The translations under genes and the position numbers were made by a program. From Daphnia pulex (taxonomy: Eukaryota; Arthropoda; Branchiopoda; Diplostraca; Daphniidae), in NCBI RefSeq assembly GCF_021134715.1, contig NC_060026.1, forward strand, positions 12,019,001-12,083,000: a stretch of DNA of 64,000 nucleotides, in the 5' to 3' direction. Below the pieces are notes generated by a model, which was given only the letters and a program-made list of their open reading frames with translations, did no database searches and was not told the DNA's origin. Shown one piece after another: positions 1-64,000 of the stretch (position 1 is its first letter; every line of letters begins with the position of its first letter).

Positions 1-2081
1 TCTCCTCTTCCACTTCCCAAATCGTTACGTCCTTCAATGGTCGATAATTGAGTACCCTGCATAACAAATTGACGTTAATGAAATATAAACGGGAAGGATT
101 CATTATAAAGATACGTACTTGATGCGGATCAAAGATGGATATGTGTCCATCTAATGAAGCTACAGCCACTTGTTGGCCGTCAGGTCTAAAGCAAACTGCT
201 AATCCATCAGATGTCAAGTTGATGGCCTCTCGAGTAAGAGAAGCGGCTGAAGACACAGCGTCCCAAATCCGCAAAGTTTTGTCCCACGACACACTGACCA
301 ACAAACTGCTCAGTGGACTTGGACTAAAATTCAAACTGCTAACTGGTCCTTCATGGCCACTAAATAAAAATACCAACACTGTCAAGTCAATAAATGGCAA
401 GATAAACTTCATTAAGGAAAAATTTTATACCTCAACACTTCCAGTAATCGGCCAGTTTGAAGAGACCAGAGGTAAACATCGAAAGTGTCTTGAGCGCCGG
501 CTGCGACCAAGTCACCACTAACGTCAATAGATAAACAGGAAAACTGGGCGGGTTTGGGCGAAGTAAATGTCCTGAAATTTCGGTATCGAGCCATGTCGAA
601 CGCCCTAACGGTGCCGTCCAACGAAGACGAGAGCAGGGCGCGACCCGTCTGAGTGAACGCCACACCAGTGACGGTTGAAGTGTGCTCAGTAAACGTCACG
701 AAGGAAAATCCAGTATTCGTGTCCCACACTACATTATGAATGTAAAAAGAAATTAATATCAATCGGTTACTAATGACAAACAAAAGATATACCTTTGACT
801 TTGGAATCTCGACCCCCAGTTGCCAAATAGGAACCGTCGGGAGAGTAGGCAACTGAACTCATTGTGTCAAAATGGCCCTGCTGCTTCATAACGTATGTCT
901 CGCTCTGCCATTCCCACACCAAGAGTTGGCCCATATCGGCGCATCCGAGTGCAATCCAATCACCAGTTGGATTGACGGCTATGGAGCTGATGAGTTGCTT
1001 GGATATTTTCAGTGAATGGATGAGGTTGACTTCGGGCATCTCGTGCAGTAAAAAAGCGCCATGGCTGAAACCTGTGACTAACAATTTAGTGGACGGCATG
1101 TAGGCGGTCGAGGTCACAGTGATGTTGTATACTGAAACGCCTTTCTCTCCTTTGAATGAGTCTGCTAGAAAGTGTTTGCCCAGTCGCTTGTAGAAAAGAT
1201 TTTTTGATTCTGCCGTCTCTTCTTCTTTTTCTTCAACTTCTTTGGGTTCTTTACTGGGGTCCTCAGGATCCTCTTCAAAGTCATCCTCTTCCATTGGCTC
1301 AGAATCATTCATAGGTTTAAAAACTTTCTTCTTTTTATCTAAAGAGTAAATAACATTATTGAAAATTGTTTAAATGATTTAATTGATTGAAAATACCTTC
1401 AACTTTAATGAGATTTTCTATATCTTCACTGAATTCCCATGTAGAGACGGTTCCATTCTTGGCAACTGTGTAGGCATCCATGGAGTCCCGTTCAAAGAAG
1501 CAACCAACAATGGCATCAGTATTCCCACCCAAAAGAAACTTCTTGAAGTGCAAAATCTTATCTAAAGCGTAGACACGTACAGACATATCTTTGGAACCAG
1601 CCATCAGGAATCTAGAGTCTGAAGACCAATCGAGGCAGGTGGTTTCATCAAAGAAGCCATGGAAAACCCTTTCCAGTGTGAAGGGATTGTATTCCCTTTT
1701 GCTTCCAGGTGATCGGTAAACAAACACGGAATTCTCCTTTGTGAGTGCAAAGAATTTGCCATTGGGACTAAACTTGACTGCCAAAATAGGCCGATTGAAG
1801 CGGAATTTGTGTATGACAGTCTTACTGAGCAGGCTGATTACATCGGCTTCACCGTCTTCGTTAATAGCTATAAGAATTACACCATTGGGTGACAGCGCGA
1901 TGGCTGTGTAATTGTAGCGACTCTCAACTGACAGAGTTTCTGATTTGTTGTTTTTTAAATCGTAGACGGATATCTTGTTGCCAACAGGAGCGATGACACT
2001 GTCTCCATTCTTGGAAAATATGATGTTGCCTTTACGATACACTGTTCCCAATAATTGGGAGAAATTATATGAGAAACGCAT
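1..2081 (-). CDS. PWP2: PWP2 (periodic tryptophan protein 2), WD40 protein of the small-subunit processome; C-terminus outside window
   Basis: PWP2 is a nucleolar WD-repeat scaffold of the UTP-B complex needed for 18S rRNA processing. Exons on the minus strand: 2081-1397, 1338-793, 728-431, 359-119 and 56 down to the edge; all four junctions keep phase with GT-AG introns of 59-71 bp. About 608 residues are visible, roughly two thirds of the family length. The start at 2081 gives MRFSYNFSQLLGTVYRKGN, matching the conserved PWP2 N-terminus; an in-frame Met ten codons upstream (2111) lacks family support. Signature stretches include DETTCLDWSSDSRFLMAGSK, an acidic insert rich in Glu and Asp after 1312, LLVWEWQSETYVMKQQGHF, and DGTVRAFDMARYRNFRTFTS, all characteristic of PWP2 rather than of generic WD40 proteins. 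The last visible exon reads TIEGRNDL, the segment before the C-terminal propeller and Utp12 domain. It lies head-to-head with the TMTC gene across about 1.5 kb. Confidence 0.95.
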
Positions 2082-2111
2082 GTTTCGTGTTATTTCTCCC
2101 TCTAAAACCAC

Positions 2112-3547
2112 GTGCTGTCAAAATTCACAATCGTCTGCTAGAACGAACGTAGCGGAAGGCCTGCCAACTACACAGTGGTTAACGCCATCTATAAACAAGT
2201 TAGCCAAGGCCTTCAAAATTGTATTGAGCCTCTGCAGTCGTGAAAAAATCACTCACAATCCACTCCACCTGATGCAGTTTCAATTTCTTAGACTTAGATT
2301 TTTAAAAAATTGACATGAGAAAACTTCTCGACATTTTTTGGGGGGAAACAAGGGGAAGAGCTAGAGAAAGCATCTTTTTACACACAAAAACCTCGAGTCA
2401 CGAGAAGAGTAAGATCGTTACTAAAGAATTATTAACGCTGAGATGGACAGAGAGTCGGAGCGAAGAAAAGTCGAACCGAAAAATACAGCTCATCGATGGC
2501 GACGTTTGTAGACTCTTTGATTCGAATCGCGGAGACGGAAAGAGACGAAGGAAGCGAGACGGCAGAGTTTTGAGTGGATCGAATCAGGCGATCGCGGTTG
2601 AACGAGTCAGACGGCTATTACTACTCGGCTGATTCCTCTGTGTGTGGGGATGGATGGGAAATCATTGAAGATCAAAACCATGATGCCGAAAGCGAAAGCC
2701 ACGTGTGTCGAATGTGAACGAGTTGTGTAAAGCGACAACTTTATGAGACCCATGTAAGAATAATAACACAATTGTGATCCCCAAAATCAAAAAGTATAGA
2801 TCGAAAGCGAACAACATTTTCTATAACTACAACAATTCAGTTGGAATTCACTTGGCTAAACGAAATCCAAATGGGGGATGGTGAGAGATCGGCCTGGAAC
2901 ATTCAATTTCGTCGCACTAGCAATTTCAATTTGCTCACGGTATTAGATTTAAGGTTTTTACAGAAAAGCGGATGATGGAGGGGTTGAGCTCAATGGTCGC
3001 TCACGCTCCAACGAGTTTTACTTCATCCATTCCATTTTCGTCCCCCAGCAAAAAAAGAGTAAAGTATGTAACGATGAGTTGATGTATTCCATTCTGCGGG
3101 GAGTCTCGTGCGAGTTCATCTATACATCAATGACCGCAGGAGTGAAATCAATGAAACATCCAAGATTTCTCTCAATGGCTCTGCTGATTGGTCTACATGG
3201 CGGAAGTCGAAGCTGAAAATAAAATAAAATGAAAAAACGATTGTTGATTTTTAAAAAATTAAGACCAAAGACATGATGAACGTCTTGAACACACACACAC
3301 ACACACACGTGAGACGCAGGCGTCGTAGCAGCCAGCAGAGGATCAAAGGAATATATATAGAATGCTCCAATCCTGGCAGTATATACTACATACCCAGTCA
3401 AAGGTAGTGACTCCAGCTGATGGAGCGGGTATCCCCAACAGTCGACATCGGTCCGCACTCTGGGTAACAACTCTGTCGCAAACCAAAATCCAATGGAGTG
3501 ACACTTATTGCACGAAACGTGTGTGTCGTGTTGTTGTTGTTAGGACA
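2112..3547. other. Intergenic, divergent promoter region between PWP2 and TMTC
   Basis: This 1.4 kb separates two divergent genes and should hold both promoters. I see no clear TATA box on either strand. A (CA)n run lies at about 3289-3308. A 105-codon frame at 2315-2632 has charged, composition-driven sequence with no family likeness and is not called as a gene. Confidence 0.6.
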
Positions 3548-6500
3548 ATGGCCGGTGCTGATCAGCGGCAGGCGGAGGCTTCTTCTTCCGGCGGCCGCTT
3601 TTACTGCCTCCTCCCACTACTGTTGGGCTGTTTGGTTTTTTTGAATTCATTAGGCGGGGATTTCGTGCACGACGATTTGAGTGCCGTCAGGTACAACGAA
3701 GATGTCACGGCCGGCAGCGATGCTGACGGAAGAAGTAAAAGCGGAAGCATTTGGTCCAACGATTTCTGGGGTACGGCCCTCTCCGATGTCAAAAGCCACA
3801 AATCCTACAGGCCTCTCACCGTCCTCTCGTTCAGGTACGAATTTAACAAACCCTGTGAAAAAATGATTGAATAATTATAATAATAAAAGATGAGAACACA
3901 TTCTTTTCTTTTCAAGGTGGAATTACTTGGTCGGCGGGTTCAATCCTGTCGGGTATCACCTCGTTAACGTCGCACTCCACGGCGCCGTTGTAATTATCTT
4001 CGCCCAGATTTGCCGGGATCGACTCAAAAGTAGTCTGAGAACTAGTTTGATCAGCGCCAGTCTCTTCGCCATCCATTCCATCCACACCGAAGCCGTAATT
4101 AACTGATGAAAATCCAAGAGAGATATAATAAATCATTATATAGCGAGCGTCTCCCATTTCATTGCTGATTGAATTCGTTTTTTTGTTTGTTTTTTTCCAG
4201 GTAGCGGGAATCGTTGGCCGGGCTGATATCCTGGCCACTCTCTTTTTCCTCCTCTCCTTCTCTTCCTATCACAGGTGTGTATGTCTACGTGTGACATGTC
4301 TATTATAATATATGAAAAGGAGGGAGACTGAACACTCTTATTACCAAGAGTGAAAATCGAAAGTCAAATTGAATTTCTTCTCTCCATGGCGACGTCTGTC
4401 GTTTGGCCTCGAGCCGATTTTTATATCTCCCGCCCCCCTACTCCCTGTAGTAGCACATTGGATAATGTGCGGTTTTTAGCGCTGAGCGCATCGATTTCTT
4501 TTTCCGACTTGCGTAACTCGATTATATTGTTCCCTGTGCGTATATATAAATGTGTCTATAGATTGATGGAGGAAAGCGAGGAGCGTGTCGGACGGCAATG
4601 CTTTCGCTGGGCGTCGAGCGTCGTTCTAGCCTGGGCATCGTTGACGGCCAAAGAGCACGGCATCGCCACTCTACCCGTCGCCGTTCTTTTTGACGTCACC
4701 AGCACTTTTCACGTCAAGTCAGCTTTATTTCCTCAAGTTCCCCTTTTTTTCTCTTTTTTCCCCAACTGCTCTTGCTGCTGCTGCCTCTATTGTATTTTTA
4801 AACGAAGCTTTGAAATTTTTATTTTTTGTGTTCAACTTTTTTTCTCACGATCAAATTGTTTCACGACGAAGCTGAAAATTGATTTTTTTTTTTTTTTTCA
4901 TTTTTACTTTTTCCGGTTGGGTTGTTTGAAATCCGATCATATAGGCATATTAGATTGGCGGATAAACGAGTTCACCGTGTCGGAGATTTGTCGCCTTCGG
5001 CATCGCCCAAGAAAGTCAACCAATTTCACCGAATCGTCGGCACGAGCCTGGCGGTAAATAAAAGTCGATTCGATCTGCATTTATTTAAAAAAAAAAAAAA
5101 AGCTTAAAGTCAAAGATTCTGGTTGGAGATTTCATATCTCTTTATAAAACTATAGTTAAATAATTCAATGTGTACCATTATTATTGATGTGTTACGTACA
5201 GCCTCAAAGAATTCGATTCCCCCCACTGTTATTTGATCGTTTGTTCTCTTCTTACTATTACACAGGTCGTTTCGATGACTCTCTGGAGACTTTTGATATT
5301 GAACGGACAACTACCCACATTTTCTGACCAGGATAATCCGCTGGCTCTTTCTCATCATCTTTTAACAAGGTGACATGAACGCGGTTTTTCGTGTAGTACC
5401 GTATACTATATCCACATGTCAACCCAAAAGTCCAGACTTTTCTTATTCTGACAGATATTGCTTTTCTGTTACAAAACGCACATAGGGTCTTAAGTCTTCT
5501 CTATCTGCCGGCTGTCAATATGGGACTACTCTTGGCTCCCGTCAGTCTCAGCTACGACTGGCAGACGGGCTCCATTCCGGCCATCGTGACATGGACCGAT
5601 GGGCGCAATGCCGTTTCATTTTTATTTTACGTCTCACTCGCCGCAATCGCAATTGTCGGATTCATCCGGACCAACGTGCGGTTCAATTCCGATAACTTTA
5701 TTTTAAAAATGAAAACATTTAACAAAATGAATTTCGTTTAACTTTTAAAATAGAAAATCGTCATTTGGAGCGTGTTGGTGATGATTATTCCCATGGTGCC
5801 GTGCTCCAATCTCTTTTACGCCGTTGGATTCGTCGTGGCAGAGCGACTGCTCTACATGCCGAGGTATATTTTTCTTTCTTTTTTTGGAAAAGGAACTTGA
5901 GAAAAGTCAAAAGTTTAATTGACATTTGAAACTTTTGACCCGAGTGAAGTTTGGGGTTCTGTTTGCTGGTCGGTCACGGACTGGACAACTTGCTAATCAT
6001 CTTGGCGACTGCTGGCGGAGACCAGCAGCAGCAGTCGGCCAATAATAATCAAGGGACTGTACTGCTGCGGACGGGATTCAATCACAAGATCAAACGATCC
6101 AAAACAGAAGCCGGCGAATGTTCCTGGCCGAAGCTAATGAGGCGATTGATCCTCATCTCGACTGTGGTCACGGCCACTTCGTTACTAACCAAAACACTTG
6201 TCCGCAATGAGGAATGGAGTTCCAGGAAGACACTTTTCTCGTAAGTTTCACGGGCATTCGTATTATAAAACAGCCGGGCTAAAACATCATTCACCCTGGA
6301 TAATTATTTAACGAAACGTTGGCCACCGATGAGAGCCTTCCTACCCATAGAAACGACATTGATTTGTTTAACAAACATCACGGTTTGTTATTTATTTATA
6401 GGTCGGGATTACGGACGATGCCAAACAATGCCAAAATTCACTACAACTACGCCAATCTCCAAAGAGATATGGGAGACTGGGACCAGGCCGTCTACCACTA

Positions 6501-7414
6501 CCGTCAAGCCCTCCAGTATATAATAAAACTTTCAATTATTTACTGCGCGGTTGGTTGGGGGCCATTTATAATGATTTAATCATTAATCGCTTTTCGGGAT
6601 GGAATAATAAATGAATGGGCTTTAGACGGCCATGAGCTATAATAGAATTTTAGATGAAGAAAAAAATATATTGACCATCTTTTTTGTTGTTGTTGGAGGG
6701 AGGGATCATGTAATATAACGTCTGAAAAAATTACCAGGTTATGGCCGAGCTATTCGAGCGCTCACAACAACTTGGGCACGCTGCTACTGGGTCGGTCGGC
6801 CGGTCCGGCAGTTGAGGCGGAACGTAATCGCCTGGTCGATGAAGCGGAGAGACACTTCCGTCAAGCGCTGGCCGTCCATTTCAAACACGTTCACGCCAGA
6901 TACAATTTGGCCGTCATCAGCATGTAATATTAACCCTAATAGAATTAAATCGTTTTTCTCCCACCCACCCATCGCGCTCATTTTGCGGATTGATGTGCAT
7001 CTAATTCCATTATAATTTCCACTTTTTCCCTCAATTTATAGCTGCCATCGACACGATTTGGATCAAGCCGTGTCGCTGTTGATCGACTGCCTGGCACTCG
7101 ATCCTCAACATAAACCGGCCAAGAAACTACTGAACTTTTTAACGGTCGGTCGTTATCGATCACCTCCCATTCACGACAATCAAAGTATATAAGGATTTAG
7201 CGATTGACGCAACACACAACTCTGTCGAATTACGTCTTTTCATTAAAAAGGCATTGGTTTTTCTTCTTCATATTCATGGATTTTATTTGTCTTTTTATTA
7301 GACAGCCAAGGCCGTCAAATGAACGAGACCGTGGAAGAAGGGCGTGGCGGTGATTTGCGTCAGAAGAATCCCATCACTATGGACGATCTTCTCCTGATTC
7401 TCCTGGAGAACTAA
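3548..7414 (+). CDS. TMTC-family protein O-mannosyltransferase (transmembrane and TPR repeat-containing), short form
   Basis: TMTC enzymes are ER multi-pass membrane proteins that transfer O-mannose to cadherin-type domains. Thirteen exons stay in phase: 3548-3834, 3917-4094, 4201-4274, 4562-4717, 4945-5053, 5266-5369, 5486-5675, 5754-5863, 5950-6240, 6402-6515, 6738-6923, 7042-7184 and 7302-7414, giving 684 residues. Family marks: first lumenal loop GGDFVHDD (Asp42-Asp43), SHKSYRPLTVLSFR, FNPVGYHLVN, HTEAVAGIVGRAD across the exon 2/3 junction, LTAKEHGIATLPVAVLFD, and GFVVAERLLYMPS. TPR units begin at NNAKIHYNYANLQRDMGDWD. Only three or four TPRs follow, against about ten in vertebrate TMTC1-4, and the chain ends in a short acidic tail with DDLLLILLEN. 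The stop is followed by an AATAAA run at 7468. Individual stretches resemble TMTC1 or TMTC3, so the paralogue is left open. Confidence 0.93.
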
Positions 7415-7467
7415 AAAAAACGACGTTTCACATCTACCTTTTTCCTGTTGTGTGTTTTCTTTTGTAA

Positions 7468-7473
7468 AATAAA
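7468..7473 (+). terminator. Polyadenylation signal of the TMTC gene
   Basis: AATAAA lies 54 bases after the stop codon, inside an A/T-rich run with further overlapping AATAAA copies. It is the nearest canonical signal downstream of the last exon. Confidence 0.6.
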
Positions 7474-10400
7474 ATAATAAAATAAAAAAAAAAAGAATCG
7501 CCGAGAGAATAAATCGATAGAGAAGCCCGAGCTCGACTTTCGTGCGGTATCCAGAGTATACTATACGCACAATGTTCTTTAATTCTTTATCGACTTTCGT
7601 CTACTCGTCGGACTCGGTATAAAAAAAAATGGGTAAAATATTCCGCACTCGTGTCGAGTCAATAGGTACAGGATTCCAACCATCTTCGACTATAAGTTGA
7701 CATCTATTTTTCGAGAACTGAAAATTTCACAGCCGAAATGACAGACTGGCTATCCAGCACGCGGCCCCGCGACCTAACTTTTTTCTCTTTTCCCCAACAT
7801 AGAATGGCTTTCGTCGCCGATTTTCTAGTCCCCAGTATTAGACCCATGCCTCCTCTCTCTACACACAGTATAAATGTATAAAGTCCTTTACAAATTCAGC
7901 CTCTAAAAACTTTTTTTCGTCCGTAGTAAATATCGCGTCAATCAAAAAAGTTTTGCCCCACTTTTTTTTTCAGTTTGGCTGGAGTTTTACCCGGTGGCAT
8001 TTAAAAAACTAACTTTTTTTTTTTAGCCTCAGCATTCATGTCCGACTGTCTCATATCTGTACGAAGCAGCAGACTTTAAAAAAAAAAAGTACTCCCTCTC
8101 CTTATTTCAACGAGGAGTCCTCCCATTATCCATCCTGGCGTCTCGTCTTGCGCGTCGCAATTTCACTTTTTTAATGAGATGAATAAGAAAGCCAAAAAAT
8201 AGAAAACTGGGGGGACTCTGCTGTATAGAGCGAGCAGAAGTTTCGATCGCAAAAGAGAAGCTAGAGTTCTCTTTGTAACATCAAACCCGGCAGAAGGCCA
8301 TAGCATATGCTACTACGTCACACACCATCCCGTGCATAGGAAAGGGGTTGGATCGTATCGAACTATATGGCGCACGTGGGAGTGTCTATTTAAGGTACTT
8401 GAAATGAAGAGAAGTGATCACATCATTATTTCGATGCTGGCTGGATTACCTTGGCGCCTCCTCTTGCTTTCTTCCCTTCATCTCGTTAAAAGCGGAATTA
8501 AGGCGAAATGATGAACAAGAAAGAGCAGAGTCATCTCGTAAAATTTGACTATATGCGATAACAATCGAATTCCTTGGCTGCTTTTGTACCATTTAATTAG
8601 CGGCGAAGATGGAAGGGTCGGGGATTGAAGAGTGAACGAGGAATGGAAAACTGATCTAATTACCTTATCAGAAAAGCTAGACGGATGATACACGACACAC
8701 GGCGACGATGAACTTCGATGCCGAGGTAATATTAATACGATTCCTCAGTGTGTGTGTGTGTTATCCATCCGCTGGATGGAAATATGCAATACCCCCCTCT
8801 CGTATTTTGAACATCTGGTGGGAGGAGGATAAAAACAAAAGTTGACGTGACGACCAAAGACAATATGATATGTATGCGCTCGGTATTCCGATTACTTGCC
8901 GAGATTACTTGCGAGGTGAAGTAGAGACACCGTTCGGTTCCGGATGGAATCTTTAGGTATGAGAGATGAGAAAGGTATGAAGGTTATCTAGCGGATTCAA
9001 AGTGGAACGTTTATTAAAAAGGGAAAGACGATCGATATAGGTTCCCCCCGAGAAACCAAACGTTAGAAGGTCCTCCGAATCTTGTTACGTCTTGTTTGTA
9101 AATGATTCTCAGACTGTCGTTATCGGAACAAATTCAGACGTCAATGTTTTTTAACAGAAAAGATAAGATTTGCTGAACTGTCAGTTAACAGATTCACCCG
9201 GCGGTTCGACGAACTGCTATCGCTAGATCTTTTCGTTCGGCGCGTCATAATTTATTCAGTTTCCGATCTATCGGATGTGGTTGACGCCCTTCCATCGCAT
9301 TTTCGAATTTCTTTTTTTTTTCTTTTCTAATTATTTGGGTAGCGCGTGGCAAAAGAACCGATTCCCACCTTGGCTCTGTTTAAAATTAGACGGCGAAATT
9401 AGACTTGCAAAGTCGGTTGACAGACTAGAGGAAGTGAGTAGGACGAAAATGAACTCATTTCAAACATCGAAGTGAAAATGGGCCTAGAGCTGCCAGTCGT
9501 ACAAGCAAAAAAAATGATTACTTGAGCGCTCTTGGCTTATAACTGGTTGTCAAGACTCGGCGGGACGAGCTTATGCAAATTAGCAGATTCTAACTCCTTA
9601 CGGGACGTCGCTACTAGTCGAGACTTTGGACGATAACGAGCGAGCGCGTCTTCAGAACCAGGAAAATAATCCGACAACAATTTTTTCGGATCTGGCTCCC
9701 GAGAATGGGGAATCATTTTTTTATTTCTCGCTTCCCAGTTTTCAGAAATAATTGAGGCGCTTATTCCAATTGAAAAGATTCTCAACAGCATTTATTTCTT
9801 TATTCTTTTTAAATCTCACAACTCTCTCACTCTGCATTTTAATTACACGATATCACGGTCGTCTAAAATCTGTCAAAAAGTCTGTTTTTAAAATTTTTTT
9901 CCCATTTAATTAAATTTCAAAAAAATTTGACAAACATTTTTATCACCAATGCACATGTGTGTGTGTGTGTTTTGTGTTCAACATTAATTACCAAAATCAC
10001 TACTGGGGGGAGAGAGACTACATGAATCGAATAAAATCATAATAATAATTTTATAAGGAAGCGCTATTTTTTAAAAACCACACTTTTTTGTTACAGTGAT
10101 GTGGTACGTGTGTGTGTGTATGCATCAAACGCATGTGTGTATGCATTTCTTTTCAAGTTGAGCGATGTTTGAAATCGGAGGCTACAGATCGTTAGACGAC
10201 GACCAGCTGATTTCGACGGAAGAAAAAATAATCCGACGAACAATTAGGAAAAAAAAAACACGCAACTTTTGAAACTAAAGTCTACGATTGATATCGACCG
10301 GGATTTGTTTTTTTCTTGGTAGAGAAGAGAGTAGAGAGAAAAGCTGGAACCCACAGTATAGGAAGGGGGAGACATATGTTTAGGCCGCTAACACGGAAAA

Positions 10401-11026
10401 AGGAATTCTAAGTCAACCCATCATAAAGGCAACCGAGAAATGATTTCTCTACAAGCGGACGACTAAGAAATATGCAATCAGCTCGTTAAAGGCATGTAAT
10501 ATCATACATCATTATCGTGCTGGGTGGGTGGACTTTTTTGAAAATTGGCACGACTCACAACGTCCAAGACTAAAAATTGTAATTTTCTATGGCGCCTTGA
10601 ATCGACACGAACAAACGGAAACCAAAAAAAAAAAAAAAAAAAAACCTAAAGATTAGGAATTTATGTGCGACTATGTATATAATTAAATTCCCCCACACCT
10701 AGAATTATGGACTTTTGATAGATATGTAATGAAGCAGATCTGCCAAATAAAATTTCTTCCGTTTTTTTCTCTTCAAATTTTGGGCTTTGAATTGTTTTTC
10801 TGTGACTGCGCCGCATAAATATAAATTCGCTATGCATCAAAAACTTATAGAAAACTTTTTAAGAGATTGCCACACCCCCCTTAAATGAATTACCTACGAG
10901 TCCTGACAAGAGGAAAAAATTAAACAAGTATTTTACAATTTAACAAAAATTAAGCGTTTTCCAAGGCGAGAGATAATGGCTGGACGTTGACAATGTAACA
11001 GGATGTTTTTACATGTTTTTCCGTTT
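7474..11026. other. 3.5 kb intergenic region, no gene seen
   Basis: This lies between the 3' ends of TMTC (plus) and SLC25A42 (minus). It is AT-rich with poly(A)/poly(T) runs (an A run at about 10624-10644) and short (GT)n tracts near 8747-8761 and 9957-9969. Open frames here (for example 8478-8693, 9275-9475, 9537-9791) are short and show no family resemblance. I found no convincing RNA gene. Confidence 0.5.
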
Positions 11027-12893
11027 TTAGTGAGCTGATCGGAAGACGGGCAATTCCTTCAAAGCGTTTTGACAAATGTCGAACGTGGCGAAACTGATAC
11101 CGACGGCGATCGGACCTTTGATCCAGTTCATGGACAAGCCCTTGTAAAGGCCACCGATGATCCCTTCCGTCCTAAACGACGAGGCGGAGAGATCAGTTTA
11201 CGGCAACAACAATGAAAGTAAAATGTCAAGTTGGGGAGTTTCCTACCTGTAGACGTAGTGAATGGTTCCTCGAATGGTGTCGTACGGATAATTGCAGCCG
11301 TTGAGACCTGACGTTTGCATCCGCCTTCTGACGATATCCAGTGGATAGGAAGCTGTCTGTCCGAGAAGGCCGGCTAGCGCCCCAAAGAGCAATCTCTCGA
11401 GGGGATTGGGGGCTGATTTTCCCGTCAGTTCTGCAAATAAAAGAAAAACATTGTGAAGGACGACGAAAGGTAAAAAAATGTTGATGACGATGACTTACCT
11501 TTATGTTTGTGTTTTAAAGTTTCGAAGGTACAGAAACTGACACCGGCATAAGGGACCACTCCCAGCATGGTGGGAGTGAATCCTTTATAAAAGGCTTTGG
11601 GTCTTTCAGCACGCCACATTTTGACGAAGACCTTTTTGGATTGAAATGGAAAACAATAACAATGTTAAATTCTTATTTATATTAGTTCTTTGCATGTTTC
11701 ATAGATATACCTGGACGATGGAACCGTACATGTCACGGTGAGTTACAGCCATTCTGAATCATACAGGGAATTCGAAAGACAAGGATTAACTTAAAAGAAC
11801 TTGACATTGTGGTCATCATCTGTAACATCATAAGTTTACAAACGGTGTGTTTACCTGGCTCGCGCTAAATCTAGCGGATATGTGATGGACTGGGCCGTTA
11901 CTCCGGCCAGAGAACCAGCCAAAAAACGCATCCCCGTCGATGACGAGCTATTTATGAAAAAGAACAATCGTGAATCGTGGAATTCATTTTGACATGTGTC
12001 AAAAACGACTTACTCTGGTCTATCTGTGTGTAAAAAATGTTTCCACTGTTCGTGCGCCGTGAATTGGATGGCGGCGTACGGAACGATTCGGGCCATGGTT
12101 GCCGAATTTCCTCGCCATAAGCTAAGCAAACCTGAAACGAAAATTACAAAACGAGAATTGAGGCACATGTTTGAAAGCTAGGGAGGCGGAGCATCTTCAT
12201 ACCGGCTTCCTTGTAGCTTTTTACTAAGAAGTGAAGTGCCCCTCGGGCGCTGAATGACATCTTTGTCACCTTTAAAAAACGAAAAAAACAGGTTTTTAAG
12301 TAAAAACAAAAATGAAACTGCGCATTTACCCCCAAATTTTAATTTATACCTGAAAAATAATTTTTGTTCGATCTAGTGGAGCAATCACCGTCTTTGCAAG
12401 GGCACCCGCCATGGCTCCGGCGGTTAAACTTGCCAAAATCGCAGGACTAGCCGTTTTGATCTATAAATACAATTTTCAAAAGGTATTGAGGTCAAGTTAT
12501 TTCATTCAAGATCCTTGAGAAGATATGAACAGACAAGGGGTTGTTGTGTGTATAGGATTTGATAAGAACGAGATGAGAAAAAACAATCTAAGCTGGGTTT
12601 TTTCTTTTATGATAACAAATAATAGTGTGCATGTTCTAAACACAAAGGTTAGTTTACAAGCTATGCAATCACAGTTATCGTTGAAATAAATACAATATTA
12701 CCAGTAGGGGATTTGGTGTGTTCTCTGTCGTTGTGTTTGATTTTGTATGTTGGGATGAGGATTCCATCGCTCTGATTCTTTGGAGTGTATGTGCAGGGTT
12801 ACTAATACGCAAGTCCACTTCCATTGACCTGCTCATAGCAGCAAAATTCCGAGCAGTATGCTCTGCTGCCTGTGAGTTTGGAAAAGACGACAT
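11027..12893 (-). CDS. SLC25A42: SLC25A42, mitochondrial coenzyme A / 3',5'-ADP carrier
   Basis: An inner mitochondrial membrane carrier that exchanges CoA for adenine nucleotides. Nine in-phase exons on the minus strand: 12893-12702, 12460-12350, 12269-12203, 12131-12014, 11947-11855, 11753-11711, 11631-11499, 11430-11247 and 11171-11027, giving 361 residues. The three carrier repeats are marked by [22 protein letters not shown] and [33 protein letters not shown] and [20 protein letters not shown] match the SLC25A42 subfamily closely rather than other CoA or ADP carriers. The first exon encodes about 64 residues with no carrier homology; this N-terminal leader is longer than in vertebrates, and internal Met codons in the same exon make the exact start uncertain. 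It lies upstream of and in the same orientation as XYLB, with about 1.3 kb between. Confidence 0.95.
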
Positions 12894-14156
12894 GTGAATT
12901 GATACTTTTGATAAGAAACATGAAGATAAATATGAATGACAAAATAATAAAAATAATCAATGGCTGAATCAAAACAGATTACGGAAGCTAAAATCATTAA
13001 AATGAAAGTCATAAACTTGCATAAACTTGTGTAGTTATCACTGTGTAGGTCATTGGGTATGAAAATTCAGGAAATGATTGACACTAAGAACTTAAAATAA
13101 GAAAGAATATTAAAAGATATACCATTTTGTCAATGCAAAATTGTCTGCTTTAAGATGGTTGAAGTTAATAAATGAACACCAGGAAGTAAGCTATATTGCA
13201 CTTTTGAAGAGCGACAGAAGAAACGCATACGATCCAACACGTTGTTTACGAAAAACTGCGCTGTTTCAAGGCTTTTCTACGTATTAGACTTTGGGATATA
13301 TCCTACCTGATGCCCAGAGGCAACTTTTCTGTTTACCAACAGATATTTGGTCGTGCTGCGGGCTTATCATTCGCTTCGTGGTCTTGTCTCATTCCTGGTT
13401 TTTGGACCGCCCTCTTTGAATTCCAATTGATGTTTTCCACAGCCGGCGTTCGTGCGTTCGTTACTATCTAGCGTGACCTTCGGTTATTCGCAACTTCTTT
13501 TTTTTTTTGCTTCGTCAGAACAGCTCGGCAAACGGACGACGGAAAAGATGAGAAGTAAACAGTAAATAGCTCCGGGCTAGACTTTAGGACAGGCTAAACA
13601 GTAAGACAGAACACGGTCTGGGAAGCGCATACTCTCTAACCTAATAATTAACTCCCGTTCCCGGCGCCCTGTCTTGTCGTTCCAGATCGTTCATGGCCTT
13701 GGGAAATCGAAATAGAAACAATTTTGAAATAACAAAGTTGGAAATTGGAATGTTTTGGCGCTAACGCCAAAAATGTTATGTCACTGCATCAGAGATTCAG
13801 AGTAAACAGGATTTAATTTTTAGTCGTTTTCTTATTAGACGACATAACTGGTATACGTGCTAATAAGAAATGCGTAGACTGTGCGATAAAGTTCCGAGAA
13901 AAATTAAACAGATAATACAATGTCCTTGGTCAGTGGTTTTGATTTTCACGGAGTGAATGATAACAAGTTAACAACATTTTGAAATATTAGATATTTGCTT
14001 ATGTTAAATATAAATTAGTAAAACTCTTCATCTCTAGTTGAGTTTGTACAAGCTGGACTTGCATGGACAGTATTGTTGCTATTATTAATCTTTGTAAATT
14101 CAAAAACGTTAAAAAGCGTGTGATGTACGTATGGGAAAACATCTTTTTGCATTGTT
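12894..14156. other. Intergenic: SLC25A42 promoter side and XYLB 3' end
   Basis: About 1.26 kb between two minus-strand genes. The more GC-balanced stretch near 13300-13700 is a plausible SLC25A42 promoter or 5' leader, but no TATA box or splice structure could be fixed. No gene seen. Confidence 0.45.
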
Positions 14157-16601
<2,445 letters not shown>

Positions 16602-19600
16602 TATTTTTGTGGTGAGCTTTTATTAGCACTACAGCTGCTCGACTCTTAAGCAAGTCTCTCGGAGCGTGACAGGATGATGACGACGTACGGAAGTTCATGA
16701 TAAAGAAGACGACTCACCGCACGCATCAGGAAAAACTGCTTACCTTTGTTTATGTTTTTTTTTTTTCTAGGTGTGTTTCGTCCGCCGTTGCCATGTCGCT
16801 TCTTCACGACGTTTTTGTCGTTCGTCCGTTCAAAATTTAAACGCAGAAAAATTCAAAATTTATGTTTCGACACAAAAATAATTGCTCAATACATCATTTT
16901 TTATAAGTTAAATAAATAACTCTTATTTTTGTGTGTGAACCCAACTGGAAATTTCACATAAATTCAACTTTAAGTCGCAAACAATTTTCCATTTTTCATC
17001 AGCTATGAATAAAAATGGAATTTCAATCAAAGTTCCTCATGAACATTTCGTATCGTATCATGGAGCGTGGGTGGATGAAAATAAACCAAAGATTATAACA
17101 GAATATCGCACAAATAGCAATCGCTAAAATGTGAAACTGACACCAATGCGAGTTCTACAGAAATATTGGAATAAAAAGAGTTCTCATCAACAACGAATTC
17201 AATTTAACCAAATTTTTGGAAAATTCTCTAAGGGCACCTCCACCAGTTGAGGTTGTAGCGCTTGCACCGATCCAAAAAAGCAAATAGTTTTTTATTGGAT
17301 CACAGCAAGCGCTATCGGAGAAGCCATCGGAGATACAAGTAATGAAATTAAAATTACATTCACGAGGGATTAGTTAAAAGATAATTTCCTCTTATCTTAA
17401 TATGTACATAGAATACGATCGCGTTGACGTGTACGGTAGTTGTCTTAAAAATAAACCAATCCAATCCGAGCCGGCAGTGTTTTATTTGTCTAGTCGATAT
17501 TATCGGCATATTGGAAATCCCAACTGGGTGCTGTAATCTCGATACTCCAGTCCTTGAGGGGGGGGGGGGATCGTTATGTGAGATCGCCTTTACTGTGTCG
17601 TTCGTCTAGTCAGCACATTGCGTAAAACAAAAGAAATAACAAGAGTGTAGTACTTAAACTCATAGGCGCTTTTGTAACAACAAGGCGTCGAAATGGTTAA
17701 ATTTCCGTTTAGCTTTCGGTATTTGTAAATGGCGCCACACGAACTCTTAAAAGTTTCATAGGGTACGAAATCGAGAGTTTCAAATGTTTTCTCAATCAGA
17801 GAAATTCCTTGTTCGCTTTCCCTCGCTGCGATTTAACGACCCAATAAAAATCTCAATTAAATTCTCTTGCCCAACCGCATTTTCATTTTTCTTTCGTACA
17901 TTATTCCGCAAGTTACGTAAAGAAATAAATTTCTAGTAGCCCAATAGGATAGAGGTCTCTCGATAAAATTCCTGATCGGAAATGATTGGAAAAAAAGGTG
18001 AACGAACCCCCGCCAAGACATCCGGGAACTTGTCATCCAATACTCACGCGAACTCATAATTCATCATGCTTAAAGATACGTACACATTTCCATAAGAGAT
18101 TTTCTTGTCGTCCATTCGTGTACACTATATCACGCAGTGTAGATAGATACCACAGCAGACGGTTACGCCAGACATAACACGGACTTGTTGTTTTGTTTCG
18201 AATGCAAATCTATCCAATGACACGCGTCGGCCATGCGGGATTTTACCATATTCCGATAACAAGGTATAGCACGCATATGTGCCTAATGAGATATTGATAT
18301 TATATAGTTCCGGTATAGGGATGATATATGTGGCTGTCTGGGTTTATTCATGTCAATTGTATACTAGTATATACTGGATTCATATCTTTTGTGGGCTCAC
18401 GCGTGTCTGTCGAGAAGATCACGTTGGTGGACTTATTCCTGACCTTCACGTATAGGAATGAAATGATGAAATGATATCTGGGTTTTTCCTTATGACTCCT
18501 TATGACTCCAGAGGGAATTGGATATCACATTTTAATAATAATTATCTCGTTTTTTGTTTAAAGTGGTGACCTATTAAATTTAAGAGGAAAATGACATTCT
18601 CCTTGCTCAACTAGGTAATTAATTCAAAGCTCGACCTGTCGTAGACTCGTTTCTTGGAAATTGAAATAATCATTGCGATATGTCGAGTTGCATAATAATG
18701 CTGAAATCGTGCAAGGATGATGACAAGTGGATCACGCCGTTATAAAGCTTAAGTGGTCGAAATAGTATTATATTATTCCTCTGAAAAATTGTAAATTCTA
18801 GCGCGATTTTATGGAAATAAGCGATTGGGGGAAAAAAAGGCCATTTGCCGACTGATTTTACGTTGCCACTGCCATGTCAACGTTAAAGGTTTAATATTTG
18901 ACGGCCACGTGATTACCATCACATACAACTAATATTAGAAATGGCGTGATCCTCTTTTGTATGCTATACGGCCGCTTTTGCCAAAGAAAAAAAGTTTCAG
19001 GTTACTTGGTATGAGGGGGACGCGGTTCTATTTTTCTCTGAATTCATCAAAATAAAAATAATGCGCGCTTTCGTTTGCTATTTGCAAATAAGAAACGATC
19101 TATATTCAACACCAGCGTCGCTGATAAACCCTGTAAACAAGATAGAAACTGTATATAATCTTCTTCTCCATCAAACATGTAGGCTGACGTTCAGATTAGA
19201 GAGAACATGTCGCCGAAATAATGGCGAAACATATACGTAAACATTCGAGTCTCGGTCATGCAGCTTTGCAGTCCTCCCATCTTAATCGCATACCTAATTA
19301 CTTTTCAAAAGAAAGTAACTGGACTTGTAATCTTGCCGAATGCTAATAATAATTCCAAATACGGCAGGCTCGTCACGGACCCAGCAGATGATGCGCAAAT
19401 ACATGCCCAACCGAATCTCCGTTCTGAAAACGAAGAAGACTTCCGCATTTGAATTCTGTTGAAAAAATAAATTACAGATTATTTAGTTCTCTCTATGCCG
19501 TCATCAAAAAACAGTTTTGCGACGTTCCCACGACGGCCTTGCATGTCCTTCGCGGAATGGAAATATGCTGGTAGGAGGGGCGTACGATTTCTTATAGTCA

Positions 19601-20217
19601 CATTTTAACGACACCGTATACGCAAATGAACGCGCCTTTAAAGGGAAGGTGGAAAATTGGCCAATATGGTAATACGGCCATGGTGATATAAGAACATAAG
19701 GACGTTCTATTTAGTTTTGCCAGTTGAATTTAAAAAAAAAAATAATAATAATAACAGCGGGTCCTTTTTTTAAAATGAAATGTCGAATAGCTTCACTGCT
19801 GATTAGCATACGCTCTGCGTCGTAGTATCCTATGGCTTGGGGCTATATTTTCCTACGTCGGCCTTTTTAGTCTTCTACGTAACATTTTTTAAATTTTAAA
19901 TGAAGAAGAAATGCATATTAATATTCACCTTAACCCCACAGTATATTCATTAGAACCAGTTGAAACTGGATGGGAAATAGAAAACAATAACTTGTGTTTT
20001 TTAAAAGTTGAGTTGCCAGGAGCAATCCATCCAACAGGTAAAGATGGAAAGAACATTTATTCGTGAGGGTTGATACACCAGCACGGCCGGTGCCTACGTG
20101 TTCGTTTTTTTTTTTTCTCGGCACCAAAAAAAGAATGTTTGTACATGGCGCCACGCGTCCGGAGACAGAGAGAAGTGGGAGGAGTGAAGAGGGAGCCTGG
20201 GAGGAGGGATCTGACTG
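16602..20217. other. 3.6 kb intergenic region, no gene seen
   Basis: This lies between divergent XYLB and the first cysteine dioxygenase gene. It contains a G10 run near 17559 and an imperfect hairpin at about 17257-17317 (see its own entry). Sequence from about 18.9 kb onward is related to the stretch at 24.2-24.9 kb upstream of the second dioxygenase gene, so it belongs to the duplicated unit. Frames at 17424, 17857 and 19258 are short and unsupported. Confidence 0.5.
17257..17317. repeat. Imperfect short inverted repeat (hairpin)
   Basis: AGCGCTTGCACCGATCCAA pairs with TTGGATCACAGCAAGCGCT about 23 bases downstream; 16 of the 19 positions are complementary. It could be a structured RNA, the end of a small transposon, or chance. 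Confidence 0.4.
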
Positions 20218-20260
20218 TATAAATGTGGACTAGTTGGATAGGTTACCCTTCATTAGGCAC
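20218..20260 (+). promoter_or_regulatory. Core promoter of CDO gene 1 (TATA box plus initiator-like sequence)
   Basis: TATAAAT at 20218-20224 is followed about 25 bases later by TTACCCTTCATTAGGCA, a plausible transcription start region. The sequence from TTACCCTTCATT onward recurs upstream of CDO gene 2 at about 24810-24880, so the core promoter was duplicated with the gene. Confidence 0.6.
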
Positions 20261-20466
20261 CATTGCATCGTTGAGTGACAGCTGCAGTTTCTGGGTTGTC
20301 GAATCGAAGCAAACATTTTGTCTTTGACCACTGCACAAATTCCCTTTGTGAATATTTTTAAAATCCACTACGTGATTGTCATTCCCTCACAAGTGTCTTA
20401 TTTTGTCTGATCTTTGAATTTTTAAAAAGCAAAAGAGAAACAAAACAAAGTAGAGAATATCACATC

Positions 20467-22615
20467 ATGGCGTACAATGTAGCCACGTTGGACGAGCTCA
20501 TCGCCGAGTTACACAAAGCGTTCGAAAGTGACTCGGTGGACGTGGATCACGTCACGCAGCTCATGCAATCCTACAAGAGCAATCCGGCTGATTGGGGGAA
20601 ATTCGCTAAATTCGATCGCTACCGGTAAATATCCAGCAATTTAATATATTTTTTTTATTTTGTCAAAATGATTGAATCAACAAAAATGGTCCCATCTCAA
20701 TTTCCTACGCTCCCAATTCAATTTTCTGTTGAAAAACAAGTTATAAAAACAAATGTCTGCTGCGTCAGCTTTAATATATAGTCCCCCAATTTCTCAGAAC
20801 TAGAAATTTCACTCATTAACAAGTTCTGTCCCATCGCTGACCTTTAAAGAAAAAACCCACATATGTTTTTGCCAAAACTTTCTCTATCCTCCCCACATTC
20901 TTTTGGCATCTTTTTCTTTTTTATCACATTGACCCGAGCAGCCGAGCTTTTATTCTTATATTTTACCAGCCTCCCCACGATAAAAACATATATTTTTGGG
21001 TTTCGTAGCTGTGTCTGAACTACTACACTTGGTGTGTAGTAGTTTTGAACCAAAATCTTTTATCAACCCCACACCCACACCGGGACGTGTGTGTCCGATA
21101 ATGTGCCAACCGCATTAGTATGGCAGTGCCAGACCTTTTTTGATTTTTAAAAGGTTTTGTGGTTTTTATCATTTTTTTATTTCAAGGTTCTAGAAGATTT
21201 CGCACCTGATGTTGTTGTTGTTGTTGCATTGTTCAAATGTGAACTTTATCGATAAGTTGTACTCTACCCACTTGTTTGTTTACCGTCTTAGTGTAAATTG
21301 TATGTTGAACTGCGCAATCAAAAAAAGTTCTGGAACTATACGTCACATGTGGACGGAACCGGTTCGAGCCGAAGTTGTGACACATTAGCCCGCGTAGCCT
21401 GTCAACAACTGATACGAATATGCTAATTAATAACATTAAAATTTATTTTTATTTTGCAGATACACTCGAAATTTAGTGGACGAAGGTAACGGCAAATTCA
21501 ATTTGATGCTGCTCTGCTGGGGTGAGGGTCACAGTTCGGCCGTTCACGATCACGCCGACGCTCATTGCTTCATGAAAATGCTGGACGGCACGCTCAAAGA
21601 AGTCCGCTTCGCCTGGCCGTCTGATGGCAACAACAGCAGCCCAGCAACAACCGAAAGCGGTGCCGGAGACGCCCAAGAACTCCAAACCACCGGTTCCACG
21701 CTGCTGGAAGTGAACGGCGTCTGCTACATTAATGGTAAAAAAACATTTATAATCCCGCTTCCAACATTTCGTTGAAGGTTGAAGGCCTTTTTACCTTTCA
21801 AATAGAGAATGTATCGAAACTTTTGTAGATTTAATCTTCCAATCTAAATCTCGACCGTGTCGACATTTTTATGAAATAACAACCGAAACTTTTGGTTGTT
21901 TGTCGTCTCTCCAGGGCAGGGTTATCTGTTTGTCGGTCACGTTAATATTTGTATGATTTTAGAGAGACACTTTCTTATCTCGATTTTGTTCGCCCATAAC
22001 ATGCTAAGTAGTCAAGAGCGTGTGGGGTGATCGGAAGATGTTACGGGGGGGCCATTCAAGGCTCCCGTCTTGTTGCTATGGGTGACGTCAACGCGTGAAT
22101 CCATGGCCAGCGGCGAATAATATGGAAACAAATAAGGAAAAGAAAAATAGTACGTACGATAACGACACGATAAAAACTAGCTTTATTTGCATTATGGCGG
22201 ACGACGAGGGGAAGTAAATGTTTAGACTGAAAAGTGACGACTCAACATGTTATTGAGCGAATGCGCGTCTCACGTTGCCCGATTTCTCTCATTTCGTTTA
22301 GATTCGCTCGGATTGCATCGAGTGGAGAACCCGAGTCACGTGGACCGCTCCGTGTCGCTGCACCTGTACAGCCCGCCTTTCGACACCTGTCACATGTTCG
22401 ACCAGCGGACGGGCAAAAAGACGGCGGCCAAAGTCACGTTCTGGAGCAAATTCGGCGAGCGCGTTCCATCGGTAAAATTTCGAAAAAAAATTAATAAATT
22501 ATAATCAATTTTTGTTTTTAATTTGATTAAATTTTCTTAGACGGTGGTTCCTCATTCGTGCTCGATTCCGAAGGTGACCGAAGGATCTTCCGCCACGGCG
22601 GCAACCACCAATTGA
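20467..22615 (+). CDS. CDO1: Cysteine dioxygenase, copy 1
   Basis: A cytosolic non-heme iron cupin enzyme that oxidises cysteine to cysteine sulfinate, the first step to taurine and sulfate. Exons 20467-20624, 21460-21734, 22302-22471 and 22541-22615 give 225 residues (human about 200). Active-site residues are all present: Fe ligands His82 and His84 in [10 protein letters not shown], His150 in [10 protein letters not shown]; Cys89, which forms the thioether crosslink with Tyr167; the Ser163-His165-Tyr167 triad in [13 protein letters not shown]; and substrate-binding Arg56 in [15 protein letters not shown] 10-20 residue insert rich in Asn, Ser and Thr follows FAWPSDG. The C-terminal 25 residues are encoded by a small last exon and are not conserved. 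Introns 1 and 2 are long for this window (835 and 567 bp). The gene is the left member of a tandem pair. Confidence 0.96.
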
Positions 22616-24800
22616 AAATCATTTCGTGAATTAGAAGCAGCAGAACGCGCCGTCGGCACCCAGCATCCGTTAAAAAGCTAACGAGAGAGACCTGATTACA
22701 ATTAAAACTCCCAAAAGCCATCGCCTTATCATCCAAAAGAATTTTTTTTTTACAGTAGCTAGTATCGAATCGAAACCATTATTATGATTGTTATCCTTTT
22801 ACGTAAGATGAGAAGTTCTTTTTTCTCGACGTGTCTGTCGCTGACTCGGATATTAATTTTCCTTCTACAAATTTTACTACAGGTGTCTGTGTATGTTAGC
22901 AACAGAGACCCAGAATGAGTATAGCAGCGCCATACATATATATATATATCCGTGTACACTTACATATAATCTTCAACTTCCAGTCTAATAATTTTATATC
23001 AAAAGAAATTTTTTTTTACTATCTGAATATATAAACGACAACGACGACCAAACAATCGTCGGCATTGATTCACATTTTTTTTATTTTCTTTTTAAATCAA
23101 ATTTTACTGATGATTGTATAACGTGGCGACAAATCTGTTCAAACTGGCATTTATTGGAGAATGTGATGGAACTAAATATAAATGACTGATCTGCGGGTGC
23201 TGGGCACTGGACCGGCGCAATAAAAATTGTACAAATTGGAAAATAAACGACACTTGAAAAATATTCTCTGTTTGTTGCGTTCTAATATTTGATTGGAATT
23301 TAGTCGAATCCATTGTTGAGACTTGAGATATTGTTTGTCCAGAAGGGATTATTATTACATGATTCACGATGTCTATTACGTATCGACATTTAGTCGCGGT
23401 GAGGATGTTGTATAATAAAATGCGGTTATAGAATTTGATCGTCACATTTCTTATCTGTTCAAAATTTAAACATGTTGTTTTTCTCTTCTTTTTGTTGTTT
23501 CGTCATTTTTCGAATTGATGTTCCAGCCTAGTTTTTTTTTTCTCTCGTGGACGTAGTTGGCTCCTCCCTTTTTGGCTACCATGAGAGCATCGACATCTAT
23601 ACACCATCTGGGAACTACATGTATCAATATTTTCAATTAAATGACACTAGGAAGCGTTTATTTTAAAGAGGGAATTTTGAATGGAAAGTCAGCGGTCGAC
23701 AGCCAAGTGGCAAGCAAGCCGCAAACACCGTTGAGCGGTGTAGATTATTGGGACGTTCAAACTTAATACTTGGTACTAACCCATTAATGAATTTATAAAT
23801 GAGTGATGTTAAGGCAATATGCAAGTTAATTTTCTAATTATCAAAATTAATTGTTTACCGCCTAGCCTTCTTTTCATTCCCGATTTATAGGGACCTAATT
23901 TATCAAGATGTAATGAATTTTGGGAATTTGAAAATAAAAAAATTTCAATCATCCCTTTTTGAAAATTGCGCCTGGAAAAACATTGCATATTTTTTTTTAA
24001 ATTACATTAATCAACCTAAGAATTCATTAGGTTCATAATTCATTAACCAACCCCACCGACACTTATTATTAGTACGAGGGTGACGATTATATTAATTGTA
24101 TTTCTAATATTTGGCGAATGACACTGCTGTCGCTTAAATTTCGACAGCTAAGTCAATCTTAAGACTTGAAGTCTTAACAGCCGTGTCTAGCTGTCTATCT
24201 ACCATGTATACTAGCGGCTTACAATTATAAGTGACGTGATCGCGCCTTTGTAGGCTATATATTGTGGCCGCCCTTGTGCAAAGAACAATAGTTACATTAT
24301 ACCGTATAGGTTACTTGATGTGGGGGTGTCGGTTTTTTCTAAGAACTAAATTTCATAAATAAATCTAAAGGTGAGGTTTTGTTATTTGCAAAGAGGTCTT
24401 TCGACTCCGCACCATAGCTCCGTCACCGCTGATAATAGACCCACAGTAAAGTGTAAATAAGATAGAGATATTTTCGTTGTCACCCCAAAAGATAGACTGA
24501 CGTGAGGGTCGCCGAATAAATATAGTAAAACATATGAACAGTCGAGTCGCCCATTATGAATTGCCTCATCTTAATCACGTCAACATAACAGCTATATTGA
24601 CTCTCCAAAAGCCATTTTGAACGAAATGATGAAACATTTATACGCACAATCTCTCCCCCCCCCCCCCCCTTTGAAAATCTCCAAGTTGCTTTCCAAGAAT
24701 TACAACGCCGCTGTCCAACACGATTTTATATGGAGATAATCAACGCAATAAAGGGGGTGAACAGAGACATTTGCTGAAAAATGAGATAGGTAACCCATGG
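22616..24800. other. Intergenic between the two CDO genes; 3' end of copy 1 and duplicated upstream DNA of copy 2
   Basis: A poly(A) signal AATAAA sits at 23219-23224 in a stretch (GCGGGTGCTGGGCACTGGAC before it) that recurs after CDO copy 2 near 26760. From about 24.2 kb the DNA is related to 18.9-19.3 kb upstream of copy 1 (for example CATCTTAATC and CGCTGATAA blocks in the same order). A C14-16 run lies at about 24655-24670. No other gene seen. Confidence 0.6.
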
Positions 24801-24809
24801 TTACCCGAG

Positions 24810-24880
24810 TTACCCTTCATTATATAGGCAACATCGCAGTTTGAGTAACAGCAGCAGTTCGATAGCTGAATCGAAAACAT
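24810..24880 (+). promoter_or_regulatory. Core promoter of CDO gene 2 (paralogous to that of gene 1)
   Basis: GAGTTACCCTTCATTATATAGGC at 24808 onward matches the start region of copy 1, followed by the same CAGCAGTT...GAATCGAA leader pattern. The TATA box of copy 1 has no clear counterpart at the same distance. Confidence 0.5.
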
Positions 24881-24988
24881 CTCCACTGAACACAATTTCT
24901 TTGCAGTTGGGGTGAATATCGGTGAATATTTAATCTGCGCCTTGATTCAGTCCAATTTAAATTTTGCTATTCTAAAAACAGAATCGTC

Positions 24989-26511
24989 ATGGCTGGCAAC
25001 ACGTTGAACGAGCTCAAAGCAAATTTACACGAAGCGTTCCAGAGCGACCCGGTGGACATGGATCACGTCAAGGATCTCATGGAACGCTACAGTAGCAATC
25101 CGGCTGATTGGGGGCAATTCGCTATATTTGATAGCACCCAGTAAATATTAAATTTTTTTTTCAATCAAGAAACAAAAATACTCTTTTTTCAATTTCTTAT
25201 TTGCTCAAAATTGATTTTGTGTGAGAAAACAAAAGTTTAGAAGACCTATAGAAGACTTATAGGGCTACCCAATTTTTCGTAAAGCTTTGGGGAATTTTTC
25301 ATTAAAACATTTTTTAATGGAATTATGGAGGGAAAACTTAAACTGTCCCAAAAGCCACACCTTTTCCGACTTGTGTGTAACTTTGAAGTTTGAATTTTGA
25401 ACCAAATGTTTCACCACAACCCCGCCCACACCAGGACTTGGTAAATAAACCGCATCAGCACGACGGCGATATACAAAGTTGAGAATATTTCTAGTTTAAT
25501 CGTTACTATATTTTTGAAAAAAGATTGTGCATCTGAAGTAATTTTTTTAAACGTGAACTTGGTGTGTAATATAGACGGAACCGGTTCGAGCCAAATTTGC
25601 GACACGTCAGCAACTGACTCAAATATCGAGTGTTATCACAAAATTGTTAATTAACGTTTTGATTTGTTCAAGTTACACCCGAATTTTGGTGGACGAAGGT
25701 AATGGCAAATTCAATGTGATACTCCTCTGCTGGGGACCGGGTCAAGGTTCGCCCATTCACGATCACGCCGACGCTCATTGCTTCATGAAAATGCTGGATG
25801 GCGAGCTGAAAGAAGTCCGCTTCGACTGGCCCTCCGGTAGCAACGCACAAGAATTGCACGAAACGAGTTCTACGGTGCTGAAAGTGAATGAAGTTAGCTA
25901 CATTAATGGTAAGAAGCTTATATTTTTCAGAATATGGTAATAGTATTCAGAATATACGGTACGATTCAAAGCTCCCGCCATTGTTGCTATGAGTGACGTC
26001 AACGCGTGAATTTATAGCCAGCGGCGCAAATATTAAAAAAAAAGGAGAACACTATAAGTGCACGATAAAGGCAAGATAAGAACTAGCTTTGTTTGAAACT
26101 TCGAATGTTTAGGTTGAAATGTAACACCGGATGACTTTACTTTAACACAATGTTACTATAAGAAGGAATTTCATTTTCACGACACTCAATGGCTCTTTTT
26201 TATTCCGTTCAGATTCAATCGGATTGCATCAAGTGGGAAATACAAGTGACAAAGGGGCAGTTTCGTTGCACTTGTACAGCCCACCTTACAGCAAATGTCA
26301 CACGTTCAAGCCTCAGACGGGCGAAAAGTCTGAGGCCAACATTACGTTCTGGAGCAAGGTTGGCGAGCGCGTCGTTCCACCAGTAAAATTTTTAAAAATA
26401 ATTGATCAATTCGAAAAATTAGTGAATTCAATGAAAATATTGATTTCTCAGACGACGACTCATCAATCGTGTTGGAGCCCGGCGGCGACCAACTGCGACG
26501 GCTGCAAATAG
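24989..26511 (+). CDS. Cysteine dioxygenase, copy 2 (tandem paralogue)
   Basis: Exons 24989-25140, 25673-25908, 26213-26382 and 26452-26511 give 205 residues with the same intron positions and phases as copy 1. The iron ligands (His80 and His82 in [10 protein letters not shown]; His135 in DSIGLHQVGN), Cys87, Arg54 ([14 protein letters not shown]) and the Ser147-His149-Tyr151 triad ([13 protein letters not shown]) are intact, so it should be catalytically competent. It differs from copy 1 by a shorter insert after FDWPSG, Gln and Gly replacing Arg and Glu after the third iron ligand, and an unrelated Cys-rich tail ending NCDGCK. Introns are shorter than in copy 1. The divergence is clearly more than allelic, so the duplication is not recent, and both frames have been kept open. 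Confidence 0.95.
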
Positions 26512-26785
26512 GAATCATTACGTAAGAGAAGAACGCGCCGTCAACACCCAGCATCAGTTGAAACTAACGAGTGACCTTTTACTACTACAATTTTTAATTT
26601 GTGGACCAAGCCTTTATCATAAAAAAGAAATTTTTAGTAGCTATTAGTGAATCGAAACCATTTGATTGTTATCCTTTTTTTTGTCTTACAATCAATGATT
26701 TTCTTTTATTTTAAAATTTGCTGGTGTTTGTCATGGTGTTTTTAGCGTGGCGAAAAATTGCGGGTGTTGGGCAATGGACAGGCGC

Positions 26786-26791
26786 AATAAA
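26786..26791 (+). terminator. Polyadenylation signal of CDO gene 2
   Basis: AATAAA within GGCGCAATAAAA, the same context as the signal of copy 1 at 23219. Confidence 0.6.
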
Positions 26792-27882
26792 AGTAGAACA
26801 AATTAAAATAAACGACCCTTGAAAAAAAAATACTTCACTTTTTCTTACGCTAAAAAATTGGATTGGACACGTTCAAGGTGAAATATACAGTCTAATCCGT
26901 TGTTGAGATATTGTTTGATCAAAAGGGTATTATTACATGATACGCGATGTCCATATTGCTTATCGAAACAATCGGTGAGGATGTTCTATAATAAAATACA
27001 GATATATTTAATATTTGTTCGTCACACTCGCATTTCTTATGTCGTTCGTATCTTTACAAGCAGAAAAATATAAAACGTCGTTTTCCTGTTCTATTTAAAG
27101 TTGTGTCATTTTTTTAATCAACGGAGTATGCACACGTTATTACTTTGAATCGAAAGTGTCGGTTCCTGATTTTAAAATCAAGTGCGAGTCTCATCGTCCG
27201 TCTCAAAAGTCCGTCAGTTGGAAAAATAAAGTAGTAGTTTTTCGAGTCGAAAAAGTCAAGAGTCATTCGTGTCACATAATACTATAATAATAATTGTATT
27301 GCGTTTATCGTAATTCCAGGATTAAGCTCTGTGATGGTTTGAAAATTTAAATGAAAAGACGAGGGAAATTAAAAGCGACGAGGATTGCGTGAATGAAGTT
27401 TTACGTTTTTCTGTTGGAAATGAAACCAAAAAAGAAAAACAAAATTTAGTCGGAAAATATGTGTTAGTAACTCCCGCCCATTTCCTCACACGGCCAGCGT
27501 GGGAGAATAAACATCGAATTAATTTCGATGAGTGGGAGGAATAACTGAAAATATTTTCTTTGCGGGTTTTTTTGTTTCGATCGAATGGTGTAGATGCGGA
27601 TTAATCAGGAAAAGGGTCTGCGACAATCGTGGCATATGTTTTTTGTACACACGTTAACCTACTTATTCACGGGATGGGGCGGGGGGAGAGAATCTGAACT
27701 GATGAGAAAATTGTACACGAAACAAAATTCGTTGGTCAAAAAAAGGAGGACAGTATGACACAGAAAAGGCACAGAGTGGCGCATGCGTACGTCTTTTTTA
27801 ACGGTCTACTACGTAACAGAGTCAATACCATTTCTGGAATTATTTCAAACATAAAAAAAAAAAAATTAAAATAAAAAATCCG
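26792..27882. other. Intergenic between converging CDO2 and the Pro/Gln-rich gene
   Basis: AT-rich with no supported frame. The first part still resembles the 3' flank of CDO copy 1 (ATTATTACATGA, CGATGTC and GAGGATGTT blocks near 23345-23405 and 26930-26985). Confidence 0.5.
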
Positions 27883-30800
27883 TTACGGGTTACGGTAATC
27901 TTGATTGACGTCGGCAAAGTCCCTAAAGTTGGAAAAGAAGTCATCGTCGTTGAAGAACGAGCTCGGGAAATTGGGAAGGTTGGCGTAGTTGTTGTTGTTG
28001 TTGTTAATCGACGGCTTGACGGGCGGTACGAAAGCTCCGAACTGATCGCCAATCTGCGGTGGTGGTGGTGACGGATAGTTGGACGGGAAGAAGGGCTGAT
28101 GAGGCCGGAATGTGTCCTGGATGATTGGCGACGGTGTCGGAGAGCTGGCCGGGAAGTACTGCGGCTGACTGTTGACGTACGGCCGCTGGTAGTCGTTCGT
28201 GTCGCGGAAGACTCCGCCACCGAGAATGTCGAAATTGCCCGAACCCAAAAGGCTATTCTCCCCGTCGACGAATTCGTTGAAATTATCGGCCACGTAGGGC
28301 GTCCGTTGATTCTGTCGGTTGTTCTTGGTGGAAAAGGAACCGACGGATGACGGCCGACGGGAACGGAACGACGAAGGGCCCGGCAGTGGAGGACTGGGCG
28401 CCACCGTTGGGCTGACTCGTGTGCCATAAGGGCCGCTGTTGGGCAGGAAAGAAGGGCTGAAACGCTGCTCCTCTCCGACAGAATCGGCGATGATGTCGGC
28501 AATGTCGGTCGGCTGATGATGGCTGCCGGATCTGTTGACGGGCGAAAAATCCGGTTCCAGCATCGCTTCGTCATCCTCCAAAACGATGGGCTTCTCTTTC
28601 TTGTTCTTCAGCAATCGCTTCGATGAATTCTTCGACGTCAGAGTCTCTTCGGTCAAGTTGCCACTCGCTCGTTTGTTTTTCTACGTTCAAGGAAAAATAC
28701 CCGCGAAATTTGAATTCAATAAATATATTTGAAAAAACACAATTGATTAAATAGTTAAGAAAAGCGCGAAAAAGCCTCGACGATTTTGGAATTAACAAAA
28801 GAAAAATGGACAAAACAAAACGTCCAAAAAATCAGCGAAATGTTTACAACAGCAGCAGCAGTAAGATAAAAAGTTAGAAGTAGGTAATAAACTTACCTCT
28901 GTGATCAGTCAGTCAGTTTGTTTTTGCTTCGTTATTTTATTTCGTTCTCTTTCTCTATTCGTGTCTTTTTTTTTTAAGGTAGGGGGGTCCGCCGTTTGTT
29001 TGGGTTTGTGCGTGTTACAATTGTATGCTCGTGTGTTAAGTCATCACTTAGTCGACAGTAGTAGTGGTAGTAGTAGTAGTAGTGCCATAAATAGTCTCGT
29101 CGGTCATGGGTATGAAAGTGGGGGTCAGTCGCAGTTCGTCCGTTTTTTTTAAAGGTTTTTCAACATTTTTAAATTATCTTTTTTTTTTTAAACATGGAAC
29201 GATAAAATAACTAATAAGCGGAGGAAAAAAAAACTCGATGCGTAAAGACATGGATAATAAGAATAGGAAAAACTTCTTCATTTCAATTTCAAATTTGAAT
29301 TCCAATCAATGGAGTCGTCGTGAGTTGGAGAGTCCGGGACAGTACGAATGTTGTTGTTGTTGTTGTTCTGTGTGTTTTGTTTGTGTGTGTGTGTATGTGT
29401 GTTTTTTTAATCTTTGGGCAAGGGGTTTAATTGTTTTTTTAGCTGGAGTTTGTAATTTTTTTTAATTGGCTTGTTGCCGGAACTGCAAAAAAGAAACACA
29501 CACAAAGTCAAAGAAAAAAATATAGTCAATATTCAAATATTTAAATTTTCTGTTGGTCTTACTAAAAATGATTACTTTTTTTTAAATTACGTTTTTTCTA
29601 ATAACTACTGAAATTACTAACGAAAAAATCAATTATAGCGGGATGATTTGATTATACTGCTGCTGCTGTCAGTCGAAAGTCTATTCCAGTCAGTTTCCAA
29701 TGTTTCCAAGAGCTAACTAAATTTATTACGTTTCTGATGATTCTCGTCAATTTCGTAGTTTTTAATTTACAAGTCAATTTTTCGTATTTTACAAGTCAAG
29801 TAATGTGGAGTCGTTGAGTCTAAACTTCCGTATCTAGTGACTAAGAGTCTCTCTCATCCCTACCTAACATTACGTTTCGTTTTTGATTAAAATTATTTTC
29901 TTACCTGAGCGCTGGGTCGGGCAGGTCGGTTCTGGGCTGGTCTCTTGGCTGGGGCATCTGCTTGTCCAATCAAATCGAATTACAATCTGAGTCTAAACGA
30001 ATGTGATTTTTTTGGGAGGTGTTGTGGTGTCAATTACCTTCACGGCCAGCCTCGGGGAAAGCGTCGAATCCGCCCAAAGCTTTCAAGTTGGGGAAATCGT
30101 TGAGAGCGCTATCCATGAATCCTTCGCTCTTGGAGTCGGGCTCTGAAAATGTCCCACAAGGATTCCTTCATTAATCCATTCGTAATTCACCAAACAGTTG
30201 AGATTCTACCTGGCATGCGTCCCTGGAAGTCGAAGGAAGGAAGTCCGCTGGTGAAACCGGAAGGGAATCCACCGGTGAATTCGGGTTGCCTTTGGGGACG
30301 CTCAGCGGATGATCCAGCGGAAGGGCGGGCTGGGCGCTGGGCTGGTTGCTGGCGAGCGGGTCTCTCGACTGGGCGTTCAACTGGACGTTCGATGGCATCC
30401 CTGGATGGGGCGAAGATCTCCGATGGAGTGGATGAAGGACCGAAAGATGGCGGAGCTCCACCACGGGTGGAAGGATCGATTTCCTGCTCCTGTTGGGGAC
30501 GCTCCTGAGCAGGGCGTTGATCCGGTTGAGCGCGCTCCTGGGTACGTTGAGCCTGAGGGCGACGCAATTCAGTTGGAGGAGAAGCGCGGAAAGCATGCTG
30601 GAGAGGTACGCCGGCTGGCTGCTGTCTGGCGGATGGTCCGGCACTGGGGCGGTTTCCAGCATCGAAATCCACCTGTCGCTTCTGTTGGTTGACGTTCCTC
30701 TTGTTGGGGAAAACTGGGACTTGCATCGGCTTGCCGACTACCACGCCGCTGCCTGTGAATTCAACCCATTAAAAGATAATCGAAATTAGAAGGGGCATAG

Positions 30801-31899
30801 TAATTATGATAACACAAAATTTGAACAAAGGAAACAGTTGTGTCCCTGTGACCCCGATGGCGATCGGAGCGCAACCGGAGAACGGCGAAATTCTTTTTCT
30901 TTTTGGTCAAAAAGTTCTATTCATAATAGCGCACATGTTGTATAGCTTGAAGGCGTATGTAAACCTTTCTCCTGTCAGTTGTAAGGGAAAAAGTAAACAA
31001 AAATACAATCGACACTGACCTTCCGACAATTTCTAATTGTTTGGCCACCGCACAAGAAAGGAAATGCAACCTCCGGAAAAAAGAAAAAAAAGACAAAAAA
31101 ATCTTACCATCGTTCACAATCAACGAAATGAAAAGTTCTTTTATTTTAGAAATCTAAAAAAGTTTCACCAAAGATTAAGAGAGAGAGAGACGATTGGAGC
31201 CCAGCGGATTCAAGACTTTCATCGCCTTCGGTGTAGCGCCCAATGGTTTGTTGTTCTTACTGCCAAATGATTGCGGGCATGATGGGTTTTTAGTCGGCGT
31301 GTGGATGAGCGATCATGTACATAATACTGCGCATGTGAACCAGTTTCCTTTGTCTTCAGGGGGAAAACTATATGGCGGAAGAGGGAAATTCAAAAAAAAA
31401 TCTGCTTTGCCAAAGGAGGAAAATGCTGTTTCACATTTTGGTCAGAAAACGGACGGAGGGGGGGTGAAAGTTAGACGATCTGTCGTTACGCATCAACACG
31501 GATAACGTTCGCAGTTCCTTTTGAGGACTTTCTCTCGAGAATTCTCTTTAAAAAAATCAGAAGAAAGAGAGTCGAGGCGACAAAAGAATTTTCTTGGAGG
31601 GGGACAAGACAAAATCACAAAACTTTTACTCTCTAGTGTTACGACCTCCCTGTGAACATGTCGACTAACTCCGAGAGAAAGAATTCGTCGTGTCACGCAA
31701 ACATCTTCAGAATAGAAATTTCTTTACGACCTGCACGTACACTCAAAAGGTGACAAGCCCCTTGTTGAATCAAATTCGAGCAGCGAATTAAATAAAAATA
31801 AAAATTTGTGGAATAAAACTTACGTCGTCTAAGGTAATCGACTTCAGATGTAGCGGAGATGACGGCGACCAGGCACATCAGGATCACAACGGATTTCAT
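27883..31899 (-). CDS. Secreted Pro/Gln/Arg-rich low-complexity protein, two possible 3' ends
   Basis: Not assigned to a known family. Exons on the minus strand: 31899-31824, 30752-30210, 30142-30038, 29957-29905, then either 28680-27883 (total 524 residues) or a seven-codon terminal exon 29482-29462. All junctions keep phase. Residues 1-17 form a signal peptide (MKSVVILMCLVAVISATS). The second exon is extremely rich in Pro, Gln, Arg and Ala, with RPVERPVERP-type repeats and dibasic sites; the third is acidic (EPDSKSEGFMDSALNDFPNL). The long last exon is Pro/Asn/Phe-rich (PSPPPPQIGDQFGAF, runs of Asn, FFNDDDFF). The composition suggests an extracellular or cuticle-associated protein; that is an inference. 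Intron 1 is 1.07 kb. A donor-like site at 28898 on the minus strand may mark another, non-coding exon. Confidence 0.75.
29462..29482 (-). CDS. Alternative seven-codon terminal exon of the Pro/Gln-rich gene
   Basis: An acceptor CTTTTTTGCAG precedes codons for FRQQAN and a stop. Phase 0 matches the exon ending at 29905, so an isoform ending here would lack the 266-codon last exon. Supported only by splice consensus and phase. Confidence 0.4.
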   Translation of the reverse strand, partial: FRQQAN

Positions 31900-32042
31900 T
31901 TTGGTTTCGAATGGAACTGTGCTGTCTTGTATATAATAAAAATGTAATGCGTCACTCGAATCGAATCGGAGGAGAGAATTGGAGGTGTTACTCGTTGGAA
32001 GAGTAGCTGGAAAGTGATGTCGTTTACAGCGGCTGCTCACCT

Positions 32043-32051
32043 CTTTTTATA
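32043..32051 (-). promoter_or_regulatory. TATA box of the Pro/Gln-rich secreted protein gene
   Basis: TATAAAAAG on the minus strand lies about 145 bases upstream of the start codon, leaving a leader of about 110 bases. Confidence 0.6.
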
Positions 32052-33318
32052 TGAAATTTTTTCCGTTCGGGAATACAGGGCAGGCCCAGTTGGCCCCTTG
32101 TGCGAGTGCACAGCGCAAGGAGGGGGAAATAATCCACCAGAAAAAAAAATTCACCGCTTTTTTTCGCCATGTTAAAAAAAAAAACCCTCCTCCTTGTCTA
32201 TACTTTTAGCCTACTTCTGCGCCAAAGCGCGTCGAGAGTCCGCCTATTGCCCCCTCCCACCTGGAAGCTAGTATCATTTCGGGCTGCAGCAACAACCGCA
32301 TTTGCGCTTTCTACCGCCCCTTTTGCCTTTTCTCTCTCTATCTGCTTCAACCCGTCTCCTTTGTTGTTGTTGTTGATATTTTGGTTGGGGTAGATGTTTT
32401 GCCGATGTATGAGTTACCAAATGGTGGCGCTAAACACGTGACTGGATCCACGGGATCCCAGGTGTTGGACGAGCTGTCTCGGGTCGGTCACTCACATTAC
32501 ACACCTTAATAGATCGCCCGTGTTTCATCTTCTCCTTTGTTGAATGGTCTCTCTTCTTCTTCTTTCTCACACGTCATTGAACACGAATAACTGTCCCCGC
32601 CATTTTCTATTTTTTTAAGGACTGCCTAATAAAAAAATGGGAGATATTATGTGACAAATAGAAAATCTAAAAGAAGAAGAAGAAGTATACCGCGACATTA
32701 TTTTAGTTCTTGTGGTCTCGGGTGTGTGTTTGAGGTCATCTGGGCTTCCTATATTCGGGCTCCGTTATTATCTCAGCGAGCAGCTAGAGGTCCTTGGTCC
32801 TTTGGCCACCTGAAAATAAACACACGACGTCCGTACCAGTATATTTTCACCCGCCAAGTTCACCTGATTTTTTCTTCTTTTCCTTCCTTACTCGGTAGAG
32901 GTGTACATACTGCGAATTGATTGCCGTGCAGAGTGCCCAGACGGTTCAGGTTATTAGGGCGACCCCTGTTCTCGTTTCGGTTCCGTTTCCTACACACATA
33001 CACACACACAAGGCAAGTCAGCCCATTATTTATGACTTTGCCGCCACGGCACGACGGCCACCTTCTTCTTCTTCGTGCTGGCGTCAGCCCATTTTGTCTC
33101 CTTTTTTCCTTAAGTAATACGTTTATGACTTAAGACTCATAAAATTACAGGGGCGAATAAAAAATAAAAAAATCTCGCGAATCGAAACGGAGAAATTTTC
33201 GAATTTCTTTTTTTTTTATACTCCCGCCAATTTCTAATTGTTCGCCATTTCGATGTATACAATTTAAAGACCGGCTTCATTTGGCCGCTGCACGTTATTT
33301 TCATAAAGATTAAAAATG

Positions 33319-33349
<31 letters not shown>

Positions 33350-35643
33350 CAACGGACCACCACCAATCTGATCACGCGGAAAAGACACGCAATGTAATTC
33401 GGGAAGAGTGCCTTGCTCCACATCCGCGAGCGTGAATCATCCCATCGTTGCTCGTCTATGAGTAACGGGCATCTATTAAGAATTCAGCAATTTTTTGTTT
33501 TCTCATCCACCGCCCTATCTCTCTTTCTCTCTATCTCGTGTGTGTGTGTGTTGAAAGATGACACGCTAAGTGGGGCCGAAAGCAGCAATCTGCCCTGGCG
33601 GCCAATTGTTCCAATAGTCTGCTGTGCCACTTATTTCGTGAAAGAAGAAAAGAAATGGAATAAACATTTTGTACGGCAGTAAATATGTAGCTAAAGCGGA
33701 TGAGAATGTCTGGTTTATTAGTAAATTATCAAAAAACAAAAACTGGTTCGATAATACTCAATTTTCTTTTTTAATTATTTGGCCAAGTCAGAAATGAAAA
33801 AAAAAAAGATAAGGCGAGGCAAATTTAGGATCTGTGTCGTCCCGCGCGAGGTATTAAAAAAAAAACACTATTCTCCCGGTCCACCACCCCGCCCGCCTCC
33901 CACTCTGCGAGGGGACGGGACAGTAAAGAAATAAAAAAACGTATATATACACGTGAAATAGAAATCGTCTTCTTCTTTCTTTCTTCTGGGTATCTGAATC
34001 AGAACGAGGTAAATAATCCCTATAAATAATTCTTCATGCATAAAGAAGAAGCCAAGAAGAAAAAAAGAAGAATAAACGAACATGTTTACGATCAAGTCGA
34101 TTTTGGATTTTCTTGGCCGAGGTAGGAAAACGAACGGGGATAAGAGACAATGAGCAACCGCTCAACAATAATACATGAAATTACGTAAGAACGTGTTAAC
34201 TTGAAGGGTCGAGACGGAACGGTGACGGCACACATTTTTTTCCCCCCTTTAGCCACGAAAAACTAAAAAAACTTTGTTCGAACAAAAGGACGTACTAAAT
34301 GCGCTTAAGAACATGAAAAACCATGCCAGGTCGCGACTGTAACATGTTCATCCTATTCCCGACTTGTTCTCGATTCTTTTCTCACGAGCTCTTATAATTC
34401 TAATTCAACGACAACGATTCACGTTAACCACGTCGTTTATCATTCTCAAGACTTTCCATCAAAGCAAACACAAATAATCCCCGCAATCAAAACTATCAAG
34501 TCTCACCGTGAATGGCTCACGTCATCTCTTCTTTCTCTCTTTTGAAGCCAATCTTAATTCCCACATTTGGCGTTCATCATCAAAGTCGAGGTGCGTTCTA
34601 CATAAAGGTCACGGTTAAAGCTTGAGAAAACCGCGCGAAATTCAAAATGATTATTATTTTAGTATTTTTTTTAAACCCCCCCCGGAAACCAAACATGTTG
34701 TTGCCCTTCAAGTGCCCTACCGTGTTCGGGGCAGTCACGTTCTGCATAAACCGTTGGAGCGTGAAGGAGACCGACGCCGAAGTTTTAACACAGCCAAACT
34801 TATAAAAATTGCAACTGTACTATTTCGCGAACCCCTCCCATTTTGTAACCCCCTGTCGTTAGTCACGGAACAATCTCACGTGGAAAAAAAAAGAGAGAAG
34901 TTTTTAAATGTTTCTTTTATAATAAGCCCGCAAAAAGAAAAAAAGAAGGTATAGATACCGGGGAAGTAGATGATAATAACAAGGTAGAATGGAACAGTTA
35001 AAAGACCAACGGGAAAGAGAAAAGGAGTGGGGGTTCAATTGAGGAAGTTTTTAACGCAACAACAACAACAAAACAGCAGTCGCCGTTCGGTTTGTGTGTT
35101 GGCTAATGAAATGTTGAAACACACGATGTCGCCGGTAGAAAAAAAAAATCCCACTTTGGGAACTAGACAGCGCAAGTGCGCACGCATAAAGCAATAATTG
35201 GACGATAGCGAGTTGGATCGAAACGGGGAGAAAGCCATCGCATCTTGAGGCCATTTGGAATTCTTTTTTTTCGAGCAGACCCAGCTTTCACGGTCTGAAT
35301 TGAGAGAAGAAAAGGAAGAAAAAAAATAATAACGAGCTAACGCTCGATGCCCCGATCTAAAACGATGGCGGTATAGTGGTGGAATGAGGCTTGAAGACGC
35401 GTTCTATCTCTGTCCCCCTCTAGACGCTCATGCAAAACTACCGTACGACTATATGCCGTTGCCGCGTGTCGGGGAGCGAAAATGAGGTCAGTGGCGATAA
35501 CAACATTTTCGAAAATTTTGTAAATTTTGTTTTTTTAACGGGGGAAATTGAAAATGAGAGAAATTTTTTTTTGTCTTTAGGCTCGTCGGTGCGTCATTTT
35601 TTTGTAGGCCGACAAAATAAACGGGAGGAGGTGGTCGGTCAAT
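32052..35643. other. 3.6 kb intergenic region, no gene seen
   Basis: This lies between the promoter of the Pro/Gln-rich gene and the 3' end of the family X polymerase gene. It holds many homopolymer runs (A run at about 33319-33346), a (GT)n tract at about 33540 and AT-rich DNA. Open frames are short and composition-driven. Confidence 0.5.
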
Positions 35644-38076
35644 TTAAAAATTGCGCTCCCATGGTTCTCGATAAGTCAATTTGAGATGATGGAAGACGTC
35701 TTGCTCTGTTTGAGCTGCTATCCAGCGGTTCTGTGAATCGTTACCAAGAATGGCTGATTTAAGATTATCGAATGTGTGCGCAATGCATGGATGCCACCCA
35801 CCTGGCCATTGTCGTGCAGGCCCATGCTGCTCAAAGAGTAGTTGAGGCTATCCTTGGCGTACTGCCGAAGACTGCGGTTGTACTGTTTACTGCCCGTCCA
35901 GCCGACCTGAGCATAGGGATACTGCGCATTCGTTGACCCGACTAGATCCACTCGTATAGCGCGCCATTGTCGGTTCAAATTCGCCAACTGGAAAGGTCCT
36001 AAATTTCTCTCACCTAACACAAGGAAACTGATACGTAGGCAAAACAAATGTGGCACAAGTCGTCAAAAAAAAAACATACCAGAAAAGTCGCGCCGTTCGA
36101 ATTCATCGAATCGATCGTCAAGCGGGTACTTAAAAATGATCATCGTCGTCGGCAAATGTTCGTTTGTCGAACCAGAGGAAAGTGGGCTGGAAATAATTTC
36201 GATAACTTTCCGTGGCCCGTCTGTGTGCGTGGCTCGTGACCAAACGACCAGACCTTTCTTGTTCAATTCGTCTAGAACGGCTGCAATTAAACCGTAATCG
36301 CCATCCTCGCGCTCCGGATACGAAAATAGCACATCCAGATCGTGACCAGAAGATTTCCCGCTAACATGAATTCCCCGAGAGGAAAGAAACGCGTCGTTAT
36401 TTATACTTTTCGTTTGTCATCTTTAGTTGGGATCGTATTAAAGGGATATCAATCTCAATCTTACCGGCGAAATCCTCCGTTCATGCTAGTCACGACAGAC
36501 GGCAGGATGAGCTTTGCTAAATCTGTGATGTATTTGTACGTATTTTCGGCCTCCGCCCGCAACAGCGGTCGATTCAAATCGTCGTAGAAAGCCACTCCTA
36601 TATAAAATATGAAATTAACAGGCGCCATGTATAAAACGCTTGACTAACAGTGAACAATCCCAGGAAAACGGTACCGTGTGCTATCATGTCGTTATTGGCA
36701 ATGTCGTGTTGATCAAGTTTCTTTACGTCTTCAACCGTGCGTAGACCCTGGGCATACCATTTCTCAGCAATAGATGGGCCAACTCCGTAGACTTTACAAA
36801 ATATCTGGAAAAAAATACACATTAAAAAATTTCAACAATGCAACAATCGCATGGGAAACAGTGGCGAAAGACAAAAAACCTGGAGTGAGAGAAATTTCTT
36901 ATCGTTTCTCTTTTCTTCCACTTCCGGACAATATCCAGATTCGAGAATTTGGGTTGCAACTCGCAGCGCATGACCATTTCCGAGACCTTTAATCCCTTTT
37001 AACTGAATGAAAACATAATTAAGTTAGTGATTCGAAAGAAAACATGCACCAATACTGCGAATTGTCATTCAGTAAGCTTCTAACGCTTTACCATAATAAT
37101 ATTACCTGTTGTGAGTTAGTTGCCTTGAAGGGTAAGCATTTTATGGCAGCGGCAGCTCGTGCGAAAGCAAGAGCACGATTTTCGTCAGTTTTCGTTTGAT
37201 GACAAATTTCCCAATATTCACTTAGTAAATCAAGGGCTGCCTGTAATATATCATGAGATAATTAAGTGTGTCATTGTGTCAATAGGATTCTTTAAATTCT
37301 GCATTCCTCATTGTTGTGCACCGGCACAGACACAACAACAGAGTGATGATTCAGACTCATTTTTCTTAAATGCAACCATGCATTGGAAAATGCTAAAATG
37401 GTATACAAATACATAATAATCTTACTGCTATTTCTTTGTTCTGGTGATCCAAGATAGCTTTTCTTTCAGGGATGCATTCATTAAATGCCTTCAAGTCAAA
37501 TTCTGGAATTGGGTACAAAGGAATCTCTTCATGTGGGACAACATCGTCAGCTTTCTTTTCATGAGAAGGTATGGAAGGTAGCAGGAACCCAGTTTCTGAT
37601 ACCAAAGAATGACATCTGTGCAAGAAAAATATGTTGCACCAAAACAAACTTGCTAGATAATTTTAATTATTTCCATACCTGACACATTCAGCAAGCCATT
37701 TAGCATGTAATATATAACCTTTCCAGGATTTGAATTTCGAGAATTCTTTGCTTTCCAAGACATCCTCTTTAGTTTCAAGTTCTGATAAGACATGAGTTAC
37801 ATTGGCTCTATAGATATAAATTGAACATTAATGAAAATTGGTGACACAATTTTAAATTCTTGAGTAGTAAAATTATCAATAATACGTCATTCTGGTTGAT
37901 AGTGTAAGGCCCATTTTGTTAACAGACTTCTCCATAATTTCAAGTCTTCTGGGTCCAATACAATCAGGGAGAATGTAAATTATTTGTTTGTTATTGATAC
38001 TAGTAGAAACAATTTTAGTTGGTCTTGAATCTTCTTCATCTTCATGCAGCTTTCTTTTCTTCATTGAAATCGACAT
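35644..38076 (-). CDS. Family X DNA polymerase, Pol mu / TdT-like, with N-terminal BRCT domain
   Basis: A nuclear gap-filling polymerase of non-homologous end joining. Ten in-phase exons on the minus strand: 38076-37886, 37807-37679, 37615-37426, 37240-37106, 37002-36880, 36804-36675, 36597-36465, 36360-36080, 36013-35802 and 35730-35644, giving 536 residues. The N-terminus has a basic nuclear-localisation-like stretch (KKRKLHEDEED) and a BRCT domain at about residues 25-110. Helix-hairpin-helix motifs follow (LKGIKGLGNGHA; VYGVGPSIAEKWYAQGLRT). The palm holds GGFRRGKSSGHDLDVL with Asp351 and Asp353, and Asp460 in AIRVDL, the three metal-binding carboxylates. GWTGS (475-479) is the Pol mu/TdT version of the motif that reads YFTGS in Pol beta and lambda. 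The last exon was placed by its TdT-like end, YREPWERNF. Which of Pol mu or TdT it matches functionally cannot be read directly. Confidence 0.93.
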
Positions 38077-38444
38077 TTTCGGTGTCTTTTATAGCAATTA
38101 ACCGAAGAAATTTACAGAAGCTTATGATAAAATATATGTGGGAAGCCTGTAAGGTATTTGAAAACAGATATTCAGATTTAGAATTCAGACGTTTTGTTTG
38201 CATGAAATCGGGTTTCCAATTTTCCATCGGCGAACAGCTGATAAACGCACGTGGGATTGTTTTTACTGATGAAGTGGTTTTACTGATATCCCGACTTCGT
38301 TCACACCCTCTATGTTCTATGAACAACATCACAAAATGTTTGATAGCGTCATCTACACAAAAACCAACCAACTAAATTATTTTGAATTTTCAGAGGGAAT
38401 TGAAAACAAAATTCATGTTAATGTATTTTTATATAATTCAACGA
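38077..38444. other. Short intergenic between GT31 gene and polymerase gene
   Basis: A 368 bp gap on the minus strand that must hold the polymerase promoter and the GT31 3' end. Antisense frames across it (38019-38375 plus, 38042-38371 minus) overlap the polymerase start and have no family likeness. Confidence 0.5.
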
Positions 38445-39618
38445 TTAGCAATTAGATAGCCCATGAGATAATCGCTTCCACAGATCGAACATATCATCTT
38501 CCTTGATCTCATGCACTGCAGCTAGCTTTGCCATAGCACAGGTATCACGTATTTTTTCAATTTTTGGACGACTGTTCGAAAATTGGGGGTAATGGTGGTG
38601 CTCTATGTTAGGCAGATTATTAGCTATCATCCCAGTGATGAAAATATCCTCCAGTTTGAAAAACGTTTCATTCAACGCAGCTCGATAAAGTTGCTCGGCG
38701 ATATCGCTAGTCAGGACGTAAGCGGGCCCCGTGTGGAAGTTGGGGTATTTTGACTCACTGAATTGAGTTTTGGAGATGTAGTACGGGGAATGAATGTCAC
38801 GAGACGGTCTCCAGCCCTTTGCCAAATGACCCAGGATAGTTTGACGGCGATTGACGACCTCGTCCAGAATAGCTAATAACACCGGCATGTGAATGTAGAC
38901 ATCATCGTCCGTCTTCAACACGTATTTGACACGATTGCAGTAAGTCCAACTCCATTCCAGTGCCGATATCGTTTTCAGTGTTAGGTTGTTATACGTGTCG
39001 ACGAACATACCCTTTTCACAGAAATGTATATAATACAAGTTTTAAAAAATGTGATGAACTTAATTATTTTTACCTAAATTATATCGCCGTAGAGGAGGTT
39101 CTCTCGTTCAATTTGTTCATTTATCGAACTGTTTTTAGAAATGCCTAGCATGAAAGCCAAGCCAATATCTTGGTGGAAGGCAACATTTCCCCAAGTGGAA
39201 CGTACAGTGTTACGTCGTGAAACGTGACTAGTAGCAGAAGTCACCAAAATCATCAACTTCATTCCCTCACCTTGCTGTGGACATACGTCATTAAATGGCA
39301 TATAATGTCCAGTTTGATACAAGATACTGGTTGTTATAGTAGGATTTTCTTCTCCAGAATTTTCTTAAATTTATATTGGTGAGATATTTTGTAATTAAAA
39401 TAAATTAAGCATATAAGATGGATCGTTATTTATGATTTCATACCATAGTGGTCGAGATTGCTGTTCTTCATTGGACGCGAGACCCTTGCGTTCCGTCGGT
39501 TCAGACAGACTATTGCTGCAACTAGTATTAGAAACCATAAAGAAAAGAGCACACATGCTATTTTTTTGTCTTCCCGTGTGGGGGATTTAATCTTGCATAA
39601 TGAACGGCAAAGTCTCAT
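38445..39618 (-). CDS. Beta-1,3-galactosyltransferase-like (GT31), frame interrupted by one in-frame stop at an exon end
   Basis: Type II Golgi glycosyltransferase. Exons on the minus strand: 39618-39444, 39363-39074 and 39011-38445; together 344 codons including one internal stop and the terminator. Residues 20-39 form a signal anchor (IACVLFSLWFLILVAAIVCL) after a basic cytosolic tail. Family motifs: RRNTVRSTWG, FMLGISK, NLLYGDII, FVDTYNNLTLKT, the Mn-binding KTDDDVY, GPAYVLTSD and EDIFITGMIA. The second exon ends with a TAG codon immediately before the GT donor, between DII and GMFVDTY; related enzymes usually have a Gln codon there, and CAG at the donor would be normal. Everything downstream is intact and well conserved. 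This may be a recent null allele, a sequencing error or a young pseudogene. It lies upstream of and in the same orientation as the polymerase gene. Confidence 0.85.
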
Positions 39619-41144
39619 ATCTATAAATAGAACACCAAATTAAGAATGAATAGATTATAATTGACATGATATAATAAACGTTACTGTTTTAAATAAAAGC
39701 TATTTGGATTTTTGAATAATAATATGATGCTGATTCGAAATGAATTACGCGCGGTGCGGTTTATTTAAGATTTCACCTAATAATAATGTTGCGGTCAAAT
39801 TTAATAATATTTTGTGTGGCGTTTTACCTGTTGAAGCTTAGTTAAGGCCTATAGGATAGCGAAAAGGAGTTTTGCAGGAAATAATGTCGGTATTTACATT
39901 GGAGAAAATCGGGAATGAAGTTTCGATACTCGATCGATATAGTTGAAAACGTTGCTGCCCATTTGCCTAATAAATCCTAGGCTGTGTTAAAATTCGTGCA
40001 GTCTCGTTAATTGTTGCCACTGATAAGTCAAGTTTGTCGAACAAATGCAGGATACTGAGGTTTTGCTTCACTTTCTCTTATCAGGACAGTTAAAAAAAGT
40101 AACGCATTGTATGTATGACCACATCATATGTCTCGCGCATATAGCTTATCTCTCACATTCGAAAAGCGAACCATAACCTAGATCTAACCGTTATCTACAG
40201 CAAATATTTATCCGTTTCTGCGGGAGCCCATGCCCCATGCTGACGCTGGAAAATATTTTATTATGCGGACCATGGAATAACCATGATTGAATTTCAGGAT
40301 CCATCACTAGATTTTCTTCAAGTAACACATTTGGTTGACGTGGAGACAATTGACAGCCGATCAAACAATAATTATGGAGAGTAAAGTAAATAATGTCGTG
40401 TCGTCTGAAGTTAAAGTGATAACAGCCATCTGTTAGTGACGAGATCAACAAATAAATTTTTAAACAGAAATTTTGAATTTCGCGGCTATTTTATGGGATA
40501 ATTTCCTCTCTCCAACTTCATTTGTTAGAACTTAGAAATAGTTTTTAAGTTATTATTTTAGCTTTGATATAATGGTAGGATCGACTTATTCTCGAACAGC
40601 TTCACTATACACCTAATCATCACGTCAGAGATCAATTTCAAATTTACTTTTGAAATACCGGTAAGCAATTAAGGTGTTCCCCGTTTTCCCTTTCCGCCAT
40701 ATAGAGTCAATCCATCAACTTCCTTGTAATCAATCGTCGATTATTAGCATTATATAACCGTTCTTGAAAGGAAAACAATACAGGCTATATCCGTAGTTTC
40801 ACTATAGTTTCCTGTACTACAGCTTATAAGCTGTAGTATATGACACACACGCTTTATTTTACTTATTACGAATTTACGGTATTATTTTTTATCTACATTT
40901 CACTAGCCTATTGTAAAATTTTACTATTCGGACCAGAGTAGCCAAATATTGCTGTAAATTTGTTATGTTGCTCGGGAGTGTGTTATACATACACTGTTAC
41001 TACGCAAATCAATTGGATTTATAGATTTTTCACACGCCCCTTTTAGTACCGACTTTCATATCCATTTCTATATATGTATTAATACATATGCTGTGGCATT
41101 ACTGATGCGCTTTTGACTTCCGAGTTTCAGTAAAAAATGTACCA
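39619..41144. other. 1.5 kb intergenic region, no gene seen
   Basis: AT-rich DNA between the divergent GT31 gene and the first small secreted protein gene. The 86-codon frame at 40191-40451 is unsupported. Confidence 0.5.
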
Positions 41145-41152
41145 CATAAAAG
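41145..41152 (+). promoter_or_regulatory. TATA-like box of the Gly/Tyr/Pro-rich secreted protein gene
   Basis: CATAAAAG lies about 140 bases upstream of the start codon, with an initiator-like ACCATTTAGTTG about 25 bases further on. Confidence 0.4.
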
Positions 41153-41286
41153 ACTTGCTGTGTTCCACGTTTACGTACCATTTAGTTGTCGCTCTTCCTC
41201 GCCAATAGTTGACGCTTTTTTGTCTTTCATCATCAAATTGTCGATTTGATTTTCTCACAAAGGCGAAGGATATAGAGGCCATCACT

Positions 41287-41768
41287 ATGAATTGCGTGAA
41301 ATGTTTTCTGTTGTGCGGATTGTTCTTCGTTCATGGTATTGAAGCATTCAAAGGAAAAGGTTGGTTCGTTTGCTTTCAATATTAAGGCGTATAAAATTAT
41401 TTCATAATATTATTGACTCAAAATTTTAAGGCGGAGGTTACGGCCCATCTCAACGAGTTATCTACGTTCCAACGTCCCAGCACCCAGTATTCTATCCAGG
41501 CCCAGCTCAGGGCGGCTATGGAGGATTTGCAGGGGGCCCTCCAGTTCATGTTCAATATTATTCACCTACTGTTGGTCCAATTCCATTACCGTATCAATCA
41601 TTTTCAATGCCCTTTTACGGTGGATTTACGGAATTTAGACAGCAGCATGCACCATATTGTCATCTTTCCTCAGTTGGAGCCTTTGGTCCTCCTCCTCATA
41701 AAATTAAGGGGGTTTTGGAAAAGTTCAAAATGGCGTGGTTTTGCAAGTTGTCTCAACTCCTGTTTTAG
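41287..41768 (+). CDS. Small secreted Gly/Tyr/Pro-rich protein
   Basis: Two exons, 41287-41359 and 41431-41768, joined in phase across a 71 bp intron, give 136 residues. The first exon is a signal peptide (MNCVKCFLLCGLFFVHGIEA). The mature chain is rich in Gly, Tyr, Pro and Gln (GGGYGPSQRVIYVPTSQHP, GGYGGFAGGPPVHVQYYSP), then a shorter, less repetitive tail with two Cys and KFKMAWFCKLSQLLF. No known domain is recognised; the composition resembles structural cuticle, glue or eggshell proteins. AATAAA follows at 41864. A longer frame at 41413-41823 in another phase is a shadow of this exon. It is the first of three neighbouring secreted-protein genes on the same strand. Confidence 0.8.
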
Positions 41769-41863
41769 ACATGGGCCAACGAATGTTGTGTATAGTTTTC
41801 AAATTTTACCGCCCATCGCTTGAAACGTACACACAGAACTGAACCCTTCTTATATTCTCCTTA

Positions 41864-41869
41864 AATAAA
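41864..41869 (+). terminator. Polyadenylation signal of the Gly/Tyr/Pro-rich gene
   Basis: AATAAA about 95 bases after the stop codon. Confidence 0.55.
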
Positions 41870-42655
41870 AATTTCCTTCTTTAATTATTAAAACATTTAG
41901 TAGCCTAGCGTCCTAATTATTATACTGAGCATCAAGTTATTATAACATTCGCAAAATGTATGCTGATTGATATTTCACAGCGAAATAAATTCAAACAACT
42001 ATATGAAAATATTTTTTTAATCGCGAGCACCGGTGAATTCAAAAATGTCGCCCTGTATTACAGCATTCGTTATTAGAAAACGTTATTTTCCTAGAGATTT
42101 TCTGTCATGTAAAAGCTCAACTTTCAAAATTTTTTCTAAAATTTATTCTTCTTAATAGTTGTATCGCCGTAAGCCTTATCTCCAACTCCAACTACAGCAT
42201 ATCCGCTGTCTTTCATTTGATCATGTCTTTGCGCACCTTGTATTTTGTTGTTTATCTTTTATATCGTCTTTATCGATGCATATAATCATCAGAACATCTA
42301 CAACAGTCAGGTTTTTTCCCGACTAAGTAATTTGTAATTGCTCGACCCAAATTTCCCTTGCCGTTTCATTTTAAGAAATGTGAAATTTTGAAGTGAAGCA
42401 TGTTTGTGGAAGGCTGGTTGGGCATATGGACTGGGACAATCGCGGGGTTTATACGCACACAGCTGGTGAAAGGGAACAGTCGCAGTCGGTAGTGTTTACT
42501 AATAACTTGATCGCGTTTAAGTTGCGGAATATCCCTGTGTAAGTGCCGGGAAATCCTAGGGAAAAAGAAAAGAAAATGTGATGTAAACATATCGCAAATA
42601 ACTTTCATCTTTTTTTTTGTAATGTTTTATAACGAAACATTTTTCAGCTGTAACC
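41870..42655. other. Intergenic between two small secreted protein genes
   Basis: About 0.8 kb of AT-rich DNA. No frame with protein support. Confidence 0.5.
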
Positions 42656-42664
42656 TATATATAA
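42656..42664 (+). promoter_or_regulatory. TATA box of the small Gly-rich secreted protein gene
   Basis: TATATATAA about 90 bases upstream of the start codon, giving a predicted start near 42685-42690. Confidence 0.65.
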
Positions 42665-42747
42665 GAACACAGCACGTAGCGCTGAACAGCAGTTGTTATT
42701 AATCGTTGTCGGTGCCAGCTTCTATACAGCATACATTCCGTTTCAAC

Positions 42748-43425
42748 ATGATAAAGGTGAGTTATGTACATACTCTCCATATACGTATGTGGTAGTAGAC
42801 CAAGTCGTATATTTATGCAGTAACTTTCATCCCAATCTAACCGCCCATTATTCTTGATGTACCTAAAAGTTTTTGCAGATTTGTGTTCTGACCATTGGTT
42901 CACTGCTATTACTTGCGAAACTTGAACATAATAGCGTTGAAGCAACTAAATCAAACAAAAGTGAAAAAGGTGAGGAGGCTGAGTTTTCGAATGTACTATT
43001 GATTAATCCACATTACAAAAATTAATTTAAATCAGGGTTTGATTACGACGGTAAAGAAAACGGAGGTGAATCTGATGTTGGAAAAGGTAAGCTTGAGTAA
43101 CTTAATGCCATTTATATACGCTGATTACGAAGTCACTAATATTATTGTAGCTTATTATATATGAACAACGTTGTTTGTGAACTTTCAATCGATTACAGGT
43201 CAGCATCACAAAATCTTGTTTCAAGAGCCAAAGAAATACCTATTATTAACCAGAGACCACATTAGAGAAGCCACTGCTTACGGAGCTGGCGGGGGTTATT
43301 CCCTTCAAATACAAGTTGCAGTTCCGTTACAGACACCATATTCATCAAAAAGAGGTGGTTCCGGAGGTTACGAGGGATCAGCATCAGCAGGAGACAGTGA
43401 AGTTCCTATTCCTGTGCCTGTTTAA
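42748..43425 (+). CDS. Small secreted Gly/Ser-rich protein
   Basis: Four small exons, 42748-42756, 42879-42969, 43036-43086 and 43199-43425, all in phase, give 125 residues. The signal peptide is split by the first intron (MIK, then ICVLTIGSLLLLAKLEHNS), the same arrangement as in the collagen gene at 46125. The middle is charged (GFDYDGKENGGESDVGK). The last exon has a conserved-looking segment, FQEPKKYLLLTRDHIREA, then GAGGGYSLQIQVAVPLQ and a Gly/Ser tail ending VPIPVPV. No known family is recognised. The tiny in-phase exons argue for a real spliced gene. Confidence 0.75.
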
Positions 43426-45853
43426 TTTGAAATACGAATCTCTCCTTAAAATCTTATAAGGAGTATAGGCTAAATTCAACCATTATTACAGTTTACGTAT
43501 AGGCCTTCTACGCCTTCTATATACTCTAAACTCTATCAGTCACATCCTTTTGCCAATTTCGACGTCCTTTTGGTCCTTTTTCACATGTGTTACATATCTT
43601 CGCATATCTTTTCATTGTTTCTTTATATACGAAACATTATTTTCTAAAAGTTATAGAGCATGTTATCAAGCGGAGCTATTGTTCTTGATTTTGTTGTAGT
43701 ATTTTTGTGGATATATTTTTCACCTTTGAATCGCGAAATACATTCACAATTCCATCAGTGATACCGATTTGAGGCTTGCTTTTGCTTTTACTTCTTTGTT
43801 GATGTTACCCTTTTCCGCAGGCGCCGCACACGGCAACTCTTCCCATAAACATACAATTCGATCATCAATTTTCTAAAAAAAAAAGTCAACTTTCTTTACA
43901 TTGACGCAGCTTCTAGTAGCTACGGCTTGCTGGGAATCTCAGAACCTATAAATGGGCACGATATATAACAAACAGAAATGTATTTCTACTCTAAAAACGA
44001 TGTAACATGACTGAGCACCTTCTCTTTACATGACGTAACGCACTTCTTGTCTTTTTAACAACCATAGCTATACATCGATATTTATATGTCAGTCATTTAA
44101 GCGACATGGGGGCTAGTCTTGGTCTTCGTCGTCATCACAACCGAAACTATAAGAAAAATGTTGTCACTTGGCTGCTTAAGTGCTTAGCTATAAAATAAAT
44201 ACAAAAGAAAATGAGAGAAAGTCTTTTTCTGTCTTGAGATGATAGAAACATCTCTGTGGGAATAAGATTGTTAATAAATAAGCGGATTGATTCAACTGCG
44301 GTTGACTGCGCGGTCAACTGATGGTCATGTACTATTAATTTCTTATATTTGGCATAATATAATGTTTTCTCTATTTTGGGCACGATCGTCACATTCCTCA
44401 GCTATAGACTATATTATACAGTGCGCTTTAACATAGTTAATGGTAATATAACTCAGCAGCATCCCATTGAACCGGAAAATCTCTGATTTCCTGACATTAG
44501 GCTACTACCTCATATAGGTGTAAACCCCTGCTGCAGCTTAGTTGCCCGGTCTATAAATCAGCCAAAGTGTTGGCTTTTGTAGCTTTACTATTATGCATCA
44601 TTATAAACTTACTTGAAAGTTGTTTAAATCACGCACAGCTATTAACGTCGATGGAGTTGATGAAAAATTAGCATTAGATTGAAAGCGTTTATACGACAGT
44701 TTGGACTCGTTCACAACATTTCAGCAGAAACTTCGCTGACATTCTAGATCTTATATCTTATCTGCTTTTTATTACCCACGATTTAACACTAATTAGTAGA
44801 CAGTTTTCACAATAAATCCTTACTTCAAAACACTATATAGTATGATAATCATTTAAAATTTTGCGAGAGAAACCTTTTTGTTGAAGTCGTCTCCGGTCGT
44901 CTCTTATAGTTTTGTGTAAAAGGCTTTAATTGTTTTATTTCGTTATTAATAAGAAAAACGTCTTGCGTTAACGTCATTTTCTCATTACTTGCTGAAAAAA
45001 AACTCTTAGCATTCCTCCCAAATGAAACCACGATCAGAATGACGAGGAATACTGTAACTGTGTTACTAGCCTATTTACTATAAGACGGCACCCTTAAAAG
45101 AGTTGAAGACGTTAAAGAAAGAAAGATGTGAGTCATGCAGTTTGCCAGATGCTTACTCGGCAAAATAAACTTTTCGGTGCCAATATGGTTCTTTTTGTTA
45201 TCAATGTCTGGAAGCGCAGGCTACCTTTCTCTCATCCGAACGATTTACGCTCTCTAAGTTACGATTTCACTTTCGTAGGATAATCTTCTGGATTGTTTAC
45301 CGTAAAATATATATATTTCTCCATTAGTAGCTATTTTAACTTATGTAGGCCTACAAATCTACAATATCGAATTAATGTTAAAAATAAATTGTGCTGGCAG
45401 CAGTCCTAACACATATATTTATGTATATGTATACGACATAACTTTATAGATGTTTGCCACTCTGTATTTAAATGGAGAGATATTCGAACCTCAGCTTATT
45501 TTGGCGTGTCTTGAATAAAATGCTAATGTCATGTTCCACCGTCCATCAACGACGCACACCGCAGCGCTTCTTGAGTGAGGTCCAGTACTGCATGACTTGA
45601 AGGGCCAAAAAATTCTAAAGAAAAAGAGAAATGATGTCAAGTGTCAACTTATTCGACAAAGATTCGCTTATACCTACTTTTCACTGGACTGAGTCGGGTC
45701 CACTTTCTTTCCTTTCACTCACATTCACGATAACACGAGGAGATTTCTTCTTTTGCCCATCCTGTTCCATCCTATATTCGCCTATAGCAGTAGCCTACTG
45801 TAGCACTCATTAACACCTTGTGGGTTTTCCGTCACGTGACTCTGCAGCTCACG
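43426..45853. other. 2.4 kb intergenic region, no gene seen
   Basis: It contains TATA-like sequences (CTATAAATGGGC near 43949; TCTATAAATCAGCC near 44551) that resemble promoters of the neighbouring small genes, but no signal-peptide exon could be found after them. Palindromic ATATATTTATGTATATGTAT lies near 45410. Confidence 0.5.
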
Positions 45854-45929
45854 TTTAAAAAGCGAGCGCTCTGCTACCTATAATCAGCAGTGTTGGCGTT
45901 TCAGTGTAGTAAGAAACATCTTCCATCAG
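45854..45929 (+). promoter_or_regulatory. Core promoter and non-coding first exon of the collagen gene
   Basis: TTTAAAAAG at 45854-45862 with an initiator-like TCAGTGT about 40 bases later. A donor at CATCAG/GTAAATC (45929) and an acceptor TTTGTACAG before about 46054 suggest an untranslated first exon spliced to the exon holding the start codon. Confidence 0.5.
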
Positions 45930-46124
45930 GTAAATCAAAGAACACATTTGCGAAAGGTTTAATTTAAAAAGATAAAAATGAATTTATTATTGCTGTGTTT
46001 AACTTTTCATAAAGTTTTCCAGACAAACTTACATGTTTACTTGATTTGTACAGATAATTCTGCGTCAATCAACTGCCAAGAGAAATTGGGGATTTAGAGG
46101 ACCTATCATAATATTTATACAGCA

Positions 46125-48140
46125 ATGAAGGCAGTCGTAAGTTTCTAAATTCTAATTTTCGGTGGTCAGAATAGCATTTAACGAGATTGTATTTCACCAC
46201 GGTATTAGGCCATCATCCCATTTTTAGTTGCAGCAGCATTTGCTGCCCCGCAATATGGATCAACTCCAGAATATGGATCTGCTCCACAGGCGGTTGACAC
46301 AACTAACCAAGTCTCACTTGAACAGTGGGCAACTCAAAACTCAGCGTCGGCATCGGCCTTTGCTTCTTCTCATGCCCAGTTTCAACCTGCTGCTCAAAAA
46401 TGGCCGGAGCAGACAGCATCCCATCAGATCTCCACTGGACATGGATCATCATCAGTCAATCTCAATATCCAACCGAGGCCACAAATTGAGGAAATCCAAA
46501 GACAATGGGAACAATTCCTTGTGTAAGATTCAGCACCAATTTTTTATTTTGATTTTAATAAACTTACAAATTGATTCACGGATTTTCACAGACACCTTCC
46601 ATGGCTGAACGGTCCTCCTGGTCCACCTGGTCCACCCGGATCTGCTGGTGCACAAGGAAGTGGTTTTGCCAGCCAACCCCAACCAACAACTGTTGTCGGA
46701 CCCCCTGGAGCACCTGGAGCCCCTGGATTACCTGGACCTAAAGGAGAAGCTGGAAATCCAGGCAGTCCAGGATTTCCTGGAGGTCCTGGGCCACAAGGGG
46801 CAGCTGGACTTAATGGCGCACCTGGTAGTCCTGGACCGGCTGGAGAGCGTGGCTTGAACGGAGCTCCCGGCGCTCCTGGAGGACCCGGATTCCCTGGAGC
46901 CAAGGGGGCTGCTGGGCTTAATGGCGCACCTGGTCTCAATGGAGCCCCAGGAACACCTGGCCGAGATGGATTCAACGGATCACCCGGAGCTCCTGGACCC
47001 AAAGGACAACCTGGCGCCCCAGGACAAACTGTTGCTTCAAGCGGCACTGGCCCCGCCGGTCCACCGGGAACACCTGGAAGAGATGGGGCTCCTGGCACTC
47101 CTGGTAGCCCTGGAACGGCTGGCCCAGTTGGACCTGTTGGTAAATGAAATAATATAATGTGTGAATAACAATATGAAAAATTCAATATTGTTTTGCAGGG
47201 CCAGTTGGCCCAGCTGGCAGACCCGGAAACAATGGATTATCCGGTACTCCTGGCCCTAAAGGTGAAGCTGGAACTCCTGGATTTCCTGGAGGACCGGGCA
47301 AAGATGGACGCCCTGGTGCACCAGGAAATTCAGGACCAGCCGGTTCGGCAGGTAAAGTCTCATAATTTTCTACGTGGAAAAAAACATTCATCATCATGAT
47401 TTTTTTAACATCCCTTCTTTTTTTCTTAATATTACTTATTTATTTTTAGGCCCAGTTGGACCTCCAGGCACTCCCGGAGGTCCCGGCAGAGATGGTTTTC
47501 CTGGCGGACCAGGTGCTCCAGGAAAAGACGGATTCCCAGGTGGACCTGGATTACCAGGTATAGATTCATTACGGAAATAATTGTGTTACATGCTGTATAT
47601 CAAAGTCTCATTTCAATTATAGGTGGTCCTGGACAACCAGGTAAACCAGGAAGAGATGGTCTTAACGGAGGTCCTGGAGCTCCAGGTTCTCCTGGTGGGC
47701 CGGGATCTGCTGGACCTCAAGGAAAACCAGGCGCCCCAGGATTTCCAGGTGGACCTGGCGGCCCAGGTCCTGCGGGACAAATAGGAAACCCGGGACCTCA
47801 AGGCCAACCTGGAAATCCAGGTTTCCCTGGAGGCCCCGGCCCTGTTGGGCCCCAAGGAAGACCAGGCCCTCAAGGTGGCCCTGGACCCGCAGGTCAACCA
47901 GGAACACCAGGTAGTCCAGGACCTGCTGGACCGGCTGGACAAGCCGGAATTGCCGGAACTGTGACGCCAGTTCATGCCCCGGCATACGAAGTACCTGTTC
48001 ATCAACCTGCACCAGTTGATCAGCCATCTTACCAACAACCAACTCAAGCACCATTTTGGGCAGCTCCGACTCAACCGTCGTGGTCGACTCCTGTCCAGCC
48101 CTCATTCCAACAGCCGCAGCAATCGGCCTACGGACGATGA
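46125..48140 (+). CDS. Short secreted collagen-like protein
   Basis: Six in-phase exons, 46125-46136, 46209-46522, 46592-47139, 47199-47351, 47450-47557 and 47623-48140, give 550 residues. The signal peptide is split by the first intron (MKAV, then [17 protein letters not shown]). A non-collagenous N-terminal part (about residues 15-110) rich in Ser, Ala and Gln ends in [13 protein letters not shown]. The triple-helical region runs from about 115 to 480 as Gly-X-Y repeats with many Gly-Pro-Gly triplets, two short breaks and several Gly-Lys-Asp and Gly-Arg-Asp motifs. The C-terminal about 60 residues are Pro/Gln/Tyr/Trp-rich and carry no fibrillar COLFI or collagen IV NC1 domain. It therefore resembles short non-fibrillar cuticle or secretion collagens. 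Introns split Gly codons, as usual in collagens. The antisense frame 46586-47185 is a shadow. Confidence 0.9.
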
Positions 48141-48327
48141 ACTCTACCCGCATTCTTGAAACAACAACTACACTGAAAAGAAAAACTTTCCACGGTGAAA
48201 GTCGCTTCAAGATGACAAAAGAAGATAACACACCTCTATTTTCGATTATTCATTTTATAAATTCCTCATCTTCGCAACATGGTGATTTCCAATTATATAC
48301 TTATATTTTAATTCACAGTGCTATATA

Positions 48328-48333
48328 AATAAA
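48328..48333 (+). terminator. Polyadenylation signal of the collagen gene
   Basis: AATAAA about 190 bases after the stop codon, followed by T-rich DNA. Confidence 0.55.
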
Positions 48334-48404
48334 CTGCTTTATTACAAAATTCAAATTATACCACCCACATTGACTTACTTGCGCTACCTCTCTCAAACTC
48401 ATGG

Positions 48405-49600
48405 AAGCGGTGTTTCACAGTTCCTATGATAAAAAGAACTGAACGAGATGTAGGGAAAACGGAATCTGTATTTAGACGTTACCATCGGCCATAGTAGAGC
48501 ACAAGAGACTGATTGACAAAGGGGGCTTAAGGGCCGAATTAGATTCTGTAAGGGGATAGGAGCTGTGATGCCAGATGGCATCATTACAGTTCCTGGAAGA
48601 TATTCTCGGGGAGTTTCTATGAGCCATTTTTTTCTAAAACTATTCCTTCATGATTTGTATTATGAATTCATTGATTCAATGAACTTGAAATGGTGTATTG
48701 TACAGTACCCTACAAAACAATCCAACAGAGATTTTTTTTCAAAGAGCCCCCTATGTAGACTGCGGGGAACTGTGTTTGTATTTAAGCCTAATATATGAAT
48801 TCATAATAAAAATGAAGAAGGAATTGTTTTGGAAAAAAGGGTTCATGTGAAATATTCCAGGAACTGTGAAACACCACGTCAATCAGTTCGAAAATTGATT
48901 GTTTCTCGAATACAAAAACTTTCTTTCTCACAGGATATGTAAATCGATGTCTAATACACCATTTCTAGTCAATTGAATCAATGAATTCATAATACAAATG
49001 ATGAAGGAATAGTTTTAGAAAAAACGGTTCATGGAAACTCTTTCAGGAACTGTGAAACACTACTTCAATGAGTTTCAAATTGCTATATTGATTGTTTTAC
49101 GAATAAAAAACATTTCTTTATTACAGGATGTTTTTATTATAGATGTCTAATGCACCATTTGCAGTACATTTAATCAATGAACTCATAATACAAATCATGA
49201 AGGAATAGTTTAAGCAAAATAAAAGGCGGGGTTCATAGAATCTCTTTCAGGAACTGTGAAACACTACTTCAATGAGTTTGAAGTTGCTATTATATTGATT
49301 GTTTCACGAATACAAAACATTTCTTTCTTACAGGACATGTTAATCGATGTCTAATACACCATTTCTAGTCCATTGAATCAATAAATTCATAATACAAATG
49401 ATGAAGGAATAGTTTTAGACAAAACGGTTCATGGAGACTCTTTCAGGAACTGCGAAACACTACTTCAATGAGTTTCAAATTGCTATATTGATTGTTTCAC
49501 GAATAAAAAAACATTTCTTAATTACAGGATATGTTAATCGATGTCTAATACACCAGTAAAAGTCCTTTGAATCAATTAATCCCTGAGGTATATTTATATA
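48405..49600. repeat. Tandem ~190-200 bp repeat array with an inverted copy at its left end
   Basis: Direct units begin with GTTCATG(G)A...TTTCAGGAACTGTGAAACAC at about 48841, 49028, 49230 and 49428, a period of about 187-202 bp, and each also holds TCTAATACACCATTT and TCAATGAATTCATAATACAAA. An inverted copy lies at about 48585-48710 (TTTGTATTATGAATTCATTGA reads as the reverse complement), and GTGTTTCACAGTTCCT at 48411 is the reverse complement of the unit start. A further direct fragment is at about 50712-50762. The layout suggests a mobile element or satellite derived from one. Confidence 0.75.
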
Positions 49601-50400
49601 CGAAGGTCCTTAACAATATAGGGTGTAGGGTATAGGGGGTAGGGTAGTAGTAGCTAGTAGTGAAATTCAGAGGGTTTAATGTCCATTTTGTAATCCTTTA
49701 TACGTTTCTTCCCTGAATGACCAATCGTCACCAAATTTTGTACATAATTCTGTCAAAATTTGATACATTGCGTAACGGGGTTTTCATTTGTTTTTATTAC
49801 TGTTTTATAAATTTAATTTGCGTATTTGTTACCTAGCTGGTTGCCGAATCCTAGTTAGTGAATTCGCTTTTTTTGCGTAACCTTCCAACTGTCAGTGCAT
49901 GCTCAGCAGTGTAAACAAAAAGAAAAAAAAAGATTGGATCTTCCCTAGCAAGACAAGTTTTCTGCTATGGGAGTGGAGAGTATTAATTATTTTATTTGGT
50001 TTTTATGTTCAATTTCGATTTTGTCTTTATTCTTCTTTTTACTTTGTATTTTCCCACTCTTATTTTTTTAATCCTTTTTGTTTTATTATTACCTCTTTTT
50101 GTTTACTATTTTTTATCTTGATTTTAATAAATTTGGTTGTCCAAGTAAAATTTCTATGCCTCCTTTTTTAACAAGTTAGTCATCAACCAAGAAGTTGAGG
50201 AACATTTTAAAAATGTTAGATTATATTCATTTTGAAGCTCTGGGTCATCTCTCTCTTCTTCCTCTGTCCTCTCCTCGGTCATCAAGATCTGCTTGCGGTC
50301 GTGAAGAGTTACCACCGATCTTCCACTTCCATTAACCTCCGAAAGCTTATTAAGAGGAATTTTTCAAAAATTACAAACTTATTTTCCTTTCCGACCTGAT
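49601..50400. other. AT-rich non-coding DNA
   Basis: Contains a TAGGG-rich stretch at about 49618-49650 and otherwise long T-rich runs. The 90-codon frame at 49899-50171 is hydrophobic by composition (poly-T DNA) and unsupported. Confidence 0.45.
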
Positions 50401-50401
50401 A

Positions 50402-50464
50402 GAGATTCGAACCGCGAACCATGCGATTGGCAGCCTGGGTTGGTGACCATTAGACTATCATTGT
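50402..50464 (-). repeat. tRNA-like sequence (possible tRNA-derived SINE or tRNA pseudogene)
   Basis: On the minus strand, TAGTCTAATGG fits the A box and GGTTCGAATC the B box of RNA polymerase III promoters, about 45 bases apart. The ends TGATAG and CTATCA are complementary. The anticodon and T stems do not pair well, so it is not called as a functional tRNA. Confidence 0.45.
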
Positions 50465-51660
50465 TATCTGATTGGAAGGGAAAAAATAAGTCGCACAAAG
50501 TCGCAAAAGAAACCTAAGTCGCACCACACATAATATTGAAAGATTATTAGTCAATTAGTTAATAAGAATCAAATCATTTAAGAGAATAAAGGGAAACAGA
50601 ATTTTCCAAACATAATAGTATGTATACTATTTACTTTCTACTATTTAACCTTTATTGTCTGTCTCTTTAACGTTTAAAAAAATTCCCGAAGGACATTACC
50701 GAAGGAATCTTGTTCACAATACAAATGATGAAGTAATAGTTTTAGAAAAAATGGTTCACATTTTTTAATTTCATTCCACATTTACATCGAAAATACTTGC
50801 GCTACCTAAAGTTTGGGAACGCGCGAGACAACCTTATGGAAAAATGCGTTTTTCTCGGCGTTCCCAAAAATAAAAATTTTCGTCGAAATTCAACGAATTT
50901 TTGTTGAGTCATTAGGGTTGAAGATGGGCTTATTTTTTTTTTGAACTTTTAATTCACGGGAAGGGTAGCTTTTTGGGAACGCTCTGTAGACACCCTTTTT
51001 TTCCCTATGCGAATCACTTAAAAGCCAACATGGCGGATTCCGCAGGAGTCCGTTCACAAACCAGGGGGGGGGGATGTAGGGGAGACCGGGGCTATGTGGG
51101 ACATTTTTTTTTCTTTACGCTGCCATTTATATAAAAATAAGAATTATGAAAAAATAAAAGTATAGGGGTGATTCCCTGGCATTTATTTACATTTGGTAAT
51201 TTTTTTAAATTTTTTTCGTTGTTACGTTTAAGAGTTATGTGATGAAATGCCAACATGAAAAAATTCCGAAAAAACAAAAAAATTAGGGTTAAACGGAACA
51301 GAGCCAGGGGTAAAATTGAACATCGTTTTTCTCAGCAAAGGCTTAATTATATTTATTAAATCATGCACTGGTGAAAAGGGAATTCCTTTCCCTTTCAGAA
51401 GTGCTGAATTTTTATTTATTTTATAAAGTAGAAGTGGCGATACTATCAAAAAAGTTTTTTCGATCATTTTTCCTTTGTTTTTGTTGCCAGGGGGCGTTTT
51501 TCTGGAAATAACGTTGATCTGGCAATACCTGTTTTACCCCGTTTTCCATGTCCCGTTTAACCCGAAGCCAAACAACATTAAATAAACTAAAATATGAATT
51601 ACTAAGGAACCCATTACAAAAAAAAATATATACCACCTTAAACTAGAATAAAATTGCTAT
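50465..51660. other. Repeat-like non-coding DNA
   Basis: Includes a fragment of the 48.4-49.6 kb repeat (about 50712-50762) and a region with CGTTCCCAAA and GGGAACGC motifs that recur near 60310-60370. CCCGTTTAACCCG and GGGACA blocks near 51085 and 51555 suggest an old transposon. No supported gene. Confidence 0.45.
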
Positions 51661-51674
51661 AAAATAGCGAATAC

Positions 51675-51935
51675 AGTACGATTCGGCCAGAAAATATTTG
51701 GCCGAATGCAACAAAAATTATTTGTATGATTCGGCCGCTGTCCGAATGTTACAGAAAAATTTGTATGTTTCGGCCAGTGGCCGAATTACACATAAAAATT
51801 TATATGATTCGGCCATCCTTTTTCTTCGGCCAGCACAAGTTTTTCGGCCAAAAAAATAATTTTCGGGGACGTTGAAAAAATGTAACTGGCCGAATCGTAT
51901 ATTAAAATTTTTATGATTCGGCCGGATTCGGCTTG
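51675..51935. repeat. CGGCC-containing tandem/inverted repeat
   Basis: Variants of ATGATTCGGCC and GGCCGAAT recur roughly every 40-50 bp, in both orientations, separated by A/T-rich AAAAATTT spacers. The 112-codon antisense frame 51718-52056 is a translation of this repeat. Confidence 0.7.
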
Positions 51936-52840
51936 TGGCTGGGATCCACGCCACTCGCGGATGGTGTTGGAACCATAGGTATATGGGAGGTATTAGAGGC
52001 CAGGATAAGGGCAAATAACAGGGAACGAATAAGTTGAAAGTGAAAAAGTTAGCCATTAAGTGATTACAGTCTTACACTTATCGCTATATTTGTAAGTGGA
52101 AAATACAATGAGTATTACATTTCATTCATGGCCAACTTTATTTAATTAAAATTTATTTCGGCTGTACATATTTCGGCTCAATTGTTTGTAGGGTGGATAG
52201 TCCAAAACATGGACAAACAGTGTATAATCTACATCCAAATGTGGCCAGGGTAAAATTTCAAACGCGTCCACATCTTGTCCATTTGGATATCCTATAAAAG
52301 TAAAAAGTTTACGTAGAATGATGTGACATTAGGATAGACATTCAACGTACCATGGATGACCCAAATGTATATCCAATCGTCCAATATGGATAGAAGGGTA
52401 CGTTGTTGAGATGTAAGCGTGCTAGCAGGGATGCCTCAAAAGGTTGGAGGCATACACACAGCCGTAGCCGTATAGCCAGCGTCAAGCTCAAGAAAGACAC
52501 AAATACGACAAGTTAAAAAACGGGGAACGAGCAGGCCAGTAGCAGGTCGAATAAACGGCCTGACACTTGACTCGCCAAAGGGTGTCAATCAACACTAGAC
52601 TGGGTGAACAGCCTAGCATTGACTAAAGAAGAACTGCAATTGATGGGGTTTTATACGACAAACAAAGCCAACGCGATCACCAACGCAGGGTGAGCGTAAT
52701 GAAAGGATGGAAAGGAAATGACTTGTTTCCAGAAAAGAGGGGGAGGATATTTTTTCAAGAAAGAAGTAAGGAAGAAAGAAAAAAAGACGAAAATATTCCG
52801 TAATTTTGCCCCATATAAGGCTTTATGAAAGAAAAATCAC
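51936..52840. other. Non-coding DNA between the CGGCC repeat and the toxin-like gene
   Basis: Contains repeat-family sequences rich in short inverted ATCCAAATGG-type motifs, ending in GCGTGCTAGCAGGGATG at about 52417-52433. The stretch 52440-52740 is more GC-balanced and unlike its surroundings; I could not identify it. No frame that could be an immunity partner for the toxin-like gene is seen here. Confidence 0.45.
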
Positions 52841-55800
52841 TCACTGATCCATACCCTTTAAAATTATTGTGAGAGGGGCATTTTTCCCATGAACACCTCC
52901 CTGGTGTTCTGGTTGCCATACAGGATGCCCATTCCACCATTCATGTGGGCCACCAACTTTCTGTGGTATGATATGGTGAAATTGATGGTGCATCGGTTCC
53001 CCTGTCTTGGGGTTCGGTGTCGTCGGCCAAGGGCGATCATAATGCTCTGACCATTCTTTTTTGAGCCTTTCTTTTACAGCCGGTGTGTAGCCATCCTTAT
53101 GCAGTTGTTTTGCCTCCCCTTCCAATTTTCTGTACTTATTTTGTTGCAGGTTTTGTTTCAAAAGTCGGCTGTGCTCGGGTCTCATCGATATCCCAGAACG
53201 TGCCTCTACATCCCTCATGCAAGCCCTGGCATCTCTCGAAAAGGCCGTCGTCAGCAACCCGGAAGAATTTACCACCGTGGTCTCCACATTTCTACCTCCT
53301 TTTTGGAGGTGCCCGTTTTTTTCATAGGCAGCAGTTAGTTGGTTGACGCTGACGCTGGAAGTTAAGCTCGTACTTGCTCCTGGTTTTGGGGGGACAAAAG
53401 GGGGCGTTTGTTTTAGTTTCAACGGAGGCAATGATGGAGGCGTGCGTTTTGGAATTACCCCGGAACTGGGCTCTGCGGATTTCGCTTTTCTTTTTGGAAG
53501 GGGCGGAGGCGCTTGTTTAGGTTCGGCGATTTTTTTAAGAGCGGGGGTCGTTGCGCTTCTTATTTGTCTGGTGAGGAGCTTGCGGCCACCTCGAACCATG
53601 AGAACACCCGCCGTAAGCTCCAAAAATTCTCCGATTGTGGGGCTCAACGCGTAAGCCTTGTTGAGAACAGCTTCTGTCGCTGCACCAGCGGTTTGATCCA
53701 GCGCGTTCGCCCCGATTATGCCCAAAACCCCGCCCGCAATAGCCCCAGGAGGACCACCAAGGATTCCCCCCACAGCCACACCCGTAGCCGTTGCTTCCGC
53801 ATATCCCCAGAGACAAAGGCCTGTGCCCACAATCCACAAAATCTCGTTTTTAGCCCGAGAGACAAAAGACGCCGTGTCGGGATATTCACGCGCAAACCGC
53901 CCGTAAGCCCGGCCCAACATCCCTTGTGCCACCACCACGTCTTCATACGCCGCTTGCACTTTCATCTCAGTCGTCACCCTGGATACACCGGAAACTGTCA
54001 CTTCAGGCGTTCTTGAGGAATCTGTATTGGGGACAGAGATGGTTTGTGCTGGAGAAGGTCTTGGGTGAAGAGTGCCAGCTGAGGGGCTTCCCTGAGACGC
54101 TTTAACAACACGGGTTGGCTTTGAAGGAGCTGGAGACCTCTCTTGAAAGTGGCGCGCCTCTGCTTCCACCCGTGCTTCAATCAGCAGGCGTTTGGCCCGA
54201 ACCACAGTATGAAGCGCTTCTTTCACCTCTGCATCAGCCATAAACATCTTCACGGATGCTTCTGCTTGCGCTTTCTCCTGAACACTCAAAGGTTCTCTCT
54301 GTGGTTCATTGAGGGTTTCTGAGATGATTTTCTTGCTCGTCTCTTCCGCCTCAGCACGTACAATGCGTTCTTGAATTGAACTCAGTTTCTCCCGAATCCA
54401 CATTCCATCCGAAACCATCCCTCCAATCGTACTCAGGGGAATCGAAAAAGCGGTGTGGTCCTCTCTGTCAAATTCCTCGAGTTTTTCGTGGGTTTCTTGC
54501 GTGACGGTCAGATGCGTGCTTGCCTGGGTTGTGGCATCAGATGTGAGGCTTGTCTGCGCTGTTTCAGCGTCCAGCGTTCCAATCCCTGTCTCCTGGCCAA
54601 TCGTGCGGAGCTTCTGGATTCGCCCTGTCAGTGGATGAACACTGAAGATCCCTGCACCAAGTGTTTGAATGCGCCGGCAATGGCTCTTCTTCTCTTGTTG
54701 AGCCGAAAGGGCTGTCGCAGCTGTAAAAGCGGCTTGGGAACCAACGTAGGAGACGGGATTAAGCGAGAGATTCACAGAGAATCCCGAGCTTTCTCTCTCT
54801 TCATGGTGCTCCCCACACACGCCTTGAAAGACCATCTCCCCAATTTCTGCACGTCCTCTGTGCGTTTGAATCTCAAAGCCTACGAGGTCCATCTGAGGCG
54901 CTGCTAAATCCAGCTTCTCGAGCCTGAGCGTGCTCAAGCTGGGGAATTTCTGCGACCTGGAGCCCTGACCCTGATTGCGTCCAATGCCTACGCCTCCAAA
55001 GGGGTTGATACTCATTGTCCGGGAAGAGCTGGTCTGGACGTGCTGCCCCTCATCCAGACTGAAGGTGCCTTGAAACTGCTTTGTCCGCAAATACCAATTG
55101 TGCCCCGTAATGTGACCCTGCAATTTTACAAACGTGTTGTTGGTGATGCGGGCATTCTTGATCTCTAATTGCGAGGGAATAGAAGATTGTTGATTAAAAC
55201 TGTTGCTTGATTTCTGCTTCCCAAAGGTGGTCGTTCCGTAACGTTGAAGAAAAATCTGAGAGATTGAAAGTGCGGGAGAGAGAATTCCCTTACTTCCTGC
55301 TTTCAAAACGTCAAGAATCTGACTCGCTGCTTGCACAACGCCAAAAGCAGCGTGGAGAATTTCGGCGCTTGCAACCGCTTGAAGGAACGGATGTGCGTCG
55401 CTGTTTCTATTTTGAAGCGCACTCGCCAACGGTTCTGCTTGAAAAGGACCACCCACCAGACCGGACGTTGTGGCCATCTCGTTGCCCCAAGCTCCTTGCG
55501 TCGCGTCGCGAACCGTCAGTGCCGCATCTTTGAGGTCAAGGCGTTCGATTTTTCCACATACCCCTTCTAAAACAAGGACCCCGGTCGTATTTCTGGGTAC
55601 GTCTCGGACCCAGTTTCCTATCTGAGGCCTCGGTTGTAAAAGCGTGTCAATGCCCCCCTCCTGGATCACCTCACGGTCTTGCAGCAATTTGGAAGACTCA
55701 TAATGCCGTTCGATTGTATTTTTAGTTTTTGCCGTCAGAATCTGCGTACCGTCACGCGTCGTATCCTGAACAGTTCCGGGAATCTGGATAACAGAGCCCG

Positions 55801-58800
55801 AGAAAATGGCACCTTGTCCTTTGAGATTCAAGTCGTTGGTCTCAAGAATCGCTGGAACGAGGCGATGCTCAACCTTCCGCTCGCTCCCTGAACTATTGGA
55901 GAAGGTGCCACTCTTGTCCCAGGAATCAACAGACGACTGCACGTTGATCGCATGCAGCAGGTGAACAGGCCCTTCTCCTCCATCCAACGTGAGGAAAGAC
56001 GTCTTGATCTGTGGGGCCACCAGCGTAGACCCTTTCGCTCCTGCAACATAAACGGCCGTCTCATTTGCGAGCTGACAGGGCATCTCCAAGGTCGTCTCCA
56101 TCACGTTGGTTTCTGTTATCCATCCTCCGCCCACTCCTCCACGTTTGTGACTTTTCACTGTGGCGATTTTGTCGTGAAGTGTCTGTGTCTCAACGCGCAT
56201 TTCCCCTTCTGTGCTCCGGAGAAAAATGTGTTTTTTTGTAGCAAAAAGCGTCGCTGCCTGGGTGTGAAGCCTCTGGGTCTCCACAATCGCTCCCCCATAA
56301 GGCGCCAAGAAACCACTAGGTTGATCCAGAATTTCCGAGATGCGCACACCATTCGAGAGTGCGTGCGTTTCACTGTGCGTTGCCGCACGGACGTTGGCTG
56401 TTCCACTCTGTACTCTAATGGCGTCTTCTGCTTCCCCTTCTGTTGCGACCACGACACCCTCAAAATCAGTGTGTTCTTGAACAGTGATGTGCGCATGCTC
56501 TTTGCCGTACAGAACTGTCGTTGCGGAAGATTTTCCTGCCTGTATCAGATTTTGTTGATGAGGAGAAGGCTGAAGCCACACATCACGTCCCTGCGTAAAC
56601 AGGAAACTGCCAAAATTTGCGGCCACGCGTTGCAAATCGACGCAAGACGGAAGTGCGAGAGAGGTTTCCTCGCCAACAGTTTTTTCAGCAGCTGTTGACC
56701 CTGGAGGCAGCGCTTCGAGACCTTCGCGTGCAGCTTGCTGTCCGTTGTTCGCCAACTGGTCTAAATTTTCTGGCATGAGCGCATCGAGCCCCAGATAACC
56801 GACCAGATGCGGCATGAGGAATCGCATCAAAGAGGGTGCAAGACTGATGGACGTCTCAGAATGTCCGAGCCACGCCAAAGTTGGGAGTTTCGTTTCGTCA
56901 CCCCAGGGAATCGTCAAACGCACTGTGTCTGTATCGTCAATGGTTACAAAACCAGGAAATTTCTTACATGCAAAATCGTTTAAGTTAAGGGCTTGGGTTT
57001 CGACGTTCTCTCGACGTCCCGAACGTCCAATTAAATTGCGCACATTGATGTCTAGGAGGACTCCGCCCACAAGGGCACCATCTACCCGAAAATCGTCAAT
57101 ATTAAAAGAGACGTTCTGACCTCCTGTAATCTGAGAGACTTCAGCGCTTTGAGCACCACTGGTCCCGTACACAAGAATTGTTGAGCCTTTTCCATGATGC
57201 TCGACACCGTTAACGTTGAGATTGCATCCTGCTAGAATTTTTGAGCTTTCGACGCAGCCGTTTATGAGTCCCACAACCTTGCAGTTTCCTCTGATCTGCA
57301 GTGTGCTTGCTTCTGACCGGTCATGGGGTGAGGAGCCGCTTACAAATGTCCGGTGCCATTTCCATCTCCCTCCACAGAACGCCTCCACATAGCCGCGGTA
57401 AGGACTCCAGTAGAGCTGATCACGAACAATCCGCAGTACTGGCGTCTCAATCAGGGCTTCTTGAGCCATTACGTTTGTGGCGATACACTGAAATTCCTGG
57501 GCTTGCAGCGATAAAAGAGCCTCACTCGCCAAAGTTCCGTAATTGGCCCGCACAGCTCCTGCGGGTGTACGCAACGTCAATGGCCCCTGGCTCGAAAATC
57601 CCCCTCCATTGCTTTGGCCACCTTGATACGTAATCGGGAAGCACAAGAGTATGCCATCTAAATTCGTTCCTGTTCTGGTGCGGTTGCTCGTTGAATGTGC
57701 GCTTCTTAGAGGGCCAGGCATATAATCTCCGACAAGAATATCCCCTTGTTCAACAACCACCTCCAAGCTTCCCTGCACCGTAATCTTTCCCCAGCGGCTA
57801 TTGACAAGCTCCCGGACGCAAAAAAGCATTCCTCCTTCACTTTGAACCGTTGTTTTTAAGGAAACAGGTGACCGTATAGGTAAGGAAGTCGGAGGATAGA
57901 CAGGCTGAGCACACAGTTTCGTTCTCTCAACGCCAAAAACGGGTTCGGCGGCCCTTTCAGTGCGCTCTCTGTAAGGCGCATTTGACGGCACAAGACCATT
58001 GATGAAACGCAGACCGTTGAAGGTGAAGACGCTGTCGGATCCAACACCTTGCATAGCTCCACAATGGGTGAATGCTTCAGCTTTGAGCTGATGGGTACCA
58101 TAGGTTGTAAACAAAGCGTTGTTTAGGAAATGGTCTGTGATCCTCCACTCTCCTGACCCAAACAAATCCCTGTCGTTTTGAAGACGCTGACATTTCAATT
58201 TTTTACTGCAGGTGAAACTGCCTGTGTTGAGAACCGTGCGCCCCGAACCCTTCAAAGTCTCCACTTGTAAAACCCCGATGTTCTCGAGATGAGCCTCCAA
58301 GGTAAGTTTCCCAATCGATAAATCAAACGCCCCAACTCGAACAGGTTTGAATTCTCCAGGCGTTTCTTGAAGCGTCATGTGCTCCACATACCAGCGGCCT
58401 GTCTTCAAGAATTCTGGGAGGTGTGGCGAACTAAAAGGAGGGAAATGGAAGGTTCCACCACCTGTGCACCTCAGAAAAGAGACAGGAGAGCAGCTCAAAA
58501 AGACCTCTCCACTGTTTTCGATCTCATTGGCCTCCACCCGGGATAGATGTGCCTTTCCAAGGTTCAGAAGTCTTTTAACACGCAAATTTTCTACAAACAG
58601 GGCACCGTCGTTGCAGATTTCTTTCCCGGGACTCGCAAGAATTTCGGCCCGCAATTCCCCGGTGTTTTCGACCCCATGATCACGAAGGGTGAGAGTTTTT
58701 GCTTCGAGAGTCCCGGAATTCTGAAGAAGGATTTTCTCGGCACTAACATCTTCCAGAACCGCCCGTCCCGCATTTGTGAAAGCTTCAGAGCCATAAAGGC

Positions 58801-59911
58801 ATGTAACGCAGAGCGTCTCAAAATTAATGAAAGAACCACCCAGTTTCAGAAAAAACTCTGGAGCTTCTTTCCAAGGTGCGATACTTCCACGGTTGATGGA
58901 GACTCCTTCCAAAACAATTTTACCCGATCCCATCCAGTTGCCCGTGTTCTCAAAGTTTTGAATCACCAACCGATCAAGTTTTTGGGCTCTGATCTCTCCC
59001 GCGTTCTGACAGGTAGAAAGTGTTCCGCCCCAGCCTTCAAGCACTATTTTCCCGCGGTTGAGAAGCCTGAGTTCATCCACCTTCCAAAGGGCTTGCCCTT
59101 CAAAAACCCCTGTTTCTTCCTGGCTGAAAACTCCTGGGCCGGTCCATGTTTGAGGTCCCAGAAGACCCCAAACACCCACGTTTGTTATCTGCGCCTTACC
59201 TAAGCGCACAAATCCATTCTCGAGGCCACGCACGGTTCCGTGATTTTCTAGCGAGACTTCCTTTGCGAACGCCAGGTTTCGGTAAATAAGAACAGCGCCC
59301 GGAGCAACGCTCACTTTGGAAGCAGTCTGGGTACCTTCTAAAAAGGAGATGGTTTCAAATTGGGCGTCTTCCACCAACGTCTGCCCCAGAAAAGTGGTTT
59401 CGGAAACAGTCGTGGACAATCTGGCCAGATTCAGACCCACTAAACTCAGCAGCAAGGCTCCCTCCACCACCAGATGATGGGGCTCTTTGAGCTTTCCTTC
59501 GAGATGAAGCCGGAAAAATTCCCCTTCTTGAGTCCAGAGAGCGCTCAAGCCTTGGGTTTTATCTGCTCCGTGAAGGAGAATTTTTTTACCTATGGCGAGA
59601 TACTGCCGCGTCGTCCCTTGCAGAGGGCTCCGGAGGGGACTTTGTGTTGAACCGTCCGTGTCAGAGGCGAGGTCGTCTCCAAAGGAACTCTTCGAAGAGC
59701 CGCTGGCAGAGAGTTTTCGGGAGGAAAAAGGGGAATTTGAGAGGGAGCCATCACCAGAATCCTCTGATAAATATATAAAATATTTATGGTAAGGTCTTCT
59801 ATTTAAGTCGTCATCGACTTTTTGAATCGGGTAGAATGTGGTGGCGGGAATGAGGACGCAAATCAACTGCTGTTGCGGCCTGGGATGGGCTGGCTCGACC
59901 CCGCCCGCCAT
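52841..59911 (-). CDS. Giant intronless hemagglutinin-like protein with C-terminal HNH-type nuclease domain (bacterial polymorphic-toxin style)
   Basis: One open frame of 2,356 codons without introns, unlike every neighbour. After about 60 residues of no clear origin and a Ser-rich stretch, residues about 100-1800 show irregular beta-helix repeats of the filamentous hemagglutinin kind (recurring NxG turns such as LENHGTVRG, FENTGNW, LLNLGKAHL). A charged coiled region follows, then a Gly/Ala-rich hydrophobic segment at about 2023-2129, a Pro-rich linker at about 2130-2178, and a final about 110 residues with a His/Trp nuclease signature: HHxxxHH at 2308-2313, WW 2325-2326, His2329, His2336 and His2341. 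This order is that of bacterial contact-dependent or type V secreted toxins. No signal peptide or TPS secretion domain is seen at the start, and no immunity gene lies beside it. The DNA is visibly richer in GC than its flanks. Horizontal transfer is the best explanation; misassembly of symbiont DNA cannot be excluded. Confidence 0.8.
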   Translation of the reverse strand: MAGGVEPAHPRPQQQLICVLIPATTFYPIQKVDDDLNRRPYHKYFIYLSEDSGDGSLSNSPFSSRKLSASGSSKSSFGDDLASDTDGSTQSPLRSPLQGTTRQYLAIGKKILLHGADKTQGLSALWTQEGEFFRLHLEGKLKEPHHLVVEGALLLSLVGLNLARLSTTVSETTFLGQTLVEDAQFETISFLEGTQTASKVSVAPGAVLIYRNLAFAKEVSLENHGTVRGLENGFVRLGKAQITNVGVWGLLGPQTWTGPGVFSQEETGVFEGQALWKVDELRLLNRGKIVLEGWGGTLSTCQNAGEIRAQKLDRLVIQNFENTGNWMGSGKIVLEGVSINRGSIAPWKEAPEFFLKLGGSFINFETLCVTCLYGSEAFTNAGRAVLEDVSAEKILLQNSGTLEAKTLTLRDHGVENTGELRAEILASPGKEICNDGALFVENLRVKRLLNLGKAHLSRVEANEIENSGEVFLSCSPVSFLRCTGGGTFHFPPFSSPHLPEFLKTGRWYVEHMTLQETPGEFKPVRVGAFDLSIGKLTLEAHLENIGVLQVETLKGSGRTVLNTGSFTCSKKLKCQRLQNDRDLFGSGEWRITDHFLNNALFTTYGTHQLKAEAFTHCGAMQGVGSDSVFTFNGLRFINGLVPSNAPYRERTERAAEPVFGVERTKLCAQPVYPPTSLPIRSPVSLKTTVQSEGGMLFCVRELVNSRWGKITVQGSLEVVVEQGDILVGDYMPGPLRSAHSTSNRTRTGTNLDGILLCFPITYQGGQSNGGGFSSQGPLTLRTPAGAVRANYGTLASEALLSLQAQEFQCIATNVMAQEALIETPVLRIVRDQLYWSPYRGYVEAFCGGRWKWHRTFVSGSSPHDRSEASTLQIRGNCKVVGLINGCVESSKILAGCNLNVNGVEHHGKGSTILVYGTSGAQSAEVSQITGGQNVSFNIDDFRVDGALVGGVLLDINVRNLIGRSGRRENVETQALNLNDFACKKFPGFVTIDDTDTVRLTIPWGDETKLPTLAWLGHSETSISLAPSLMRFLMPHLVGYLGLDALMPENLDQLANNGQQAAREGLEALPPGSTAAEKTVGEETSLALPSCVDLQRVAANFGSFLFTQGRDVWLQPSPHQQNLIQAGKSSATTVLYGKEHAHITVQEHTDFEGVVVATEGEAEDAIRVQSGTANVRAATHSETHALSNGVRISEILDQPSGFLAPYGGAIVETQRLHTQAATLFATKKHIFLRSTEGEMRVETQTLHDKIATVKSHKRGGVGGGWITETNVMETTLEMPCQLANETAVYVAGAKGSTLVAPQIKTSFLTLDGGEGPVHLLHAINVQSSVDSWDKSGTFSNSSGSERKVEHRLVPAILETNDLNLKGQGAIFSGSVIQIPGTVQDTTRDGTQILTAKTKNTIERHYESSKLLQDREVIQEGGIDTLLQPRPQIGNWVRDVPRNTTGVLVLEGVCGKIERLDLKDAALTVRDATQGAWGNEMATTSGLVGGPFQAEPLASALQNRNSDAHPFLQAVASAEILHAAFGVVQAASQILDVLKAGSKGILSPALSISQIFLQRYGTTTFGKQKSSNSFNQQSSIPSQLEIKNARITNNTFVKLQGHITGHNWYLRTKQFQGTFSLDEGQHVQTSSSRTMSINPFGGVGIGRNQGQGSRSQKFPSLSTLRLEKLDLAAPQMDLVGFEIQTHRGRAEIGEMVFQGVCGEHHEERESSGFSVNLSLNPVSYVGSQAAFTAATALSAQQEKKSHCRRIQTLGAGIFSVHPLTGRIQKLRTIGQETGIGTLDAETAQTSLTSDATTQASTHLTVTQETHEKLEEFDREDHTAFSIPLSTIGGMVSDGMWIREKLSSIQERIVRAEAEETSKKIISETLNEPQREPLSVQEKAQAEASVKMFMADAEVKEALHTVVRAKRLLIEARVEAEARHFQERSPAPSKPTRVVKASQGSPSAGTLHPRPSPAQTISVPNTDSSRTPEVTVSGVSRVTTEMKVQAAYEDVVVAQGMLGRAYGRFAREYPDTASFVSRAKNEILWIVGTGLCLWGYAEATATGVAVGGILGGPPGAIAGGVLGIIGANALDQTAGAATEAVLNKAYALSPTIGEFLELTAGVLMVRGGRKLLTRQIRSATTPALKKIAEPKQAPPPLPKRKAKSAEPSSGVIPKRTPPSLPPLKLKQTPPFVPPKPGASTSLTSSVSVNQLTAAYEKNGHLQKGGRNVETTVVNSSGLLTTAFSRDARACMRDVEARSGISMRPEHSRLLKQNLQQNKYRKLEGEAKQLHKDGYTPAVKERLKKEWSEHYDRPWPTTPNPKTGEPMHHQFHHIIPQKVGGPHEWWNGHPVWQPEHQGGVHGKNAPLTIILKGMDQ

Positions 59912-59969
59912 ATTTGCGCTCCAGCAGCTCGATCTGCTTGTCCAGCAGGTTCTGCGACTTCTCGTACAT
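59871..59969 (-). pseudogene. IQSEC (Arf-GEF, Schizo-like) exon fragment
   Basis: The minus strand reads MYEKSQNLLDKQIELLERKY, then GGRGRASPSQAAT, which resembles the segment just before the IQ motif in IQSEC/Schizo Arf-GEF proteins. The similarity stops there: the next residues are not an IQ helix, no proper acceptor precedes it and no good donor follows. The start codon of the giant frame lies inside this fragment but in another reading frame. It is probably a copied or captured piece of the host gene. Confidence 0.45.
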
Positions 59970-60448
59970 GCGTAATAATAAAAACAAATACAAATATTTC
60001 AATCTCATTTTCAATTTCAAATTAATTATATTAAATGAAACTCAAAAAATTTGAAAATGACAAATGTCATAGAGCTAACAAAGCTCTTTATTTTGCATTT
60101 GTTGGCGTCTTTATAGGGTTATTTTTTTTCTATTTAGAGAGCGGCAAAGTAGCCACTTTTTAATACGCTTCTACAGCGTGTTTCCAAACTTTTACATCCA
60201 TTTGTAGATGCCCCCCTAAATATAAAAATCTGAAAAAAATTCAAGAAGTAGCCAACTATTATGGCTACTTCCAAAAAAAATTTCAATACTCTCCGTGAAA
60301 AACCTGATTTTTGGGAACGCGGCGAAAATCGGCTTTTTACATAAGCTTCTCTCTAGCGTTTCCAAACTTCTGGTAGGTACTGTATATACAGTTTTTTTTT
60401 CTTGTGAGCATTGTTTTTATCATAAAAAATTTAACAATATAGTTATGA
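59970..60448. other. AT-rich non-coding DNA
   Basis: Nothing gene-like. AGTAGCCA(C/A)T and GCGTTTCCAAAC blocks occur twice each, suggesting a degenerate repeat. Confidence 0.4.
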
Positions 60449-61440
60449 TTTAACAAGCAATCCACCACTCAACCGCACCAAATCCATGGACCCCACTTTT
60501 TTTCCCATTCCGCTATGGGACCAAGAAATCTGAAATAATTCAGGCATATTCAGTTTTTTACTCCGGATTCACCTGTGTTTGCAGAATTTAAATATTCCCT
60601 GCCGTTCGGGAGATATTTAATGTTAAAGTTTTAGTTTATTCAAATTTTAACAATTTTAGGGGGTCTTTGGCATCGCTTTTTGGGTAAATCCTAACCTTTA
60701 AAAAAAAACTAATTGAACCAAAAGTTTGCTCGACCATCCCTTAATACCAATCCAAAAGGAATTTACATTCCGAATTAGATTGGCCGAGTTATTTCTAATC
60801 TACTAAAGTGTAATTTTGACCAGTTTCCCACCCAGCCTAGTCGCCATTTTTTATGACTCTCCCTCGCGTTCCTAGCGGATGACAGACGAAGCTACGCTTT
60901 CCTGGCCTTCACTTTAGACCGGGGGACGTACTGTAGGCCTTTTCATATAGTCTAGTGGCCGGCAATATGAAGCCCGAGGTGTAGAGAACTCGTATGCTTC
61001 GTCTGTCATCCGCTAGGAACGCGAGGGAGAGTCATAAATAATGGCGACTAGGCTGGGTGGGAAACTGGTCAAAATTACACTTTACTAGATTGGAAATAAC
61101 TCGGCCAATCTAATTCGGAATGTAAATTCCTTTTGGATTGGTATTAAAGGATGGCCGAGCAAACTTTTGGTTGAATTTGTTTTTTTTTAAAGGTTAGGAT
61201 TTACCCAAAAAGCGATGCCAAAGACCCCCTAAAATTGTTAAAATTTGAAAAAACTCAAACTTTACCATTAAATATCTCCCGAACAGCAGGGAATATTTAA
61301 ATTCTGCAAACACAGGTGAATCCGGAGTAAAAAACTGGATATGCCTGAATTATTTCAGATTTTTTGGTCCCATAGCGGAATGGGAAAAAAAAGTGGGGTC
61401 CATGGATTTGGTGCGGTTGAGTGGTGGATTGCTTGTTAAA
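60449..61440. repeat. ~1 kb near-perfect palindrome (foldback element)
   Basis: Left arm about 60449-60892 and right arm about 60996-61440 are reverse complements over roughly 440 bp (for example TTTAACAAGCAATCCACCAC at 60449 against GTGGTGGATTGCTTGTTAAA at the right end), separated by a spacer of about 100 bp. A few substitutions and small indels distinguish the arms. No coding frame is present, so it is a non-autonomous foldback or MITE-like element. Confidence 0.9.
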
Positions 61441-62333
61441 AATTCCTGGTCACCCATCCAACTACTTCTTTCATCGATACTGCTGCACTTTTATTTATTC
61501 GCCACATCTTCATCTGATGTGGCACTTGTACAATGAATAGAATAATGACCTAGTTCTTATATGTGCACTTAGTAATAAAGTTCTAGATTGAGTTATTGCA
61601 ACAATATTTTAAGGAGGAAAGAATATTAAATATGGAATAAAGCGAAGATTTTATTTCAATATAATATTTACAAAAATTAATGTATTTGTTATAATTACAA
61701 AGAAATCATATCGTAGATTTACAAATAATTAAGTTAAAATAATGTTTTATTAATTACTTCACCGCTCATCTCCAATATGATATTTATAGACTTTATCATG
61801 TATGGATTATATACGGTGGGAACTGGGAAGGTAGATGGATGTCAACAGAACATTCAATATTTATTGTCCTAAATGCGTCCAACTTTTACGTCCTTAGGAC
61901 GTAAAAATTGGACGTCTATTTGACGACCAAGAAAAATAATCCTATAGATATCCCTAGTTGTTCCCAAAGGGACGTGACGTCCCTTGGATGAAGGGACTAA
62001 CATAGGAAGTCCTAGGATATCTTATGCTAGCAGGGTAGTTGAAATAAAAGATGTTAAGCAATATAAAATGGTAGGAAATCGTTCATTCTATAAGTGCCCA
62101 AATTTTGGTGCAGTTATGTAGAGATTTAGTATTTAAACAAAATTAAACGTAAAACCCATTTTTTTCTGCGCTAAAAAGGTTTTCTGTTTTATTACACAGC
62201 GGCTTATGGGAAAAATGGGTTTTTTAAAAACATTATTTCCATTACATCTTAGCACATAGAAATCCGCCCTTGGGTTCATTCGATAGCTAAATAATCATTC
62301 TATCACTATCATTCGTATTTTCAAAAAGGGGGC
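61441..62333. other. Repeat-derived non-coding DNA
   Basis: AT-rich. The stretch 61865-62035 holds short palindromes (ACGTCCTTAGGACGT; GGGACGTGACGTCCC) and ends with TGCTAGCAGGG at 62025-62035, related to the element ends at 52420 and 62950. Confidence 0.5.
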
Positions 62334-62963
62334 ATCCCTGGTAGCACACTCACATCCATCGTCTATCATATAGATGTCTTAATGTCTAAATCAAATCTTA
62401 TCTAGCTACAACCTAAATTGGATATCACATGGATAATCAATTTACTACGGCCTTATGCTATCTTCGTATAGATGTACTATAGATGTACGTTTATCATACG
62501 ATCACGGACATCCATTTGTACTAGAAATCAGACGCTTAACAGACAGACGTAACATGACGTCTGTGAAATGTCCAAATTATCTGTCCACAGGATAGATGAT
62601 TTTAACAACGATTTTTCAACACGACAAGGACTTTAAATTTTCATAATTTTAACTGCTAATATTAATTTAGAGCCTTTGAACCAAATACAGTTGAAAGTAT
62701 TAGAATGTGGTGTAGTGGGTAGAGTACTGGAGTACCACTCTAAAGAACGTGGTTTCGCGCCCACCGAGGAACGTTTCTTTTTTTTTCTTTTTGCTTAAAT
62801 TTAAGTATTTTGAAGACGGCTGTAAGCCGTACCCATTTGGATGTCTTACAGCGCGACATTAGTATAGACATAGGCAATCCTATGGACGTCGGGTTAAGAT
62901 ATCTCACTCGGCTGAAAAGATGGGCGACGTATATCCTATAGATAGAGGCGTGCTACCAGGGAT
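62334..62963. mobile_element. Non-autonomous terminal-inverted-repeat element (~630 bp)
   Basis: ATCCCTGGTAGCAC at 62334-62347 is exactly inverted at 62950-62963 (GTGCTACCAGGGAT), and sub-terminal sequences carry further imperfect complementarity around TATAGATA blocks. No transposase frame lies between. The element contains the tRNA-like segment at 62705-62784. Confidence 0.65.
62705..62784 (+). repeat. tRNA-like segment with RNA polymerase III features inside the TIR element
   Basis: TGGTGTAGTGGGTAGAG resembles an A box; GTGGTTTCGCGCCCAC folds as a T arm with a 4 bp stem and holds a B-box-like GGTTTCGCGCC. A T9 run at about 62776-62784 could terminate polymerase III. The anticodon stem is poor, so a tRNA-derived SINE-like sequence is more likely than a working tRNA. 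Confidence 0.45.
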
Positions 62964-63105
62964 TCGTTTAGAAGTTATAACCGATATTCTAGGCCCAAAT
63001 TTTGCATATTTTCCCAAGTGTTTTGCATTAGTGAGTAACACACCCGCTTGGTGGTGATTAGCACAGCCGCTACCCGCTAGAAGGGGCTAGAAGAGCAGCA
63101 CTCCA
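62964..63105. other. Spacer between the TIR element and the GGGAC array
   Basis: Short AT-rich then GC-rich stretch with CTACCCGCTAGAAGGGGCTAG just before the microsatellite. Confidence 0.4.
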
Positions 63106-63429
63106 AGACGGGACGGGACGGGACGGGACGGGACGGGACGGGACGGGACGGGACGGGACGGGACGGGACGGGACGGGACGGGACGGGACGGGACGGGACG
63201 GGACGGGACGGGACGGGACGGGACGGGACGGGACGGGACGGGACGGGACGGGACGGGACGGGACGGGACGGGACGGGACGGGACGGGACGGGACGGGACG
63301 GGACGGGACGGGACGGGACGGGACGGGACGGGACGGGACGGGACGGGACGGGACGGGACGGGACGGGACGGGACGGGACGGGACGGGACGGGACGGGACG
63401 GGACGGGACGGGACGGGACGGGACGGGAC
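63106..63429. repeat. (GGGAC)n pentanucleotide microsatellite, about 65 copies
   Basis: About 324 bp of uninterrupted GACGG/GGGAC units with no visible variant unit. It creates an artificial minus-strand Pro-Ser-Arg-Pro-Val frame that is not a gene. Confidence 0.97.
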
Positions 63430-64000
63430 TCTTCACCTATCTCGCCGTTTTAAAGCTAGTCGGGTGGGGTTTTTTCATTAGATAATTACTGGAAAACATC
63501 AATAAATGTAGTTTTTTCGCTGATTCCAACTATGTTTACGAATCTAAGTAAAATAAGAAAATTAAGAAGGTATTGTAGTTTTACTTTCGGCAGGAGTGGT
63601 AATAAGTAAAAACACCAGTGCCATCTAGCAACCAAGCACTCTAAGCTCTTAGGAATATACGTTACAAGGTTATAGTATAGTAATTTTAGCCGAAAAAGGG
63701 GGTGTACCTCAAACAATTAGTAATGAGAAGTTTTATTAATGAGCACTATTTCTACATACTTTTTAAGTAAGTGTGTAAAAAAATTCAAAAATCGTACTTA
63801 GGGATCACATATAAATTTTCAATTAAAAATCAGAAAATAAGAAATGGGGGTCTAATTTTAAATATCTTTTTGTTTTTATTACATGTAATCAAACTGTATG
63901 TGTTAATAAACGTGTGTTTCTAATTTAAATGTTTTTTGAGTAGATTTACTATTTTTTTCTTAACTTTAAAGTTACTGAAATTGGTTTCCGCGTCGAAATT
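63430..64000. other. AT-rich non-coding DNA to the window end
   Basis: No supported gene. The 76-codon frame 63486-63716 on the minus strand has no recognisable features. Confidence 0.45.

Follow-up and report, generated by a model that had tools for sequence, protein, structure and literature searches.

An apparently bacterial toxin gene with an HNH nuclease tip, nearest to Holosporales, joined to host DNA in a Daphnia pulex chromosome

Introduction

The closest described systems are the SUKH-paired HNH polymorphic toxins of bacteria (PMC3482391), here represented by loci of Caedimonas (L032), a Holosporaceae MAG (L033) and Ca. Bealeia (L001). They resemble the gene presented here in tip sequence and motif. 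Their immunity gene begins at the toxin stop, as in Daphnia, and L033 also has a similar pre-toxin region. Unlike these bacterial toxins, the Daphnia copy lies in an animal chromosome, has probably lost its 5' end and is followed by an immunity gene that is cut after about 18 codons. For Rhs2-CT of Serratia marcescens (PDB 8cm0, 9t38) DNase activity has been reported (PMC4524185). Rhs2-CT shares 22% identity with the Daphnia tip and is borne on an Rhs protein sent by the type VI system.

Arthropod genomes are known to contain toxin domains from bacteria, and the described cases from Daphnia and insects that are considered here carry introns. The transfer of Tox-SHH and Tox-REase-8 to Daphnia was reported in 2012 by Zhang et al. 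(PMC3482391). These are likewise nuclease domains of polymorphic toxins; the Tox-SHH gene has 11 introns, whereas the reading frame here is uninterrupted. A search of the whole genome with PF15652 (Tox-SHH) gave nothing at E<=0.1, and intron splitting may hide that gene. Among the arthropod HGT-chimeras of Kapoor et al. (2026), two clusters are described as occurring in D. pulex and D. pulicaria only (PMC13389597). In these chimeras foreign and host-derived sequences share one frame, as here; unlike their host domain, the host part here consists of about 41 codons of repair patch. In the titles, abstracts and passages searched we found no description of this gene, nor of a near-whole giant toxin, a kinship with Holosporales, a cut antidote or a datable scar for it.

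An uninterrupted frame in host surroundings

We analysed a window of 64,000 nucleotides (C10:12019001-12083000), which is the whole stretch of DNA presented here; the whole-genome searches covered 133,188,837 bases in 13 contigs. The window contains one very long open reading frame (ORF).

52841..59911, minus strand: long ORF of 2,356 codons plus stop, ATG start, 0 internal stops; about 41 host-derived codons at the 5' end, followed by about 2,315 bacterial codons

The long unbroken frame noted in the first-pass annotation was borne out. From stop to stop it spans 59998 to 52844 (2,385 codons), and among the frames of at least 75 codons the longest one elsewhere in the window (outside 52.7-60.0 kb) has 265 codons. 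The GC content is 0.49-0.53 within the ORF (about 0.51), and the adjoining windows on either side have 0.33-0.36 (about 0.35). When the whole genome was searched with the encoded protein, the ORF itself and one match of 26 residues were obtained, the latter corresponding to a host-derived patch (3 of 3 candidates scored). A second significant match to the toxin was not found in the 133 Mb genome.

In the neighbourhood, 7 of the 8 open pieces scanned exceeded the family cut-offs (WD40 twice, mitochondrial carrier, cysteine dioxygenase twice, galactosyltransferase and collagen), and the eighth matched a TPR family below the cut-off. The CDO_I (cysteine dioxygenase) coding pieces at 21440-21772 and 25575-25937 lie on the same strand and are apparently tandem duplicates. 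The window also holds a 204-bp unit repeated four times in tandem at 48795-49580 (82% matches) and a GACGG pentanucleotide array of 64.6 copies at 63107-63429 (100% matches).

The nuclease tip and the remnant of its antidote

52841..53254, minus strand: HNH nuclease tip, residues about 2220-2356, stop TGA at 52843-52841

52791..52844, minus strand: remnant of a SUKH-type immunity gene, about 18 codons, GTG start overlapping the toxin stop

The proposed HNH-type C-terminus of the protein proved to be real. Pfam PF01844 matched the tip with E=0.0014 and 19.2 bits, below the cut-off of 21.4, and relatives of the tip were found at 75 bacterial loci. The conserved His/Asn residues are present at 2312, 2313, 2327, 2336 and 2341; the tip retains 21 of the 24 well-conserved columns (at least 85% conserved) and departs at 3. 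Its predicted fold matches Rhs2-CT over most of the domain. In the tree, the Daphnia tip was nested among bacterial sequences beside Holosporales, with Caedimonas (L032) as the nearest known tip. Its branch was three times as long as that of its sister (0.83 vs 0.27), and this long branch together with the 3 changed columns is compatible with either relaxed or altered constraint. Since a Campylobacterota sequence (L041) is also among the near neighbours and the Bealeia branch is long, a Holosporales donor is indicated mainly by the Caedimonas pairing and by L033. The two orders that gave the best matches had 2 matching genomes among 10 and 14 among 49, with every match confined to the tip region. 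Sequences related to Holosporaceae have been reported among the microbiota of Daphnia cf. pulex (PMC11909080). The tip family also occurs in 4 contigs of a viral collection (L110-L113).

Directly behind the ORF, the GTG at 52844 opens the peptide MSDFSFIKPYMGQNYGIF (GTG read as M), which is followed by a short pyrimidine-rich run and then by host repeat. In the bacterial toxin loci, an ORF with 100 codons or more begins between -30 and +22 bases from the toxin stop in 48 of the 49 checked (75 in all). When neighbours were scanned with Pfam, 5 of 6 exceeded a SUKH family cut-off (L033, L032, L001, L027 and L028); the L026 neighbour, taken as a stop-to-stop frame, showed no SUKH match over the cut-off. 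Several of the bacterial immunity-neighbour N-termini read like MADFSFLKKY. When compared with 28 of the 51 N-termini, the remnant peptide ranked above each of 5,000 shuffled versions and above every one of the insert's 452 other start peptides. An intact immunity gene is absent directly downstream of the toxin, and a whole-genome search for the SMI1/KNR4 domain gave no match at E<=0.1. The insert appears to carry most of the toxin gene, yet just the beginning of its antidote. Behind the Caedimonas toxin and its SUKH gene, a partly Gly-rich, hydrophobic frame of 550 codons (L032 2003-3652) resembles, by eye, part of another toxin module.

The N-terminal body

54302..59779, minus strand: large N-terminal body, residues about 45-1870, relatives and families not found

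53582..53839, minus strand: Gly-rich, weakly hydrophobic pre-toxin stretch, residues about 2025-2110

53381..53524, minus strand: Pro-rich linker, residues about 2130-2177, by reading

The first-pass annotation had proposed an adhesin with beta-helix repeats, a hydrophobic segment, a Pro-rich linker and a nuclease end. In this architecture the linker and the HNH-like C-terminus stood, and the gene is most likely incomplete, its 5' start being probably lost. Residues 147-165 form the sole segment with a Kyte-Doolittle mean above 1.6; the Gly-rich stretch remains below 1.6. The adhesin repeats were neither supported nor excluded by the Pfam, NCBIfam, PADLOC, PHROGs, repeat and structure analyses. 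Pieces of the body gave no Pfam match at E<=0.1, the whole ORF no match in the NCBIfam and PADLOC scans, and four ORF pieces no match in PHROGs. Self-BLAST of the ORF detected no internal repeat, and three segments showed no significant periodicity. An AlphaFold model of residues 150-700 from one sequence contained strands, with a pLDDT of 31 that makes it unusable, and the haemagglutinin matches obtained by tblastn were insignificant (E 6-9). In Pfam and NCBIfam, neither a TPS domain or haemagglutinin repeats (CdiA-type) nor an N-terminal secretion or trafficking domain was matched, the 5' end of the gene being probably missing.

The Holosporaceae MAG protein L033 can be aligned to residues 1874-2356 (27%, E 2e-27), mainly owing to the tip. 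With the tip removed, the pre-tip region reached a best local score of 35.4 bits against L033; this tops the shuffle maximum of 30.4 (n=200), so the similarity is modest and likely real. For the about 1,800 residues upstream of 1874 no relative was found. Residues 44-2137 had no match in viral contigs or phage records; among the 385 genomes in the class to which the Holosporaceae hit belongs, a single one matched them, weakly (E 3.9e-4). For the whole ORF against genome contigs, 0 of 16 pattern matches were confirmed. Among about 5.8 billion proteins, 0 of 7,988 scored candidates matched residues 40-2356 at E<=0.001, and 0 of 80 and 0 of 4 candidates matched residues 2190-2356 and the last 152 residues, respectively; these negatives are weak because the same searches missed tip relatives that tblastn detected. 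A bacterial origin of the body is indicated by its continuity with the tip, by its GC content and, from residue 1874 on, by the similarity to L033.

Joints, host patches and the start codon

52431..52774, minus strand: MITE-like host repeat, 84-95% like 10 near-full copies

59789..59858, minus strand: SH3-domain gene patch, 70 bp, 65/70 identical to C2:2571543-2571612

59867..59889, minus strand: 23-bp patch, 21/23 identical, E=4e-4 within a 10-kb locus

59891..59988, minus strand: IQSEC-like gene patch, 98 bp, 88/98 identical to C1:8020599-8020696

59909..59911, minus strand: ATG opening the ORF, inside the IQSEC-like patch (AATATGG, A at -3, G at +4)

59991..60300, minus strand: transposon-like repeat of the host, interrupted at the joint

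The joints between host and bacterial DNA lie at about 52.78 and 59.79 kb. In the assembly, host DNA is continuous with the foreign gene at both sides. The host flanks and the Holosporales as nearest tip relatives found support the earlier proposal that an animal has horizontally acquired a bacterial toxin gene. At the downstream joint, the MITE-like repeat lacks roughly its first 17 bp, and its other side also departs from the copies L017 and L019. About 0.6 kb past this broken repeat, a 39-bp unit occurs three times in tandem (51699-51815, 79% matches).

At the upstream joint, the order outward from the toxin is the SH3 patch (from C2), the 23-bp patch (C1), the 98-bp patch (C1) and the repeat. 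All three patches are oriented as their source genes read. The SH3 patch is a piece of a coding exon and is read here in the frame of its source gene. The 98-bp patch comes from a C1 gene that we take to be IQSEC-like from its protein sequence, and the source of the 23-bp patch lies about 0.9 kb further along the same gene in the same orientation. The 98-bp patch comprises an intron end and an exon start, with the splice acceptor AG reading AT, and was therefore copied from genomic DNA and not from cDNA. Error-prone end repair leaves short templated fillers of this kind. The same combination of patches was not found elsewhere in the genome among 40 scored of 52 candidates. The element at 59991..60300 has at least about 41 other genomic places among the matches listed, and in 5 loci aligned (7 copies) it extends past the break point. 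Next to the insert, at 60449-61440, lies a near-perfect inverted repeat with 396-nt arms (97%), a 103-nt spacer and outer arms of 58 nt (98%), which is a palindromic transposon-like element.

The ATG of the ORF is out of frame relative to the IQSEC-like source gene, and a protein started at 59911 would begin with about 41 patch-encoded residues. Between the end of the patch (codon 41) and codon 121 there is no in-frame ATG, GTG or TTG; the next in-frame starts are TTG at codon 122, GTG at codon 148 and ATG at codon 327. Codons 42-121 are open and GC-rich, and the simplest view is that they are coding; the bacterial gene would then most likely be truncated at the 5' end, with loss of its native start. 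Alternatively, the native start may lie further in, at codon 122 or beyond.

Age of the scar and intactness of the frame

The patches differ from their sources at 10/98, 2/23 and 5/70 positions, in total 17/191 or 8.9% (95% interval 5.3-13.9%), a divergence clock based on 191 bp. The differences include amino-acid changes and the lost splice site, which are most simply assigned to the copy. The silent divergence between D. pulex and D. obtusa is given as 0.134 (PMC12926508). If rates are alike, the duplication is thus somewhat younger than this split. For the about 2,315 bacterial codons, a neutral model built on the mutation spectrum and indel ratio published for D. obtusa predicted 13.7-27.4 stops and 43-85 indels for half to all of 9%, and 6.1 stops with a P(no stop) of 0.0023 at 2% divergence. 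A simpler simulation yielded 10.9-20.8 stops for half to all of 9% and 5.2 at 2%. Against these expectations, none was seen. Judged by the apparent age of the scar, the frame would hardly have stayed open by chance; we infer that it was kept by selection, and the scar divergence favours this reading.

An intact frame would also be explained if the bacterial DNA had arrived later among older patches, as a recent unused passenger that joined an existing host patchwork and is open for lack of time. This is the main rival reading; we do not regard it as probable, and it has a real chance of being right. The cut in the immunity gene and the probable one in the toxin gene resemble those of a random chunk, and the HGT-chimeras confined to D. 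pulex and D. pulicaria are reported with dates as recent as 82,000 years ago (PMC13389597). Error-prone synthesis of the patches would, moreover, inflate the clock. However, the patches lie end to end at the bacterial joint in a combination that did not recur among the candidates scored, and even at just 1% neutral divergence P(no stop) would be 0.048, with about 9.5 indels expected. That the patches abut the joint favours a single event, without proof.

A fusion of symbiont DNA to a host contig during library preparation or assembly would account for the bacterial GC content and the absence of introns. The patches argue against such a chimera because their pieces differ from the sources by 7-10%: a multi-part patched joint of this kind is not expected from the tube or the assembler, and the toxin has no further significant match in the genome. 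We therefore consider an artefact quite improbable. A native Daphnia gene that holds an HNH domain by chance, for which the chromosomal location speaks and nothing beyond, is hardly credible, as the tip is nested in bacterial sequences beside Holosporales and the remnant of a bacterial operon partner lies directly behind the ORF.

Discussion

On balance, and with modest confidence, we think that a toxin fragment of a Holosporales bacterium was end-joined into the Daphnia chromosome, received its ATG from a patch and has been maintained as a frame by selection. The fragment of about 7.0 kb would have entered through illegitimate end-joining, with the upstream joint patched by short copies of two unlinked host genes. 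It most likely begins within the very large toxin gene and ends early in the SUKH immunity gene. The in-frame ATG supplied by the patch would then allow a protein of 2,356 amino acids to be made.

By analogy to the described polymorphic toxins, the giant protein would have delivered a DNase into a rival cell of the donor, whose overlapping immunity gene would protect the producer (PMC3482391). In Daphnia, the protein would lack a bacterial secretion signal and, if translated, remain inside the cell because the export signal is probably gone. The HNH tip would be predicted to cut DNA as Rhs2-CT does, and an active DNase would be costly. Changes at conserved columns, a long branch and the loss of the antidote together suggest that the tip has been tuned down or redirected.

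More tentatively, and as something possible rather than probable, a symbiont DNase toxin without antidote may have become a working animal gene, with a start codon from a repair patch and about 2,315 codons under selection since roughly the time when D. pulex and D. obtusa separated, or a little after it. It might serve, for example, as a weapon or signal directed at bacteria inside the cell, its tip being altered at conserved positions so that the host tolerates it.

At this locus the entry event is still legible in the source operon, the cut points and the patches used, and the patches give a date that is independent of the toxin gene itself. If the frame is selected, Daphnia would be an animal that retains a bacterial DNase toxin of very large size but not the antidote to it.
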